Assembly (NCBI RefSeq): GCF_028279465.1
Contig: NZ_JANQNS010000013.1
Span: forward strand, 186,001 to 250,000
Origin: Parasphingopyxis sp.
Lineage (GTDB): Bacteria; Pseudomonadota; Alphaproteobacteria; Sphingomonadales; Sphingomonadaceae
Reading direction: 5' to 3'
Length of the DNA stretch: 64,000 nucleotides
This document shows positions 1 to 64,000 of this stretch, one piece after another. Numbering within the stretch: the stretch's first letter is position 1; each line of letters opens with the position of its first letter. The notes under the pieces were generated by a model. It worked only from the letters and a program-made list of their open reading frames with translations, was not told where the DNA came from and did no database searches. The position numbers and the translations under genes were made by a program.

Positions 1-780
1 ACGCCCTGCACCGGTCCCTTCATGGCGGCGGCGCTCGGTGCGGCGCTTGTGGTGCCGACCGCGGTGGCACTTGCCATATTCGCCGGGCTCGGCCTCGGCC
101 TGGCCTTGCCGTTTCTCCTGCTCGCCTATGTACCGGCTCTGCGCGCCAAACTGCCCAAGCCCGGCCCGTGGATGGAGCGGTTCCGGCACATCATGGCCGT
201 TCCGATGTTCCTGACGGCGTTGGCGCTCGGCTGGATTCTCGGCCGTCAAACGGGTGTCAACGGTATGACGCTCGGCATCGCCGCGGCGCTCGGCATTGCG
301 CTCATGCTGTGGTGGGCGGGTAACCGGCAGGTGGCGGGCAAGCGCGCCTGGTTGCCGGTTATCCCCGCGCTGATTGTCGTACTGGCCGCGCTCGCTGTCG
401 TGCCGCCCTCCGCGCCCGCCAGCGCCGCGCAAGCAGAGAGCGGCGTCCTCGATGCGGAGATGTTCACCGAAGCGCGGCTCGCGGAATTACGCGGCGAGGG
501 CCGCCCCGTCTTCGTCTATTTCACGGCCGACTGGTGCATCACTTGTAAGGCCAACGAGGCCGGCGCGCTGAGCCGTGCAGCCGTTGCCGAGCATTTCGAG
601 GCGCAGAATATCGCCGTCCTCGTCGGCGACTGGACGACCGGCGATCCCGTGATCGGGCGCTTCATCGAAAGCCATGGCCGCTCGGGCGTGCCGCTCTATC
701 TGTTCTACGGCCCGACGGGTGAGCCCGAGATACTGCCGCAGATCTTGACAGTCGGCATGCTGACGGAGCTTTCAGCTTGA
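1..780 (+). CDS. DsbD-family thiol:disulfide interchange protein, C-terminal part (5' truncated by window)
   Basis: The frame is open from base 1, before the first ATG at 22, so only the last 259 residues are present. They begin with a TPCTGPFM motif, the conserved cysteine/proline motif in the membrane domain of DsbD/CcdA proteins. Several hydrophobic segments follow, then a periplasmic thioredoxin-like domain with the redox motif WCITCK near the C-terminus. The family moves electrons across the inner membrane to reduce periplasmic disulfides. The N-terminal domain lies outside the window, so the exact subtype is open. A palindromic repeat follows the stop codon. Confidence 0.85.
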   Translation, partial: TPCTGPFMAAALGAALVVPTAVALAIFAGLGLGLALPFLLLAYVPALRAKLPKPGPWMERFRHIMAVPMFLTALALGWILGRQTGVNGMTLGIAAALGIALMLWWAGNRQVAGKRAWLPVIPALIVVLAALAVVPPSAPASAAQAESGVLDAEMFTEARLAELRGEGRPVFVYFTADWCITCKANEAGALSRAAVAEHFEAQNIAVLVGDWTTGDPVIGRFIESHGRSGVPLYLFYGPTGEPEILPQILTVGMLTELSA

Positions 781-786
781 GATTCG

Positions 787-870
787 CGTCATTCCGGACT
801 TGATCCGGAATCCAGAGCCAAAAACGCTATCGCTTACCGTCCTGGACCCCGGATCAAGTCCGGGGTGGCG
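787..870. repeat. Intergenic palindromic repeat, family A
   Basis: The left arm at 787-815 contains ATTCCGGACTTGATCCGGAA. The right arm at 842-870 contains CCCCGGATCAAGTCCGGGG. Each arm is itself nearly palindromic and the two arms are inverted copies of each other. The element fills the gap between the dsbD-like gene and the convergent amidohydrolase gene, so it may also act as a bidirectional stem-loop. Confidence 0.8.
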
Positions 871-887
871 ATCATGTGTTTGGCAAC

Positions 888-2705
888 CTATCGCCCGATA
901 TCCTCATCCGCGCTGATCATCGGGCCGACTGGCGCGTCCATCGGCGGCGCATCGGCCGCGCCGCGTACCCAGGTGCGTTCGCCGCCGATCCAGGTCTCCG
1001 CAACTTGCGTCGCGCGGATTTCGGCCGGTGTCGCGTCGAAAATGTCGCGGTCGAGGATCAGGAAATCGGCATAGAGCCCTTCGCCGAGCCGCCCGATCTG
1101 GTCTTCCGCGAAACCGGCAAAGGCCGCGTCGGTGGTGAAAGCGGCGAAGGCCTGTTGCAGCGAGACGCGCTCATGCGCCTGCCAGCCGCCGGGCGGTTGA
1201 CCGCTCGCATCTTCGCGGCTGATCGCCACGGCCAGGCCCGGAAACGGGTTGGGGCTCTCGACCGGAAAATCGCTGCCAAAGGCGAGGCGCGATCCGACGC
1301 GGAGCATCGAATTCCACGCATAGGCGCCGGCCAGCCGGTTCGGCCCGAGCCGCGCTTCGGCCATCAGCCGGTCGGACGTCTGGTGTACGGGCTGCATCGA
1401 AGCGATGATCCCGTGCCGGCCGAAGCGGGGCAGGTCCGCGGGATCGACGACCTGCGCATGTTCGATCCGCCACCGCCGGTCGTCAGTATAGCGGGTCGCC
1501 AGTTCCTCGATCGCGCCCAGCGCCTCGCGGTTCGCGCCGTCGCCGATCGCGTGGATTGCCGCCTGGAACCGGTCGAGCGACAGCCGGCTGAGACGATTGC
1601 GGAGCGCGATCCCGTCGATCAGCGCGAGGCCGGTTTCGCCGGGCGCGTCGGCATAGGGCGCGTTCAGCAGCGCGCCGCGCGAGCCGAGCGCGCCATCGGC
1701 AAAAATCTTCAAGCCCACCATGCGCAGCCGCCCGTCATAGAGCCAGGGCGTCTTCGCATCGCCGGCGATATCGAGCAGCGTTTCCAATGCGTTAGCGTAG
1801 GAAATCACGCGGATTTGCAGGCGGTCGCGATCGCCGGCGCGGCGCAGCACGTCCCAATCGTCGGCGCTTGTGCCCATATCGTGCATCGTCGTGATGCCGT
1901 AGCTGAGGAGCAAATCCTGCGCCTCGCGCAGCGCCATATCGCGCACGGGCGGCTCCGGAGTCGGGATCGCATCTTCGACCAGCGCCATGGCCGCGTCGAT
2001 AAAGACGCCGTTCGGCTGGCGGCCATCGCGCTCGATCCGCCCGCCCGCTGGCGATTGCGACGATGCGCCGACGCCCGCCTGCGCCATAGCCATGCTATTC
2101 GCGACCCCGGCATGCCCATCGACGCGCACGAGCCAGACTGGGCGGTCCGCGACGGCGGCATCGAGATCGGCGGCGGTGGGAAAGCGCCCAAGCCCCCAAC
2201 GCTCTTCGTTCCAGCCGCGGCCGACAACCCAACGCAGCGTCGGGTTCTCTGCGCTATATTGGGCGAGCCGCGCCATCGCGTCTTCGAGGCTCGTCGTATC
2301 GGACAGATCGAGCTGGATCGCGCTAAAACCGAGGCCCATCAGATGGCCATGTGCGTCGATCAGGCCGGGAATGACCGTCTGGCCACGGGCGTCGTGCCGG
2401 AAGTCGACTTCGCGCGGGCGGTCGTCATTGCGGCGCAGGAGCTGTGTGACGCGCCCGGTTTCGACGTCGAAGAGCAGGCCGGTGAAACGCACGAGATTGC
2501 CGTCTTCGTTGAGCGTATAGCCATTTGCATTGTCGATCAGCGCATCGGCCTGCGCCGGGGCGGGCAGGAGGAGGGCGGCTAACGCCGTGAAACACGCCGC
2601 CACCCATCCCGTTATTAGCCCTGAGCGTGTCGAAGGGCGCTTCTCAGCCGGAGAAACAGGCTTCGACAGGCTCAGCCCTAACGGTTTTGTGACTCCGATG
2701 TTCAC
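888..2705 (-). CDS. YtcJ-like metal-dependent amidohydrolase, exported
   Basis: This 605-residue protein belongs to the amidohydrolase superfamily (YtcJ/amidohydrolase 3 type). Visible metal-site motifs are PGLIDAHGHLMGLG early in the barrel, IHAIGDGAN, IEHAQVV and a late FGSDFPVE aspartate. A hydrophobic segment ending in PAPAQA suggests export. The start is GTG at 2705, overlapping the stop of the upstream dehydrogenase as GTGA, with AAGGAG upstream. The first 30 residues are encoded by an intergenic-type palindromic repeat, giving an unusually long signal-peptide n-region. A GTG at 2603 is the alternative start. The substrate is unknown; the family hydrolyses amide or formamide-like bonds. 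Confidence 0.85.
   Translation of the reverse strand: MNIGVTKPLGLSLSKPVSPAEKRPSTRSGLITGWVAACFTALAALLLPAPAQADALIDNANGYTLNEDGNLVRFTGLLFDVETGRVTQLLRRNDDRPREVDFRHDARGQTVIPGLIDAHGHLMGLGFSAIQLDLSDTTSLEDAMARLAQYSAENPTLRWVVGRGWNEERWGLGRFPTAADLDAAVADRPVWLVRVDGHAGVANSMAMAQAGVGASSQSPAGGRIERDGRQPNGVFIDAAMALVEDAIPTPEPPVRDMALREAQDLLLSYGITTMHDMGTSADDWDVLRRAGDRDRLQIRVISYANALETLLDIAGDAKTPWLYDGRLRMVGLKIFADGALGSRGALLNAPYADAPGETGLALIDGIALRNRLSRLSLDRFQAAIHAIGDGANREALGAIEELATRYTDDRRWRIEHAQVVDPADLPRFGRHGIIASMQPVHQTSDRLMAEARLGPNRLAGAYAWNSMLRVGSRLAFGSDFPVESPNPFPGLAVAISREDASGQPPGGWQAHERVSLQQAFAAFTTDAAFAGFAEDQIGRLGEGLYADFLILDRDIFDATPAEIRATQVAETWIGGERTWVRGAADAPPMDAPVGPMISADEDIGR
2611..2685. repeat. Palindromic repeat, family B, inside the amidohydrolase 5' end
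   Basis: The left arm CCCTGAGCGTGTCGAAGGGC near 2619-2638 and the right arm CTTCGACAGGCTCAGCCCT near 2661-2679 are inverted copies with a few mismatches. This type of repeat is common between genes in sphingomonads. Here it sits within the first codons of the amidohydrolase if the GTG at 2705 is used. Confidence 0.8.
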
Positions 2706-3568
2706 TCTTCCAGTCTCCTTACCAGCGAACTCGTATCCTGCCGCGCGCCGCCCATCGCCTGCACCTCGGCATAATAGCCGTCGACAAGCTTCGCGAGTTC
2801 GAGCGTTGCGCCTTTCGCTTCGCCCTCTTCGAGCGCCAGCCAGAGATCCTTGCGCATCCAGTCGACGGCGAAGCCGAAATCGAATTCGCCCTTGGCCATC
2901 GTCTTCCAGCGATTGTCCATCTGCCAGCTTTGCGCCGCGCCGCCCGAGATCGCATCGAACACCCGGTCGAGATCAAGGTCCGAGCGTTTGGCCAGATGCA
3001 GCGCTTCGGACAGGCCCTGCAGCACACCGGCGATCGCGAGCTGGTTGCACATCTTGGTTTGCTGGCCCGCGCCCGGCTCGCCGCAATGGACTATCCGCGC
3101 CGCGTAAGCCTGCATGATCGGCTCGGCGAGCGTCATTGCGCGGCGGCTGCCGCCGCACATGATGGCGAGCGCACCGTTTTCCGCGCCCGCCTGACCGCCC
3201 GATACCGGCGCATCGACGCAATGAATGCCCTGCGGCTCACCGGTCTCGGCCAGTTTGCGGGCGAGCTTCGCCGATACGGTCGTATGGTCGATCCAAAGCG
3301 TGCCTTCATGCATCGCATCGAAGGCGCCGTCCGGGCCGATGGTCACGGCTTCGACATCGGCATCGGCGCCGACACAGGCGATAACGGCATCGACGCCATC
3401 GGCCGCCTCGGCGGGGCTGTCGGCGTTGCGGCCGCCATGTTGCGCGACCCAGTCCGCCGCCTTGGTGGCCGTGCGATTATAGACGGTTACCTCGTGATCG
3501 ACCTTCAGCAGATGCCCCGCCATGGGCGCGCCCATCACGCCGAGCCCGAGAAATGCGATCTTTGCCAT
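2702..3568 (-). CDS. NAD(P)-dependent beta-hydroxyacid dehydrogenase (3-hydroxyisobutyrate dehydrogenase type)
   Basis: The 288-residue protein starts at MAKIAFLGLGVMGAPMAG, a Rossmann dinucleotide-binding motif typical of the family. The open frame continues upstream, but that part is antisense to the threonine dehydratase gene and has no family similarity. The substrate motif DAPVSGGQAGAENG and the catalytic lysine in TKMCNQLA are present, and the protein ends with a QDTSSLVRRL-type tail. Family members oxidise 3-hydroxyisobutyrate, tartronate semialdehyde or related acids. Valine breakdown is plausible, but the exact substrate is not determined. The gene is coupled by a 4-base overlap to the downstream amidohydrolase and is divergent from the threonine dehydratase. 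Confidence 0.88.
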   Translation of the reverse strand: MAKIAFLGLGVMGAPMAGHLLKVDHEVTVYNRTATKAADWVAQHGGRNADSPAEAADGVDAVIACVGADADVEAVTIGPDGAFDAMHEGTLWIDHTTVSAKLARKLAETGEPQGIHCVDAPVSGGQAGAENGALAIMCGGSRRAMTLAEPIMQAYAARIVHCGEPGAGQQTKMCNQLAIAGVLQGLSEALHLAKRSDLDLDRVFDAISGGAAQSWQMDNRWKTMAKGEFDFGFAVDWMRKDLWLALEEGEAKGATLELAKLVDGYYAEVQAMGGARQDTSSLVRRLEE

Positions 3569-3653
3569 GAGTTGCCGCCTGCCGTTCGTGCCGTAGCGCG
3601 ATCCATAGGATGTGTTTGCGGTAGACGCCAGATAGGCTAGGGCGGGCCCCGTT

Positions 3654-4895
3654 ATGGCGACAGCAGCAGATACCGGGCCCGATTCGACCGTCACGCTGGA
3701 GAGCGTGCGCGCCGCGCATGACCGGATTGCCGACTCCATCGTCCGCACGCCGACCATGCTCAGCAAGACGCTGTCCGAGATGACGGGCGCCAATGTCTGG
3801 CTGAAGTTCGAGAACCTCCAATTCACGGCCGCCTTCAAGGAGCGCGGCGCACTCAACAAGCTGCTGCAACTGTCGGACGCCGAGCAGAAACGCGGCGTTA
3901 TCGCGGCTTCGGCCGGCAATCATGCGCAGGGCGTCGCCTATCACGGTGCGCGGCTCGGTATCCCTGTCACGATCGTGATGCCGCAGCATACGCCGACCGT
4001 GAAAGTCCAGCAGACCGAGGGCCATGGCGCGACGGTCGTTCTGCATGGCGAGCGGTTCGACGATGCCCAGGCGCGCGCTTGCGAAATCGCCGAGGAGCGC
4101 GGGCTCGTCTTCGTGCACCCGTTCGACGATGCCGATATCGCAGCGGGTCAGGGCACGATCGCGATTGAAATGCTCGAAGACGTGCCGGACCTCGATTTGC
4201 TTTGCGTGCCGATCGGCGGCGGCGGGCTGATCGCGGGCGTGGGCGTTGCGGCTAAGGCGATGAAGCCGGATATCGAACTCATTGGTGTTGAGGCCGAGCT
4301 CTATCCGTCCACCTACTCCAAGATGCGCGGACTCAAGCTACCCTGTGAGGGCGATACGCTGGCCGAGGGCATCGCGGTCAAGGAACCCGGCGGGCTTACG
4401 CTCGAAATCATCCGCGAAACGGTCGACGATATCCTGCTGGTCGGTGAACGCGATCTGGAACGTGCCGTGGCGCTGTTGCTGCAGATCGAGAAAACGGTGG
4501 TCGAGGGCGCGGGCGCGGCGGGCCTTGCCGCGCTGCTCGACCATCCGGCCAAGTTCAAGGACAAGAATGTCGGCCTGATCCTGTGCGGCGGGAATATCGA
4601 TACGCGGCTGCTCGCCAATGTGTTGCTGCGTAACCTGGCGCGCGACGGCCGACTCGCGCGGCTGCGCATCCGGCTCAAGGATCGCCCCGGCGCGCTCTAT
4701 TATGTCGCCAAGGTGTTCGACGAGCAGCAGGTCAACATCATCGAAGTCTACCACCAGCGCGTCTTCACAACGCTGCCCGCCAAGGGTCTGATCACCGATA
4801 TCGAATGCGAAACACGTGACCGCGCGCATCTCGAACGGCTGATCGCCGCGCTGGAGCGCGAAGGCTATGAGGTATCGCCGGTGGAGCTGGCGTAG
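3654..4895 (+). CDS. ilvA: Threonine ammonia-lyase (threonine dehydratase) with ACT domain
   Basis: This PLP enzyme of 413 residues converts threonine to 2-oxobutyrate and ammonia. The PLP lysine is K62 in FKERGAL. The asparagine of SAGNHAQG and the phosphate-binding loop GGGGLIAG are in place. The last 80 or so residues form one ACT domain (RIRLKDRPGALYYVAKV), as in the shorter alphaproteobacterial form with a single regulatory domain. It could feed isoleucine synthesis or catabolism; the single ACT domain and the nearby serine deaminase fit either role. A short hairpin repeat follows at 4930-4965. Confidence 0.92.
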   Translation: MATAADTGPDSTVTLESVRAAHDRIADSIVRTPTMLSKTLSEMTGANVWLKFENLQFTAAFKERGALNKLLQLSDAEQKRGVIAASAGNHAQGVAYHGARLGIPVTIVMPQHTPTVKVQQTEGHGATVVLHGERFDDAQARACEIAEERGLVFVHPFDDADIAAGQGTIAIEMLEDVPDLDLLCVPIGGGGLIAGVGVAAKAMKPDIELIGVEAELYPSTYSKMRGLKLPCEGDTLAEGIAVKEPGGLTLEIIRETVDDILLVGERDLERAVALLLQIEKTVVEGAGAAGLAALLDHPAKFKDKNVGLILCGGNIDTRLLANVLLRNLARDGRLARLRIRLKDRPGALYYVAKVFDEQQVNIIEVYHQRVFTTLPAKGLITDIECETRDRAHLERLIAALEREGYEVSPVELA

Positions 4896-4929
4896 ATCGT
4901 CAGACCTTCGCTGCGCTCAGGTGCGGGCC

Positions 4930-4965
4930 GGTGCCGCGAACTTTCGCCAGAAAGTTTCTGACAAA
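4930..4965. repeat. Short hairpin repeat, single half-copy of the post-murA element
   Basis: The sequence GGTGCCGCGAACTTTC-GCCA-GAAAGTT-TCTGACAAA holds a 7-bp perfect stem (4939-4945 with 4950-4956) and a 4-base GCCA loop. The right arm of the large element after murA (39256-39289) has the same layout: GGTGC, a 7-bp stem around GCCA, then TCTGACAAA. The stem bases covary between the two copies, which argues for a structured element. No T-run follows, so it is not a classical terminator. Confidence 0.7.
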
Positions 4966-5718
4966 TCAGCGAATATCGGGATACCAGCGATCCAGGCCCT
5001 TCTTTCGACCGAATGCCCAGCTCATCCCGCATTTGAAATAGATCCAATTCGCCTTGAGCGCGCCCCATTCGGCGATGCGGCGGTCGGAGGTTTTCACGAT
5101 CCGTGGGACGAGCTTCACACTACCGAGGCGGCAGAGCCGGAGGCACAGATCGACATCCTCCATGATGTTCATATCCGGATCGCAGCCGCCGACGGCGAGA
5201 AAATCGGCGCGGCGAAAAAACATGGCATGATCGCCGAACAGCAGGCGCAGGCCACGCACGAACAGATGCGGCCGTAACAGGATCGGGCCGTAATAGGTCT
5301 TCGCCCAGTTATGAAAGCTCGTGCCCCAGCGGGTTTTCGTGCCAGTGAGCAGCGGCGTGAAACCGCCCAGCGCACGCTTCGGGTTTGCGAGCGTGCGTTC
5401 TACGAGCGCCAAGGCGTTCTCCGGCAAAGCGGTGTCCGCATGAAGGACGCAGATCAGCGGCGCGCTCGCCTCTGTGACGCCGCGATTGACCTGCACCGCG
5501 CGACCTTTCCGGTCATGCTCGACGACGTGAAGTCCTGCGTCCCGCGCAATTTCGACCGAACGGTCGGCGCTGCCGCCATCGACGGCAATCACTTCGGCCG
5601 GCTGCGGATCGAGCGTCGCGATATTGGCGATGACGGCGGGCAGCGCTGCCTCCTCGTCGAGCATCGGGATGACGATGGCGACTTCGCTGCGGGCGGGTTG
5701 GATCACGCGGTCAGCCAT
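4966..5718 (-). CDS. Family 2 glycosyltransferase, TIGR04283 (arsenosugar-type) subfamily
   Basis: The 250-residue protein opens with a GT-A fold: AIVIPMLDEEAALPAV, then VDGGSADRS, and a nucleotide-sugar metal motif in LHADTALP. It matches the TIGR04283 type of family 2 glycosyltransferase, named for its link to arsenosugar biosynthesis, though many members sit in genomes without proof of that role. It overlaps the upstream DUF2064 gene by 16 bases, so the two are one operon and probably one pathway. No arsenic methyltransferase or radical SAM gene is nearby, so the arsenosugar role is unproven here. Confidence 0.82.
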   Translation of the reverse strand: MADRVIQPARSEVAIVIPMLDEEAALPAVIANIATLDPQPAEVIAVDGGSADRSVEIARDAGLHVVEHDRKGRAVQVNRGVTEASAPLICVLHADTALPENALALVERTLANPKRALGGFTPLLTGTKTRWGTSFHNWAKTYYGPILLRPHLFVRGLRLLFGDHAMFFRRADFLAVGGCDPDMNIMEDVDLCLRLCRLGSVKLVPRIVKTSDRRIAEWGALKANWIYFKCGMSWAFGRKKGLDRWYPDIR

Positions 5719-6287
5719 GGCCAGCGTTTAAGATCGTCTGGTCGGTCGCAGTCCGCCAGCGTTTCGAGCAGCACGGGGTCTATATCGCGATCCGCGAGGC
5801 GTTTCAGCGTTTCGGGCAAAACGGCATCGGTGCCCCAATCCATGTCCGTGAACAGCCAATCGTAGCGCTTGGCGATGCCGATCAGCCAATAGCCGCCATC
5901 TTCCGCTGGGCCGATGACGACGTCCTTGTCCGCAAGGGCTTTGGCCGCTTGTTCGAGATGACAGACAGCGAGATCGGGGCAATCGGCGCCGACGAAGATT
6001 ACTGGCAGCGGATTGATGGCCGCGCGCAGCCGATCACCAAGATCGCCATCCGCTTGTTTCTGATAGCTTGGGCCACCACCGAGCCACGCCGCGAAATCCT
6101 TCCGATCCGCGCCAGTGAACCGAACTTCCATCGGCAGTCCGCTCTCGCGCATCACGGCGACGGTGCGCTCTGCAAGTGTCCGATGGATCGCCGCCGCCCC
6201 GGCGTCGCCCAGCGCCGGGATAAGGCGCGTCTTCGCTTTTCCCGGAACGGGATAGCGGGTGAAAAGCACGAGGCGCGGTTGCGGCAT
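5703..6287 (-). CDS. DUF2064 / TIGR04282 glycosyltransferase-like protein
   Basis: The 194-residue protein begins MPQPRLVLFTRYPVPGKAKT, the conserved start of the DUF2064 (TIGR04282) family, which has a nucleotidyl/glycosyltransferase-like fold. GADCPDL and GPAEDGGYWLIG are typical internal motifs. The start at 6287 has GAGG five bases upstream; an ATG-containing extension to 6311 lacks support. It is the first gene of a two-gene unit with the TIGR04283 glycosyltransferase. The partner suggests transfer of a sugar to a small acceptor; the acceptor is unknown. Confidence 0.82.
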   Translation of the reverse strand: MPQPRLVLFTRYPVPGKAKTRLIPALGDAGAAAIHRTLAERTVAVMRESGLPMEVRFTGADRKDFAAWLGGGPSYQKQADGDLGDRLRAAINPLPVIFVGADCPDLAVCHLEQAAKALADKDVVIGPAEDGGYWLIGIAKRYDWLFTDMDWGTDAVLPETLKRLADRDIDPVLLETLADCDRPDDLKRWPWLTA

Positions 6288-6406
6288 CCCGTCCTCATAG
6301 CGGTTGCGCACCCGCCGCCAAGAGTAAGCCGCACATGCAGGATCGGGATGGCGGCGCGGTTCGTAACTGGCTAATGCGGCCAGGCACTATCGGGAACGCG
6401 CCAATC

Positions 6407-7783
<1,377 letters not shown>

Positions 7784-8266
7784 TCAGGCGCTCTCCGTGG
7801 CGAAGGGCGCGTTGAGCCGGACGATCTTCCAGTTGAGCAGGATCGCGAAACTGACCCAAGCGAGATAGGGCGCGATCAGCCAGCCGGTCATAGGATCGTA
7901 AGGCGCGAGTCCGACGATCAACGACAGCACGGACGCCCAGAGGAAAAAGGCTTCAATCAGCGACCAGTCCGGCCGACGCGCGATGAAGAAGAGCGGGCTC
8001 CAGAGCAGGTGGAGCAGGAAATTGACGCCGAACAGGGTGAGTATCAGCTGCCGATCCGCAACTGTCGGCGCGGCCTCCCACGCGATAACACCGGCCCAGC
8101 CCGCCAGGCCGAGGATGATCGTCCAGGCCGGGCCGAACAGCCAGTCGGGCGGATTCCAGCTCGGCTTTTTCAGGTTGCGGTACCAGGGGCCGATCTTGGT
8201 AAGCGCCGCGCCGGCCGCCAGCAGGACGATGATGGCTGCGGCGGCGATGGCGATTGTCATGCTCAT
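7784..8266 (-). CDS. tspO: TspO/MBR family tryptophan-rich membrane protein
   Basis: The 160-residue protein has five hydrophobic segments and the family hallmarks WYRNLKKPSWNPPDWLFGPAW and FLLHLLWSPLFF. TspO proteins bind porphyrins and other ligands in the membrane. In Rhodobacter the family member affects tetrapyrrole-dependent gene regulation; the role here is not shown. The frame also offers an ATG two codons downstream (8260). The gene ends back to back with sdaA (TGATCA), leaving no room for a terminator between them. Confidence 0.92.
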   Translation of the reverse strand: MSMTIAIAAAAIIVLLAAGAALTKIGPWYRNLKKPSWNPPDWLFGPAWTIILGLAGWAGVIAWEAAPTVADRQLILTLFGVNFLLHLLWSPLFFIARRPDWSLIEAFFLWASVLSLIVGLAPYDPMTGWLIAPYLAWVSFAILLNWKIVRLNAPFATESA

Positions 8267-8305
8267 CGGCCAGTTATCGCAGGTTCGCCGCCAAAGGCCA
8301 GCTGA

Positions 8306-9931
8306 TCACGGTGTAACCGGCAGCTCGGTGAAGACTTCCGCGCCCGGCCCAAGGGGTATGCCGAATGCGACCCAGACGATCACCAATACGATGCCCATGA
8401 CCATCATCCAGACCGAATAGGGCACCATGGTTGCGAGCAGGCTACCGATGCCGAAATCGGGCAGCCAGCGCTGGCAGAAAACGAGGACCAGCGGCAGATA
8501 GACCATCAGCGGGGTGATGATATTGGTGGCGCTGTCGCCGACGCGATAAGCGGCGGTGGTCATTTCCGGACTTATGCCCAGCAGCATCAGCATCGGCACC
8601 AGCACTGGTGCGAGCAGCGCCCATTTTGCGCTCGCCGAGCCGACGAACAGGTTCAGCAGGCCGGTGAAGATGACAACCATCGCCAGGAGCAGCGGCGCGG
8701 GCAGCGCGAGCGCCTGCAAGCCATCCGCGCCTTTCACGGCGAGGATCAGCCCCATGTTCGACCAGGAAAACATCGCCACGAAATGCGCGGCGGCAAAGGC
8801 CAGGACCAGATAATAAGCCAGGTCCGCCATCGAGTCCGTCATCATTTTGACGAGATCGCGATGATCCCCGATCGTGCCCGCGGCGCGGCCATAGGCCCAG
8901 CCGGCGGCGAGGAAGAGAACGAAAAAGGCCGCGACGAGCGAATTATAGAAAGGCGTCAGCCGCGCTTCGGGTATCGGCGCCTCCTCGTCGATCAACGGTG
9001 TGCCCGGCCCGACGGTGAAGAACACCCACAGGCCGACGATACCGAGCACGGCGAGGCCCGCATTGCGCAATCCCTTTTTCTGCTCGGGCGTCAGCGGCGC
9101 GTCGATATCGGCATGATCGTCCGCCTCGGCTTCGGCGCTCGGAAGAGGCTGGCCCGCGGCCACCGCCGCTTGCCCCTGAGGCGTGTAGGTGCCGAGGCGC
9201 GGTTCGATAATCCGGTCGGTGACGTACCAGATGACGGGCAAGAAGATGCAGGTCATCGCGACGATGAAGAACCAGTTGCCCGCAATATTGGCTTCCCATC
9301 CGACAAAGACCGTCTCGACTGCTGCCTGGGTTATGCCGAACAGCAGTGCATCGAGGCTGCCGGGGAGCAAGTTGGCCGAAAAGCCGCCTGATACACCGGC
9401 AAAGGCGGCGGCGATGCCGGCGATCGGGTGCCGGCCGGCAGCCGCATAGATCACGCCGGCGAGCGGGATCAACACGACATAGGCGGCGTCAGCGGCGAGA
9501 TTGCCGAGCATCGCGGCGAGCGCCACCACCGGGGTGAGGAAATTGGTCGGCGCGTTGCGCACGCCCGCGCGCATCGCCGTGCCAAACAGGCCGCAGCGTT
9601 CCGCGACGCCCGCGCCGAGCATGACGACCAGCACGAAACCGAGCGGGTGGAAATGGGTAAAGGTGGTCGGCATTTCGACCCAGAGCCGCTGGATATTGTT
9701 GGCGGAGAGCAGGCTTTCGGCCGAGATGATCCGCGCCGCGCCCGTCGCCTCGTCGATCTCGGTCGGATGGGCGGCGGACCAGCCGGTCACCGCCGCGATA
9801 ACGCTCAGCACGATCAGGATGCCGATGAGATAGAAGAATATGAAGACCGGATCGGGCAGCCGGTTTCCGGTCCGTTCGATCCACGCCAATATGCCGCGGC
9901 GTTTTTCGGTTGCTGCCGTTCCGTCGCTCAT
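8306..9931 (-). CDS. AbgT family transporter
   Basis: This 541-residue multi-pass membrane protein matches the AbgT family: the N-terminal pattern RTGNRLPDPVFIFFYLIG, then THFHPLGFVLVVMLGAGVAE and GGFSANL. A hydrophilic loop of about 50 residues rich in Ala and Asp lies in the middle. Known members import p-aminobenzoyl-glutamate (E. coli AbgT) or export sulfonamides and folate-related compounds (MtrF, YdaH). No abgAB-like peptidase genes accompany it, so the direction and substrate are open. Confidence 0.92.
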   Translation of the reverse strand: MSDGTAATEKRRGILAWIERTGNRLPDPVFIFFYLIGILIVLSVIAAVTGWSAAHPTEIDEATGAARIISAESLLSANNIQRLWVEMPTTFTHFHPLGFVLVVMLGAGVAERCGLFGTAMRAGVRNAPTNFLTPVVALAAMLGNLAADAAYVVLIPLAGVIYAAAGRHPIAGIAAAFAGVSGGFSANLLPGSLDALLFGITQAAVETVFVGWEANIAGNWFFIVAMTCIFLPVIWYVTDRIIEPRLGTYTPQGQAAVAAGQPLPSAEAEADDHADIDAPLTPEQKKGLRNAGLAVLGIVGLWVFFTVGPGTPLIDEEAPIPEARLTPFYNSLVAAFFVLFLAAGWAYGRAAGTIGDHRDLVKMMTDSMADLAYYLVLAFAAAHFVAMFSWSNMGLILAVKGADGLQALALPAPLLLAMVVIFTGLLNLFVGSASAKWALLAPVLVPMLMLLGISPEMTTAAYRVGDSATNIITPLMVYLPLVLVFCQRWLPDFGIGSLLATMVPYSVWMMVMGIVLVIVWVAFGIPLGPGAEVFTELPVTP

Positions 9932-10050
9932 ATGTCCCCGCTTTAACGCATCACAAAGCGCGCCTTATCAGCGAGAACGCGTCCGAGTGCAATCGCCCAT
10001 GGCATTGCGGCAGCCTATCGTGTTCAATCAATCGCCGCGGCCTGTCCGCG

Positions 10051-10845
10051 CTATTTGGGCGGCATCCGGATCGCGCCGTCGAGCCGGATCGCTTGGCCGT
10101 TGAAATAGCTGTTGCGCGCGATCTCGAGCACGAGGCTGGCGAACTCTTCAGGATTGCCGAGCCGTTTCGGAAATGGCACCGAGGCGGCGAGATGATCGAA
10201 CATCGCCGGCGCGCGATCCTTCATGCCCAGCATCGGCGGCGTTGCGAAGATACCCGGCATGATCGAATTCACGCGGATGCCGAGATCCATCAGATCGCGC
10301 GCCATCGGCAGGACAAGGCCGTTCACGCCCGCCTTGTTGGAGCCGTAGATCACCTGGCCGATCTGGCCGTCCTGCGCGGCGGCCGAGCTGGTTAGCGTGA
10401 TGCAACCGCGTTCGCCATCTTCGCCAAGCGGATTGGCGTTCGCCATGCCGAGAGCCGAGATCGAAGCGATACGATAGCTGGCGACGAGGATGCCCTGCGC
10501 GCCCTTTTCATATTCTTCGGTCGGCAAACGGGCGTAAGTGCCCGTTTCCTTGTCGTAGCGCAGCGTCTTGCCGCGTCCCGAAGCCATGGCGCAATGGACG
10601 GTCACGCGTTCCTGGCCATGCGCGGCGCGCGCGGCTTCGAACCCATCCAGCACCGATTGCTCGTCCGTGATGTCGACATGGTGGAAGGTTGCGCCGATTG
10701 CGTCGGCCTTGGCCTGGCCCGCCTCCGCATTGATATCGAAAATGGCGACCTTGAACCCGACATCGGCCAGTGCCCGCGCGCTGGCATTACCGAGCCCCGA
10801 TGCGCCACCTGTGACGACGGCCGCCAAACCGTGTTCGAATTTCAT
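10051..10845 (-). CDS. SDR dehydrogenase, 3-hydroxyacyl-CoA dehydrogenase type II-like
   Basis: The 264-residue short-chain dehydrogenase has the NAD-binding motif TGGASGLG near residue 12, an acidic residue (FDIN) after the second strand indicating NAD preference, the catalytic serine in LTSSAA and the YGSNK active site. The long insertion around GMANANPLGEDGERG and the C-terminal FNGQAIRLDGAIRMPPK resemble the HSD10/3-hydroxyacyl-CoA dehydrogenase branch, used in isoleucine or fatty-acid breakdown. The substrate is inferred only. It stands alone on its strand. Confidence 0.85.
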   Translation of the reverse strand: MKFEHGLAAVVTGGASGLGNASARALADVGFKVAIFDINAEAGQAKADAIGATFHHVDITDEQSVLDGFEAARAAHGQERVTVHCAMASGRGKTLRYDKETGTYARLPTEEYEKGAQGILVASYRIASISALGMANANPLGEDGERGCITLTSSAAAQDGQIGQVIYGSNKAGVNGLVLPMARDLMDLGIRVNSIMPGIFATPPMLGMKDRAPAMFDHLAASVPFPKRLGNPEEFASLVLEIARNSYFNGQAIRLDGAIRMPPK

Positions 10846-10939
10846 GAGCCTTCCCCTATCGTCGACATCCGCCGGAGAAGCTAAGGCTATCGCCCGCGCC
10901 GATCAATCGCCGGGATTGGTGAATGGAAGGGAGAAAGCA

Positions 10940-10964
10940 GGTGACCCCTACGGGAATCGAACCC
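10940..10964 (-). repeat. Duplicated 3' fragment of tRNA-Glu
   Basis: These 25 bases are identical to 11053-11077 within tRNA-Glu, covering the T-loop, the 3' strand of the T-stem and the acceptor 3' strand. The copy lies 113 bases away on the 3' side of the tRNA and loses the match right after the T-loop and at the final A of CCA. The 5' half of a tRNA is not recognisable next to it. This may be an attachment-site scar or the remains of a tandem tRNA. An 8-bp stem (GGATGGGC/GCCCATCC) follows at 10969-10986. Confidence 0.75.
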
Positions 10965-11051
10965 CGAAGGATGGGCCTGCCCATCCGTCCGACAAAAGGC
11001 ACGGGCCCGGCGAAACGGCCTGTGGCATGCGCAACGGTGAACGAAAAAGGC

Positions 11052-11126
11052 TGGTGACCCCTACGGGAATCGAACCCGTGTTTCAGCCGTGAAAGGGCCG
11101 CGTCCTAACCGCTAGACGAAGGGGCC
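11052..11126 (-). tRNA. tRNA-Glu (anticodon UUC)
   Basis: Read on the minus strand the sequence starts GGCCCCTTCGTCTAG and ends TAGGGGTCACCA. The seven-base acceptor stem pairs GGCCCCT with AGGGGTC, with one G-U pair. The anticodon loop CTTTCAC gives anticodon TTC, and the T-arm is ACGGG-TTCGATT-CCCGT. The CCA end is encoded. The length is 75 bases. A 25-base copy of the 3' end lies 113 bases downstream. Confidence 0.97.
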
Positions 11127-11188
11127 GTCCCAGCGGGTGCGCAGATAGGCGAGGGGGCCGGGCTGGTCAAGCTCTGTGTTGCACCGCA

Positions 11189-11572
11189 TCATCCCTTCGC
11201 GCTGTGGCAGACGGCCTGCAGCTTATTGCCGTCCGGATCGCGGACATAGGCGCCATAATAGTTGGGATGATAATGCGGGCGCAGGCCCGGCGGACCCTCG
11301 TCCGTGCCGCCATTGGCCATGGCGGCGGCATGAAAGGCGTCGACCGTGGCGCGGTCCTTGACGAGATAGGCGATATGGACGCCATTGCCGGGCGCCGCCG
11401 GTTCGCCGTTGAAAGCGGGGCCGATAAAGGTCTTCTGTCCGGCCGCTTCGCCGAAGGCCGCACCCGCATCGGTTTCCATGAAGAGCGGATGGCCGAGCAC
11501 ATCCATCACGGCGAGCCAGAAGGGCTTCGCTCGCTCCCAATTGTCGCAACCCAGCGTGATATGGCCGAACAT
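11189..11572 (-). CDS. VOC (glyoxalase/bleomycin resistance) family protein
   Basis: The 127-residue protein starts MFGHITLGCDNWERAK, giving the first metal-type histidine of a VOC fold, and ends with YVRDPDGNKLQAVCH, the usual final strand of the family. The start at 11572 has GGGAGG six bases upstream; a start at 11602 has no such site. VOC proteins are metal-dependent lyases, dioxygenases or binding proteins, and the substrate cannot be told from sequence. It lies just downstream of nothing cotranscribed and is divergent from the DUF2975 unit. Confidence 0.85.
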   Translation of the reverse strand: MFGHITLGCDNWERAKPFWLAVMDVLGHPLFMETDAGAAFGEAAGQKTFIGPAFNGEPAAPGNGVHIAYLVKDRATVDAFHAAAMANGGTDEGPPGLRPHYHPNYYGAYVRDPDGNKLQAVCHSAKG

Positions 11573-11639
11573 TCCCGCCTCCCTCGTGCAAAGCGCAAGC
11601 ATAGGCCTTCCAAAGGCTTTTACGCCACCCGGTGATCGT

Positions 11640-11711
11640 GAAAATATAGTTTGAAATTAAAAAATTAAAGTAATAGTTTAATTTCAGTCCCGATTACCGG
11701 AGTGATTCGCC
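11640..11711 (+). promoter_or_regulatory. AT-rich promoter/operator region of the DUF2975-XRE unit
   Basis: Between the divergent VOC and DUF2975 genes is a strongly AT-rich patch in an otherwise GC-rich region. It contains a 10-bp perfect inverted repeat, TGAAATTAAA (11652-11661) and TTTAATTTCA (11677-11686), with a further AAATTAAA half-site between the arms. TATAGT at 11645-11650 is a possible -10. The dyad is a good candidate operator for the XRE-type regulator encoded two genes downstream; that link is inference. Confidence 0.55.
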
Positions 11712-12248
11712 GTGTCTCAGTCCACCGCCCAGCGCCGTTTTGCCAGCCTTCTCGCCCTTGCAACACTGGCGGGCGCCATCGCCTTACCGGTGCTGACGAT
11801 CATTATCTGGCTGTTCTGGGACTATTTCGCGCCGACCGCCGCGGCCAATCTGGGGCAGGGTTTCGATCTCTCGACATTGGGGGTAGGCGCGCGGATGGCG
11901 GGGTTCGCCGTCTCGATGGTCGGTGCCGCGATCTGGTCATACGGCCTGTTGTCGCTGCGCCGCACCTTTGCCGAGGCGGCAGACGGGCGGCCGCTATCCC
12001 TCGCTGCGGTGCGCGGATTCAGGCGGTTCGCCTGGGTGGCGTTCCTCATGGTGTTCGTCGGTATCGTGCAAAATACGCTCTATATCATGATCTACTCGAT
12101 CAGCGATCCGAACCGGGACGGGCAGCTCTCGATCCATTTCGGCTCCGGCGAGCTCGGCGCGCTCTTTATCGGCTTGCTGTTCGTCTTTGTCGCGCATGTC
12201 TTTGCGACCGGCCAACGCGCCGTGGACGAGAATGCGGCGTTCCTCTGA
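11712..12248 (+). CDS. DUF2975 domain membrane protein
   Basis: The 178-residue protein has four predicted membrane segments (about residues 12-38, 60-80, 107-130 and 148-168) and matches the DUF2975 family. In these proteins the sequence LRRTFAEAADGRPLSLAAVRGFRR joins the second and third helices. DUF2975 genes are commonly paired with a small XRE/Cro-type regulator (YozG-like), as here 11 bases downstream. Function is unknown. The pairing suggests that the membrane protein controls or is controlled by the regulator. Confidence 0.85.
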   Translation: MSQSTAQRRFASLLALATLAGAIALPVLTIIIWLFWDYFAPTAAANLGQGFDLSTLGVGARMAGFAVSMVGAAIWSYGLLSLRRTFAEAADGRPLSLAAVRGFRRFAWVAFLMVFVGIVQNTLYIMIYSISDPNRDGQLSIHFGSGELGALFIGLLFVFVAHVFATGQRAVDENAAFL

Positions 12249-12259
12249 GGGCGGCATAG

Positions 12260-12475
12260 GTGCGGATCGTCATCAATCTCGATGTGATGCTGGCGCGGCG
12301 CAAGATGCGGTTGAAGGAACTCGCCGCGCGCATCGGCCTCACGGAGCAGGCGCTCTCGATGATCAAGACGAACAAGGTGCGCGGCGTCAGGTTCGATACG
12401 CTGATGAAGATTTGCGATGTGCTCGACTGTCAGCCCGGCGATATTTTGGAGTTTGTGCGCGATGAAGAGAATTAG
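12260..12475 (+). CDS. Small XRE/Cro-type helix-turn-helix regulator (YozG-like)
   Basis: The 71-residue protein is one HTH domain: LDVMLARRKMRLKELAARIG followed by LTEQALSMIKTNKVRGVRF, then CDVLDCQPGDILEFV. This pattern is typical of YozG-like regulators that partner DUF2975 proteins. The start is GTG at 12260, eleven bases after the DUF2975 stop. The 3' end overlaps the start of the lipoprotein gene by 14 bases. The AT-rich dyad upstream of the unit is its most likely target. Confidence 0.9.
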   Translation: MRIVINLDVMLARRKMRLKELAARIGLTEQALSMIKTNKVRGVRFDTLMKICDVLDCQPGDILEFVRDEEN

Positions 12476-12659
12476 GATCTTCGGCTTCGCCGTACTTGCG
12501 GCATTGGGCTGTTCCGCCTGTGCGACATTCAGTCCGTCGAGCGACGGCGAGCAGTGGCGCGAAAGCCAGTGCCGGGAAAAATATGGCGCGCCCTGCGCCG
12601 AGCTCGACCGGCAGCGCATCGAGCATGATTTGCGCGATGTCGTCGAAGGGTTTGACTAA
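12462..12659 (+). CDS. Small predicted lipoprotein of unknown function
   Basis: A 65-residue protein begins MKRIRIFGFAVLAALGCSAC, a signal peptide with two lipobox-like cysteines (C17, C20). The mature part is only about 45 residues, charged, with two further cysteines (QCREKYGAPC) that could form a disulfide. The gene overlaps the XRE gene by 14 bases and belongs to the DUF2975-XRE unit. No known family is recognised. Confidence 0.7.
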   Translation: MKRIRIFGFAVLAALGCSACATFSPSSDGEQWRESQCREKYGAPCAELDRQRIEHDLRDVVEGFD

Positions 12660-12668
12660 GCACAGGCG

Positions 12669-14432
12669 TCAGTCCGCCCAGGCCGCGTCTTCGAGATGCA
12701 ATTCGGCGGCCGGGCGCGGACCCCAATCGTCGATCTTGGCGCGTCCGGCGACCCAGAGCTTGCGCGTCGTTCCGGCGCTCAGCATCGCCTGGCCGAGCGG
12801 CGTATCGGCGGCGCGGAAGGCGATGGTCTTGAGGCTGCGCCCATCCTCGCCGGCGACGATCGCGCGGACATGGTCGGTCCCGACGATATCGGCCTTGATC
12901 ACGCGCACCGGGCCTGTCGCGATGCGCGGTGCGGGCCAGCCCATGCCATAAGGACCGCCTTCCTCCAGCGCATCGACAAAGGCTGGCGTCACGCCCCCTG
13001 GTGCGACCACGGCATCAAGCTGTAACGCCCGTTCGCCGCGGGCCCGGGTCACATCGTCCGCCATCCGCGCGTCGAGAAAATCGGCGAGCGCATCGATCTT
13101 GTCTTCTGCGACAGTTAGCCCGGCGGCCATCGGATGCCCGCCGCCCGCAATCAGCAGCCCCGTGTCTTTTGCGGCGAGCACCGCGCTGCCCAAGTCCGCC
13201 CCCGCGACCGAGCGGCCCGACCCTTTGCCGATTCCGTCATCGTCCAGTGCGACGACAATGGCGGGACGATGCAATTTTTCCTTCAGCCGGCTCGCCACAA
13301 TGCCGATCACGCCCGGATGCCAGCCCTTGCCGGATACCAGCGCCACCGAGCGATTGTCCTGTCCCTTGCCGAGTTCGAGCGCCTGCTCGGTCACGGCGGC
13401 CTCGATGGCGCGGCGTTCTTCGTTAAACTGTTCGAGCTCGGCGGCGATCGCTTTCGCTTCCTCCAGATTCTCGGTCGTCAGCAGCCGCACGCCGAGATCG
13501 GATTTGCCGACCCGCCCGCCCGCATTGATCCGCGGACCGAGCCGGAAGCCGAGATCGGATGCGATCGGCGCACGATCGAGCCGCGAGGCTTCGAGCAACG
13601 CATTGATTCCGATATTGCGCTGCGCCGCCATCACCTTGAGGCCTTGCGCAACGAAAGCGCGGTTGAGCCCATGCAGAGCGGCGACATCGGCGACCGTGCC
13701 GAGCGCCACGATATCGAGCAGTTCGATGAGTTTCGGTTCAGGGCGGTTTTCGAAATAGCCGGTTTCGCGCAGCCGCCGGACGATGGCCGCGCCGAGCAGA
13801 AAGGCGACGCCGACCGCAGCCAGATGCCCATGCGCCGCGCCTTCCTCCTCGTCGAGCCGGTTCGGATTGACGAGGCTGTGGGCGACCGGCAGCTCGGCCG
13901 CGCATTTGTGATGATCGACGACGATCACATCGACGCCGGCATCCTTGGCTTGCTGCAGTGCCTCGAACGCCTGCGCCCCGCAATCGACGGTCACGATGAG
14001 TGATGAGCCTTGCTCCGCGAGCCCGACCAGCGCCTCGCCGGACGGGCCATAGCCCTCCATCAGCCGGTCAGGGATATAATAGCCGGCGTCGAGGCCGAGA
14101 TCGCGCAGCAGGCGGATCAGCAACGCGGCCGAGGTCGCGCCATCGACATCGTAATCGCCGAAAATCGTAACCCTTTCCTGCGCGTGGATAGCCGCAACGA
14201 TGCGTTCCGCGGCCTGGTCCATGTCGCGGAATATCGACGGGTCGGGCATGAAGTTGCGGATCGTCGGCGCGCGATAGGTGTCGATCTCGTCCCGCGCGCA
14301 GCCACGCGACAGCAGCAGGCCGGTGACCAGATCGTCCGGTTGGAAACTGCTGCTCAGCCCGTCGATCGCGCCGCCGCGCCAGTGCCAGGGCTGGCCGGAG
14401 ATCGAATGGGCAATATCGAGCGCGGGTTTCAT
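12669..14432 (-). CDS. recJ: Single-stranded-DNA-specific exonuclease RecJ
   Basis: The 587-residue protein has the DHH-family motifs in order: IFGDYDVDGATSAAL (motif I), VTVDCGAQ, VVDHHKC (the DHH motif) and LGTVADVAAL, then the DHHA1 region with GGGHPMAAG and a C-terminal OB-like part. RecJ degrades single-stranded DNA 5' to 3' in recombination and mismatch repair. The start MKPALDIAHSISGQPWHWRG at 14432 matches the family; the frame continues upstream into the antiporter gene without similarity. Confidence 0.96.
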   Translation of the reverse strand: MKPALDIAHSISGQPWHWRGGAIDGLSSSFQPDDLVTGLLLSRGCARDEIDTYRAPTIRNFMPDPSIFRDMDQAAERIVAAIHAQERVTIFGDYDVDGATSAALLIRLLRDLGLDAGYYIPDRLMEGYGPSGEALVGLAEQGSSLIVTVDCGAQAFEALQQAKDAGVDVIVVDHHKCAAELPVAHSLVNPNRLDEEEGAAHGHLAAVGVAFLLGAAIVRRLRETGYFENRPEPKLIELLDIVALGTVADVAALHGLNRAFVAQGLKVMAAQRNIGINALLEASRLDRAPIASDLGFRLGPRINAGGRVGKSDLGVRLLTTENLEEAKAIAAELEQFNEERRAIEAAVTEQALELGKGQDNRSVALVSGKGWHPGVIGIVASRLKEKLHRPAIVVALDDDGIGKGSGRSVAGADLGSAVLAAKDTGLLIAGGGHPMAAGLTVAEDKIDALADFLDARMADDVTRARGERALQLDAVVAPGGVTPAFVDALEEGGPYGMGWPAPRIATGPVRVIKADIVGTDHVRAIVAGEDGRSLKTIAFRAADTPLGQAMLSAGTTRKLWVAGRAKIDDWGPRPAAELHLEDAAWAD

Positions 14433-14455
14433 GAGCCTGCTTCTAGCGGTCGCGG

Positions 14456-15676
14456 TTAATCCCCGCCATCGGCCTTTGCCGCTTTGCTGTGGGCATAGCG
14501 AGCGGCCAGCGGCGCGGCGGTGATCCCGTGCAGGACAATGCTGAGCAGCACGGTCAAATAGGCCGTCGCGCGGATCGGCTCGCTGATCGCCCCTTCGCCG
14601 AACACGATGAGCACGAAAACGAGGGTTGCGAGCCCGCGCGGTCCGAACCAGCCGACATAGGCGATGGTCGGCAGGCGCACCCCGGAACCGATCAGCGATA
14701 CGGCGACGGCGCCCATCCGGATCACTGTGAGGCTGAGCAGCGCGTAGACGAGATAAACCCATTCGAAACTGGCAATAGCGACGACGGGGACCGTCAGCCC
14801 GAAGGCGAAGAACAGGGAAAGACCAAAGAACCGGCCTTCCTGCTCGACGAAATCGGCCACCACGCCGGTGCGCTCTTCGCAGAGCGCTGCAAAGGCGAGG
14901 CCGGCCACAAACGCGGAGACGAAGGCGTTGCCGCCAATGGCTTCGGCGGCGAGAAACGACCCAGCGGCCACGCCGAGACAGGCCAGCGTTTCGAAATGCC
15001 GGTCGAGCCAGCCGGCGCGCGCGGACCGGACGATCGCAAATCCGCCGATCACGCCGACCGCGAGGCCGGAAAGGACACCGAAAGCGATTTGCTGCAAAGC
15101 GACGCCGAGCCAGAACAGCCAGTCGCCCTGCATATGGAGCTCGACGAAACCGGCCAATGCGGCAAACAGAAAGACGAACGGCACGGCGAGCCCGTCGTTC
15201 AGGCCCGATTCCGTTATGATTGTGCGCCGTATCCGCTCGGGCACATCCTCATTATCGACCACGGCCGCGCCGAGCGCTGCATCGGTCGGGGCGAGTATCG
15301 CGGCGAGCAGCGCCGCCTCCATCCACGGCATCTCTGGAAACAGGCCGATTGCCGCCAGCGTGCCGAACAGGATCGCCAGTGGCAGGCCGATCAGCAGCAT
15401 GCGCTGGGCGAGCGCATTCATGCCGATGACTTTGCGGAAGGACAGTCGGGACGCATCGCCGAACAGCACCAGCGCAAGCGTGCATTCGGCAAAAAGCAGC
15501 AGATTTTCCGACCCCGGATCGAGATTGAATTCGACCGTTCCGGAGAGGCCCAGCGCAAGGCCGCCCAGCGCAAATATGAGCGGCGCCGGCGCGATGGTTG
15601 CACCGAGCGGTTTCGAAAATATGCCATAGCCGACGAACAGCAGGGCGAGCGCCGCCAGCAGAGCCTCCGCAGTCAT
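14456..15676 (-). CDS. CPA1-family Na+/H+ antiporter (NhaP type)
   Basis: The 406-residue protein has about twelve membrane segments. The transport motifs of the CPA1 family are clear: [12 protein letters not shown] in helix 5 and [13 protein letters not shown] in helix 6, where the Asp residues bind the ion. Near the C-terminus [15 protein letters not shown] matches the family's conserved arginine helix. It probably exchanges Na+ or K+ for protons at the inner membrane. It lies 23 bases upstream of recJ on the same strand but is functionally unrelated. Confidence 0.9.
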
Positions 15677-15798
15677 GCCCGTCCCCTTTACGCCATTCGA
15701 ATGCGCGCACCATGGCGGCGCGCGTCAGGCTTGCCAATATGGTCGGTACCGCAGTTAGGATGCTTGAACCCGGCCCGCGGTCCGTGCAGAGAGCCGCG

Positions 15799-16749
15799 AT
15801 GCAGCCGATCATCTCCATATCCAATCTCTGCAAGACCTATGACGGCGGCGTGCAGGCGCTCGACAATGTCAGCCTGGATATCGCGCCGGGCGAGATTTTC
15901 GCGCTGCTCGGGCCGAACGGGGCAGGCAAGACGACGCTGATCAGCGCCGTGTGCGGCATCGTGACGCCGACATCGGGCATGATGATGGCGGGCGGGCACG
16001 ATGTGCTGCGCGATTACAAGAGAGCGCGCAAGATGATCGGGCTCGTGCCGCAAGAGATCAGCACGGACACGTTCGAGACGGTCTGGGCGACGGTCAATTT
16101 CAGCCGCGGTCTGTTCGGCAAGCCGCGCGACACGGCCTATATCGAGCAGCTGCTCAAAGACCTGTCGCTTTGGGACAAGCGCGACGCAAAAATTATGGAG
16201 CTTTCGGGCGGGATGAAGCGCCGCGTGATGATCGCCAAGGCGCTGAGCCACGAACCTGAAATCCTGTTTCTCGACGAGCCGACGGCGGGCGTCGATGTCG
16301 AGCTTCGGCGCAATATGTGGAACCTTGTGCGGGGCCTGCGCGAGCGAGGCGTCACGATCATCCTGACCACGCATTATATCGAGGAAGCCGAGGAGATGGC
16401 CGACCGGGTCGGTGTGATCCGCAAGGGCGAGATTATCGTCGTCGAGGAAACCGCGGCGATCATGCGCAAGCTCGGTAAGCGGCAGCTTAAGTTGACGCTG
16501 TCCGAGCCGATGGAGACGGTGCCCGATGCGCTGGCCGAGTGGGAGCTGGAGCTGGCCGATGAAGGGCACTGCCTGATCTATACATTCGACGCCAATGACG
16601 AGAGCACGGGGATTCCGTCGCTGCTCAAGACAATGAGCGATCACGGTATCGGCTTTGCCGATCTCGACACATCGAAAAGCTCGCTCGAGGATATCTTTGT
16701 CGGTCTCGTGCATGAAGAGCCGGCAGCCGAACAGGAGCCCACGGCATGA
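15799..16749 (+). CDS. ABC transporter ATP-binding protein (ABC-2 exporter type)
   Basis: The 316-residue ATPase has Walker [10 protein letters not shown], signature LSGGMKRR, Walker [13 protein letters not shown] and a switch histidine in [12 protein letters not shown]. The C-terminal 90 residues form the extra domain seen in drug, lipid or polysaccharide exporters of the CcmA/YadG kind. The start [17 protein letters not shown] at 15799 matches the family; the longer frame upstream does not. It overlaps the permease gene by 4 bases (ATGA), so the two form an exporter. Confidence 0.93.
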
Positions 16750-17507
16750 ATGTCCGTGGCGTATGGGCGCTCTATGTCCTCGAAATGCGGCGCGCGTGGC
16801 GAACGCTCTGGCAGAGCATCGTCGCCCCGGTGATCACGACCATGCTGTATTTTGTCGTATTCGGCAGCGCCATCGGATCGCGGATCGAGGATATCGGCGG
16901 CGTCGATTATGGCGCGTTTATCGTGCCGGGTCTGATGATGCTCTCGCTGCTGACGCAGAGCATCTCCAACGCCTCTTTCGCCATCTATTTCCCCAAATTC
17001 ACGGGCACGGTGTATGAGATGCTGTCCGCGCCGATGTCGCCGATCGAGCTGGTCATTGGATATGTCGGCGCGGCGGCGACCAAGTCGATCATCCTCGGGC
17101 TGATCATCCTTGCGACGGCGACCTTCTTCGTTGATGTCCGGATCGAACATCCGCTGGCGATGATCGCATTCTTGGTGCTCACAGCCGTCACTTTCAGTCT
17201 GTTCGGCTTTATCATTGGCATCTGGGCGGACGGTTTCGAGCAGCTCTCCTTCATCCCGATGCTGATCGTGACGCCGCTGACCTTTCTCGGCGGCGCATTC
17301 TACTCGATCAATATGCTGCCGGAACTGTGGCGCACGATCAGCCTCTTCAACCCGGTCGTCTATCTGGTCAGCGGTTTCCGCTGGAGCTTCTACGGTGAGG
17401 GCGATGTCAGCATCGGGCTGAGCCTCGGGATCACGGGCCTATTCCTCCTGCTTTGCCTGGGCACGGTGATCTGGATCTTCCGCACCGGCTATCGGCTGAA
17501 GGAATAG
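16746..17507 (+). CDS. ABC-2 type permease (YadH-like)
   Basis: The 253-residue membrane protein has six hydrophobic segments and the ABC-2 signature region around [21 protein letters not shown]. The N-terminal part [19 protein letters not shown] is the usual amphipathic entry helix. The pair with the preceding ATPase resembles E. coli YadGH, whose substrate is not known. It is directly followed by the flavodoxin-like gene, with two bases between stop and start. Confidence 0.92.
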
Positions 17508-17509
17508 CC

Positions 17510-18001
17510 ATGGCGCGCCTGCTGATCGTCTATCACAGCATGACCGGCGGGACGCAGCAGATGGCCGAGGCGGCGGCGCAGGCGGCACGCGATGCGGACG
17601 GCGCTGACGTGATCGTGAAGGAAGCGCCGGATGCGGGCCCCGAAGATCTGCTGGCCGCCGATGGCTATCTGTTCGCGACGCCAGAGAATCTCGCGGCCAT
17701 TGCCGGCGTGATGAAAGCCTTTTTCGATCGCTGCTATTATCCGGTGCTCGGCAAGCTCGAGGGCCGGCCCTATGCCGCGATGATCTGCGCAGGCTCGGAC
17801 GGCGAGAATGCGCGGGCGCAGCTGGAGCGCATCGCCACCGGCTGGCGGCTCAAGAAAGTCGCCGACACGCCGATCATCTGCACCTATGCACAGACCAAAG
17901 AAGAGATATTGGCGGAAAAGACGATTCCCGACGACGATCTGGCCCAATGTCGCGAGATCGGGGCGGCGCTGGCGGCCGGGCTGGAATTGGGTGTGTTCTA
18001 A
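17510..18001 (+). CDS. Flavodoxin-like / NAD(P)H-dependent oxidoreductase family protein
   Basis: The 163-residue protein begins MARLLIVYHSMTGGTQQMAE, the FMN phosphate-binding loop of the flavodoxin fold, and continues with DGYLFATPENLAAIAGVMKAF, the second flavin-binding loop of flavodoxin-like reductases. It is shorter than WrbA or FMN reductases and carries the tail KTIPDDDLAQC. The gene is the third of the ABC exporter operon (two-base gap). A redox role for the exporter's substrate is possible but unproven. Confidence 0.8.
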   Translation: MARLLIVYHSMTGGTQQMAEAAAQAARDADGADVIVKEAPDAGPEDLLAADGYLFATPENLAAIAGVMKAFFDRCYYPVLGKLEGRPYAAMICAGSDGENARAQLERIATGWRLKKVADTPIICTYAQTKEEILAEKTIPDDDLAQCREIGAALAAGLELGVF

Positions 18002-18011
18002 AAAGGCGCGC

Positions 18012-19187
18012 TTATTCGGCCAGCACGCCGAGATAGGTTGTGTTGACCGCCGCCGGTATCCGTATCTCGCCACGCTCCGCCAACGCATCGGTGACGCGCG
18101 AATAGTAGAGGTGATACCACCAGATGAAATATTCCTCGAAGCTCACGCCATGGGTGGCGTAGGGAGAGCGTTCGTAGTGGCTGCGTAACTCCGGCAGGTG
18201 GGCCTGGAGCAGGGCGGCGAGTTCCGGCCGGAACGCATTCGCCATATCGGACAGCGCTTCATAGGTCGCCATTCCGAAAATCGGGATCAGCACGCGATTG
18301 TCCGCATCGATCAGGCCGAATTGGCGGAGCAGGGCGATCTCGCCGGCAGCCGCTTCATGCGCAGGGTCGCGATGCAGCGCGCGCAAGGTTTCGGCGAGCC
18401 GCTGCCGGACTGCGGCGGACGAGACATCGGCATCGGGCCCGAGCCGCGCGGTAAGCGTTTCGGTATCGGGCAGGGTGATGATGTTGGCCGGACCGGAATA
18501 GCGGCGATTGCCGTAAAGCCCGAGCGCCAGCCCATCGAGCAGCGTGAAATGGTTGCCATAGATGCCGAAGGCCTCTTCCTCCGGCCCGCTCTTTTCCATG
18601 AGCGCGAGATAATAGTTGCCGCCGCCGCGCGATGGCCGCTCGGTACCCAAGATATCGGCTTCGATGCCGTTGATCTGCCAATTGTCGAGTAAAACGTTGC
18701 TGAGGATCAGCAGCGAGGATTCTTCAAACGATACATGCTCGAACCCGGCCAGTTGCGCATAGGCGGTACGAACCTCGGGCAGATGGGCGACGATCAAGGC
18801 GACACTATCGTCGATAAGCGCAGGCGAAACCGGCATCGATTGGGGCGTTTCGGCGAGTGTCATCACCGGAAAGGCGAGCGAGAGACTCGCGTCAGGCTGC
18901 TCGGTCGCTAATCCCTCAGCGACAAGCACCTCCACGCGCGCGTCGATATCGGCGCGATTGTGCTCGCCCCTATTGGCAAGGTCCGCGAGCGTGTCACCAG
19001 AATATAGGGCGAGGATGATATCCTGCGTCAGTGCGTCCAGACTGATGCCCGGTCGGTTTTCGCCCGAAGAGATTTGTTTGAACTCGAAATTCTCCGAAGA
19101 GAGTTGAGCCGAGGCTGGGACGGACAGAAGCATCGCGCCTAACAGAGCCAAAAACTGTTTCGTAAGCGCCGCCATAGTTTGAGACAT
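18012..19187 (-). CDS. Secreted protein with internal duplication, function unknown
   Basis: I recognise no family for this 391-residue protein. A signal peptide ends near PASAQ (residue 28). Two copies of a module are visible. Each has an alpha-helical stretch resembling a winged helix (LADLANRGEHNRADIDARVEV in copy 1; AAAGEIALLRQFGLID in copy 2), then a P-x-L-x(4-5)-HLPE-x-R segment and a VSFEE motif (about residues 125-160 and 320-360). Copy 2 adds FIWWYHLYYS. The gene stands alone; the neighbour across 19188-19293 is the propeller lipoprotein on the same strand. Confidence 0.7.
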   Translation of the reverse strand: MSQTMAALTKQFLALLGAMLLSVPASAQLSSENFEFKQISSGENRPGISLDALTQDIILALYSGDTLADLANRGEHNRADIDARVEVLVAEGLATEQPDASLSLAFPVMTLAETPQSMPVSPALIDDSVALIVAHLPEVRTAYAQLAGFEHVSFEESSLLILSNVLLDNWQINGIEADILGTERPSRGGGNYYLALMEKSGPEEEAFGIYGNHFTLLDGLALGLYGNRRYSGPANIITLPDTETLTARLGPDADVSSAAVRQRLAETLRALHRDPAHEAAAGEIALLRQFGLIDADNRVLIPIFGMATYEALSDMANAFRPELAALLQAHLPELRSHYERSPYATHGVSFEEYFIWWYHLYYSRVTDALAERGEIRIPAAVNTTYLGVLAE

Positions 19188-19293
19188 AGTGCATTAATAC
19201 GATAATACACACGATCGGTCAACGATGTCCTGCGCCAGGCACTCTGTAGGACAGGAGAAGAGGTCTGATCTGTTCTATTTCGCTCCGATGCCG

Positions 19294-21099
19294 TCAGGTA
19301 TCGGGCGAATGTCGGAAATAGGACGCAGGCACCGGATCGATATCGTCGACTTCCATTACCTGTTCGCTCCGCAATACGATATCGCCCGACGCCGCGTTGA
19401 CGGCGATCACCTCATTGCGCCGCGGCAGGCCGATCAGCAGGCGATCGGCGCGCACGTCGAAGGCGATGCCGAGCGGGCGGGACGGCAGCGCAAAGTCGCG
19501 CCTGACTTCGCCCGTTGCATCATCCAACGCGACCAGGTTGGACGATGCGTTGTTGACCACCCATATCCAGCCGCGCTGTGCATCATGCGCGAGCCCGATC
19601 GGGAAAATGCCGCCGCTGTTCCAACATGCCGTGCGTGTCGGAGCCGCAACATCGACTACACAAACCTCTCCCGTCCCACCGTTGGTCACGAACACGCGGC
19701 TGCCGTTGCCGGTTGCCGCTAAACCTTCAGCCCCGTTTCCTGTGGCGATGAAATGGCTGTCTCCCGTATCCAGATCGATGAGGTCGATGCCGCCCGTGTC
19801 CGTATTGCTCGCGACAAGGATGGACCGGTCTTGTAGGAGCATCACCTTGTGCACACCGTTAGCCAACTCGAAGCGGCGCGTTTCCGCGAACGTCGCGCCG
19901 TCGAACTCGCGCACATGGCCTTCATTCTCGCAGGTGATCCAAAAGCGCTCGGCCTGCGCGGTTATCGCGGCGCCATGCGGTCGCTCGCACCCGTCCAGAG
20001 GGCGATGTGCGATTTGCGCGCCCGTGGCGAGGTCGACGATGCGAAATCCGTCGCTGCTCTCGCTCATCCACCGCATTTGCGACGGCTCGATAGGGTCTTC
20101 ATGCGGTGCCGGGAAAACACCGTGTGAGGGGACGAGCGCAAAGCGTCCATCTTCGCTGACGGCGACGTCATGCGGTCCGACGCCGGCCGGAATGCGTTGC
20201 GTTACGGCGAGTGTTTCCGGATCGAGCAAGACCAGCTCGCCGGCCGAGCGCGCCACGGCGGCTATCATCGGTGTTATTGGCTCCCATGTGCTGGGTTCGG
20301 CGGTCATAACATCGGCATCGTCGCCGCTGCTCTGCGCATAGGTCAGCGATCCATCGCTTAGGAAACGCGGCATAAGCTCGCTACCCACACCGTTGAGGCG
20401 TGACAGTGGCACTGCTGTGGTCCAGCTATCGCCCGTGCGGCGCGACACATACAGATCGCCCGATACGCTTCTATTGCCTGGCCGTTCTGACGCTTCGAAA
20501 ATCAGGCGCTCTCCATCCGGTGAGATCTCCAGATTCCATTCACCAAACTCCGAATTGATGCTGGCGGGCAGCCTCTCGACAGCCCAGGCCTCTGCCCGCA
20601 GAACGGCATGGTACAGGTCTCCGCCGCCTAGGCCCGGGCGATCAGAGGCGAAATAGAGCGAACCGTCCGGACGCAAGACCGGGCTATATTCGGTCGATTC
20701 CGAATTGATCGGTTCGGGCATTCTGGTCGGTGCAGCCCAACCGTCCCCCGCCCAGCGCACACACCAGATATCGATGTCGCCAGCCACCGCGCGATCGCTT
20801 GTAAAGCAAGCTTCTTCCCGTTCCGGCGAGAAATAGAAATCGCCTTCATCGGCTTCCGGATCAGCGAAAGACGGTGACCGAAGAACCGAACTCCCCGGCT
20901 CCGCGTAAAGAATTGCCGATCCCGCGTCGGTTGCCCATGGTCCGTCCAGCCGGGTGATATACAACCCGTCGGGACCTTCGCTCATCGATATTTCGGGCAA
21001 TGGACTGTTGAAATCCGGAACGTCGGCTTCGCTGCGATGGCATGACAGGGCCAAGGTCGATCCCAGGATAGCGAGCGTGAGGCCAGCCGGTACTTTCAT
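19294..21099 (-). CDS. Two-propeller lipoprotein (PD40/TolB-like plus YncE-like)
   Basis: The 601-residue protein begins MKVPAGLTLAILGSTLALSC, a lipoprotein signal with the lipid cysteine at C20. Residues 60-280 carry PD40-type beta-propeller repeats (YSPVLRPDGSLYFASDRPG, LEISPDGERLIFEASE). Residues 285-600 are a YncE-like propeller of surface or periplasmic type (VGPHDVAVSEDGRFALVP, GAEGLAATGNGSRVFVTNG, RPLGIAFDVRADRLLIG). The start at 21099 has AAGGA eight bases upstream, unlike the ATG at 21117. Such proteins usually bind partners or ligands; no substrate is evident. Confidence 0.8.
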   Translation of the reverse strand: MKVPAGLTLAILGSTLALSCHRSEADVPDFNSPLPEISMSEGPDGLYITRLDGPWATDAGSAILYAEPGSSVLRSPSFADPEADEGDFYFSPEREEACFTSDRAVAGDIDIWCVRWAGDGWAAPTRMPEPINSESTEYSPVLRPDGSLYFASDRPGLGGGDLYHAVLRAEAWAVERLPASINSEFGEWNLEISPDGERLIFEASERPGNRSVSGDLYVSRRTGDSWTTAVPLSRLNGVGSELMPRFLSDGSLTYAQSSGDDADVMTAEPSTWEPITPMIAAVARSAGELVLLDPETLAVTQRIPAGVGPHDVAVSEDGRFALVPSHGVFPAPHEDPIEPSQMRWMSESSDGFRIVDLATGAQIAHRPLDGCERPHGAAITAQAERFWITCENEGHVREFDGATFAETRRFELANGVHKVMLLQDRSILVASNTDTGGIDLIDLDTGDSHFIATGNGAEGLAATGNGSRVFVTNGGTGEVCVVDVAAPTRTACWNSGGIFPIGLAHDAQRGWIWVVNNASSNLVALDDATGEVRRDFALPSRPLGIAFDVRADRLLIGLPRRNEVIAVNAASGDIVLRSEQVMEVDDIDPVPASYFRHSPDT

Positions 21100-21141
21100 A
21101 TGGAAAGTCCTTCTCATTAGTGCCGCCGGAAGCCGGATAGA

Positions 21142-21163
21142 AATTACGACGATTACCGTAATT
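21142..21163. promoter_or_regulatory. Inverted repeat upstream of the two-propeller lipoprotein gene
   Basis: AATTACG (21142-21148) and CGTAATT (21157-21163) form a perfect 7-bp inverted repeat with 8 bases between arms. It sits in the 75-base gap between the amine oxidase stop and the lipoprotein start, so it is a possible operator. No protein can be assigned to it. Confidence 0.45.
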
Positions 21164-21192
21164 CTGCAAGATCGATCGGGATATCGCCGCTC

Positions 21193-22536
21193 TTACTCGG
21201 CGAAGGAGTGGATCGCCTCGAGCGCCGCGCGTTCGCCGGTTTCCATCGCGCCGTGCACGGTTGCGCTTTCGCCGTCGCAATGGGTCGCTTCGCCGGCGAA
21301 GAACAGGACGTCTGCAACCGGCGCGGCGAGCGTTTCGCGGGCGTCGCCCATGCCGATGGTCGGATAGGAATAGCCGCCCAATATGAACGGCTCCGTCGTC
21401 CAGTCCTGCACCACGGCATCGCCCGTGAACGTTTCCGAAGCCCGGCCGCCGAAGATACGGTCGAGATCGTCGATGACGGCCGTGATGGCGCCCTCGCGGC
21501 CCATATCGCTCATTGCCTGCGCGCGCTCGCCGGTTGTGAACACGCCGATGGTCGGGCGGTCCGAACTTTTGCCGATCCGGGCGTCGTAGTAGAGATTGCC
21601 GATCGCGCCGCCGACTACCTCCTGCGACCCGAAAAAATCCTCGGTGAAGGTGAGGAACATCTTGTGGCCCGCCTCCATGCCGATTTTACCGATCGCCTCC
21701 GTCTTGTCCGCCGGCAGGGCCGGCTCGAAGCCGATGCTGCCCGATTTGAGGATATTGACGGAGGTCGTGAGAATTGCGCGGTCGAAGCGATGCTCTTCGC
21801 CGCCGACGGCCAGCGTCACGCCCGTCTTGTCATAACCGATCCGCTCGACAGCCGCGTGCGTTTCGATGCGATCCGCGATCGGTTCGGCCACCAGCGTCTC
21901 GACAAGATCGAAATAGGTCCAGTCGCGCACCTTGTAATCGTCTTCGCCCGAGCGGCTGCGGCTTTCTTCCTCGATGGCGGCATAGGCCGACATGCGATGC
22001 GCCGAGCCGCCGCTGTCATTGGCGAGCGCGGGGAGTAGGACCATTTGTTCGGCCGGCAGCCCCTCCGCGACGGCCCATTCGGTCAGCGTGAGATCATCGG
22101 CGGGGCCACGGCATTTCATGGCCTTGGCGTAAAGCGAGCGAAACGCCTTCGGCATATCGCGCTCATCATACAGCCGGTTATCGAACCAGAGCGCCAGCTC
22201 GCTCTCATCTTCGAGGATGTCGGCACCGGCTTTCTTCGCCAGCTTGTGGGTCAGCGTGCGATGGCCGTGGATCCATTCCGCGCCGAGATCGACCGGCATG
22301 TGAGACAGCGCGGTGCTCTTCCCGAGCCGCCCGCCGATCCGCTCTGAAGCCTCGAATATCGTGAAATCGATTCCGCGGTCATGCAGCGTCTTGCCCGCAT
22401 ACAGACCCGCCGCGCCGGCGCCGATAATCGCGATCCGCGCGCCGTCGGGCACCGTTTTCGCCGCCTCTGCACGATTGTCAGGCGACAGACCATGTTCGGC
22501 AAGCCAACGGGATAAACGGAACCGGGTCTGGGCCAT
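21193..22536 (-). CDS. Flavin monoamine oxidase family protein
   Basis: The 447-residue protein has the FAD-binding motif IAIIGAGAAGLYAG near residue 35, followed by FTIFEASERIGGRL and the GG-doublet region typical of amine oxidases. The C-terminal FFAGEATHCDGESATVHGAMETGERAA closes the FAD site. There is a short N-terminal extension but no clear Tat motif. Family members oxidise primary or secondary amines, polyamines or L-amino acids; the substrate is not predictable. It is 13 bases downstream of glpX on the same strand. Confidence 0.88.
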   Translation of the reverse strand: MAQTRFRLSRWLAEHGLSPDNRAEAAKTVPDGARIAIIGAGAAGLYAGKTLHDRGIDFTIFEASERIGGRLGKSTALSHMPVDLGAEWIHGHRTLTHKLAKKAGADILEDESELALWFDNRLYDERDMPKAFRSLYAKAMKCRGPADDLTLTEWAVAEGLPAEQMVLLPALANDSGGSAHRMSAYAAIEEESRSRSGEDDYKVRDWTYFDLVETLVAEPIADRIETHAAVERIGYDKTGVTLAVGGEEHRFDRAILTTSVNILKSGSIGFEPALPADKTEAIGKIGMEAGHKMFLTFTEDFFGSQEVVGGAIGNLYYDARIGKSSDRPTIGVFTTGERAQAMSDMGREGAITAVIDDLDRIFGGRASETFTGDAVVQDWTTEPFILGGYSYPTIGMGDARETLAAPVADVLFFAGEATHCDGESATVHGAMETGERAALEAIHSFAE

Positions 22537-22549
22537 GTCTGCGTCTCAC

Positions 22550-23527
22550 CTATCCCTTGTAGTGTTCGCCCTTCACCCAGCGGACCGTGCCCGATGAGGC
22601 GCGCATGACGACGCTTTCGGTGGTCATGCAGCCTTTGCGCAACCGCTTGACGCCATCGAGCATGGAGCCGTCCGTGACGCCCGTCGCGGCGAAGATGACG
22701 TCGCCTTTGGCGAGTTCCTTGAGGCTATAGATTCGGTCGAACTCTTCGTCAGGGATGCCCCATTTGCGGGCGCGCGCTTTTTCATCGTCGTTGCGGAAGA
22801 CGAGCCGGCCCTGAAACTGGCCGCCCACGCAGCGCAGAGCCGCCGCCGCGAGCACACCCTCCGGCGCGCCGCCCTGGCCCATATAGACGTCGATGGTCGT
22901 ATCCTCGTCGGTCGTCGCGATTACCCCGGCGACATCGCCATCGGGAATGAGCTGCACACCGCAGCCGATCTCGCGCAGCTCCGCGATCAGCGCCTCGTGG
23001 CGCGGGCGGTCGAGCACACAGGCGATAATCTCGTTCGGTTTCACGCCCTTGGCCTTGGCGATGCGCTCGATATTCCAGGTGACGCCCTTGGAAAGATCGA
23101 TCGTGCCCTTGGGATAGCCGGGGCCGATGGCGAGCTTGTCCATATAGGTGTCGGGCGCATTGAGCAGGCAGCCCTTCTCGGCGATGGCGAGCACCGCGAG
23201 CGCGTTCGGACCGGCCTTGGCCGTAATCGTCGTGCCTTCGAGAGGGTCGAGCGCAATATCGACCTTGGGCGCGCCGTCCGATGCCTTGCCGACCTTCTCG
23301 CCGATATAGAGCATCGGTGCTTCGTCGCGCTCGCCCTCGCCGATCACGACGGTACCGTCGAAATCGAGCCCGTTGAACGCCTCGCGCATGGCTTCGACGG
23401 CGGCGGCGTCGGCCGCTTTCTCATTGCCGCGGCCGATCAGTCGTGAGGCCGCAATCGCGGCGGCTTCGGTCACGCGGACCATTTCGAGAACGAGTACGCG
23501 GTCCAGTACCTCGCTGGCTTTCGGCAT
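22550..23527 (-). CDS. glpX: Class II fructose-1,6-bisphosphatase GlpX
   Basis: The 325-residue enzyme shows the GlpX metal and substrate motifs VIGEGERDEAPMLYIGEKVG, LDPLEGTTITAK and YMGQGGAPEGVLAAAALR. It hydrolyses fructose-1,6-bisphosphate to fructose-6-phosphate in gluconeogenesis. From memory, glpX in many sphingomonads follows alaC and hom and precedes recJ; here the amine oxidase lies downstream instead, and unrelated genes separate it from hom. Confidence 0.95.
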   Translation of the reverse strand: MPKASEVLDRVLVLEMVRVTEAAAIAASRLIGRGNEKAADAAAVEAMREAFNGLDFDGTVVIGEGERDEAPMLYIGEKVGKASDGAPKVDIALDPLEGTTITAKAGPNALAVLAIAEKGCLLNAPDTYMDKLAIGPGYPKGTIDLSKGVTWNIERIAKAKGVKPNEIIACVLDRPRHEALIAELREIGCGVQLIPDGDVAGVIATTDEDTTIDVYMGQGGAPEGVLAAAALRCVGGQFQGRLVFRNDDEKARARKWGIPDEEFDRIYSLKELAKGDVIFAATGVTDGSMLDGVKRLRKGCMTTESVVMRASSGTVRWVKGEHYKG

Positions 23528-23574
23528 TATCCGGTCATCCTTTAGTCATGTTTCGCGCGCGATAGGCCAGGGTC

Positions 23575-23970
23575 ATGACATTGTCGAGAATCGGATGCGC
23601 GCTTTGTCTGTTGTTCGCCGCTTCTGCAGGGTCGACAATAGATCAGACACAGGCCGACGACATAATCGCGCGAGCTGAACAGCGATATGCGATAACCGAT
23701 GACGAATGCGAGCGCCGGGGACGGCAAATCGTCGTCTGTGCGGATCAGAATGAGAATGACCGGTATCGCCTGCCGTTCGAAACGGCCATTCCTGGTGACC
23801 CCGACAATGAAGGTTTTTGGGCCGAACGTGAGCGCATTCAGGCCGCTCCGGGCACGTGCGAGCGTGGTGCCTTTTTTCAGGTCGGCTGCGGTGCGGTTGG
23901 CATCGGTATCGGCATTGGCGGCCGAAATACGGGATTGCAGACCGGCGGACTGCGCCGGGCAGGGCAATAG
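23575..23970 (+). CDS. Small exported protein, sphingomonad-type, function unknown
   Basis: The 131-residue protein starts with a signal peptide (MTLSRIGCALCLLFAASAGS). The mature part contains CERRGRQIVVCADQNENDRYRLP, a cysteine-bracketed motif ending RYRLP that I have seen in many small sphingomonad proteins of unknown role. It is glycine-rich near the end (GCGAVGIGIGIGG). It sits alone on the plus strand between glpX and the short asparaginase gene, and converges on the latter with a 13-base gap. Confidence 0.7.
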   Translation: MTLSRIGCALCLLFAASAGSTIDQTQADDIIARAEQRYAITDDECERRGRQIVVCADQNENDRYRLPFETAIPGDPDNEGFWAERERIQAAPGTCERGAFFQVGCGAVGIGIGIGGRNTGLQTGGLRRAGQ

Positions 23971-23983
23971 CCGCAATAAGCGC

Positions 23984-24469
23984 TCAATCGACGAACTTGC
24001 CGCCGGCACGGTCCTTGCGCGCGGTCGCGGGATCGAAAATCCGGCCGTTCATCGCGACATAAACGCCGGGCGGCAACGCCTGCACCGCTGCCAGCGCGAA
24101 ACCGATATTGAACTCGGCGTCGCTATGCTTGAGCGAAGCCGGTTGCAGCGCGCCCGTCAGCACGATGGTCTTTCCGTCGATACCGCCGAGCATGCGCGCG
24201 GTCTCCACCATCGTGTCCGTGCCGTGCGTGATCAGGATGTGGTTCGCCTCGCTGTCTTCCGCCGCCTGGCGGATCGCCACGCGGTCTTCGCCGGTCAGGT
24301 CGAGGCTGTCTTTGCGCAGCAGCTGCGTCACGCGGTGATCGCACTGGACGTTATTCTGCCGCAGCATATCGGCGACCGCCGTGGGGCCGACCTGATATTC
24401 GGAGAGTGCGTCGAAATAGACTTTGTCGATCGTCCCGCCGGTCGTGAAAATATCGATCAGATCGCTCAT
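23984..24469 (-). CDS. Short asparaginase-domain protein (N-terminal domain only)
   Basis: The 161-residue protein has the two active-site threonine motifs of L-asparaginases, TTGGTIDK near residue 11 and THGTDTM near residue 82, and LTGALQPA. Typical asparaginases are about 330 residues; the whole C-terminal domain is missing here and no remnant follows. Such short forms are known as asparaginase-domain proteins, so it may be a complete gene rather than a truncation. Activity is uncertain because known active enzymes use the C-terminal domain for assembly. It is 14 bases downstream of hom and probably cotranscribed. Confidence 0.82.
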   Translation of the reverse strand: MSDLIDIFTTGGTIDKVYFDALSEYQVGPTAVADMLRQNNVQCDHRVTQLLRKDSLDLTGEDRVAIRQAAEDSEANHILITHGTDTMVETARMLGGIDGKTIVLTGALQPASLKHSDAEFNIGFALAAVQALPPGVYVAMNGRIFDPATARKDRAGGKFVD

Positions 24470-24483
24470 CGCGCGATGGGCTC

Positions 24484-25791
24484 CTAAAGGTCCAGAATGT
24501 GCATGAGCATGGGTTCGCCCGCCAGGCTTTGCGAACCGCGCAGCCGGTCCAGCGCGTCGGTGACGCAGCGTTCCGGCCCTTCATGGGTGACCATGATCAG
24601 GCTGACCACATCGTCGCTATCCTCGCTGGGGTCGGCGCCGCTGCGCTGGATCATGCTTTCGATCGAGACATTCGCATCGCGCATCGCGGCCGTGATGTCG
24701 GCAAGAACGCCCGGCCGGTCATGGACGGCGAAGCGCAGATAGGCACGGCCGCGCCGGTCGCCCGCATCGGCCGGCCCGGTTTCGGACAATCGGGCGAACG
24801 GCATCGCGAAGGCCGGTCCATATTCGCCGCGCGCGACGTCGATCAGATCGGCGACGACGGCGCTGGCCGTTGGGCCTTCGCCCGCGCCCGGCCCTTCGAA
24901 GAACAGTCGCCCGACATAATTGCCCTGCGCGACGACAGCGTTGAGCGATCCTGCGACATGGGCGAGCGGGTGGGTGCGCGGAACGAGGCAGCAATGGACC
25001 CGCTGGAACAGCTTGCTGCCATGGCGCTCGGCCGTTCCCACCAATCGCACCTTGAAGCCGAGCGCCCGCGCCTCGACGATATCCTCGGCAATGACCTGTC
25101 GGATGCCACTTGTCGCCACAGAATCGAAATCGAGCTCCGTACCGAAGGCGAGGCTGGCGAGAATCGCGAGCTTGTGCGCGGCATCCACGCCATCAATGTC
25201 GAAAGTCGGATCGGCCTCGGCATATCCGAGCGCCTGCGCATCTGCGAGCACCTCCGCGAAGTCACTGCCCTTGGCTTCCATTTCGGTCAGGATGAAATTG
25301 CAGGTGCCGTTGAGGATGCCATAGACCGAAGTGATGGCGTTCGCCGCGGCGCCTTCGCGCAGGCCCTTGATGACCGGTATGCCGCCGGCGACTGCCGCCT
25401 CATATTTAAGCGCAACATTCGCCTTTTCCGCAGCGGCGGCGAGTTCGAGCCCGTGATGGGCAATCATGGCCTTGTTCGCGGTGACGAAGGATTTGCCAGC
25501 ATTCAGCGTACCGCGCGCAAGGTTGAGCGCCGGGCCGTCCGCGCCGCCGATCAGCTCGGCGACGACATCGACATCGTCGCGCGCAGCGAGTGCATCGGGA
25601 TCGTCTTCCCAGGCGAAGGGAGAGAGGTCGACGCCGCGATCCCGGCTACGGTCACGCGCCGACACGGCAGTAATCTCGATTGGCCGGCCCGCGCGCCGTT
25701 CGATCAGCTCGCGATTCTCGTCCAGAAGCTTGATGACACCCGCACCCACAGTGCCAAGGCCCGCCAACGCCACGCGCAGAGATTCGCCCAT
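24484..25791 (-). CDS. hom: Homoserine dehydrogenase with ACT domain
   Basis: The 435-residue enzyme has the nucleotide motif ALAGLGTVGAGVIKLL at the N-terminus, the catalytic core GILNGTCNFILTEMEAKG, and EADPTFDIDGVDAAHKLAILA (substrate-binding and catalytic Asp/Lys region). The last 90 residues form an ACT domain (RFAVHDRPGVLADITAAM) for feedback control. It reduces aspartate semialdehyde to homoserine in the threonine and methionine pathway. It is followed by the short asparaginase gene and probably cotranscribed with it. Confidence 0.96.
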   Translation of the reverse strand: MGESLRVALAGLGTVGAGVIKLLDENRELIERRAGRPIEITAVSARDRSRDRGVDLSPFAWEDDPDALAARDDVDVVAELIGGADGPALNLARGTLNAGKSFVTANKAMIAHHGLELAAAAEKANVALKYEAAVAGGIPVIKGLREGAAANAITSVYGILNGTCNFILTEMEAKGSDFAEVLADAQALGYAEADPTFDIDGVDAAHKLAILASLAFGTELDFDSVATSGIRQVIAEDIVEARALGFKVRLVGTAERHGSKLFQRVHCCLVPRTHPLAHVAGSLNAVVAQGNYVGRLFFEGPGAGEGPTASAVVADLIDVARGEYGPAFAMPFARLSETGPADAGDRRGRAYLRFAVHDRPGVLADITAAMRDANVSIESMIQRSGADPSEDSDDVVSLIMVTHEGPERCVTDALDRLRGSQSLAGEPMLMHILDL

Positions 25792-25875
25792 ATCCTTCGC
25801 CCTTCAGCTCATGCCCTTTAAGTCGGGCAGGCCCGGCCTTAATTGTGTCCCGGTTCAAATGCTACCGGGCAAAAT

Positions 25876-26667
25876 ATGACGACCGACCATAAGCCGCCGA
25901 CCATTCTCGTGCTTGCCGGCAAGCGCGACGGCACACTCGATCCGCTGGCCGAACGTGCCGGGGTTAGCCACAAGGCCATCGTTCCGATCGGCGGAAAGCC
26001 GCTGATCGGCCATGTCCTGGCGACGCTGGAACAGGCGTGGGACGATGCGAAAATCCTCGTATCGATCCACGATCCGGCGGTGCTGGACGGTGTCGCGGAG
26101 GTGCGGCGGCTGCAGGCGGCCGGGCGGCTGGAGATGCGAGCGGCCCAGCACGGGATCGTTGAGAGCATCGAGACGGCGGCCGAGGGCATAGACTGGCCGC
26201 TGCTGATCACCACCGGCGATAATGCGCTGACCACGGCCGAGGCGCTGCACGCGATCCATGCCAGCGGCGTCGAACAGCAGGCGGACGTCGTGCTGGGTCT
26301 GGCGAAGCGCGAAGATATCCAGGCTGCGCATCCGGACGGCCAATATGGCTTCTACCAGTTCAAGGATATCGCGATCTCGAACTGCAACCTGTTCTGGCTC
26401 GGCACCGCCAGCGCCTTTTCGGCGGTCGAAGCCTTTCGCAGCGGCGGGCAGTTTTTCAAAAATCGTGGCCGGATCATCAAGGCGTTCGGCCTTGGCAATA
26501 TGATCCGTTTTCTTCTGAAGACGGAGACTGTCGACGGGGCGATGGGGCGGCTCTCGCAGCGCTTCGGCGTCAAGGTGATCGCACATCGGTTCACGGACGG
26601 GCGGCTCGCTATCGATGTCGACAATGAGCGCACCTATCGCGTTACCGAGGAGCTGCTTGGGGCCTGA
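25876..26667 (+). CDS. MobA-like NTP transferase, tandem copy 1
   Basis: The 263-residue protein has a nucleotidyltransferase fold: ILVLAGKRDGTLDPLAERAG in place of the usual LAGGxSxRMG loop, KAIVPIGGKPLIGHVL as the lysine-containing strand, and the metal aspartate in LITTGDNALTT. A later AISNCNLFWL motif and IDVDNERTYRVTEELL complete the fold. The substrate is unknown. The start at 25876 is preferred; an upstream start at 25843 lacks similarity. The second copy follows two bases after the stop. Confidence 0.8.
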   Translation: MTTDHKPPTILVLAGKRDGTLDPLAERAGVSHKAIVPIGGKPLIGHVLATLEQAWDDAKILVSIHDPAVLDGVAEVRRLQAAGRLEMRAAQHGIVESIETAAEGIDWPLLITTGDNALTTAEALHAIHASGVEQQADVVLGLAKREDIQAAHPDGQYGFYQFKDIAISNCNLFWLGTASAFSAVEAFRSGGQFFKNRGRIIKAFGLGNMIRFLLKTETVDGAMGRLSQRFGVKVIAHRFTDGRLAIDVDNERTYRVTEELLGA

Positions 26668-26669
26668 CG

Positions 26670-27464
26670 ATGCGCGTACCGACGATCTTGGTATTGGCCG
26701 GGAAGCGCGATGGCGCGCTCGATCCGTTGGCCGAGCGGGCGGGGGTGAGCCACAAGGCAGTCATCCCCGTCGCCGGTAAGCCTTTGATCTCGCATGTGCT
26801 CGAACGGCTGGAAGAGGCGTGGGACGATGCGAAGATCATCGTGTCGATCCATGATCCCGCCGTTCTCGACCATGTGAACATCGTTCGCCGGTTGCGCGAG
26901 GCAGGGCGGCTGGACATCGTCGAGGCGGAAGCCGGGCTTGTCGAGAGTGTCGAGCGCGCGTCGCAGACCGTGCAATGGCCGCTACTGATCACAACCGGCG
27001 ACAATGCGCTGACGACTGTCGAGGCGTTGCACGCCATTGCCGCTGTCGGCGATGAACGGCAGGCCGATGCGGTGATCGGCGTTGTCAGCAGCGAGGCGAT
27101 CCAGGCGGCCTATCCCTATAAGCGGAAAGGCTTTTACGAGTTCAAGGATGTCGCAATTTCGAACTGCAATCTGTTCTGGCTGCGCGATGCGGGAGCGTTG
27201 GCTGCGGCCGAACCATTCCGCCGCGGGGGGCAGTTCGCCAAGCGCAAGGGCGAGTTGCGGCGCGCTTTCGGGCTGATGAACCTGATCCGCTTTCGGTTCA
27301 AACTGGATACGCTGGACGGCGCGATGGCGCGGCTATCGCGGCGCTTTGGCGTGCGCGCCGTGGCCCATCTGTTTGAAGATGGAAAACTGGCCATCGATGT
27401 CGATAATCAGGAAAGCCTGGAGGCGACCGAGGCGCTGATGGCCGCCGACAACGCAAGCGTCTAG
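26670..27464 (+). CDS. MobA-like NTP transferase, tandem copy 2
   Basis: The 264-residue paralogue is collinear with copy 1 throughout, with identical motifs ILVLAGKRDG, LDPLAERAGVSHKA, DDAKI-VSIHDPAVLD, LLITTGDNALTT, AISNCNLFWL and AIDVDN. Identity looks like roughly 60% by eye. Copy 2 differs at the C-terminal tail and has more arginines in the RKGELRRAFGLMN region. The pair is a tandem duplication in one operon. The two stop codons at 27461-27464 (CTAG) are shared with the convergent alkane hydroxylase gene. Confidence 0.8.
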   Translation: MRVPTILVLAGKRDGALDPLAERAGVSHKAVIPVAGKPLISHVLERLEEAWDDAKIIVSIHDPAVLDHVNIVRRLREAGRLDIVEAEAGLVESVERASQTVQWPLLITTGDNALTTVEALHAIAAVGDERQADAVIGVVSSEAIQAAYPYKRKGFYEFKDVAISNCNLFWLRDAGALAAAEPFRRGGQFAKRKGELRRAFGLMNLIRFRFKLDTLDGAMARLSRRFGVRAVAHLFEDGKLAIDVDNQESLEATEALMAADNASV

Positions 27465-28522
27465 CGCTGCGCCTCGGCGCGCTTCTCGAACTTGTCCAGC
27501 TCCCGATCCATCACGCGGAACCAGAGCGGCGGGATCGTCGCCATGGTGATCATGCCCGCCAATCCATAAGGGAATTGCGGCACGTCATCATAGTGGCGGA
27601 GCTTATAATAGGGCCGGTTGGACTGGTAATGATGGTCGGAATGGCGGCCGAGATTGAACATGTTGATGTTCGAGAGGATATGGCTCGAATTCCAGCTATG
27701 TTCGGGCTTGACGCGGGCATAGCTGCCATCGGGCTTGCGCTCCCGCACCATGCCATAATGTTCGGTATAGTTGATCGTCTCGAGCGCGATAATCGCGATA
27801 ACGCTCTGGATCGCGAACAATAATAGGCTGGCCGGGCCGAGCAGGACGAAGATCGCCGCCATCAGCGCCAGCGTGAAGCTCCACCAGACGAGCATATGGT
27901 TGCGCAGCGACCAGGGCCCGATGCCCTTGCGCGCGAGCCGCTCTTTCTCGAGGCCCCAGGCGCTCTTGAAACCGCCGATGATCGTGCGCGGCAGGAAAGC
28001 GTAGAGCGTCTCGCCGCGCCGCGCGGTCGCCGGGTCTTCGGGCGTCGCGACGCGGACATGATGGCCGCGCACATGTTCGATGGCGAAATGCGGATAGCTG
28101 ACCAGCGAGAGCAGCAGGAAGGAGAGCTGCCGCTTGTTCGCGCGGTTGCGGTGCATGAGCTCATGCGCCGTCACGATGCCGACGAAACCGCCATATTCGC
28201 CCATCAGCACGGCGAAGGCGGCAAATTCCCACCAGGCCAGTTCCGTCACCGATACCGCCCATAGCGCCCAGCCGACGAGCAGGATGAAGGACAGCGCCGT
28301 CAGGCCGACGATCAGGTCGTACCGCGCGATTTTGGGCGCTTCGAGCTGCGCGATCCGCGCCTCGGACGGCCAGCGGGACTCGCCTATCAGATGTTCGGCG
28401 GCCGGCAGCGCCAGATAGAGCAGCAACACCATTGCCACCAGCCATGGCCCGCCTGCGTAGAAGCCGGCGACGATGACGAGAGCCGTGAACAGCCCCACCG
28501 TATAGGCCAGTTGGTACCGCAT
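27461..28522 (-). CDS. AlkB-family alkane 1-monooxygenase
   Basis: The 353-residue membrane protein has the di-iron histidine motifs of the AlkB/fatty-acid desaturase-like family in order: HELMHR, HVRGHH, NYTEHYG and LGRHSDHH. Six hydrophobic segments precede and separate them. It is somewhat shorter than typical AlkB proteins (about 400 residues). The family hydroxylates terminal methyl groups of n-alkanes using rubredoxin-fed electrons; no rubredoxin gene lies nearby, so the natural substrate may be a different lipid. Confidence 0.9.
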   Translation of the reverse strand: MRYQLAYTVGLFTALVIVAGFYAGGPWLVAMVLLLYLALPAAEHLIGESRWPSEARIAQLEAPKIARYDLIVGLTALSFILLVGWALWAVSVTELAWWEFAAFAVLMGEYGGFVGIVTAHELMHRNRANKRQLSFLLLSLVSYPHFAIEHVRGHHVRVATPEDPATARRGETLYAFLPRTIIGGFKSAWGLEKERLARKGIGPWSLRNHMLVWWSFTLALMAAIFVLLGPASLLLFAIQSVIAIIALETINYTEHYGMVRERKPDGSYARVKPEHSWNSSHILSNINMFNLGRHSDHHYQSNRPYYKLRHYDDVPQFPYGLAGMITMATIPPLWFRVMDRELDKFEKRAEAQR

Positions 28523-28572
28523 TGCTCCAATATAAGAACGGGGGTCGGCCGACGCAATTTCGGCCGCGCAAC

Positions 28573-29037
28573 CTACTCTTCCGCGCCTGCATCCACGCTG
28601 ATCGTCACGCCGCGCCCCTCGTCATTCTCGATGCGGAATGTGCGTTGATTTTCGCCCGATTCGGTTTCGACGATCCGGCTGTCGCCATCGGTGCGGACGG
28701 CCACGACCTCCGCGTCCGCATCGGTGGCGTCTGTCTCGTCGGCTGCGGCGTTTTCGGTTTCTCCTGCCTCTTCCTCACCGGTTTCCTCCGACGCTTCGGC
28801 ACTACGATCCCGGTCTTCGTCCTGCTCCCGGCCATCGCGCAAACCCGCCCGGACTTCCCGGCGGATCTCGTCGCCAAGTTCGCGCAGCTCCTCGCGGTCT
28901 TCGACGGAGATGGTAACGCGGTCGTCGCCGCCCCAGCCGTCATAATTCCAGGCGATCGCCGCCAGCGCGATGGCGCCGCCGATAAAGAGCGCGCGCTTTC
29001 GCCGCGGATCGGGTTCGGGTGTCGGTTCGGAAGTCAC
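28573..29037 (-). CDS. Acidic membrane-anchored protein, function unknown
   Basis: No family is recognised for this 154-residue protein. It has a short basic N-terminus (RRKRALFIGGAIALAAIAW) forming one membrane anchor, followed by a highly charged, low-complexity region of Glu, Asp and Arg (residues 40-105), and a C-terminal part with ENQRTFRIENDEGRGVTISV. The start is GTG at 29037 with AGGGA seven bases upstream. It may be periplasmic and flexible. It lies between the alkane hydroxylase and the DsbA-family gene. Confidence 0.6.
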   Translation of the reverse strand: MTSEPTPEPDPRRKRALFIGGAIALAAIAWNYDGWGGDDRVTISVEDREELRELGDEIRREVRAGLRDGREQDEDRDRSAEASEETGEEEAGETENAAADETDATDADAEVVAVRTDGDSRIVETESGENQRTFRIENDEGRGVTISVDAGAEE

Positions 29038-29123
29038 GATAATGTCCCTGATTCTCTCAGCGCACCTTACCGCGCGGATTGCGCGAACGGAAGCTGTGTT
29101 TGTCGACTAATACAGTGCTTTCG

Positions 29124-29738
29124 TCAGCCCGCCAGCTCGATGGCGCGCCTCACAAGGGGCAATTGGTCATTGCCGAAATACATGTCGGCGCCGTTTACGA
29201 AGATGCTCGGGCTGCCGAACCCGCCCCGCTCAATCACTTCGTCGGTATTGGCGCGCAGCCTGGCCTTGACCGCATCGTCTTGCGTCCGCGCGACGAGTGC
29301 TGCCCCGTCCATGCCGATGCCGTCCGCGATCGCCGCCAACACGTCCGGCTCGTCGAGATTTTCCTGCCGGTCGAAGTAGGCGGCGAAGGCCGCTTCGGCG
29401 AAACGGACGAGCGCCTCCTGATCCTCTTCCAGCGCGCAACAGGCCCGCATCGCATGGACGCTACGCACCGGATGCCAGGGCGCGGGAAAATTGAGCGGCA
29501 GGTTCGACCAGGCTGCCCAGTCGCGCAGGCTTTTCATGAAAAAGCGCGCCTTGGGCCCCTTGCTGTCCTCGCGCGCCGCATAGACGGACTGGTTGACGGC
29601 GTTGAACACGCCGCCGACCAGAAACGGCCGCCATGTGACTTCCGCGCCCGTCTCGTCGAGGATCGGGCGGATATTGTGAAAGGCCAGATAGGTCCAGGGG
29701 CTGGAAAGGTCGAAGAAGAATTCTACTTTTGCAGTCAT
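29124..29738 (-). CDS. DsbA-family protein, 2-hydroxychromene-2-carboxylate isomerase type
   Basis: The 204-residue protein starts VEFFFDLSSPWTYLAF, with the active-site Ser of the DSBA-like/GST-kappa family in place of the CxxC of disulfide enzymes. The helix FMKSLRDWAAWSNLPLNFP and the cis-proline region GGFGSPSIFVNG match that family. It is glutathione-dependent in known members that isomerise 2-hydroxychromene-2-carboxylate in naphthalene breakdown. No such pathway is nearby, so a more general isomerase role is likely. Confidence 0.85.
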   Translation of the reverse strand: MTAKVEFFFDLSSPWTYLAFHNIRPILDETGAEVTWRPFLVGGVFNAVNQSVYAAREDSKGPKARFFMKSLRDWAAWSNLPLNFPAPWHPVRSVHAMRACCALEEDQEALVRFAEAAFAAYFDRQENLDEPDVLAAIADGIGMDGAALVARTQDDAVKARLRANTDEVIERGGFGSPSIFVNGADMYFGNDQLPLVRRAIELAG

Positions 29739-29774
29739 GGTTTTCCTTTTTCCGACGCTGAAGACGTATCATGC

Positions 29775-29866
29775 CGTCATTGCGAGCGCAGCGAAGCAAT
29801 CCAGAGCTGCAAGCTCCATCGCTAACTGCTCTGGATTGCCGCGTCGCTCCGCTCCTCGCAATGACG
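29775..29866. repeat. Intergenic palindromic repeat, family C
   Basis: The left arm CGTCATTGCGAGCGCAGCGA at 29775-29794 plus AGCAATCCAGAG to 29806, and the right arm CTCTGGATTGCCGCGTCGCT through ATGACG at 29829-29866, are inverted copies with one or two insertions. A repeat of this kind (CATTGCGAGGAGCGAAGCGAC) is frequent in sphingomonad intergenic regions. Confidence 0.8.
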
Positions 29867-30170
29867 AAATCGCCATCGTCCCGTTTCCTGTTCCGTAACA
29901 CTGGCATTCAAAAGTCACACACGCTAAAGCCGGAAAATCTTCCGCTTCCGATAGGCTATTACGGATGCCGGACGGCGGATGCTTACGCGCGTGGTCTTCC
30001 GTGTCGTCCGGTTGACACCGGTTGACACAGGCCGGCGGTGGCCCGCCCCTCCAATGCCTTGAAAAGAAGCCATTATGCGATTGCGCGTGTGACCTTTCGC
30101 CGGGCTGTGTCAGCGTCTCTCTCCGCCAGTGCTTTCATCTCTGCTCGTGCCGACTGTCCCGGCCCGCCTC
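29867..30170. other. Gene-free stretch of about 300 bases
   Basis: No coding region with recognisable features on either strand. The only visible structure is a tandem repeat of CGGTTGACAC at about 30008-30027, giving two TTGACA copies ten bases apart with no matching -10 nearby. Short open frames here have no family similarity and overlap the thioesterase on the other strand. Confidence 0.6.
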
Positions 30171-30581
30171 CTATTTTGCAAGAAATCTCTCGCGCACATC
30201 GTCCGGGATCGGAATCGGCTTGCCGCTGTCGAGATCGACATGGACATGGACGAGTTCGATTGTTGCGCGCAGATCGTCTTCGCCGTCGAGGCCGTAGAGT
30301 CCGATTTCCGTCGTCACGCTGCTGCTGCCGATCCGCCCGGTGACCGCCGTCCCGTCGATCTCCTCGTCGGCGCGGATCGGCTGTTTGAACTCGACCACGG
30401 CTTTCACGACATGGAATTCGAGCGCCTGTTCGCCCGAAAAATGGATATCGATCGACCGCCAATATTCGGTGATGATCAGGTCCGCATATTCCAGATAGCG
30501 CGAATTGAAGACGACCGACTGCGGATCGACCTCGGCATAGCGGACGCGGAAACGATGGGTGAAGGGGTGGGTTTCAGGCAT
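30171..30581 (-). CDS. Acyl-CoA thioesterase (4-hydroxybenzoyl-CoA thioesterase/YbgC fold)
   Basis: The 136-residue hotdog-fold protein starts at MPETHPFTHRFRVRYAEVDP, with the catalytic aspartate of the family in RYAEVD and the pattern VVFNSRYLEYADLIITEYWR. The rest is the beta-sheet of the fold. It probably hydrolyses a short acyl-CoA; the substrate is not known. The ATG at 30581 is preferred over upstream TTG/GTG codons. Confidence 0.85.
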   Translation of the reverse strand: MPETHPFTHRFRVRYAEVDPQSVVFNSRYLEYADLIITEYWRSIDIHFSGEQALEFHVVKAVVEFKQPIRADEEIDGTAVTGRIGSSSVTTEIGLYGLDGEDDLRATIELVHVHVDLDSGKPIPIPDDVRERFLAK

Positions 30582-30630
30582 TTCCACCAATTGCTAGACA
30601 TTTGAGAGAAGGGCAACCGGGAGACGAATC

Positions 30631-31164
30631 TTGGCAGGAAAAAGGAGAGCGAAGACCTATCCTGAAAAAGTTCTCAAGGTCGTAAACGCTGGAGAGCATG
30701 GTGCCGTCAACATCTACCGCGGGCAAATATGGGGTGCGACACTTTCCTGCCCATCGTACCGAACAGAGCTCCGAGAATTCATGGCCCATGAGCAGGAGCA
30801 TCGGGCAATATTCCAAGCGGAACTCGACGCACGCAGTGTACGCCGTTGTACGAGCTATGGTTTGTGTGGCCTTGGAGGGCTTGTGCTGGGATTTTTCACC
30901 GGGATGTTGGGAAAGCGTACCATCGCAGTGACAACCGTTGCTGTCGAAAGAGTCGTCCTGCGACACCTTGAAGACTATCGCGAGCGCCTGAAAGACAGTG
31001 ATCGTCAAGCTTATGACGCGCTTTCGAAAATCGTGGAAGATGAGCAGGAACATCATGATGCAACCGAGCGTGCTGCCGGTCGCCCTGGGCCGTTTCTTTG
31101 GGTCGTCGGAGCGATTGTCTCGCTCTCGACTGAAGCCGTTATCTGGACTGGGATGAAGATTTAG
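30631..31164 (+). CDS. Coq7-like di-iron carboxylate protein (demethoxyubiquinone hydroxylase family)
   Basis: The 177-residue protein has two E-x(n)-ExxH pairs of a ferritin-like di-iron site: NAGEHGA, HEQEHR, VLRHLEDY and EDEQEHHD, as in COQ7/CAT5 hydroxylases of ubiquinone synthesis. Two hydrophobic stretches (CGLGGLVLGFFTGML and WVVGAIVSLSTEAVIW) fit membrane attachment. The start is TTG at 30631 with GGGAG upstream. Base use differs from neighbours: three sampled 60-base lines have 31, 33 and 32 G+C, near 53%, against a clearly higher GC around. It may be an acquired gene. Confidence 0.85.
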   Translation: MAGKRRAKTYPEKVLKVVNAGEHGAVNIYRGQIWGATLSCPSYRTELREFMAHEQEHRAIFQAELDARSVRRCTSYGLCGLGGLVLGFFTGMLGKRTIAVTTVAVERVVLRHLEDYRERLKDSDRQAYDALSKIVEDEQEHHDATERAAGRPGPFLWVVGAIVSLSTEAVIWTGMKI

Positions 31165-32369
31165 CCAGTATCAGAACCCGCGCTGTTCGAACGGAACCCC
31201 TCCAGATACTTCTTGATCCCGCGCGCCGCTTGCCGGATGCGCTGCTCATTCTCGACGAGCGCGATACGCACGAACCCTTCGCCTTCCTCGCCGAAGCCGA
31301 CGCCCGGGCTTACTGCCACGCCCGCATGGCGCAGCAGGTCTTTCGAAAATTCCATCGCGCCCATATGCGCGCATTGTTCGGGGATCGGGGCCCAGGCGAA
31401 CATGCTGGCTTCGGGGGAGGGGACGTCCCAGCCCGCGCGGCCGAAGCTTTCGACCATCACGTCGCGGCGATTGCGATACATGGTGCGGTTATGCTCGATA
31501 ATGTCCTGCGGCCCGTTAAGCGCCGCGACGGCGGCGACCTGGATTGGCGTGAAGGCGCCATAGTCGAGATAGCTCTTCACCCGTGTCAGCGCGCTGATCA
31601 GATGTTCGTTGCCGACCGCGAAGCCCATGCGCCAGCCGGCCATGCTGTACGTTTTCGACATGCTCGTGAACTCGACCGCGACCTCCTTGGCGCCCGGCAC
31701 CTGCAACAGCGAGGGCGTCGGCGTGTCGCCATAATAGAGCTCGGCATAGGCGAGATCGCTGATGATCCAGAGCTCATGCGCCTTCGCGAATTCGACAACT
31801 TTCCGGTAGAAATCGAGATCGGCGACATAGGCGGTCGGGTTGGACGGATAACCCATGACGAGTACCGATGGCTTGGGTACGCTGTAGGCCATCGAATAGC
31901 GGAGCCGGTCAAAAAACTGTGGCCCGGGCGAGGCCGGGATCGATCGGATCGCGGCGCCGGCGATGATGAAACCGAAGGTGTGGATCGGGTAGGAGGGATT
32001 CGGCGCGAGCACGACATCGCCGGGTGCGGTGATGGCTTGCGCAAGATTGGCGAGGCCCTCCTTCGATCCCAGCGTGACGACGACTTCCGTGTCGGGATCG
32101 AGATCGACATCGAACCGGCGCTTGTAATAGGCGGCCTGCGCCTTGCGGAGGCCCGGAATGCCCTTCGACGCGCTGTAGCGATGCGCGGTCGGATCGTTGG
32201 CGACTTCGGAGAGCTTGTCGATCACATGCTGGGCCGGCGGCGTGTCCGGATTGCCCATGCCGAGATCGATGATGTCCTCGCCCCGCGCCCGTGCCGCGGC
32301 CTTCATCGCGTTCACTTCGGCGAAGACATAGGGCGGCAGGCGGCGGATGCGGTAGAAATCGGTGTTCAT
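31161..32369 (-). CDS. alaC: AlaC-type aminotransferase (LL-diaminopimelate aminotransferase family)
   Basis: The 402-residue fold-type I PLP enzyme has the PLP lysine in SMSKTYSMAGWRMGF, the APNPSYPIHTFG and GYPSNPTA pockets and the arginine in GFVRIALVEN. It resembles E. coli AlaC, which makes alanine from pyruvate and glutamate. From memory, in many sphingomonads alaC starts a cluster with hom, glpX and recJ. Here the four genes keep order and strand but are separated by up to 8 kb. Its stop codon overlaps that of the convergent Coq7-like gene. Confidence 0.88.
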   Translation of the reverse strand: MNTDFYRIRRLPPYVFAEVNAMKAAARARGEDIIDLGMGNPDTPPAQHVIDKLSEVANDPTAHRYSASKGIPGLRKAQAAYYKRRFDVDLDPDTEVVVTLGSKEGLANLAQAITAPGDVVLAPNPSYPIHTFGFIIAGAAIRSIPASPGPQFFDRLRYSMAYSVPKPSVLVMGYPSNPTAYVADLDFYRKVVEFAKAHELWIISDLAYAELYYGDTPTPSLLQVPGAKEVAVEFTSMSKTYSMAGWRMGFAVGNEHLISALTRVKSYLDYGAFTPIQVAAVAALNGPQDIIEHNRTMYRNRRDVMVESFGRAGWDVPSPEASMFAWAPIPEQCAHMGAMEFSKDLLRHAGVAVSPGVGFGEEGEGFVRIALVENEQRIRQAARGIKKYLEGFRSNSAGSDTG

Positions 32370-32401
32370 GGTGGGGTGCTAATAGCGAGAACTTCTCCCA
32401 T

Positions 32402-32492
32402 CGTCATGCTGAACTTGTTTCAGCATCAACTTCGCAGATTGCGAGGACAGTGCCGACCGAGGAGTGGACCCTGAAACAAGTTCAGGGTGACG
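32402..32492. repeat. Intergenic palindromic repeat, family D
   Basis: CGTCATGCTGAACTTGTTTC at 32402-32421 and AGCATC to 32427 face GGACCCTGAAACAAGTTCAG at 32467-32486 and GGTGACG to 32492. The two arms are inverted copies around a core AACTTGTTTCAG / CTGAAACAAGTT. The element lies in the divergent region between alaC and phaC, so it could place a stem-loop close to the phaC promoter. Confidence 0.8.
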
Positions 32493-32540
32493 GGTGTTTC
32501 TTGTGGCCTCGTCGAGTAAAGTACGCGAACGGAGATGATC

Positions 32541-34343
32541 ATGGCCGACGAAACAGACACCCCAACCCAACCATCCCTCCCCACCCTGGAAGACATGCAG
32601 CATTGGACCGGCGTGCTCGGGCGGGCGCAGCAGATGATGCTCGAATATGGCGCGCGGCAGATGCAGCGGGCGCAGGAGACGGGCGTCGAGAAGTTGGGCG
32701 AGGCCGTGCCGGCGGCGGGCCGGTTGCCGGACTTTCCGGCGATGACGCTCGATCCGGAAAAGCTGGCAAAAGCGCAGACCGATTTCTGGGAGGACAGCCT
32801 CAAGCTCTGGACGCGTTTCCTCAATCCCGGGGACGGCGATGCGGAAGGCGAAGACGCACCGCCCCAGCGCCCGGATCGCCGCTTCGCCGCGCCGCAATGG
32901 CAGAACAATCCGGTCTTCGACATGATCCGGCAAAGCTATCTGGTGATCGCCGATCATATGCTGCGCAGCGTCGATGCGATCGACGGGGCCGACCCGAAAC
33001 AGAAGGAGCAGATCCGCTTCGCGACGCAGCAGTTTGTCGATGCGATGAGCCCGAGCAATTTCGCCCTGACCAATCCGGCGGTGCTCGAAAAGGCGGCCGA
33101 GACCAAGGGGCAGAGCTTTCTCAAGGGGCTCGAGAATATGCTGACGGATCTCGACAAGGGGCAGCTCACCCATACCGATCCCGACGCCTTCACGCTGGGC
33201 GAGAATATCGCGACGACGCCGGGCAAGGTCGTCAAGGAAACGCCACTCTACCAGCTAATCCAGTATGCGCCGGTGACGAAAAAGGTGTTTGAGACGCCGC
33301 TGATCATCTTCCCGCCCTGGATCAACCGCTTCTACATTCTCGATCTCAACGAGAAAAAGAGCTTCATCCGCTGGGCCGTGGCGCAGGGCATCACGGTGTT
33401 CGTCGTCTCCTGGAAATCGGCGGACGAGAGCATGGCCGACGTCACGATGGACGACTATGTCGTGCGCGGGCAGGTCGATGCGATCGATACGGTGCGCGAT
33501 CTGCTCGGCGTCGAGAGCGTCAATGCGATCGGCTATTGCGTGGCGGGTACGACGCTGGCGATGACTTTGGCCTGGCTGGCGGCGCAAGGCGAGGCGGACA
33601 AGGTGGAGAGCGCTACCTTCTTCACGGCCCAGGTCGATTTCACCGAGGCCGGCGATCTGCAACTGTTCATCGACGATATCCAGGCCAAGCTCATCGAGCA
33701 GCTCGGCGAGGGGGATGGCTATCTCGACGGGCGCTACATGGCCGCGACGTTCAACCTGCTGCGCGGGCGTGATCTGATCTGGAACTATGTCGTCAATAAC
33801 TATCTGATGGGCGAGGAATATCCCGCATTCGACTTGCTCCACTGGAATGGCGATACGACGAACCTGCCGGCGAAATGGCACCGCAACTATCTGCGCGACT
33901 TCTACCGCGACAATAAGCTGGCCGAGCCCGGCGGATTGTCGGTGGACGGTACGCCGATCGATATCCGCACGGTCAAAACGCCATCCTATGTGCAGGCCGG
34001 GCGGGAGGATCATATCGCGCCGCCCGAAAGCGTCTGGAAGATTACGGAGCATTTCGCCGGGCCGCTGAAATTTGTGCTCGCCGGCTCAGGCCATATCGCC
34101 GGTGTCGTCAATCCGCCTGACGCCAAGAAATACCAATATTGGACGAACAGGAAACGCACCGAGACGCTCGAAGAGTTTATCGCCGGGGCGAAGGAAACGC
34201 CGGGCAGCTGGTGGGCGGACTGGCTGAAATGGCTCGAAGGCCATGCGGGCGGGAAGATCGAGGCGAAGGGCGCGCGCAAGCCCGGCAAGGGCAAGCTCAA
34301 GGCGCTGGAAGATGCGCCGGGCAGCTATGTGAAGACGCGCTAA
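32541..34343 (+). CDS. phaC: Class I poly(R)-hydroxyalkanoate synthase
   Basis: The 600-residue enzyme has the lipase-like box GYCVAGTTLA with the catalytic cysteine, the aspartate in AGREDHIAPP and the histidine in GSGHIAGVVNPP. The N-terminal third is variable, as usual for class I. It polymerises R-3-hydroxyacyl-CoA on the granule surface. The start at 32541 has GGAG six bases upstream; a start at 32535 would leave no spacing. A phasin gene lies 2.4 kb downstream. No phaA, phaB or phaR is in the window. Confidence 0.95.
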   Translation: MADETDTPTQPSLPTLEDMQHWTGVLGRAQQMMLEYGARQMQRAQETGVEKLGEAVPAAGRLPDFPAMTLDPEKLAKAQTDFWEDSLKLWTRFLNPGDGDAEGEDAPPQRPDRRFAAPQWQNNPVFDMIRQSYLVIADHMLRSVDAIDGADPKQKEQIRFATQQFVDAMSPSNFALTNPAVLEKAAETKGQSFLKGLENMLTDLDKGQLTHTDPDAFTLGENIATTPGKVVKETPLYQLIQYAPVTKKVFETPLIIFPPWINRFYILDLNEKKSFIRWAVAQGITVFVVSWKSADESMADVTMDDYVVRGQVDAIDTVRDLLGVESVNAIGYCVAGTTLAMTLAWLAAQGEADKVESATFFTAQVDFTEAGDLQLFIDDIQAKLIEQLGEGDGYLDGRYMAATFNLLRGRDLIWNYVVNNYLMGEEYPAFDLLHWNGDTTNLPAKWHRNYLRDFYRDNKLAEPGGLSVDGTPIDIRTVKTPSYVQAGREDHIAPPESVWKITEHFAGPLKFVLAGSGHIAGVVNPPDAKKYQYWTNRKRTETLEEFIAGAKETPGSWWADWLKWLEGHAGGKIEAKGARKPGKGKLKALEDAPGSYVKTR

Positions 34344-34346
34344 GGG

Positions 34347-35579
34347 CTAGTCGCTCCCGAGTTCCGCCCGCACTTCGTGCAATCGGCGGAGGCCCGCAAG
34401 CCAGCTGTCCAGTGCCGGGCGGCAGCTTTCCTCGGCCCAGCGGCATAGTCCGATCGTTTCCAACACTTCTTCATAGCGGTCGGCGAATTCCGGCATGCCT
34501 TCGGCGCGCAGCGCATCGCCGAAGATAGCCGCGACCTCCGGTTCCCAGTCGAACAGCTGGAAGACAGTCGCCGCGCGCAACTGCGGGTCTTCGGCGAATA
34601 TCCCGGCCATGTCTTCGAAGAAGAGCCGCTGATTGTCGGCACTGGCGCCCGTCCGGTTGGCGGCCGGATCGTCATAGCCGGCCGGACAGCCCAGTTCCTG
34701 GAAGAAAATCTCCTTCTGCCCGGCAAGGCCTTTGATCCGCTCGATTTCGGCGCGCCAGAATGCAGGATCGTCAGGGCTGCCATCGGCGCGCGAGCAGTAA
34801 AAATTGAACGACGCGATATCGAAAAGTGGCATCAGCGCGTCGACAAGCGCGCGGCTTTCGGGATCGACGGTGAAGGTCAGTGTGACGGCGAGGTCGGGAT
34901 CGAGGCGATTGGCCGTCGCCGCGCCGCGCGCGAAAAAATCATGCGCGGCTAAGGTCGGAATATCGGTATCGCGGATCGGGATATCGGCCTCATTGCCCAG
35001 TGCCAGGCCCCACACCTCTCGCTCGGTGAGGCGCGGCACGAGCCATGCCAGCAATGCTTCGAACCGGTCCAACAGTTCCGGCGAGTCGATGGTCAGCCCG
35101 TCCCGCAGCCCATCCGCGTCGTCCGACAGGTCTTCGGGGATCGTGAAGCCTTCGGAATCGAGCGTCGAGAGCGTTACGAACAGGCGAACATCGCCGCGGC
35201 CCGCGCGGTCCAGCACTTCGTCTAGCGCATCTGCATCGAACCGGCCCGGCGACGGTTCCAGATCGCGCCAATCGATTTGCGCGCGGCCGATCGTCATGCC
35301 CGCTGCGATCGCCGCGTCGCGCAGCCGGTCGGCACGATCGCGGCTTTGCGCATCGAACCGGTTGAAGCCATCGATCACGCCCATATGCGGACCCGGCGGC
35401 AAGCGTGGAATAGCGCTGGTCTGCGTTGGCGGCGCGGGAAGAGCGGGCGGGAAGTCCACGATTTGCGGTGCGGGCGGGGGTGGTGCGGCATCGCTGCCAC
35501 CGCAACCGGCCAAGGCGCTCGCGGTCAGGATTGCAGCGCCCTGGGCCAGCCGGATAGCGAATCGATATATCGTTACCAT
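34347..35579 (-). CDS. Predicted lipoprotein with a clan GH-A-like glycosidase domain
   Basis: The 410-residue protein has a lipobox (ASALAGCGG, lipid cysteine near residue 26), a proline-rich linker (residues 30-60) and then a TIM-barrel-like domain. WRDLEPSPGRFD, the acid/base candidate in LGNEADIP and the nucleophile candidate in FFQELGCP resemble clan GH-A glycosidases; no specific family is certain. There is no clear ribosome site before the ATG at 35579, which sits one base from the 19-bp dyad, so the mRNA may be leaderless. It is divergent from padR. Confidence 0.65.
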   Translation of the reverse strand: MVTIYRFAIRLAQGAAILTASALAGCGGSDAAPPPPAPQIVDFPPALPAPPTQTSAIPRLPPGPHMGVIDGFNRFDAQSRDRADRLRDAAIAAGMTIGRAQIDWRDLEPSPGRFDADALDEVLDRAGRGDVRLFVTLSTLDSEGFTIPEDLSDDADGLRDGLTIDSPELLDRFEALLAWLVPRLTEREVWGLALGNEADIPIRDTDIPTLAAHDFFARGAATANRLDPDLAVTLTFTVDPESRALVDALMPLFDIASFNFYCSRADGSPDDPAFWRAEIERIKGLAGQKEIFFQELGCPAGYDDPAANRTGASADNQRLFFEDMAGIFAEDPQLRAATVFQLFDWEPEVAAIFGDALRAEGMPEFADRYEEVLETIGLCRWAEESCRPALDSWLAGLRRLHEVRAELGSD

Positions 35580-35629
35580 GTAATACAGAGTAGCTTGCTA
35601 TCAGCGCGATGCAAGCTATTTTGTATTGC
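35580..35629. promoter_or_regulatory. 19-bp dyad overlapping mirror-image divergent promoters (padR / glycosidase-like gene)
   Basis: GTAATACAGAGTAGCTTGC (35580-35598) and GCAAGCTATTTTGTATTGC (35611-35629) match as an inverted repeat at 16 of 19 positions with 12 bases between arms. On the plus strand TTGCTA (35595-35600) and TATTTT (35617-35622) are a -35 and -10 with 16 bases between. On the minus strand TTGCAT (35614-35609) and TACTCT (35592-35587) mirror them with the same spacing. A regulator binding the dyad would control both directions; the PadR protein is the obvious candidate. Confidence 0.65.
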
Positions 35630-35660
35630 AGAGTAACGAACGTTGGTTAAGAGAAAGCGG

Positions 35661-36005
35661 ATGGATGCGAATGACGGCTGGACGAAACAGATGCGCAAGG
35701 GCACGGCGGAGCTCTGCGTGCTCGCCATTCTCGCGCGCCGCGAATCCTATGGCTACGAAATTCTCCAGCAGATTCGCCGCCAGCCATCCATCGCGCTGCA
35801 GGAAAGCACGCTCTACCTGCTGCTCGGCCGATTGCTGAAGGATGGGCTTGTATCGGCTCGGATGAGGAAATCGGGCGAGGGGCCGCCGCGCCGCTATTTC
35901 GAGCTGACCGCGCTCGGGCGGGAGCGGCTCGCCGATATGAGCGCTTTCTGGCACGGCTTTTCGGCCGATGTATCGGAACTCATCAAGGAGACGCCGGATG
36001 ACTGA
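35661..36005 (+). CDS. PadR-family transcriptional regulator
   Basis: The 114-residue protein is a PadR winged helix: LCVLAILARRESYGYEILQQI, STLYLLLGRLLKDGLVSARM, and PPRRYFELTALGRERLADM. The start at 35661 (ATG) is chosen; a TTG at 35643 is possible. PadR proteins are usually repressors that sense small molecules or membrane stress. It lies next to the 19-bp dyad and overlaps the following membrane-protein gene by 8 bases, so it likely controls this unit. Confidence 0.9.
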   Translation: MDANDGWTKQMRKGTAELCVLAILARRESYGYEILQQIRRQPSIALQESTLYLLLGRLLKDGLVSARMRKSGEGPPRRYFELTALGRERLADMSAFWHGFSADVSELIKETPDD

Positions 36006-36495
36006 ACTCGATCCCGCCGCCGAGCGCACGCTCGACCGGCGGCTCAAGGCGATTGCCAAACGGCTCGGCAAGGCCGGCCATGACGCCGAAGACATCGATA
36101 TCGTCGTCGACGGATTGCGCGAGCAGGTGCATGATATGATTGCGAGCGGCGACGCCGCAGATGCCGGCGCGATCGATGCCGCACTCGATTCGCTGGAACG
36201 ATCCGCCGACTGGTCCGAAGGGGCCGGCGCTGACTCCGGGCACGGTCTGGCGAAACTCGCGCTGGGAATCGCCTGTGCGACGGCTCCGGCAGCGATTATC
36301 GGCGCGATGATCGCGGACGCAATGGGCGGCGATGGCGGCGCGATATTGGTCACCACAGGCCTGGCCGGCTTCGCAGTCGCACTGATCCTGTCCGTGTTGC
36401 ACAGACGGACCGTCTATGGCCGCGCGGCATTCGTTCTCAGCACAATCGGGCTGGCGCTTTTTGTACTGCTCCTTATATGGTCCGTGATTGGCTGA
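35998..36495 (+). CDS. Membrane protein with N-terminal helical domain, partner of PadR
   Basis: The 165-residue protein has a soluble N-terminal half with a pattern like the PadR-linked permease-prefix helices (AEDIDIVVDGLREQVHDMI, IDAALDSLE) and three or four hydrophobic segments after residue 78. Genes of this kind commonly follow padR with overlapping frames, as here (8 bases). Function is unknown. The family is thought to take part in membrane-stress responses with its regulator. Confidence 0.75.
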   Translation: MTELDPAAERTLDRRLKAIAKRLGKAGHDAEDIDIVVDGLREQVHDMIASGDAADAGAIDAALDSLERSADWSEGAGADSGHGLAKLALGIACATAPAAIIGAMIADAMGGDGGAILVTTGLAGFAVALILSVLHRRTVYGRAAFVLSTIGLALFVLLLIWSVIG

Positions 36496-36602
36496 TAATG
36501 CAGTATTATACTTAAAAACAAAGCGTTAATGGTCGTCATCGTCTGCGGAATCTGAGCATCGAACTGCACAAACAGCGGCGGTGAAATCGTTTTCCGCTAC
36601 AT

Positions 36603-36671
36603 TTATGTTGCAGTGCACAAAAAACTGCTTGCAATCGCGCGAATCATCCTATATTGTGCAATGCAACATAA
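36603..36671 (+). promoter_or_regulatory. Phasin promoter bracketed by 18-bp inverted repeats
   Basis: TTATGTTGCAGTGCACAA (36603-36620) and TTGTGCAATGCAACATAA (36654-36671) are inverted copies identical at 17 of 18 positions. Between them lie TTGCAA (36629-36634) and TATATT (36650-36655), a possible -35 and -10 with 15 bases between. Each arm contains a TGCA-x-TGCA core like the sites bound by the PHA regulator PhaR in other alphaproteobacteria. This suggests PhaR control, but PhaR is not in the window. Confidence 0.6.
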
Positions 36672-36749
36672 GAGATTGAAGGGCTGCTTTTCGTTAGGGC
36701 CCAACATAACCAGGCCGCTAATGTGGGCCGCAGAAAAAGGAAGACGAAA

Positions 36750-37277
36750 ATGGCTACGAAGAAGACGAAGACCGCCAAGGCGACGAACACGAAAACCGCC
36801 AACCGCGTCGAAGAAGCGATGGAAACCGCCAGCGAGCGCGTGAAGGAAACCGCTGAAAAGACCCGTGAGCGCGTCGAAGAATTCGTTGCGCAGGCGCAGG
36901 ATCGCGCCAAGGAAACCGCCGAGAAGGTTTCGGCTTTCGGCACCGACATGGTCGAGTTCCAGAAGGCGAACATCGAAGCGATGGTCGAAAGCGGCAAGAT
37001 CACCGCCAAGGGCATGCAGGATATCGCCAAGCAGAACGCTGAATATGCGCGCGAAAATCTGGAAAATGCCAGCAACGCGATGCAGGGTTATGCGTCGGTC
37101 AAGTCGCCCCGCGATCTGATCGAAATGCAGAATGAGCGCGCCCGTGCCGGCTTCGACACGATGGTGTCGCAGGCGTCGCACAACACCGAAGCGATGATCA
37201 AGCTGGCCGGCGAAGCCTTCCAGCCGATCTCCGATCGCTTCGCTGCTGCGATGGAAAACTTCCGCAAGGCTGCCTAA
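36750..37277 (+). CDS. Phasin family protein
   Basis: The 175-residue protein has a basic, lysine/threonine-rich N-terminus followed by a long amphipathic helix (VEEAMETASERVKETAEKTR, VEEFVAQAQDRAKETAEKV) and a phasin domain (DMVEFQKANIEAMVESGKI, AKGMQDIAKQNAEYARENLE). Phasins coat polyhydroxyalkanoate granules. It fits with phaC 2.4 kb upstream. The start at 36750 has AAGGAAG upstream; the frame's earlier ATG at 36723 lacks it. A rho-independent terminator follows. Confidence 0.88.
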   Translation: MATKKTKTAKATNTKTANRVEEAMETASERVKETAEKTRERVEEFVAQAQDRAKETAEKVSAFGTDMVEFQKANIEAMVESGKITAKGMQDIAKQNAEYARENLENASNAMQGYASVKSPRDLIEMQNERARAGFDTMVSQASHNTEAMIKLAGEAFQPISDRFAAAMENFRKAA

Positions 37278-37305
37278 CCGCCAGGCATATTTGCGAAGAT
37301 GAAAG

Positions 37306-37336
37306 GGGCCGCTCCGGTATCGGGGCGGCCCTTTTT
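37306..37336 (+). terminator. Rho-independent terminator after phasin gene
   Basis: GGGCCGCTCC-GGTATC-GGGGCGGCCC is a 10-bp stem with one G-U pair and a 6-base loop, followed by TTTTT. It lies 28 bases after the phasin stop codon and closes that transcription unit before clpS. Confidence 0.9.
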
Positions 37337-37377
37337 CTGTTTGCGGCTGCCGAATCCGCGCCACAGACCGGCAGATA

Positions 37378-37797
37378 ATGGGCGTGAACCGCGATTCGCC
37401 CCCTTGCGTCCCGGTGCCGCTTCACGATATTTATTCCGACATGCTCGACAGCCTCGTAATCTCTGCAGCGGATGACCGCGACGAAGACGATGGTGCCGGC
37501 GACGGCACGGTCGGCGTCGCGACGCAGACGCGCACGCGCACGAAGAAGCCCTCGCCCTACAAGGTGCTGATGCTGAACGACGATTTCACGCCGATGGAGT
37601 TTGTCGTGCATGTGCTGCAGCGCTTTTTCGGGATGAGCATGGACGATGCGACGCGGGTCATGCTGCATGTCCATCAGCGCGGCGTCGGCGTATGCGGGGT
37701 GTTCAGCTACGAAGTCGCCGAGACCAAGGTGAACCAGGTCATCGATTTCGCCCGCGAGAACCAGCATCCGCTGCAATGTACGCTGGAAAAGGCGTGA
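37378..37797 (+). CDS. clpS: ATP-dependent Clp protease adaptor ClpS
   Basis: The 139-residue frame contains the ClpS fold from residue 57 on: [43 protein letters not shown], then [11 protein letters not shown]. The asparagine-aspartate pair NDD and the histidine in MLHVHQ form the N-degron pocket. The N-terminal extension is acidic and variable. The start is uncertain: ATG at 37378 is the outer limit and ATG at 37441 gives a more usual length. ClpS delivers N-end-rule substrates to ClpAP. Confidence 0.93.
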
Positions 37798-37857
37798 CGC
37801 GATAAATCCTGCCCGGCGCGGGATTGCACAGCGCCGAGCTTTCGCTAGAAGCCGCGC

Positions 37858-39141
37858 ATGGACAGTATCGTTATCCGCGGTGGCAATCGCCTTTCCGGCA
37901 CACTCAAAATCTCCGGCGCGAAGAATGCCGTGCTCACGCTCATGCCGTGCGCGCTGTTGACCGATGAAATTCTGACGCTCGAAAACCTGCCGCGCCTCGC
38001 CGATGTCGACGGCTTTATGCACTTGCTGAACCAGCATGGCGCATCGACGATGCTCAAGGGCGCGCGCAATGGTGGCTTTGGCCGGGCGATGACGATCAAG
38101 GCCAAGGATATCGCATCGACCGTCGCGCCCTATGATTTCGTCCGCAAGATGCGCGCGTCGATCCTCGTACTCGGGCCGCTGGTCGCGCGGGCGGGCGAGG
38201 CGACCGTCTCGATGCCGGGCGGCTGCGCGATCGGCAATCGGCCGATCGATCTGCATCTCAAAGCGCTGGAGGCGCTGGGCGCGGAGATCGAACTGGCGGC
38301 CGGCTATGTGAAGGCGAGCGCGCCCGATGGCGGGCTCAGGGGCGGGACGATATCCTTCCCCGTCGTGTCTGTCGGCGCGACGGAAAATGCGGTTATGGCG
38401 GCCGTGCTCGCCAAGGGCGAGACGGTGATCGAAAATGCGGCGCGCGAGCCGGAGATTGTCGACCTGTGCAACTGTCTGGTTGCGATGGGCGCGGAGATCG
38501 AAGGGATCGGCACCGACCGGCTCGTCATCCACGGTAAAGACAGGCTGCACGGCGCGACCTACAGCGTGATGCCGGACCGGATCGAGGCGGGCAGCTATGC
38601 CTGCGCGGCGGCGATTACGGGCGGCGAACTCATGCTGTCCGGTGCGCGCGGGGCGGACATGCCGTCGATCATCGCGGGCCTGCGCGATGTCGGGCTGGCG
38701 GTCGAGGAGCTCGACGATGGCGTGAAGGTGACGGCCAATGGCCGGCTCGATCCGGCGACGATTTCGACCGCGCCGTTCCCCGGTTTTCCGACCGACATGC
38801 AGGCGCAATTCATGGCGATGCTGACGTTGGCCAACGGCACAAGCATGCTGACCGAAACGATTTTCGAGAACCGCTATATGCACGTGCCCGAGCTCGCGCG
38901 GATGGGCGCGGATATCGAGGTACGCGGGCGCACGGCGGTGGTGAAGGGCGTGGACGAGCTGGTCGGTGCGAACGTTATGGCGACCGATCTGCGCGCCTCG
39001 ATGAGCCTTGTTCTTGCGGGTCTCGCGGCAAAGGGCGAGACGAAGGTGCTGCGCGTCTATCATCTCGATCGGGGCTACGAACGGCTCGAGGAGAAACTCA
39101 GCGGCGTCGGCGCCGATATCGAGCGCGTCAGCGAGGGGTAA
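37858..39141 (+). CDS. murA: UDP-N-acetylglucosamine 1-carboxyvinyltransferase MurA
   Basis: The 427-residue enzyme has the active-site cysteine in [16 protein letters not shown], the N-terminal [20 protein letters not shown] and the C-terminal [19 protein letters not shown]. It transfers enolpyruvate to UDP-GlcNAc, the first committed step of peptidoglycan synthesis, in the cytoplasm. The cysteine form predicts sensitivity to fosfomycin. A large inverted repeat follows at 39151-39289. Confidence 0.97.
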
Positions 39142-39150
39142 GAGATTTTA

Positions 39151-39289
39151 TTGTCAGGATCTCCCTATCGGGAAATCGCGGCACCAGCCCTCTCCCCCTC
39201 CCGACCTCCCAACCAGGGTACACTCAATGGGAGGTCGGGAGGGGGAGAGGGCTGGTGCGGCGATTTTCCGCCAGGAAAATTCTGACAAA
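39151..39289. repeat. Large inverted repeat after murA (31-bp perfect stem plus nested hairpins)
   Basis: GCACCAGCCCTCTCCCCCTC plus CCGACCTCCCA (39181-39211) is repeated exactly in inverse at 39228-39258, a 31-bp perfect stem around a 16-base loop. The dyad continues with mismatches outward to TTGTCAG (39151-39157) and CTGACAA (39282-39288). The right outer arm holds its own 7-bp hairpin around GCCA (39263-39280). A single half-copy sits at 4930-4965. It may also stop transcription between murA and the convergent DUF445 gene. Confidence 0.85.
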
Positions 39290-39300
39290 CTAGCTCCCGC

Positions 39301-40572
39301 TCAGAAAATCACGATGATTGTGTGGATGGTCAGGCCGACCAGTCCGCCGACCAGCGTTCCGTTCATCCGGATATATTGCAGATCGCGGCTGACGGCGTTT
39401 TCGACGCGGTCGGTGATCGTTTTCGCGTCCCAGCTTTTTACGGTTTCGGAGACCAGCCGAACGATGCTGTCGCCATAATCGGCGACGGCGCCAACCGTCG
39501 CGCGGCGGGCAAAGCTGTTGATCGCGCGCCGGATTTCGGGATCGTCCTGCAGCGTCCGGCCGAGTTCCTGCAGCGCCTCGCCGAACCGGCCTTCCATCGC
39601 GCGGTCTGGGTCGCGCGCGGCGCGGAGCAGCGCTTCGCGCGCCTGTTCCCATAACCCGTCCAACCATTCTGTGACCGCCGGATTGTCGATCATCTCCAGC
39701 TTGAACTGTTCCACTCGCGCGCGCGTCTCGTCGTCATGCTGGAGATCAAAGGCTAAGCGGACAAAGCCTTCATTGGCTTGATCGCGGAGCGGATGGTGCG
39801 GATCGCCTTCCATCTGCACGAGCAACCGGCGCAGGCCGTTGATGATCGCGTCGGACAGCCGGTCGTCGATCGCGAGCCAGCGCATGAAATTATTGGCCCG
39901 CTCATAGACCATGGCGCGGACGATTTCCTCGTTGGAATCGAGGATATTGGCCGCCCAGCGGACGAGGCCGTCGACAACGGGCACATGCCGATCCTCGCGC
40001 ATCGCGGCAACCATCGACTGGCCGAGCAGCGGTGCGACATCGAGTTCGCGCAGCCGGTTGGCGATCATCGTCTTGGTCGTACCACCGAGTCTCTCATCGT
40101 CGAGATTTTCGAGGATCATCGCGATCAGTTTGGACGCGCCCTCGCGCATCCGCCCGCTGCCGCCCTCGGGATTGGTCAGGAAGTTGCCGATCGCGCCGGC
40201 GACGTCGAAGCGCTTCATGCGCCGGGCGACGACGGCGGGGGTGAGGAAATTATCGCGCAGGAACCAGGCCAGTTGCTCGCCGATCTGGTCCTTTTTGCGC
40301 GGGACGATCGCGGTGTGCGGAATCGGTATACCCATCGGGTGACGGAACAATGCGGTCACGGCGAACCAGTCAGCCAGCCCGCCGACAAGACCGGCCTCGG
40401 CAAAGGCGCGGACGAAACCCCAGGCCGGATGCGCGTCCTCCATATTGTGCGCGAGCACGAATATGCCGGCCATGAGGAACAGCATCGCCGTCGCTGTCCG
40501 GCGCATCGCGCGCCCGCGGTCTTCGGTCGAATTAAACCGGCTGATTGGCCGGGAAGGATCGTGCTCGGTCAT
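39301..40572 (-). CDS. DUF445 family membrane protein (YjiN-like)
   Basis: The 423-residue protein matches DUF445: two N-terminal hydrophobic segments (MLFLMAGIFVLAHNM and a segment starting FVRAFAEAGLVGGLADWFAV), GIPIPHTAIVPRKKDQIGEQL, a long helical middle region and a C-terminal membrane segment (LVGGLVGLTIHTIIVIF). Function of the family is unknown; E. coli YjiN is a member. Its start overlaps the RND pump's stop as ATGA, so it is translated with the pump genes. Confidence 0.88.
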   Translation of the reverse strand: MTEHDPSRPISRFNSTEDRGRAMRRTATAMLFLMAGIFVLAHNMEDAHPAWGFVRAFAEAGLVGGLADWFAVTALFRHPMGIPIPHTAIVPRKKDQIGEQLAWFLRDNFLTPAVVARRMKRFDVAGAIGNFLTNPEGGSGRMREGASKLIAMILENLDDERLGGTTKTMIANRLRELDVAPLLGQSMVAAMREDRHVPVVDGLVRWAANILDSNEEIVRAMVYERANNFMRWLAIDDRLSDAIINGLRRLLVQMEGDPHHPLRDQANEGFVRLAFDLQHDDETRARVEQFKLEMIDNPAVTEWLDGLWEQAREALLRAARDPDRAMEGRFGEALQELGRTLQDDPEIRRAINSFARRATVGAVADYGDSIVRLVSETVKSWDAKTITDRVENAVSRDLQYIRMNGTLVGGLVGLTIHTIIVIF

Positions 40573-43500
40573 TCGGCCGGCTGGATGGTGGCCTTCTCGT
40601 CATCCTCGGGCTTGTAGGTCAGGGCCCGCCCGAAGAAGCGGCGGATGCGTTTCTCGGTGCTGTCCGCCAGACTGAAACAGGCCGGCACGATCACAAGCGT
40701 CAGCACGGTCGAAAGCAGCAGCCCGCCGATCACCGTCCAGCCCATCGGCGCACGCCATGCGCCGTCGCCAGTAAGCGCCAGCGCCGTCGGGATCATCCCG
40801 GCCGTCATGGCGACGGTGGTCATGACGATGGGTTGGGCGCGCTTATGGCCCGCATCGATAATCGCCGTATCCTTGTCGACGCCCTTGTCCATCTCCTCGA
40901 TCGCGAAATCGATGAGCAGGATCGAGTTTTTGGCGACGATGCCGAGCAGCATCAAAAGGCCGATAAAGACTGGCATGGACAGCGGCTGGCCGACGATATG
41001 AAGCGCGATAGCACTGCCGAGCGGCGCGAGTATCAGCGATCCCATATTGACGAGCGGCGCCATGATCCGACGGTAGAGCAGTACCAGTACCGCGAAGACG
41101 AGCAACACGCCGGACAGGACCGCCACCATGAAGTTGAACAGCATTTCGGCCTGCCACTCTTCGGGACCGGCAATGACCCGGTCGACGCCCGGCGGCATAT
41201 CTTCCCAGAAAGGCAGGGCGTTGATTTCCGACATGGCGTCGCCCGTCACGAGACCCGGCGCGAGATCGGCGCCGACGACGATGCGGCGGCGCTGGTCATA
41301 GCGGCGGATTTCGGTCGGGCCCGAGCCGAAATTGATATCGGCGACGAGGCGCAGCGGCACCGATCCGCCATTTTGCGTCGTGACCGGCAAGTTCTCGATC
41401 GTTGAAAGGTCGCGGCGCGATTCCTCGGCCAGCGCGACGCGGATCGGGATCTGACGGTCGCTGAGCGAGAAGCGAGCGGCATTCTGATCGATCTCGCCCT
41501 GCGTGGCGATGCGGATGGCGCGGCTGAGTTCGGCCGTCGTCACACCGAGATCAGCGGCCAGATCGAGCCGCGGCGTCACGACGATTTCCGGTCGGCTGAG
41601 ATCGCCGTCGATCCGCGGTGCAACGATCGTGTCGAGCTCGCTCATCTGGCGGACAAGCTCGTCTGCCGCGGCTTCCAGCACCTCGGGATCGTCGCCGCCG
41701 ATCACCATCGAGATATCGCGGCCGCTAAAGCCGCCTTGCTGCGACTGGAAGGTCACGCGTGCATCGGGGATGGCGCGCAAGAGTGGTGCGGTTTCGCGTT
41801 CGAATTCGGTGCTCTCGCGCTCGCGATCGTCATGCAGCGTCATGAAGATGCGACCGCTGCCCGGATCGATCCGCTGGAAGGCCGTGCGCACTTCGGGCTG
41901 TTCGCGCAGGATCGCGGCAACCTGATCGGATACGCGTTCGGTTTCTTCAATCGTAGTGCCCGGCACCATCTCGATATTGACCCGGCTGAAATCATTATCG
42001 GTTTCAGGCTGGAAGGTGATCGGCAATGTGTAGAAGGCGAAGATCGTGGCGACCAGCGCCCCGCCGCCGCCAATCAGCGCGGTCTTCCAGCGATGGACGA
42101 GCGACCATTTGAGGAGCGCCATATAACGGTCCATGGCCGGGCCTGCGCCATGTTCGCGCACGCCTTCGGCGCGCAGGAAATAGGCGGCCAATAGAGGCGT
42201 GATCAATCGCGCGACCGCCAGGCTCATGATCACCGCGACGCAGGTCGTCAGTCCGAACTGGATGAAGAACTGGCCCGAAATACCCGGCATCAGCGCAACG
42301 GGCAGGAACACCGCGACAATGGCCGCCGTCGTCGAGAGCACGGCGAGACTGATTTCCTCGGCCGCGTCGATCGACGCCTGATAGCTGGATTTGCCCATGC
42401 GCATATGTCTGACGATATTCTCGATCTCCACGATCGCGTCGTCGACAAGGACACCGGCCACCAGACTCAGCGCGAGCAGGCTGATGAAATTGAGCGAGAA
42501 GCCGAACAGGTCCATGAACCAGAAGGTCGGGATGGCCGAGAGCGGAATAGCGATCGCCGAGATCAGCGTTGCGCGCCAGTCGCGCAGGAAGAACCAGACC
42601 ACGATGACCGCGAGGATCGCACCCTCGATCAGCGCCATCATCGCAGACTCATAATTTTCGCGCGTATATTCGACGGTCGTAAAGAGGCGCGTGAACTCGA
42701 CGCCCGGATTGTCTTCCTCGATCTCGCGGAGCACCCGCTCGGCTTCGTCATAGACGGTAACGTCCGACGCGCCTTTCGCCCGCTCGATGCCGAAGCTCAG
42801 CACCTGGCGGTTGTTCATCTTGGAGAGCGACCGCTGTTCGCCATAAAGATCGCGCACATCGGCGATATCGGCGAGTTTGATCGTCCGGCCGCCGCCGAGC
42901 GCGATATCGGTCTGGCCGAGCTCATAGGCCGTATCGGCATTGCCGAGCACACGGACCGACTGTTCGGACCCGGCCACCTCGGCGCGGCCGCCGGCCGCGT
43001 TCACATTGACCGCGCGCAGCTGCGCATTGACCTGGCTCGCCGTAATGCCGAGCGATTGCAGGCGCGCCGGATCGAGGATCACGCGGATCTCGCGACTTAC
43101 CCCGCCACCACGATCGACGGCCGCCATGCCGTCGATCGACAGCAATTGCCGCGCGACATTATTGTCGACGAACCAGCTCAGCTCCTCGAGCGTCATGTCG
43201 ACATTTTCGACGGCGAAATAGGCGATCGTGCCGCCACCATTGATCTCGACCCGCACGATCTGCGGTTCGAGAATGCCTTCGGGCAGGTCGCCGCGGATCT
43301 GCGCCATCGCATTGCGCACGTCGTTGACCGCCCGGTCGACCGGCGTGCCGATATCGAACTCGATAAAGGTGCGCGAATTGCCTTCGTTGACGAAGGAGGA
43401 GAGCGTGTTGACGCCACTGATGTTACGCACCGCCGCCTCGACCCGCTGCGTCACCTGCGTTTCGAGTTCGGTCGGAGCGGCGCCCGGCTGCGCGATGATT

Positions 43501-43649
43501 ACCTGCACCGCCGGGAAATCGACCTCCGGACTGTCATTGACGTCGAGCCGGATGAAACTGACGATGCCGGCCAGCATCAACCCGAGGAACAGCACGAGCG
43601 GCGGCGTCGGGTTCTTGATGGCCCAGGTCGATAATGTCCGGAAACTCAT
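40569..43649 (-). CDS. RND efflux pump, inner-membrane transporter (HAE1-like)
   Basis: The 1026-residue protein has the twelve-helix RND architecture: a periplasmic loop after helix 1 with QVIIAQPGAAPTELETQVTQ, the proton-relay aspartates in VAGVLVDDAIVEIENIVRHM, and a second half starting WSLVHRWKTALIGGGGAL. It exports drugs, detergents or toxic lipids with an adaptor and an outer-membrane channel. The adaptor is encoded just upstream (10-base gap) but no TolC-like gene is in the window. Confidence 0.94.
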   Translation of the reverse strand: MSFRTLSTWAIKNPTPPLVLFLGLMLAGIVSFIRLDVNDSPEVDFPAVQVIIAQPGAAPTELETQVTQRVEAAVRNISGVNTLSSFVNEGNSRTFIEFDIGTPVDRAVNDVRNAMAQIRGDLPEGILEPQIVRVEINGGGTIAYFAVENVDMTLEELSWFVDNNVARQLLSIDGMAAVDRGGGVSREIRVILDPARLQSLGITASQVNAQLRAVNVNAAGGRAEVAGSEQSVRVLGNADTAYELGQTDIALGGGRTIKLADIADVRDLYGEQRSLSKMNNRQVLSFGIERAKGASDVTVYDEAERVLREIEEDNPGVEFTRLFTTVEYTRENYESAMMALIEGAILAVIVVWFFLRDWRATLISAIAIPLSAIPTFWFMDLFGFSLNFISLLALSLVAGVLVDDAIVEIENIVRHMRMGKSSYQASIDAAEEISLAVLSTTAAIVAVFLPVALMPGISGQFFIQFGLTTCVAVIMSLAVARLITPLLAAYFLRAEGVREHGAGPAMDRYMALLKWSLVHRWKTALIGGGGALVATIFAFYTLPITFQPETDNDFSRVNIEMVPGTTIEETERVSDQVAAILREQPEVRTAFQRIDPGSGRIFMTLHDDRERESTEFERETAPLLRAIPDARVTFQSQQGGFSGRDISMVIGGDDPEVLEAAADELVRQMSELDTIVAPRIDGDLSRPEIVVTPRLDLAADLGVTTAELSRAIRIATQGEIDQNAARFSLSDRQIPIRVALAEESRRDLSTIENLPVTTQNGGSVPLRLVADINFGSGPTEIRRYDQRRRIVVGADLAPGLVTGDAMSEINALPFWEDMPPGVDRVIAGPEEWQAEMLFNFMVAVLSGVLLVFAVLVLLYRRIMAPLVNMGSLILAPLGSAIALHIVGQPLSMPVFIGLLMLLGIVAKNSILLIDFAIEEMDKGVDKDTAIIDAGHKRAQPIVMTTVAMTAGMIPTALALTGDGAWRAPMGWTVIGGLLLSTVLTLVIVPACFSLADSTEKRIRRFFGRALTYKPEDDEKATIQPAE

Positions 43650-43659
43650 TGAGTAGCTC

Positions 43660-44868
43660 CTAGCTCTCGTTTTCCTGGGTCATGCGTTGCGGGATGACCT
43701 CATCGCCCGGGTTGAGGAACGCGCCCGCCGACCGAACGACACGCTCATTGCCCCGCAGGCCTTCGCGGATCGTTATCCCGGTCGTGCTGACCGTGCCGAT
43801 CGTCACTTCGCGCCGTTCCACAATATTATCTTCATTGATTATATACACATAATTGCCGTCATTGTCGCTCTGCACTGCCGATTCCGGCAGCATCGGCGCA
43901 TCGATCGAGCCGCTGACGATTTCCGCGCTCGCAAAACCGCCCGGGCGGAGGCCTTCCTCATAGGATAATGCGACGCGCGCTTGTCCCTGTCGGCTGGTCG
44001 GATCGATTGTCGGCGAAAGCTGCCAGATCTGGCCTTCGAAACGATCGGCGGTGCCAACCGGGACGATCGTCGCCTGCTGTCCGACCGACATGCGCCGGAG
44101 ATCGGATTCCGACACTTGTGCAATCATCTCCATTTCGCCGCCTTGAGCGAGCATGAACAGTGCGCCGCTGCCCGCGCTGACGACCTGACCCGGTTCGGCG
44201 CTCCGCTGCAGCACCAAGCCCGCGGACGGCGCGCGAATGGCGAGTCGACCCGCCCGGGCGCGCAGTTCGTTAAGCTGAGCCGCCGATACGTTGACGCGGG
44301 CCCGTTCGGCATCGCGCGTCGCGGTCAACCGGTCGATATCGGCCTGGCTGATGAAACCGCGCTCGACGAGCTGGAGCGAGCGATCGAGATTGGCTTGGGC
44401 AAGTGCGAGATTGGCGCGTGCGACTTCGAGCTGCGCGGCCGCGCCGCTCACCTGCTGCGACTGGACCGAGCTTTCGATGGTCGCAAGCACCTGACCGGCA
44501 CCAACCCAGTCGCCGGCATCCACGAACACCCGCGCAATCTGGCCGCCCTCGCCGGCGACACCGACCGGCATCGGCCGCCGTGCGGCGAGCGTGCCGCTCG
44601 CGGTTATGGTATTGGATATGGATTGCGAGCCGGGTACGATCACGGTGACCGTCGGCAGGTCGCGCGCAGGGCCGTCTTCGCCCGCCGCAGCGCCCGCATT
44701 TTCGCCGGACCCGCCTGCGAACATGAAATAGGCCGCGACAATGACCAGCGCGCCGACCACCACGCCAATGATGATCATGCGCCGCCGCCGGTCGCGCCGC
44801 CGTTCTTCTTCCTCAAATTCGCTCATCGGCGCTGCCCCCTCGCCTTCGAAGCGTTGTTCGACGTTCAT
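43660..44868 (-). CDS. RND efflux pump periplasmic adaptor (membrane fusion protein)
   Basis: The 402-residue adaptor has a cytoplasmic basic stretch (EEERRRDRRRRMIIIGVVVGALVI), one membrane helix, then the lipoyl halves (VFVDAGDWVGAGQVLATI and LAIRAPSAGLVLQRSAEPGQ) joined by a coiled-coil hairpin (about residues 135-195), and a beta-barrel and membrane-proximal domain. The start at 44868 has AAGGTGG upstream; a start at 44895 is weaker. It is the first gene of the adaptor-pump-DUF445 operon, divergent from the SIMPL gene. Confidence 0.9.
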   Translation of the reverse strand: MNVEQRFEGEGAAPMSEFEEEERRRDRRRRMIIIGVVVGALVIVAAYFMFAGGSGENAGAAAGEDGPARDLPTVTVIVPGSQSISNTITASGTLAARRPMPVGVAGEGGQIARVFVDAGDWVGAGQVLATIESSVQSQQVSGAAAQLEVARANLALAQANLDRSLQLVERGFISQADIDRLTATRDAERARVNVSAAQLNELRARAGRLAIRAPSAGLVLQRSAEPGQVVSAGSGALFMLAQGGEMEMIAQVSESDLRRMSVGQQATIVPVGTADRFEGQIWQLSPTIDPTSRQGQARVALSYEEGLRPGGFASAEIVSGSIDAPMLPESAVQSDNDGNYVYIINEDNIVERREVTIGTVSTTGITIREGLRGNERVVRSAGAFLNPGDEVIPQRMTQENES

Positions 44869-45112
44869 ATCTGCCACCTTGGCCTTGCTCCGCATTCTTC
44901 ACTGTCGTGCTGTATTACAATAATAGAACACGAGGCTCAAGCGGTAAGTGTTTTCGCGGCTCGTTTGCGTTTTTAACGGTGCGAAATCAAGGTGTCCTAA
45001 CGGACGGATTCGACCGTTCATCGAAGCGCAACCCCGAATCTGCTCGGGGAATCGGGTAAGGATGGCCCATGGGCCGAAATCCTGCAGCCAAATCCAATCG
45101 GGAGTGCCCTCT

Positions 45113-45841
45113 ATGAGATATTTTCTTCCCACGCTCGCTTTTGCCTGTTTTGCGGTCGCCGTTACGCCGCCGGCGGTGGCTCAAATGCCTGCGCCGACGA
45201 TGGCGATCGACGGCACACGGCTCGATATCGTCGCCATGGGCGAATCGCGCCGGACACCGGATATCGCCGTGATCAACGCTGGCGTAGTGACCGAGGCCCC
45301 GACGGCATCCGCGGCGCTGCAGGCCAATAATCAGCAGATGAGTCGCGTGTTCCGGGCGCTCGAAGCCGCTGGTTTCGCCGAGCGGGATATCCAGACGGCC
45401 TCGATCAACCTCAGTCCGCGCTACGATTATTCGGACCGCAGCGAGCGACGACTGATCGGCTATACCGCGTCGAATCAGCTCACCATCCGCTTTCGCGAGA
45501 TCGAGCAGGCGGGTTCGGTGATCGACACGCTGGTCGCGCAGGGCGTGAACCAGATCAACGGGCCGAGTTTTCAGGTCGATTCGCCCGAAGAGGCACTAAA
45601 CGAGGCGCGGCGCGATGCGATTGTCAAAGCGCGTGAGCGGGCCGAGCTCTATGCGGCGGCTGCCGGTATGCGCGTCGTGCGGATCGTTGCGATCAGCGAA
45701 GCCGGTGCGGCCCGTCCGCCGGTGATCATGCAGCGCGGCGGGATGGCGATGGATGCAGTGGCCGAAGCTGCACCTTTACAGGTCGCGCCGGGCGAACAGC
45801 GGCTGACGGCGAATGTTTCGGTGACGTTCGAGCTGCAATAG
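45113..45841 (+). CDS. SIMPL (DUF541/BP26) domain periplasmic protein
   Basis: The 242-residue protein starts with a signal peptide (MRYFLPTLAFACFAVAVTPP) ending near AVAQ. Two BON-like halves of the SIMPL/BP26 fold follow: VAMGESRRTPDIAVINAGVV, ERDIQTASINLSPRYDYS, and NEARRDAIVKARERAELYAAAAG. BP26/OMP28 proteins form ring-like multimers in the periplasm. The start at 45113 is chosen; the frame extends upstream with no similarity. A bidirectional terminator follows at 45846-45884. Confidence 0.88.
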   Translation: MRYFLPTLAFACFAVAVTPPAVAQMPAPTMAIDGTRLDIVAMGESRRTPDIAVINAGVVTEAPTASAALQANNQQMSRVFRALEAAGFAERDIQTASINLSPRYDYSDRSERRLIGYTASNQLTIRFREIEQAGSVIDTLVAQGVNQINGPSFQVDSPEEALNEARRDAIVKARERAELYAAAAGMRVVRIVAISEAGAARPPVIMQRGGMAMDAVAEAAPLQVAPGEQRLTANVSVTFELQ

Positions 45842-45845
45842 GCGC

Positions 45846-45884
45846 AAAAAAAGCGCCGGGCGCACTGCCGCCCGGCGCTTTTTT
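45846..45884. terminator. Bidirectional rho-independent terminator
   Basis: AAAAAAGCGCCGGGCG pairs perfectly with CGCCCGGCGCTTTTTT around a CACTGC loop. The stem has A-run and T-run on both sides, so it can end transcription from the SIMPL gene on the plus strand and the GlsB-like gene on the minus strand. Confidence 0.95.
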
Positions 45885-45897
45885 GATTCACTGTCGC

Positions 45898-46173
45898 TTA
45901 GCGGACCCGTCCGCGCTGGATCAGGTTGACGATGCCGAGCAGGACAACCGCGCCGACAAAGGCGACGACGAGCGTTTCGATATTGAACGCGCTGTCACGC
46001 AGGCGCGCCGACTCGCCGCCGATGAAACCGTAGAGAAAACGGCCGAGCACCGAACCGATACAGCCGACGATGACGTTCCAGAAAATACCCATCGATGCGT
46101 CGCGGTTCATCACCATGCTGGCGAGCCAGCCCATCACGCCGCCCATCACCAGGGCGATAACAAATCCAATCAT
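45898..46173 (-). CDS. GlsB/YeaQ/YmgE-family stress-response membrane protein
   Basis: The 91-residue protein has three glycine-rich hydrophobic segments (MIGFVIALVMGGVMGWLA, IFWNVIVGCIGSVLGRFLYG and TLVVAFVGAVVLLGIVNLIQ), the layout of the transglycosylase-associated GlsB/YeaQ family. Its role is linked to general stress; details are unknown. It shares the terminator at 45846-45884 with the convergent SIMPL gene. Confidence 0.88.
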   Translation of the reverse strand: MIGFVIALVMGGVMGWLASMVMNRDASMGIFWNVIVGCIGSVLGRFLYGFIGGESARLRDSAFNIETLVVAFVGAVVLLGIVNLIQRGRVR

Positions 46174-46300
46174 GCGGTCCTCCCAATAGCTGCGCCCCCG
46201 TATTGGCGGCGCTTCCGATCATAGCTGGGTTACGCATGGCGACGGCCATCCGTTCCCAGTGCGATTCGCGTATCGGGGAGGGTGCTAGCCGGTTATCGTC

Positions 46301-46346
46301 CAAAAACAAATTCCCCGGCCGCCGACGGAGATGGCGACCGGGGAAT
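46301..46346 (-). terminator. Terminator-like hairpin downstream of the SciP gene
   Basis: ATTCCCCGG (46310-46318) pairs with CCGGGGAAT (46338-46346), with an inner CGCC/GGCG pair. On the minus strand the stem is followed by a T-rich stretch (TTTGTTTTTGG), so it fits a rho-independent terminator for the minus-strand SciP gene ending at 46394. Confidence 0.75.
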
Positions 46347-46393
46347 CCGTTGCTCGCTGGCGGCCGCTGCTCGGCCGTGCGACAAATTCGGTT

Positions 46394-46693
46394 CTAATAT
46401 TTCTGCTGGCGTTCGTAGAGCGACTTGTAATGCTGGAGGCGCGTGACGCGCAGGCCCGGCATGCCGGAGCGATCGATCGCGCGCTGCCAGCTGGCGAATT
46501 CCTCGACCGTCAGGTCGTAGCGTTCGCAGGCTTCGTCGACCGTCAGCAGACCGCCATTGACCGCAGCCACGACCTCGGCCTTGCGGCGCACGACCCAGCG
46601 GCGGGTCGAAGGCGGCGGCAGCGTTTCCAAGGTCAGCGGCTCCCCCAGGGGACCGATCACTTGCGCCGGGCGTATCTTCTGGTTCTCGATCAT
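46394..46693 (-). CDS. sciP: DUF1153 / SciP, CtrA-regulon cell-cycle regulator
   Basis: The 99-residue protein carries the SciP motif series: AQVIGPLGEPLTLETLPPP, RRWVVRRKAEVVAAVNGGLL, EACERYDLTVEEFASWQRAI and HYKSLYER. SciP is a small helix-turn-helix protein that in Caulobacter binds CtrA and represses CtrA-activated genes in G1. The start at 46693 has GAGGAA upstream. An upstream sequence TTACCTTGGCATTTTA near 46790 is a weak half-match to a CtrA box. It marks the organism as an alphaproteobacterium. Confidence 0.92.
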   Translation of the reverse strand: MIENQKIRPAQVIGPLGEPLTLETLPPPSTRRWVVRRKAEVVAAVNGGLLTVDEACERYDLTVEEFASWQRAIDRSGMPGLRVTRLQHYKSLYERQQKY

Positions 46694-46804
46694 TCTTTCC
46701 TCGATAGGATCAGCCGATCCGGGCTTGTTCCGTAGCATTACGATGAACGCCTTATAATCAAAGGCCGTTGAAAGAAGCCTAAAATGCCAAGGTAAACAGC
46801 CATT

Positions 46805-47113
46805 TTACCAAGCTTTCCGTTCGGTTAGCGCGGCGTTCCAGGATGGGACGGCAGGGTTGAAGCTGCCGCGCAAAATCGCCGCCCGCGCCATGCCGGTCAG
46901 GCCGTCATCTTGCGGTTGCGGTGCGAACAGCGCGGTCAGCGATTGGGCGATGTCCATCGTGCGCCCATTGCCCATGGCGAGTCGCGTCGCGAGCCGCGCC
47001 GTCGGCTGCGCGGCCTGCGCCGCGGCAAGCAGGGCGACCAGCGCGCGAAAGTCCGGCGCTATGCGTCCGGCTGCGTCCATGCGGCCGCCAAAGGGGCTGA
47101 AGTTCATCTCCAT
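46805..47113 (-). CDS. Hypothetical protein next to sciP, function unknown
   Basis: The 102-residue protein starts MEMNFSPFGGRMDAAGRIAP and is rich in alanine (FRALVALLAAAQAAQPTARL). It has no membrane segment and no recognised domain. Its N-terminal MEMNFSPFGGR pattern looks conserved-like and its frame is intact, so I take it as a real small gene. It lies upstream of sciP on the same strand across a 111-base gap. Confidence 0.55.
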   Translation of the reverse strand: MEMNFSPFGGRMDAAGRIAPDFRALVALLAAAQAAQPTARLATRLAMGNGRTMDIAQSLTALFAPQPQDDGLTGMARAAILRGSFNPAVPSWNAALTERKAW

Positions 47114-47275
47114 GACCCCGGCTATTAGGGATCAAGGCTGAAAACGTGGTAAAGGCGCCGGCAACGCTTTGGTGAGGAATTGTGGCGGCGAAACCGCACG
47201 ATGGTTAGCAAAGCGAGAATGGCGATGCCGATTGCCCCTTTGCGCATAGCGTCATCAAACCCTAAATAGCGCGCC

Positions 47276-48388
47276 ATGACGGAAGCCGATTTTCAGCTCG
47301 ATCGCCCGGCCAGCGAAAGCCGGATCGTCGTCGCCATGTCTGGCGGCGTCGACAGCTCCGTCGTGGCCGCGCTCGCCGCGAAGACGGGCGCGGAGGTGAT
47401 CGGCATCACGCTGCAGCTCTACGATCATGGCGAGGCGACGGGCCGCACGGGCAGTTGCTGCGCCGGGCAGGATATCCGGGATGCGCGTGCCGTCGCCGAA
47501 AAGCTCGGTATTGCGCATTATGTATTCGACTATGAATCCCGCTTCCGGGAATCGGTGATCGACGATTTCGCCGACGAATATATGGCGGGCCGCACGCCGA
47601 TCCCGTGCATCCGCTGTAACCAGAGCGTGAAGTTTCACGACCTGCTCGGCATGGCGCGCGATCTCGGCGCGGATTGCCTGGCGACCGGCCATTATGTCCG
47701 CCGCGTGATCGGTGAGCACGGTCCCGAACTGCACCGCGCCCATGATCCGGCGCGCGACCAGAGCTATTTCCTTTTCGCGACGACGAAAGGCCAGCTCGAT
47801 TATCTGCGCTTCCCGCTGGGCAATATGCCGAAGACGCAGGTGCGCGAGATTGCGCAGGAGCTTGGCCTCGTGGTCGCGCTGAAGCCCGACAGCCAGGATA
47901 TCTGCTTCGTGCCGGACGGCGATTATGCGAAGATCGTCAAGAAAGTGCGCCCCGAGGCCGGCGAGGGCGGCGAGATCGTGACGCGCACCGGCGAGGTGCT
48001 CGGCGAGCATAAGGGGCTGATCCACTATACGGTCGGCCAGCGGCGCGGCCTTGAGATCGGCGGCCAGCCCGAACCGCTTTATGTCGTGAAGCTGGAGCCC
48101 GAGACCCGGCGCGTGGTCGTCGGCCCGAAATCCGCGCTGGCGGTCAGCGCGGCCCGTATCGAGGACCTCAACTGGCTCGGCGATGATTTCCATGGCGCGA
48201 TGACCGCGAAAGTCCGCTCGCTGGCCAAGCCCGCGCCGGCCCGCTTCGACGGCGAGATGGTCACCTTCGATACGCCGGAATACGGCGTCGCGCCCGGCCA
48301 GGCGGCCGTGCTCTATCAGGGCGATCGCGTCATGGGCGGCGGCTGGATTGCCGAAACGGTGGCCGCCGAAGAGGCGCTGGCGGCCTGA
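47276..48388 (+). CDS. mnmA: tRNA-specific 2-thiouridylase MnmA
   Basis: The 370-residue enzyme has the PP-loop [15 protein letters not shown] near residue 22, [13 protein letters not shown], the catalytic cysteine in IRCNQSVKF and the second cysteine in [13 protein letters not shown], followed by the C-terminal beta-barrel with [13 protein letters not shown]. It makes 2-thiouridine at the wobble base of tRNA-Lys, Glu and Gln; one of its substrates, tRNA-Glu(UUC), is encoded at 11052-11126. The stop overlaps the start of the next gene as TGATG. Confidence 0.96.
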
Positions 48389-48768
48389 TGCGGTTCGCGC
48401 GCTGGACGTTCGGCATCGCCGCGGTCTGGGGCATCGCGATCATCGCACCACTCTATTTCCTCGAAAGCCGGATCGCGGCCGATTTCCCGCCGCCCGTCGC
48501 GCGCCCCGAACTCTATTACGGATTTGTCGGCGTGGTGCTGGCATGGCAGTTCGTCTACGCGCTGATCGCGATCGATCCCGTTCGCTATCGCCCGCTCATG
48601 CTGATCGGCGCGCTCGGCAAGCTCTCCTTTTTCGGTGCCTGCACCGTGCTCTATCTGCAGGGCCGCGTCGACGCCACGCTCGTTGCTACGACGGCACCGG
48701 ACCTGCTGCTGGCGCTGCTATTCTGTCTGGCCTGGGTGAAGACGGGCCGTTCGACTCGCAGCGCCTGA
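48388..48768 (+). CDS. Small four-helix membrane protein
   Basis: The 126-residue protein has four hydrophobic segments (WTFGIAAVWGIAIIAPLYFL, YYGFVGVVLAWQFVYALIA, LMLIGALGKLSFFGACTVLYL and DLLLALLFCLAWV). No family is recognised with confidence; a DoxX-like or DUF-type membrane protein is possible. It is translationally coupled to mnmA, but a link to tRNA modification is not implied. Confidence 0.65.
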   Translation: MRFARWTFGIAAVWGIAIIAPLYFLESRIAADFPPPVARPELYYGFVGVVLAWQFVYALIAIDPVRYRPLMLIGALGKLSFFGACTVLYLQGRVDATLVATTAPDLLLALLFCLAWVKTGRSTRSA

Positions 48769-48772
48769 CTAC

Positions 48773-49102
48773 CTAATCCGCTCCCGGCAGCGGCTCCAAC
48801 ACGCACCCCAAGCCTTCCCGGAACTGCGCCGAACGGCTCGCGAGCAGCGGCACGCTCGCCGTGATGCGCTTTTCCGCCTCGTCTTCGGTCATCGAGATCA
48901 TCTCCATGCCGGGCTCATAGTCATTGTAGCAGCTCTCCATGTCGCGCCCGCCGATATAGCGGCAGGAGCAGACGACATGCGCGCCATAGCCGACGCCGAG
49001 TTCGACCGTCGGCCGCATCCGCATCGCATAGACGATGACCGCGATCAGCAGGATCAGCAGCACGATAATGGTGCCCGTCAGAATTGGCCGCTTCACTTTC
49101 AT
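48773..49102 (-). CDS. Small anchored protein resembling the N-terminal segment of serine hydrolases
   Basis: The 109-residue protein has an N-terminal membrane anchor (PILTGTIIVLLILLIAVIVYA), then GYGAHVVCSCRYIGGRDMESC and a C-terminal REGLGCVLEP. From memory, many serine hydrolases of this order have an N-terminal segment with the pattern A-x-x-x-CS-x-x-FV-x-GR-D and later RPGLGC; the same pattern stands here as a separate gene. It faces the serine hydrolase gene across 24 bases. I did not compare sequences, so the assignment is tentative. Confidence 0.6.
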   Translation of the reverse strand: MKVKRPILTGTIIVLLILLIAVIVYAMRMRPTVELGVGYGAHVVCSCRYIGGRDMESCYNDYEPGMEMISMTEDEAEKRITASVPLLASRSAQFREGLGCVLEPLPGAD

Positions 49103-49126
49103 GGCGGTCAGCCCTAGCCTGACGCA

Positions 49127-50251
49127 ATGATGAAGCAAAGATGGCTTGTTCCTCTTGCCGCCAGCGCGGCGTTGATCGCAATCGCCGCCGCGCCCGTACT
49201 CGAGACCGGCGATGCGGAAGAGACCGTTGCGTCCGAAGAGACAACGGCCGCCCCGGTCGTGGCGCGTCCCGATATCGCGCCGCTGGTCGATGATCTGTTC
49301 AGCGACGATGTCGTCGGCGAAACACGCGTCGTGCTCGTGATGCATGACGGCGAGATCGTGGCTGAACGCTATGCGCCCGGTTACACGGCGGACATGCGCT
49401 ACGTCTCCTGGTCGATGGCGAAGACGGTCACGGCCATGCTTGTCGGTTTCCTCGTCGACGATGGCGTGCTCGAACTCGATGCCCCGGCGCCGATTTCCGA
49501 ATGGCGGGACGCAGACGATCCGCGCGGGGCCATCACGCTGCGCCACCTGCTCCATATGGCGTCCGGGCTCGAACATACCGAAGTCAATGATCCGATCTGG
49601 GATTCCGATACCAATCGGATGCTCTTCACGAGCGGGACGGACGATATGGCGGCCTATGCCGTGTCGCAGCCGCTCGAAGCCGATCCCGGCAAGAAATATG
49701 AATATTCGAGCGCGACGACGGTTATCCTCTCGCGGATTATCGCCGATGCGCTGACGGATTCGGAAGATCCGGGCGAACGCGCGGCGGCTTATCGCCGCTT
49801 CGCCGAACAGCGGCTGCTCGGGCCGGCCGGCATATCGAGCGTCTATTTCGAGTTCGACGCGAGCGGCACGCAGATCGGCGGCAGCCTGATCCATGCGACG
49901 GCGCGGGACTGGGCTCGGCTCGGCGAGGTCATGCGCACCGGCCAGGCGCCGGACGGCACGCAGATCATCTCGCCCGAATGGCGCACCTTCATGCTCACGC
50001 CCTCACCGTTGAACGGCGAATATGGCGGGCAGACCTGGCTCAACCGGCCCGGCGGCGTGTTCGATACGCCCGTCCTGTTTCCGGATCGCGGGCCCAATAC
50101 GATCTTCGCCTTTAACGGGCATCTCGGCCAATATGTGATGGTCTCGCCCGAACAGGGGCTGACGGTCGTGCGGCTGGGTAATACGCCCGATGGCGAGCTG
50201 CGCGAGGCCGTCGTCATGCGGATGGCGCGCATTTTCGAGGCGTTCGGCTGA
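49127..50251 (+). CDS. Serine hydrolase of the class C beta-lactamase family
   Basis: The 374-residue protein has a signal peptide or anchor (QRWLVPLAASAALIAIAAAP), the catalytic SxxK in SWSMAKTVTA, the tyrosine motif in KYEYSSATT and a late NGHLGQYVMVSPEQGL. The SxxK/YxS arrangement fits penicillin-binding-protein-like esterases and 6-aminohexanoate-dimer hydrolases. The substrate is not known. It is transcribed divergently from the small anchored protein, which may supply its missing N-terminal segment. Confidence 0.88.
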   Translation: MMKQRWLVPLAASAALIAIAAAPVLETGDAEETVASEETTAAPVVARPDIAPLVDDLFSDDVVGETRVVLVMHDGEIVAERYAPGYTADMRYVSWSMAKTVTAMLVGFLVDDGVLELDAPAPISEWRDADDPRGAITLRHLLHMASGLEHTEVNDPIWDSDTNRMLFTSGTDDMAAYAVSQPLEADPGKKYEYSSATTVILSRIIADALTDSEDPGERAAAYRRFAEQRLLGPAGISSVYFEFDASGTQIGGSLIHATARDWARLGEVMRTGQAPDGTQIISPEWRTFMLTPSPLNGEYGGQTWLNRPGGVFDTPVLFPDRGPNTIFAFNGHLGQYVMVSPEQGLTVVRLGNTPDGELREAVVMRMARIFEAFG

Positions 50252-50400
50252 TTCTCGCGCCTGTGTTTTAAGTCATAGCCGGTGCGCCGCTTTGCGGCTA
50301 AACGCGCTCGGGACGCGGGTCGAAAACGCTTTATCGCTGTTCAGCCCCGCTTCACCGCAGCCATGCCATGGGGGTCATGGGTCGGCGCATTGGGGAAGAA

Positions 50401-52353
50401 ATGATTATGAAATCCAAGATATTGGCAAGTTGCGGCGTCGCGATGATGGCGATTGCGCTGAGCCCGCCGGTCATGGGGCAGGCGCAGGACGGTGCGTTGA
50501 CGCTCGGCCAGACCGCGCAGGGCGAACTGGAGGCCGGCGATCAGGTATCGGGCGGCAAGGGCCAATATTATGATGAATGGACCCTTCGCGCATCAGCCGG
50601 TCAACAGGTTTCGGTCATCCTCGAATCCGATGCTTTCGACACGAAGCTCGAGGCGCAACTTCCAGACGGTACGCGGCTCGTAAACGACGATAACCACTGG
50701 GTGCCGGAAACGACCAACAGCCGTTTGGACTTGGTGATGCCGGCATCAGGCGAGCTTGCCGTGCGCGCGCAATCCTTCCGCCCCCAGGAAAACGGTGCCT
50801 ACACGATCCGTCTGGTGCCGACCGATAGGCTGCAGGTCGCCGAAACCGTTATCGCACCGCAGACGATATCAATCGGGCAGACCCGCAATGGCAGCCTGTC
50901 GTCGGACGGCGATGCCGAGGTCAACGGCCGCTATACGGACCGCTTTGTGTTTCGTGGCACGCGCGGTCAGCGGATCGATCTGCGCGCTTCGGGCGATTTC
51001 GACACGATGCTGACGCTGATCGGCCCGGACAATTTCCGCGTGCGCAACGACGATGACAGCACGGCGCGGGAGCCGACGCTCAACAGCCGCGTGCTCGCAA
51101 CGCTGCCGGCCGATGGCGAATATACGATCGCCGTCACCAGTTACGGCCGCGGCTCGACCGGCGATTATGAACTGGCGACCGGCCTCAATCGGAACGGCGT
51201 GGCCGATACCGCGATGATCGGCGGCAATGCCGCACCGCTGAGCTTCGGGCGGACGCTGACGAGCGAGCTCGGCAAGGATGACGAAACGCTGGGCAGTGGC
51301 GAATATCTGGAGCGCTACAGTTTCGAAGGCCGGCGCGGCCAGCCGGTGACCATCGATCTGAGTTCGGATGAGTTCGACACCTATCTGATCCTGCAATCAC
51401 CCTCGGGCGAACAGGTCGATATCGACGATACCGGCGAATCACTGAACAGCCGGTTCGAGCGGGTGCTGGAGGAAGACGGCATATATACGCTGATTGCGAC
51501 CAGCTATGCGCCCGGCGAAACCGGCGCGTTCCGTCTCGCGTTGAGCGAGGGCACGACGCGCATTCCGGCGAATCCGGAGCAGCGCCAGGTCTTCGCGATT
51601 TCGGTCGGCATTGCCGATTATGGCGGCAACACGTCCGATCTCAGCTTCACCGACAGCGATGCGGCGAAGCTGTACCAGAAGTTCGAGGAGCTCGGCATGC
51701 TGCGGCAGGAGAGCATCCTCTTGACCAACCAGGATGCGACGCTGCCCGAATTTCGTCGCGCCTTTCAGCGCGTCGCGGCGCAGGCGGGGCCTGACGATAT
51801 CTTCCTGTTCTTCTTCTCCGGCCATGGCAATCAGATCGACGATCCCAACGATCGCGCCGAGCTGGACGGGCGCGACGAGACACTCGTGTTCGGCGATGGC
51901 GAGGAACTGACGGATGACGAGCTGGCGCAGATGTTCGCCGGCCTCAATGCGGGCACGACGATGATCGTGCTGGACGCCTGTTTCTCGGGGGGGTTCGAAC
52001 GCGATCTGATCACGCGGCCCAATATGATGGGGCTGTTCAGCTCGGAAGAGGATCTGACGAGCCTTGTCGCGTCGGAGTTCAACGCGGGCGGCTATCTGTC
52101 GCGTTTCTTCTCGGACGGCGTCGCTGGGCAGGCCGATGACAATGCCGATGGCAATATTACGGCGGGCGAGCTCGTCTCCTATCTCCGCTATCGCTTCCGC
52201 GAACAGTGCGACGGGCGCAACTGCATCGAAGCGGAAACCGGCGATGCCCAGCGCAACCATCAGGAACTGGTCGTGCAGCGCGGCAGCGTTGAGGTCGACG
52301 ATATCCTCGTCACCCTGCCCGAACGGTTCGGCGTGATGAGTGGCGCGCGCTAG
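50401..52353 (+). CDS. Secreted caspase-like (peptidase C14) protein with three PPC-type domains
   Basis: The 650-residue protein has a signal peptide (ASCGVAMMAIALSPPVMGQA). Three beta-rich PPC-type domains follow at about residues 30-140, 150-260 and 275-385, each with a pattern like GQ-x-DL-x(8)-FDT-x-L-x-L-x-x-P-x-G and NDD. A caspase domain (about 395-620) has the catalytic histidine in FFSGHGNQ and cysteine in LDACFSGGF. It is therefore a prokaryotic caspase homologue (orthocaspase) exported to the periplasm or outside. The start at 50401 follows GGGGAAGAA. Its stop overlaps the convergent phzF-like gene. Confidence 0.9.
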   Translation: MIMKSKILASCGVAMMAIALSPPVMGQAQDGALTLGQTAQGELEAGDQVSGGKGQYYDEWTLRASAGQQVSVILESDAFDTKLEAQLPDGTRLVNDDNHWVPETTNSRLDLVMPASGELAVRAQSFRPQENGAYTIRLVPTDRLQVAETVIAPQTISIGQTRNGSLSSDGDAEVNGRYTDRFVFRGTRGQRIDLRASGDFDTMLTLIGPDNFRVRNDDDSTAREPTLNSRVLATLPADGEYTIAVTSYGRGSTGDYELATGLNRNGVADTAMIGGNAAPLSFGRTLTSELGKDDETLGSGEYLERYSFEGRRGQPVTIDLSSDEFDTYLILQSPSGEQVDIDDTGESLNSRFERVLEEDGIYTLIATSYAPGETGAFRLALSEGTTRIPANPEQRQVFAISVGIADYGGNTSDLSFTDSDAAKLYQKFEELGMLRQESILLTNQDATLPEFRRAFQRVAAQAGPDDIFLFFFSGHGNQIDDPNDRAELDGRDETLVFGDGEELTDDELAQMFAGLNAGTTMIVLDACFSGGFERDLITRPNMMGLFSSEEDLTSLVASEFNAGGYLSRFFSDGVAGQADDNADGNITAGELVSYLRYRFREQCDGRNCIEAETGDAQRNHQELVVQRGSVEVDDILVTLPERFGVMSGAR

Positions 52354-53147
52354 AAGAAAAACTCGCCTTCGATAACCGTCGCGCAGTGGCCGGATAGTAC
52401 CGCACGATCGCCATCGAGGCGGCAGCCCACATGGCCGCCACGGGCGCTGGCCTGGAAAGCGGTAAAGCGGTCGCGGCCCAGCCGTTCGGCCCAGAAGGGT
52501 GTCAGTACGGCATGAGCTGAGCCCGTCACCGGGTCTTCATCGACACCCGCGCCCGGTACGAAGACGCGGCTCACCACATCGGTCTCGCTACCGGGCGCCG
52601 TTGCAATGAACTGCCAGTCTCCGATTGCGGCGAGTGCGCGCATATCGGGCGCCAGCGCGCGGACCTGATCTTCATTCTCGTAGAGATAGAGAGAATAGCG
52701 GCCCTCATGAAAATGGGTTTCGAGCGGCTCTGCGTCCAGCGCCGCAACGGCCTCGGGCAAGGCTTTGGGTGCTGGCGGATAGGCGGGCAGCGAGACTTCA
52801 AAGCCCTCGCCATTGCGGCGCACTTCGAGCAGGCCGGCCTTGCGCGTGCGAAATATGACGCTGTTTCGCGCCCAGCCCTCGCGCAATATGTGCGCGCCCG
52901 TCGCCAATGTCGCATGACCGCATAGCGCGATTTCGAGACCCGGCGTGAACCAGCGCAGTTCGAAATCGGCCTCGGGGTCGTCTTTGGCGGGCAGATAGAA
53001 GGCCGTCTCGCTGAGATTATTCTCGACCGCGATGGCCTGCAGGATATCGTCTTCGAGCCAGCTTTCGAGCGGCATTACCGCCGCCGGATTGCCGCCGAAT
53101 GCGGTTTTCGAAAAAGCATCGATCTGTACGAGGCGCAGCGTAGGCAT
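52350..53147 (-). CDS. PhzF-family isomerase
   Basis: The 265-residue protein matches the PhzF/diaminopimelate-epimerase fold: VQIDAFSKTAFGGNPAAVMP, the catalytic glutamate in AVENNLSETAFYLP, ALCGHATLATGAH and the second lobe DEDPVTGSAHAVL. Members isomerise phenazine precursors, but most (for example YddE) have no known substrate. No phenazine genes are nearby. The start at 53147 is chosen; the frame extends to 53186 without similarity. Confidence 0.9.
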   Translation of the reverse strand: MPTLRLVQIDAFSKTAFGGNPAAVMPLESWLEDDILQAIAVENNLSETAFYLPAKDDPEADFELRWFTPGLEIALCGHATLATGAHILREGWARNSVIFRTRKAGLLEVRRNGEGFEVSLPAYPPAPKALPEAVAALDAEPLETHFHEGRYSLYLYENEDQVRALAPDMRALAAIGDWQFIATAPGSETDVVSRVFVPGAGVDEDPVTGSAHAVLTPFWAERLGRDRFTAFQASARGGHVGCRLDGDRAVLSGHCATVIEGEFFF

Positions 53148-53212
53148 CACCTGTCTCCCTTCGCCACGGCGCATAGGCGCGCGCAAAGCGAGCGGAAAGC
53201 CCGATTATCTCG

Positions 53213-53791
53213 TCAGGGGTAAAGCAGGCCTTCGTCCCAGCCGTACGCCGTGCGTGTGAACACCCGCCGATGGTGTAGGCGATGTTCGCGATCTTCCCAG
53301 AATTCGATACGCTGCGGATCGAGGCGGAAGCCCGACCAATGCGGCGGGCGGGGCACATCGCCGCCCTCGAACCGCGCGCGCATTTCTTCATAGCGCGCCT
53401 CGAATGTCTCGCGGCTGTCGAGCGGGCGCGACTGGTCTGACGCCCATGCGCCGAGTTGCGAATCCCGGCTGCGCGTTGCGAAATAGGCATCGCCCTCTTC
53501 GTCGGACACCCGGCTCACCGGGCCTTCGATCCGCACCTGCCGGCGCAGCGATTTCCAATGGAAGAGTAGCGCGGCCTTTTCGGTTGCCAGCAATTCGTCG
53601 GCCTTGCGGCTTTCGAGATTGGTGTACCAGACGAAGCCGCGTTCATCATGCCCCTTGAGCAGGACCATGCGGACCGATGGCTGATGATCGGGCGTGGTCG
53701 TCGCGAGCGCCATCGCATTCGAATCGTTGATTTCGCTGGCCCGCGCTTCGGCGGCCCAGGCGGTGAAGATGGCGTGCGGATCGTTGGTCAT
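53213..53791 (-). CDS. pdxH: Pyridoxamine 5'-phosphate oxidase
   Basis: The 192-residue enzyme has the FMN-binding region (SVRMVLLKGHDERGFVWYTN, ALLFHWKSLRRQVRIEGPV) and a C-terminal PHWSGFRLDPQRIEFWEDRE with HHRRVFTR. It oxidises pyridoxine or pyridoxamine phosphate to PLP, the cofactor of the several PLP enzymes in this window. It is upstream of phzF-like on the same strand and divergent from the ABA4-like gene. Confidence 0.95.
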   Translation of the reverse strand: MTNDPHAIFTAWAAEARASEINDSNAMALATTTPDHQPSVRMVLLKGHDERGFVWYTNLESRKADELLATEKAALLFHWKSLRRQVRIEGPVSRVSDEEGDAYFATRSRDSQLGAWASDQSRPLDSRETFEARYEEMRARFEGGDVPRPPHWSGFRLDPQRIEFWEDREHRLHHRRVFTRTAYGWDEGLLYP

Positions 53792-53874
53792 GCCGGAGCT
53801 TTTAGGGCAGCCGGGCATCGTCTATCAACGCCGGAAATCAATTCGATCAAGCGCAGGCTTTCGGGGGGAACGAT

Positions 53875-54315
53875 ATGGATTGGCCGACAATATTCAGCAT
53901 AGCGAACCTGTTCGCGCTACTCGCCTGGGTGGCGTTGATCTTCGGACCGCGGCGGGAGATCGTTTTCACGGTCCTGCGCGAGGGCGTGGTCGGCTTGCTG
54001 AGCCTCTTCTATGCCGCCCTGCTCATCTATCTGATGGTCTTCGCGCCTGCGCCCGGCGGGGCGGGGCCGGACTTCTCGACTATCGAGGGCGTACGCACGA
54101 TTTTCGCGACGGATGCCGGGCTTACGCTCGGCTGGGTCCATTATCTGGCGTTCGACCTGTTCGTCGGTCTGTGGGTCGCGCGCAACGCGGACGCGATATC
54201 CCTGTCCCGCATCGTCCAGGCGCCGATCCTGCTCGCGACCTTTCTTTTCGGGCCGATGGGATTGTGCATCTATCTGATCGTCCGCCGCATTCACGGCATG
54301 CCGAAAACCGCTTGA
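53875..54315 (+). CDS. ABA4-like (DUF4281) membrane protein
   Basis: The 146-residue protein has four hydrophobic segments and the DUF4281 motif GWVHYLAFDLFVGLWVARNA followed by GPMGLCIYLIVR. The family is named for plant ABA4, needed for neoxanthin synthesis; bacterial members are of unknown role. It is the first gene after the pdxH intergenic region and is followed 62 bases later by the dnaJ-like operon. Confidence 0.85.
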   Translation: MDWPTIFSIANLFALLAWVALIFGPRREIVFTVLREGVVGLLSLFYAALLIYLMVFAPAPGGAGPDFSTIEGVRTIFATDAGLTLGWVHYLAFDLFVGLWVARNADAISLSRIVQAPILLATFLFGPMGLCIYLIVRRIHGMPKTA

Positions 54316-54376
54316 AAAAGCGGGAGCTCTCCCCCATTTCAGTTGTTGTATTTTTGCAACAGTTGGCTAATGGGAC

Positions 54377-55336
54377 ATGATGTACGACACGGACACTATG
54401 GCAGCAGATCCTTACGCTACTTTGGGTGTATCGCGCGGCGCGAGCGAGGCGGAGATCAAGTCCGCCTATCGCAAGCTCGCGAAGGAACTGCATCCGGATC
54501 GCAACAAGGACAATCCGCAGGCGGCCGAAAAATTCTCGGCGGCCACCAACGCCTATGACCTGTTGAGCGACAAGGACAAGCGCGCGCAGTTCGACCGGGG
54601 CGAGATCGATGCCGAGGGCAATCCGACGCATCCGTTTGCGGGCGGCGGTTTCAGTGGCGGCCGCCCGGGGCGCGAGGGCACGCATTTCGAATTCTCCGAA
54701 GCCGGCGATATCGGCGATATCTTCGAGGGCCTGTTCGGTGGCGGGGGACGCAGTACGGGTTCGTCGCGCGGCCCGTTCGGCGGTTTCGGCCGGCGTCAGG
54801 CGCCGCCGCGCAAGGGCGCGGATATGGGCTACAAGCTCGCCGTGCCGTTTGAGGACGCGGCGCGCCTCGATGATCAGCGGATCACGCTTTCGAGCGGCAA
54901 GACGATCGATCTCAAACTCAGGCCCGGCGTCGAAAGCGGCACGCAGATGCGGCTGACCGGACAGGGGCAGGAGGGCCCCGGCGGCGCGGGCGATGCGATC
55001 GTCACGATCCTCGTCCAGGATCACAAATTCTTCGAGCGCGATGGCGACAATATCCGGCTCGATATTCCGATTGGTCTCGACGAGGCCGTGCTCGGCGCGA
55101 AGATCAAGGTGCCGACGGTCGACGGGCCGGTAATGCTGACCGTGCCGAAAAATGCGGCATCGGGGAAAACACTGCGGCTCAAGGGCAAAGGCTTCCATAA
55201 AAAGGGCGGCGGCCGGGGCGATCAGCTTGTGAAGCTCGAAATCGATCTCCCCGAGGATGACAAGGATCTCGCCGAGTTCGTGAAGAGCTGGAAACCTGGA
55301 AAGCCGCAGAACCCCCGCTCCGAATTCGGTGTGTAG
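54377..55336 (+). CDS. DnaJ-like co-chaperone without zinc finger (CbpA type)
   Basis: The 319-residue protein has a J domain (about residues 8-75) with the HPD motif in LHPDRNKD, a glycine/phenylalanine-rich linker (85-130: GGGFSGGRPG, FGGFGRRQ) and a CTD with two beta-sandwich parts (GADMGYKLAVPFEDAA, KVPTVDGPVMLTVPKNAASG). There is no CxxCxGxG zinc finger, so it is closer to CbpA than to DnaJ. ATG at 54398 is an alternative start. It stimulates DnaK and handles unfolded proteins. Confidence 0.9.
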   Translation: MMYDTDTMAADPYATLGVSRGASEAEIKSAYRKLAKELHPDRNKDNPQAAEKFSAATNAYDLLSDKDKRAQFDRGEIDAEGNPTHPFAGGGFSGGRPGREGTHFEFSEAGDIGDIFEGLFGGGGRSTGSSRGPFGGFGRRQAPPRKGADMGYKLAVPFEDAARLDDQRITLSSGKTIDLKLRPGVESGTQMRLTGQGQEGPGGAGDAIVTILVQDHKFFERDGDNIRLDIPIGLDEAVLGAKIKVPTVDGPVMLTVPKNAASGKTLRLKGKGFHKKGGGRGDQLVKLEIDLPEDDKDLAEFVKSWKPGKPQNPRSEFGV

Positions 55337-55346
55337 GGTTTAACCC

Positions 55347-56318
55347 TTGACGCACGAAGCTTCGCAATCGCCTGAGGCGCGCCGCAGGCTGGACGAGCTT
55401 CGGATACGCGAGGGACGGCCGCTCGAAAGGCCCGAGCCGCGCACCTGGGGCTGGACGACGCTCAAACGCATGGCCGAAGGCGTCTATGCCGAGGGCTTCG
55501 TCCATGCCGGCAATCTGGCCTTCATGGCGCTGCTCGCGCTCTTTCCCTTTTTCATCGTGCTGGCGGCAATCGCCCAGATTGTCGGGCGGACGGAGGACGG
55601 GCTGCAGGCCGTTTCGATGTTCCTCCAAAGCGTGCCGCCTACGGTAGCATCGGCGCTGGAAGACCCGATTGCGAGCGTGCTTTCCGCGCGGACGGGCAAT
55701 CTCTTATGGATCGGCGCGGCTATCGGCCTTTGGACGACCACCAGTTTTATCGAGACCATCCGCGAGATCCTGCGCCGCGCCTATGGCACACCCTATGGCC
55801 GGCCCTTTTACGAGTATCGGCTGTTCTCGATCGGTCTCGTGATCATCGCGGTTGCGCTGGCGCTGCTCGCCTTTGTACTCCAGTTTCTGATCACCGGTCT
55901 CGAACAGTTCATCTATGATGTACTGCCCGTGCTCGAGGAATATCGCGTACTCGTCACGATTTCCCGCGTCGTGCCGGCTTTGGCCATTTTCCTCGCCTTC
56001 TATCTGGTCTTCTGGACGCTTACGCCGCGCGAATACCGCCCCCGTCGCTATCCCAAATGGCCGGGCGCGCTGCTGGTGACGGTCTGGTGGCTGGGTACGA
56101 CGGCGCTGATGCCGATCGTGCTCTCCAACCTCATCAGCTACGACCTGACCTATGGCAGCCTTGCCGGCTTCATGCTGTCGATGATGTTCTTCTTCGTGAT
56201 CGGCTATGGCGTCGTCGTCGGCGCGCATTTCAACGCGGCACTGGCGGAAGTGCCCGAAAGCGAGCTAAGGGAGCGTCTGGACGAAACTGCGTCCGAAATT
56301 CAGATCGAGGAACCGTAA
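55347..56318 (+). CDS. YihY/BrkB family membrane protein
   Basis: The 323-residue protein has six hydrophobic segments and the family pattern AGNLAFMALLALFPFFIVLAA, WIGAAIGLWTTTSFIETI and TPREYRPRRYPKWPGALLVTVW. Once called ribonuclease BN by mistake, its function is unknown. The start is TTG at 55347, eleven bases after the dnaJ-like stop. It overlaps fabI by one base. Confidence 0.9.
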   Translation: MTHEASQSPEARRRLDELRIREGRPLERPEPRTWGWTTLKRMAEGVYAEGFVHAGNLAFMALLALFPFFIVLAAIAQIVGRTEDGLQAVSMFLQSVPPTVASALEDPIASVLSARTGNLLWIGAAIGLWTTTSFIETIREILRRAYGTPYGRPFYEYRLFSIGLVIIAVALALLAFVLQFLITGLEQFIYDVLPVLEEYRVLVTISRVVPALAIFLAFYLVFWTLTPREYRPRRYPKWPGALLVTVWWLGTTALMPIVLSNLISYDLTYGSLAGFMLSMMFFFVIGYGVVVGAHFNAALAEVPESELRERLDETASEIQIEEP

Positions 56319-57124
56319 TGGCGGGATTGATGGAAGGGAAACGCGGGCTGATCATGGGGCTCGCCAACAACAAGTCGCTGGCATGGGGCATTGCGCAGCA
56401 GCTTGCCGATCAGGGCGCCGAATTGGCGTTCAGCTATCAGGGCGAGGCACTCGAAAAGCGCGTGCGCCCTTTGGCCGACAGCCTGGGTTCCGATTTCCTG
56501 ATCGAATGCGATGTATCGGATATGGATGCGCTCGACGCCGCCTTCGCGACGCTTAAAGAGCGCTGGGAGACGATCGATTTCGTCGTTCACGCCATCGGCT
56601 TTTCCGACAAGAACGAGTTGCGCGGCAAATATGTCGACACCAGCCTCGATAATTTCCTGATGACGATGAACATCTCGGTCTATTCGATGGTGGCCGTGAC
56701 GAAGCGCGCGGCCGAAATGATGCCGGATGGCGGATCGATCCTGACGCTCACCTATTATGGCGCGGAAAAGGTCGTGCCGCACTATAACGTTATGGGGCCG
56801 GCCAAGTCGGCGCTCGAGACAAGCGTCCAATATCTCGCCATGGATTTGGGGCCCGACAATATTCGGGTGAACGCGATTTCCGCCGGCCCGATCAAGACGC
56901 TGGCCGCCAGCGGCATCGGCGATTTCCGCTATATTCTCAAATGGAACGAGCTGAATTCGCCGCTGCGCCGGAACGTCACGATCGAGGATGTCGGCGGGGC
57001 CGGGCTTTACCTGCTCAGCGATCTCTCCGCGGGCGTGACCGGTGAGATTCATCATGTCGACAGCGGCTATAATGTGATCGGCATGAAAGCCGAGGATGCG
57101 CCCGATATCGCGCTCGAGAAATGA
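56318..57124 (+). CDS. fabI: Enoyl-[acyl-carrier-protein] reductase FabI
   Basis: The 268-residue SDR enzyme has the FabI nucleotide motif [15 protein letters not shown], the catalytic tyrosine pair in [17 protein letters not shown], the lysine in GPAKSALE and [14 protein letters not shown]. It reduces enoyl-ACP with NADH in fatty-acid synthesis and is the target of triclosan in related bacteria. The ATG at 56318 overlaps the brkB stop by one base (TAATG); the frame extends far upstream without similarity. aroC follows with an ATGA overlap. Confidence 0.96.
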
Positions 57125-58191
57125 GCGTCAACAGCTTCGGCCATGTGTTCCGCTTCATGACCTGGGGTGAAAGCCACGGGCCGGGGCTCGGCGTGGTTAT
57201 CGATGGCTGCCCGCCGGGGATTGCGCTCGCGGAGACCGATATCCAGCCCTGGATGGATAAGCGCCGTCCGGGCCAGTCCCGCCACACCACGCAGCGCCGC
57301 GAACCCGATGCGGTGAAGATCATGTCAGGCGTCTATGAAGGCCGCACGACGGGCACGCCGATCCATCTGATGATCGAAAATGTCGACCAGCGGTCGAAAG
57401 ACTATTCGAAAATCGCGGCGAAGTACCGGCCCGGGCATGCGGACTATACCTATGATGCGAAATACGGCTTTCGCGATCCGCGCGGCGGTGGGCGGTCTTC
57501 AGCGCGCGAAACGGCGGCGCGGGTCGCGGCGGGCGCGGTGGCGCGCAAAGTGCTGGGCGAGACTATCGCTATCCGCGGCTATCTGACCGAGCTTGGCGGT
57601 ATTCCGATCGACCGGTCGCGCTTCGACGATGCCGCGATCGATGCCAACAGTTTCTTCTCTCCCGATCCGGTTGCGGCGGAGGAATGGGAAGCGGCCGTCG
57701 ATGCCGCGCGCAAGGACGGCAATTCGCTGGGCGCAGTGGCCGAATGTATGGCGACCGGCGTTCCGGCCGGCTGGGGCGCGCCCGTCTATGCGAAGCTCGA
57801 CGGCGAACTGGCGGCGGCGATGATGTCGATCAACGCCACCAAGGGCGTCGAAATCGGCAACGGGTTCGAAGCCGCGCGGATCACGGGGCGCGACAATGCG
57901 GACGAAATGGCGCCCGGCAACGAGGGGCCGCGTTTCCTCTCGAACAATGCGGGCGGTATTCTGGGCGGCATATCCAATGGCGATGTGATCGTCTGCCGTA
58001 CCGCATTCAAGCCGACCAGTTCGATCCTGACGCCGCTCAAGACGGTCACACGCGATGGCGAAGAAACCGAGATTTCGACCAAGGGCCGTCACGATCCCTG
58101 TGTCGGCATTCGCGGCGTTCCCGTGGTCGAAGCGATGATGGCGCTGGTGCTGGCCGATCAAATGTTGCTTCACCGGGCGCAATGCGGGTGA
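57121..58191 (+). CDS. aroC: Chorismate synthase
   Basis: The 356-residue FMN enzyme has [54 protein letters not shown] and the C-terminal [18 protein letters not shown], all typical of AroC. It makes chorismate, the branch point to aromatic amino acids and folate, in the cytoplasm. It overlaps fabI by 4 bases and is followed by a transporter gene. Confidence 0.97.
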
Positions 58192-58216
58192 TAAACCGGC
58201 TCGCTTGGGGGTAGAG

Positions 58217-60004
58217 TTGGAAGCAATACAAGCCTTTATCGATGTCAATCAGGCGGTTATCGGCCTGGTTATCCTCGGGATCATGTTCGTTGCCTTTCTC
58301 TTCGAACGCTTCCCGGCGGCGGTGATAGCGCTGTTCGGCGCCTGTGCGTTTCTGTTCCTCGGCATCCTCGATTCCGATGGCTTATTGTCGGTCTTCTCAA
58401 ACCCGGCGCCGATCACCATCGGTGCGATGTTCGTGCTGTCCGGCGCGCTGCTCAGAACCGGCACGATCGACGCGCTGGCCTCCGGAATCGTCGCGCGGGC
58501 GGCGAAGCGGCCGAAACTGGCCTTGGTCGAACTGTTCATCGGCGCATTCGTCGCCTCGGCCTTTATGAACAACACGCCCGTCGTGCTTGTGCTTATCCCG
58601 ATCATGGCGCGGCTTGCAGAGGCAACCGGCATGTCGGTCAAACGCTTGCTAATCCCGCTGTCCTATATCTGCATCCTTGGCGGTACGATGACGTTGATCG
58701 GGACGTCGACCAACCTGATCGTCGATGCCGTCGCCCGGCAGGAAGGCATGGATTCGTTCGGGATTTTCGAGATCACGCCTTATGGCCTGATGGCCGCACT
58801 CGCCGGCGCGGTGACGCTGGCGATTTTGGGGCCGATCCTGTTGCCCAAGGGCGATCCGACGTCGCTCTACCGCAGTACCGAGGATACCGACTTTTTGACC
58901 GAGTTGATCGTGCCCGAGGATGGCGATGTGATCGGCCGCAAATATAGCGAACTGGCGGCGCTCAGGCCCTCACGGTTGAAGGTCTTGTCGATCAAGCGCG
59001 GCGAGGAATTCATCCGACATGAACTGTCGGAAGAAGTCGCCATGGCTGGCGATCATGTGATCATCCGTACCGATATGACCGAATTGCTCTCGCTGCGGCG
59101 TACACGGCAGTTCGAGATGGGGATCGCGGGCAAGAACGGTCCGAGCGCGAACAGCGAGGCGCTGGTCGAAGCGACGATAGCGCCGACCCATCCGAGCCTC
59201 GGACGGCGGCTGGCCGACATCCCGTTCCTGAGCCGGTTGCGCGTGCGGATCATCGGTATCACGCGCCACCGCCAGCTACCCGGGCCGGACATGGCCAATT
59301 CGCGCATGCGCGCGGCCGACCATCTGCTGGTGACGGGTTCTGAGGACGCGATCCGGCGCATGTACGAAAATCCGAACCTGCTCGGCGTCGGCCAGACGCG
59401 GACGCGCGAATTCCGCCGCGACCGGGCACCGATAGCGATCCTCGCGCTGGCGGCCGTGGTGACGCTAGCGGCGCTCAACATCGTGTCGCTCGCCGTGGCC
59501 GCGATCCTCGGTATGGGCGCCATCCTTGCCGCCCGCTGCATCGACGCAGAAGAGGCCTGGGGCTCGATCGATGGCAATGTGCTGATCTTGATCTTTGCGA
59601 TGCTCGCTGTGGGCGTGGGCCTGCAACAGGCGGGCAGCGTCGCGCTGATTGTCGGAGCGATCGTGCCAATCCTCGAAACGGTGCCGCCCTGGTCGCTGAT
59701 TTTCGTCGTCTACATCCTCTCGGTGCTGCTGACCGAAATCGTTACGAACAATGCCGTTGCGGTCATCGTCACACCGATCGTAATCGGCTTGGCGAACCAG
59801 CTCGGCGTCGACCCGCGCCCGCTCGTGATCGCCGTCATGTTCGCAGCATCGGCGAGCTTCGCGACGCCGATCGGCTATCAGACCAACACGCTCGTCTATG
59901 CGGCGGGCAATTACCGCTTCCTCGATTTCGTGAAGGCAGGTTTGCCGCTGACCGCGGCCGTCGGTTTTACGACATGCTGTGCCATCGCCTTCCTGTTCGC
60001 CTAG
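58217..60004 (+). CDS. SLC13/DASS family permease with TrkA-C domains
   Basis: The 595-residue membrane protein has two halves of transmembrane helices (FMNNTPVVLVLIPIMARLAE and GTSTNLIVDAV in the first half; TEIVTNNAVAVIVTPI and ATPIGYQTNTLVYAAGNY in the second) around a cytosolic region with two TrkA-C-like domains (residues about 215-290 and 305-385: LIVPEDGDVIGRKYSELAAL, RRLADIPFLSRLRVRIIG). The family carries dicarboxylates, sulfate or other anions. The start TTG at 58217 follows GGGGG at six bases; the upstream TTG at 58205 is the alternative. Confidence 0.85.
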   Translation: MEAIQAFIDVNQAVIGLVILGIMFVAFLFERFPAAVIALFGACAFLFLGILDSDGLLSVFSNPAPITIGAMFVLSGALLRTGTIDALASGIVARAAKRPKLALVELFIGAFVASAFMNNTPVVLVLIPIMARLAEATGMSVKRLLIPLSYICILGGTMTLIGTSTNLIVDAVARQEGMDSFGIFEITPYGLMAALAGAVTLAILGPILLPKGDPTSLYRSTEDTDFLTELIVPEDGDVIGRKYSELAALRPSRLKVLSIKRGEEFIRHELSEEVAMAGDHVIIRTDMTELLSLRRTRQFEMGIAGKNGPSANSEALVEATIAPTHPSLGRRLADIPFLSRLRVRIIGITRHRQLPGPDMANSRMRAADHLLVTGSEDAIRRMYENPNLLGVGQTRTREFRRDRAPIAILALAAVVTLAALNIVSLAVAAILGMGAILAARCIDAEEAWGSIDGNVLILIFAMLAVGVGLQQAGSVALIVGAIVPILETVPPWSLIFVVYILSVLLTEIVTNNAVAVIVTPIVIGLANQLGVDPRPLVIAVMFAASASFATPIGYQTNTLVYAAGNYRFLDFVKAGLPLTAAVGFTTCCAIAFLFA

Positions 60005-60063
60005 CGCTTGCGGTAGTGCCGGTCGGGCGATAGCGTTGGCGCCATAGGGCGGGGAGATGTTGC

Positions 60064-61347
60064 GTGCTCAAAAAATGGTTTGAAATCCCGCTCTGGAAAC
60101 GCGTCGTTGGGGCGCTGATCCTTGGCGGGATTACGGGCTACATCTGGGGCCCCGGCGCCGAGAGCATCAAGATCATCGGCGATATTTTCATCGATTTCAT
60201 CAAGATGCTGATCGTCCCGCTGATCTTCTTCAGTGTCGTGTCGGGCGTCGCATCAATCGGTAACGTCGGGCGGCTGGGCAGTGTCGGCTGGCGCGCGATA
60301 CTGCTGTTCGTGATTACCGGGCAAGTAGCGGTGTGGCTGGGCCTTGCGCTTGGCACCTGGTTCGAACCGGGCATTGGCGTCGATACGTCCGGGCTCGAAA
60401 TGGGCGATATCCCGGACCCAGCCCAGCCGACCTGGCAAGAGATGATCCGCTCGATGATTCCCGTCAGCCCGGTCGACGTGATGGCCAAGGTACAGGTGCT
60501 GCCGCTGATCGTTTTCTCGCTGCTGGTCGGGATCGGCATCCTGCTTGCCCGCGGCGATGTCGAGGATGACGACGAGGCGGAGACCGACAGCGGCGTGCGC
60601 GGCGCCGCCATGATCGCCAAGGCCTTCGATGGCGGGGCGCTGATCTTCCAGAAGATCACCATCCTGGTAATGGAATTGACCCCGTTCGGCGTCTTTGCGC
60701 TGATCGCCTGGGTGGTCGGCACGCTCGGGCTCGACGCGGTCTATGCGCTCGCGAAGCTGGTGGGCATGAACTATCTCGGCTGTCTGCTGATCATCGGCGT
60801 CATGTATGTCGGCATCCTCGCCTTTCTCGCGCGGGTTTCGATCATCGGCTTCTTCCGCGGCATGATCGATGCGATCGCGGTCGCCTATTCGACTGCGAGT
60901 TCGTCTGCGACCCTGCCGGTGACCTTGCGCTGCACCCAGCGCAATCTCGGCATCAGCAAGCCTACGTCGAGCTTCGTCGTCTCATTGGGTTCGACCATCA
61001 ATATGGACGGCACCGCGATGTATCTGGGCCTCGCGACGCTGTTCGGCGCGCAGATGTTCGGCGTCGATCTGAGCATGACCGACTATGTGACCATCGCCAT
61101 TCTCGCGACGGTCGGCTCGATAGGGGCCGCGGGCATTCCGGGCGCGGGGCTGGTGATGATGGGCGCGGTCTTTGCGGCGGTCGGCGTGCCGCTGGAGGCC
61201 ATCGCCTTTATCGCCGGCGTTGACCGGATCATGGACATGATGCGCACCGCGACCAATGTGACCGGCGATGCCACGGTGACGGTGACGACCGCGAGCATGC
61301 TGGGCGAAATCGACAGGGAAGAGTTGCGGAGCGCCGACGATATCTAG
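60064..61347 (+). CDS. Dicarboxylate/amino acid:cation symporter (DAACS family)
   Basis: The 427-residue protein has eight helices and the family motifs AYSTASSSATLPVTLRCTQR (serine-rich hairpin 1), SLGSTINMDGTAMYLGLATL and GIPGAGLVMMGAVFAAVGVP (hairpin 2), then VDRIMDMMRTATNVTGDA. It resembles GltP/DctA carriers of glutamate or C4-dicarboxylates. The start is GTG at 60064 with GGGGAG eight bases upstream. The stop sits inside a 10-bp direct repeat shared with the convergent methyltransferase. Confidence 0.93.
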   Translation: MLKKWFEIPLWKRVVGALILGGITGYIWGPGAESIKIIGDIFIDFIKMLIVPLIFFSVVSGVASIGNVGRLGSVGWRAILLFVITGQVAVWLGLALGTWFEPGIGVDTSGLEMGDIPDPAQPTWQEMIRSMIPVSPVDVMAKVQVLPLIVFSLLVGIGILLARGDVEDDDEAETDSGVRGAAMIAKAFDGGALIFQKITILVMELTPFGVFALIAWVVGTLGLDAVYALAKLVGMNYLGCLLIIGVMYVGILAFLARVSIIGFFRGMIDAIAVAYSTASSSATLPVTLRCTQRNLGISKPTSSFVVSLGSTINMDGTAMYLGLATLFGAQMFGVDLSMTDYVTIAILATVGSIGAAGIPGAGLVMMGAVFAAVGVPLEAIAFIAGVDRIMDMMRTATNVTGDATVTVTTASMLGEIDREELRSADDI

Positions 61348-61356
61348 GGCCGATAT

Positions 61357-62103
61357 CTAGCTTTTACGGATACCGACCACCGTACCTTTGGTGCCCTCGC
61401 TGACCAGTTCGAAGTCGAAATTGGGCCAGGCTTTCGCCCAGCGCCGCCGGAGGATGCGTTCGCCCGGCCGCGCGCCATCGTCGAGCATCACCATCCCACC
61501 GATCGCTATTTTGTCGAACACCTGCGCCGCCGCACCGCGCGTAAAAGGATGGATCGTCCAGCATGGCCCGTCGATCAACATTAGGTCGATATCGTCGGGG
61601 AGCGGCCCATGATCGTACCACAGGCCGTTCCACGGTTCGGGCGGGGAGACCAGCGGCACCGCATGCATATCGGCCGACAGCTCGTGCTCGCCCAACCATT
61701 GGCGCGTCGCCTCGACGAAATCGGCGTGCTGGTCGAAGCTGATCAGCCGCCCGTCTTCGCCAACCATCTGCAGCGCGCGGGCTGCGATCAACGTCGATGC
61801 CCCAGCGCCGAACTCGACGACCGTCTGCGGTTTTGCCGTCAATATCCGGTTGGCGATCTTGCCGAGCAGCGCGACATCGGCCTTCCAGCTGCCGAGATTG
61901 GGCAGCGTATCGGGCGGCAGCTCTAGCCGCGCCAGCAGTTCCTGCTTGTCGGCCTGGCTGCCGCCGCGCAGCGAGCGCAAGAGCCACGGCCATTGGATCG
62001 CGCCGATGCCGAGCAGCGCGGCCCAGTCCGATGGCTTCCGGTCGAACGCCGCCTCGTCGGCATGGGCGCGCGGCAGGAACTGGGTGGACTCGCGCGATGT
62101 CAT
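61357..62103 (-). CDS. Class I SAM-dependent methyltransferase
   Basis: The 248-residue protein has the SAM-binding motif TVVEFGAGASTLIAARALQM near residue 93, RLISFDQHADFVEATRQWL for the ribose acid, and DLMLIDGPCW, as in methyltransferase 24-type proteins. The N-terminal 80 residues are helical and unusual. No substrate is evident. It follows the cytochrome gene by four bases and may belong to the same operon. Confidence 0.8.
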   Translation of the reverse strand: MTSRESTQFLPRAHADEAAFDRKPSDWAALLGIGAIQWPWLLRSLRGGSQADKQELLARLELPPDTLPNLGSWKADVALLGKIANRILTAKPQTVVEFGAGASTLIAARALQMVGEDGRLISFDQHADFVEATRQWLGEHELSADMHAVPLVSPPEPWNGLWYDHGPLPDDIDLMLIDGPCWTIHPFTRGAAAQVFDKIAIGGMVMLDDGARPGERILRRRWAKAWPNFDFELVSEGTKGTVVGIRKS

Positions 62104-62107
62104 CGGC

Positions 62108-63139
62108 TCAGCTCCGCTCGTCCATCGCGGCGATATAGCGTTCGATCAGCGCGATGCCCTCTTCGTGCAGCATGCCGCGGCCGAGTTCGGGCATGGCGAC
62201 GCCCGGATCGCGCGAGCGCATGCGATAGACGAAGATCGAGCGTTCGGGATGGCCGGGCTCGATATCGTAATCGCGACCACCGCTGCCGCGCCCTGCGGCA
62301 ACGGGCCGTTTAAGGATACCACGCGCGACCTCGTCCATCTCGTTATAGCCAAGGAACAGGCCGGAGTTGCTGGCGCTGCCCGTGCGGCTGTGACAATGGG
62401 CGCAATTGATATCGATATAGGCGCGCGCGCGCTCGTCGAGCGTGCCGTCGCCCTCATCGTCCCAGACGGGCACGCGCGGGGCGTCGTCTGGCGCGCGATC
62501 GAGGATCGACCAATCGACCCATTGGGCGAGCCGCTGGCCGTCATTGAGGTTGCGCGCGTTCGGCCCGATCAGCGCGATCTCGTCATTGCTCGAATGGCAG
62601 GTCTTGCATTGATTTTGATTGGGCACGCGATAGTCGAGCGATTGCTGTTCGCCCTGCGCATCGATCCATGTGACGGGAATACGCCGCCCGGCCCGTCGCA
62701 ATACGGCGTCCGTCCCGTCTTCGTTCCACACGTAAGGCAGCGCGACCCAGCCATCGGCGCGGCGCAGCAGCACGCGCGTCTCGAGCCAGCGGACGGGGCT
62801 GTCGGCATCGCGGAAATCGGCCGGATAGCCAAAGCTCTTTATGAGTGCGCTGCCGACCGGGAATTCAAATACGCCATCGGCATTATAGGTCGCTGTCTGT
62901 CCCTCGGGCACATAGACGAAGCGGTTTTTCAGCGCATAATCGCTGAACAGCGCCGTGTTGAGTTCGTAACCGATCACCCGGTCGTTCGGCGTATGGCCGA
63001 TATCGTCGGTGAAGAAATGAAATTCCGAGAGATTGCGCGGCAGCGAATCGCCCATGATCGCCGTGTCGGACACGGGTGCGGGCGGGCTGGCGCTCACCAG
63101 CGCCAGCCAGCCGGCCATGGCCGCAAGCGCGCGGATCAC
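62108..63139 (-). CDS. SO2930-family diheme c-type cytochrome
   Basis: The 343-residue protein has a signal peptide (MIRALAAMAGWLALVSASPP) and two heme c motifs, CKTCH near residue 183 and CAHCH near 244, with NRFVYVPEGQ and IKSFGYP upstream. It matches TIGR03806, a family of unknown function that occurs with a beta-helix protein (TIGR03805), as here. Start GTG at 63139 overlaps the upstream gene's stop as GTGA. A periplasmic or outer-surface electron-carrying role is inferred from the heme sites. Confidence 0.85.
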   Translation of the reverse strand: MIRALAAMAGWLALVSASPPAPVSDTAIMGDSLPRNLSEFHFFTDDIGHTPNDRVIGYELNTALFSDYALKNRFVYVPEGQTATYNADGVFEFPVGSALIKSFGYPADFRDADSPVRWLETRVLLRRADGWVALPYVWNEDGTDAVLRRAGRRIPVTWIDAQGEQQSLDYRVPNQNQCKTCHSSNDEIALIGPNARNLNDGQRLAQWVDWSILDRAPDDAPRVPVWDDEGDGTLDERARAYIDINCAHCHSRTGSASNSGLFLGYNEMDEVARGILKRPVAAGRGSGGRDYDIEPGHPERSIFVYRMRSRDPGVAMPELGRGMLHEEGIALIERYIAAMDERS

Positions 63140-64000
63140 CGGAGCGCGGCCTCCATGCTGTCGGGCAGCACGACCGCCTGCAATTCGGCCGATCCCTCGC
63201 CCTCGCTCAGATCGGCTGGCGCGGGTTGCGCTTCCTGAAATGGCTGGCGCAGCCGGGTCAGGCCGAGCGACAGCACGCCGATATCGTCCGACACGCGGAT
63301 GCCGCTGCCCTGGCCGTCCCAGATGATCGGCGGCAATTGGCCGCCCAGCGCCGCCTGCAATTCCGCCCCACCGTCGAAATCGGGATTATAGCCGGCGGGC
63401 CCGTACAGGTTATCGCGGATCGTGACGTTCAGCGGATAGGGATTGTAGCGCTCATCGTCATAATCGTTGGGATAGGCGACCAACAGGATGTTGCCTGAAC
63501 CGTGATCGGCCATGATGTTGTTGAACACCTCCACATTGCGGTGCGCCATCACCATTACGCCCATGCCCGCCGGCACGGTCGCGACGATATTGCCCTCATG
63601 CGCGAAGTTGGCGGTGTTGTTGTCGTGGATGAAGTTGCGGAACACGCGGACCGAATGGCCGCCGACCTGCGGGATGCTAGGCAGGTCGAACACGAGGATG
63701 CCGCCCGTATTGTGGGTTGCGACATTGTCGTAGACATCGGCGTAGAAGCTGTTCTCGATCTCGATGCCCGCGACATTGTAATGGACGTTGTTGTTGCGCA
63801 CGACGATCTGCTGCGACTGGCCAACATAGATGCCGGCGTCCGACGACCCGATCACCGTCGAGCCATCGACCAGCACATGCGTCGATTCCACCGGATAGAT
63901 GCCATAGGCGCCATTGTCGGGATGCGGCCCGCGCGTCCATTCGACGCGGATATTGTGATAGACGATCCGGTCGGCTTCCTTCGATTTGATCCCGTCGCCG
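63136..64000 (-). CDS. Parallel beta-helix protein (TIGR03805-like), 5' end beyond window
   Basis: The frame stays open to the window end, with codons starting at 63999, so 287 residues are visible and the N-terminus is missing. The visible part has repeated beta-helix rungs rich in Asn and aromatic residues (DGIKSKEADRIVYHNIRVEW, NGAYGIYPV, VVRNNNVHYNVAGIEIENS, RVFRNFIHDNNT, VMVMAHRNVEVFNN). The family pairs with the SO2930 diheme cytochrome and the two genes overlap by 4 bases. It is probably exported; substrate unknown. Confidence 0.85.
   Translation of the reverse strand, partial: GDGIKSKEADRIVYHNIRVEWTRGPHPDNGAYGIYPVESTHVLVDGSTVIGSSDAGIYVGQSQQIVVRNNNVHYNVAGIEIENSFYADVYDNVATHNTGGILVFDLPSIPQVGGHSVRVFRNFIHDNNTANFAHEGNIVATVPAGMGVMVMAHRNVEVFNNIMADHGSGNILLVAYPNDYDDERYNPYPLNVTIRDNLYGPAGYNPDFDGGAELQAALGGQLPPIIWDGQGSGIRVSDDIGVLSLGLTRLRQPFQEAQPAPADLSEGEGSAELQAVVLPDSMEAALR

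Follow-up and report, generated by a model that had tools for sequence, protein, structure and literature searches.

The window analysed here is a stretch of 64,000 nt from Parasphingopyxis sp. (assembly GCF_028279465.1, contig NZ_JANQNS010000013.1, positions 186,001-250,000). It contains a gene of a PadR-family repressor and a gene of a lipoprotein, which are read away from each other, and a symmetric intergenic sequence is situated between them. The features of this region are collected in Table 1.

Table 1. Genes, symmetric elements and predicted promoters of the padR/lipoprotein region (positions in the window)
Feature	Position	Strand	Remarks
Lipoprotein gene, 410 aa, predicted clan GH-A type (beta/alpha)8 glycosidase	34347..35579	-	from model and alignment
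PadR box A, TACCATGTAATACAGAGTA	35574..35592	.	best motif match in 64 kb, 17.7 bits; self-complementary 7/9
Dyad	35580..35629	.	19-nt arms, 16/19 paired, spacer 12 nt
Predicted lipoprotein promoter, TTGCAT-16-TACTCT	35587..35614	-	start expected at ~35580; hexamers at chance level
Inner PadR half-site, TAGCTTGCT	35591..35599	+	7.7 bits; holds most of the plus-strand -35
Predicted padR promoter, TTGCTA-16-TATTTT	35595..35622	+	start expected at ~35629; hexamers at chance level
Inner PadR half-site, TAGCTTGCA	35610..35618	-	9.3 bits; holds most of the minus-strand -35
PadR box B, TATTTTGTATTGCAGAGTA	35617..35635	.	second-best motif match in 64 kb, 16.1 bits
PadR-family repressor gene, 114 aa, ATG start	35661..36005	+	PF03551, 69.1 bits (cut-off 27)
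Gene of a 165-aa membrane-type protein	35998..36495	+	start overlaps padR end; helices: three N-terminal, three long and of membrane type

The three genes and their distribution

The repressor corresponds to PadR proteins of the PDB (best 2.9e-22) and, over almost its full length, to cdPadR1-like proteins; PadR-s2 proteins have about 110 aa and a single C-terminal dimerisation helix. The helix layout of the 165-aa protein was taken from a low-confidence model (pLDDT 62). This layout and the gene position resemble those of HAAS/DUF1700 proteins linked to PadR, and comparison with Pfam gave no relevant match up to E 10, HAAS/DUF1700 included.

No family match was found for the lipoprotein in Pfam and NCBIfam. 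Its model (pLDDT 84.6) is a (beta/alpha)8 barrel and is closest to GH5_18 structures (Z 26.8 over 307 residues, 3.1 A, ~11-17% identity). Residues N196-E197 and E295 are invariant in an alignment of eight relatives and agree with the Asn-Glu pair past strand 4 and the Glu of strand 7 which, together with the barrel, mark a clan GH-A glycosidase; the lipoprotein is predicted to be one. Its relatives are rare and patchily distributed (Erythrobacter, Woeseia, Polyangiaceae, Halochromatium), and no further ones were obtained at E 1e-25 in up to 694 more genomes of the class and phylum. The protein may represent an unclassified glycosidase family.

The three genes form a block at 34344-36600, inserted between phaC and the phasin gene. 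Within the genus, it was found in this species only: neither padR nor the lipoprotein gene was detected in the nine congeners searched, and in eight of them phaC is followed directly by the phasin gene. The divergent pair of padR and a GH-A-type lipoprotein gene also occurs in Erythrobacter sp. YT30 (identity 53% for PadR and 42-45% for the lipoprotein, with the membrane protein also present) and in a contig of a Woeseia MAG (51% for PadR and 41-42% for the lipoprotein), and the neighbours of the block are different there. As it was not found in the nine congeners and has other neighbours elsewhere, the block behaves as a small movable cassette. No second copy was found among the congeners of YT30 (114 genomes), and a first scan of genome contigs with PadR alone gave no match. 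In the Woeseia contig (L051:1-437), the membrane-protein gene after padR looks frameshifted, with two overlapping frames; this frameshift may be a sequencing error.

Dyad, boxes and predicted promoters between the divergent genes

A previous reading of the sequence alone had described here a 19-bp dyad with 16 of 19 positions paired, and it is indeed present, with the arms GTAATACAGAGTAGCTTGC (35580-35598) and GCAAGCTATTTTGTATTGC (35611-35629). The symmetry can be followed further, into arms of 29 nt (35570-35598 and 35611-35639) with 24 of 29 positions pairing. Dyads of at least 16/19 with a spacer of up to 40 nt were found at ten further places in the window, so such a dyad is not rare by itself, and the distinguishing mark of the one at 35580-35629 is its content, not its symmetry. 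The strongest dyad of the window, a long, almost perfect inverted repeat of CACCAGCCCTCTCCCCCTCCCGACCTCCCA with its mirror, is located at 39181-39258, directly after the ORF 37858-39141, and may be a terminator or a small mobile repeat.

A palindromic motif was learned from the upstream regions of related padR genes, of which 19 promoters were left after the removal of near-duplicates; the own locus and both syntenic counterparts (YT30 and the Woeseia MAG) were held out of the training. The motif is 19 bp long and reads TACCTTGCA-n-TGCAAGGTA. Over the 64 kb, boxes A and B took ranks 1 and 2, and the third match reached only 12.6 bits. Shuffling the 101-bp region 1000 times gave top scores of at most 13.9 and second scores of at most 6.8. 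Each box is an imperfect 19-bp palindrome, and the two are 43 bp apart; box A overlaps the predicted minus-strand -10 and the lipoprotein gene start, and box B the predicted plus-strand -10 together with the position where padR transcription is predicted to begin. A scan with the half-motif detected six half-sites of at least 6 bits within 62 bp (two per box and two inner ones), such half-sites occurring about once per kb elsewhere. In the own 3.3-Mb genome, a search for the box pattern at 0-1 mismatch returned boxes A and B only; as the pattern was derived from these boxes, only the absence of further copies is informative.

Two other observations concern the motif itself. The fourth-best site of the window is TCGCTTGTAAAGCAAGCTT at 20795-20813 (10.8 bits). 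In the padR promoters of one genus (six loci), two or three tandem boxes with a 2-bp overlap and a 17-bp period are present, an arrangement which suggests cooperative binding.

The PadR encoded next door had been named as the likely binder of the dyad, and this assignment is well supported, since the held-out motif puts both boxes first and second in the window. It also agrees with the structurally solved cdPadR1 of Clostridioides difficile, a PadR-s2 protein which, as gel shift showed, needs TACT(N11-12)AGTA and binds it in its own promoter, where two such boxes are present (PMC5050560). The matching architecture here is TACC-N11-AGTA in box A and TATT-N11-AGTA in box B; that one end of each box is perfect and the other imperfect relative to TACT/AGTA counts against the reading as a PadR operator. 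Instead of a single binding site, the dyad region holds two palindromic boxes and two inner half-sites.

Both counterparts also have an intergenic box pair, 41 bp apart in YT30 and 34 bp apart in Woeseia, which constitutes the top two motif sites of the locus. The second score was reached by 2 of 1000 shuffles for YT30 and by none of 1000 for Woeseia; in absolute terms, the YT30 boxes are weak (4.5 and 4.0 bits), and this counts against the operator reading. So does the varying spacing of 43, 41 and 34 bp, by which a fixed box geometry is not conserved. No box pair was found at five lipoprotein relatives without adjacent padR. The search for the dyad in other genomes, proposed in the sequence-only reading, recovered the box pair in YT30 and Woeseia, but the extended symmetry is weaker in the former and was not seen in the latter.

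The plus-strand -35/-10 pair claimed earlier and its exact minus-strand mirror, both with 16-base spacing, are present in the sequence at mirror positions around the centre 35604.5. They agree with the sigma-70 consensus at 8 and 6 of 12 positions, respectively. In dinucleotide shuffles of 101 bp, a plus-strand pair of at least 8/12 appeared in 84% and a minus-strand pair of at least 7/12 in all, and a standard promoter scan lists no promoter here. Because the hexamers are at chance level and the standard scan is empty, promoter significance by consensus match was rejected. The mirror pair is not independent evidence, as it is near-automatic once the dyad exists. The -35 of related padR promoters is formed by the left half of the box and is mostly TTGCAT; a TATA-like -10 follows at a spacing of 16-17 nt (best 17 nt). 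Since this TTGCAT lies inside their box, the predicted hexamers gain support, and the minus-strand pair fits the same pattern with the same -35 hexamer. Of the two mirror-image promoters, the positions are therefore plausible by homology, but the hexamers are not significant by themselves. A further point against the operator reading is that the box of the relatives lies over the -35 and the boxes here cover mainly the -10, so that the blocking of the promoters would differ in details. The predicted promoters overlap by 20 bp (35595-35614), and their -10 elements (35587-35592 and 35617-35622) do not form the shared symmetric -10 of a bidirectional promoter.

It had also been suggested that the lipoprotein transcript may be leaderless. 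Its ATG at 35579 lies 7 nt past the minus-strand -10, and no Shine-Dalgarno-like sequence was found ahead of it. Across species, the commonest distance between the -10 and the start is 6 bp, and more than 80% of the sigma-70 promoters of Novosphingobium (Sphingomonadales) are without the final T of the -10 (PMC8407463). With this commonest distance, minus-strand transcription would begin one base ahead of the ATG. In several related padR genes the start codon is situated 5-8 nt past the -10, and 119 leaderless transcript-gene pairs were reported in Zymomonas mobilis (PMC7566282). Near-leaderless expression of the lipoprotein is plausible in the own genome, but it is not a conserved feature, because both counterparts have a Shine-Dalgarno-like sequence before the likely start (GAGGAG in YT30, AGGAAA in Woeseia). 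For the predicted padR mRNA, the leader would be about 32 nt long.

Alternative explanations of the symmetry

The symmetry could go back to the inverted duplication of a single promoter-operator, by which the second promoter arose; the boxes would bind PadR and the extended symmetry would have no separate function. Such an origin is favoured by the symmetric flanks of the boxes in the own genome (6/6 directly inside, 4/4 directly outside) and by the weakening or absence of the extended symmetry in the two counterparts. The inner symmetric part, however, is explicable by function, since it scores as PadR half-sites and overlaps both -35s. In our opinion, this history is possible, if somewhat unlikely, and it is compatible with a PadR operator at this place.

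It is very unlikely that the dyad works as RNA, that is, as a long hairpin of a plus-strand transcript serving as attenuator, terminator or processing site. In fact, plus-strand RNA of 35570-35639 folds at -40.2 kcal/mol (z -10.3), and the three mismatched positions of the 19-nt arms become G-U pairs; the fold of the minus strand is less stable (-29.1). But the dyad is not followed by a run of T, no terminator was called, and the predicted padR start leaves the left arm out of the mRNA. Moreover, the Woeseia counterpart folds not clearly better than shuffles (z -1.4), many related padR promoters are single-box and without such a hairpin, and the motif test accounts for the content of the dyad without RNA.

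Another regulator, for example PhaR of the surrounding PHA genes, might bind the dyad, as the cassette is flanked by phaC and the phasin gene and its boxes look similar to PhaR sites. Particularly, the third match of the PadR motif (36652-36670, 12.6 bits) forms, together with 36604-36622, a pair of PhaR-type sites with the cores TGCAGTGCA and TGCAATGCA, which flank the TTGCAA -35 of the phasin promoter (36604-36670). Both sites carry the published PhaR core YGCRNYGCR (PMC12542648), and congeners in which no padR was found show them at their phasin gene as well; they are therefore not PadR sites. This core is missing from boxes A and B (TGTAATACA and TGTATTGCA), which were found only beside padR. 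PhaR was rejected as the binder of the dyad, and binding by some other regulator of this kind seems highly improbable. The arrangement of the phasin promoter resembles that of the phaP promoters of S. meliloti.

A chance dyad in an AT-rich intergenic stretch, with no regulator, would agree with the ten other dyads of the window and the chance level of the promoter hexamers, but it is hardly credible in view of the held-out motif ranking and of the box pairs that two other genomes have.

Proposed switch and known systems

Taking PadR as the binder, it may be concluded that 35574-35635 is most probably a shared operator of the divergent pair, through which PadR represses its own operon and the gene of the glycosidase lipoprotein via two sites. 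The boxes, the half-sites, the gene order and the recurrence with PadR in three genomes are taken from the sequence, and from these we infer binding, repression, an inducer and the transcription starts. PadR dimers would occupy boxes A and B. Of the two back-to-back promoters, each would be covered at its -10/start region by one box, with the -35 elements of both situated in the inner half-sites. The bound PadR would exclude RNA polymerase from both promoters and would silence the padR and membrane-protein operon together with the outward-facing glycosidase gene. PadR would be released by an inducing signal, which may be a small lipophilic compound or may come through the membrane protein, and both transcription units would then be switched on together. 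Because the predicted promoters overlap by about 20 bp, polymerase would probably be on one of them at a time.

Autorepression by PadR and repression of the glycosidase gene are proposed by analogy with the cdPadR1 boxes and the Listeria LltR operon. The likeness to the cdPadR1 operator consists in two palindromic TACT(N11-12)AGTA boxes with an AT-rich core in the padR promoter, one cdPadR1 box lying over the -35/-10. In contrast, both boxes are ahead of padR alone there and one box belongs to each divergent promoter here, and the core here is TGTAWTRCA. The operon repressed by LltR in Listeria is that of LltR itself and contains the DUF1700 membrane-protein gene lmo0600 (PMC6624303). Common to both systems are a small multi-span membrane protein encoded after the PadR repressor and autorepression, which at the present locus is proposed, but the Listeria locus has no divergent glycosidase gene, and the membrane protein here has no DUF1700/HAAS match in Pfam.

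The proposed switch is also similar to the tetR-tetA divergon of Tn10, in which repressor and target genes are divergent, the promoters overlap, two 19-bp palindromic operators are present and co-induction takes place. That system differs in the TetR family of its repressor, in operator sequence and spacing and in its target, an efflux pump. At the bidirectional promoters of Escherichia coli, symmetric DNA gives divergent RNAs, the orientations of polymerase are mutually exclusive, and the autorepressor AcrR can block both (PMC12825309). Symmetric DNA with divergent, mutually exclusive transcription is likewise predicted here, but those promoters share one -10, whereas the predicted -10s of this locus lie about 25 bp from each other, and the overlap is in the -35 regions. 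PhaQ, a PHB-responsive PadR repressor (TIGR02719), belongs to the same family and adjoins PHA genes. The repressor studied scores 25.7 bits against the PhaQ equivalog cut-off of 139.35, and its cassette is inserted into the PHA locus and has other contexts elsewhere.

The locus would be an ordinary kind of switch, a PadR autorepressed divergon, and this kind is already known. A more special arrangement, which we consider rather doubtful, would be a symmetric 62-bp PadR operator of six half-sites whose inner half-sites double as the -35s of two promoters that exclude each other, one being leaderless; repressor binding and the choice of polymerase orientation would then be coupled within a small movable regulator-glycosidase cassette.

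With this analysis, this group of PadR regulators gains a likely operator and, in the predicted surface glycosidase of unclassified GH-A type, also a likely target. The locus offers a natural divergent switch of compact form, whose sites can be tested. Should the inner half-sites serve both as -35 elements and as repressor contacts, the same bases would belong to promoter and operator.
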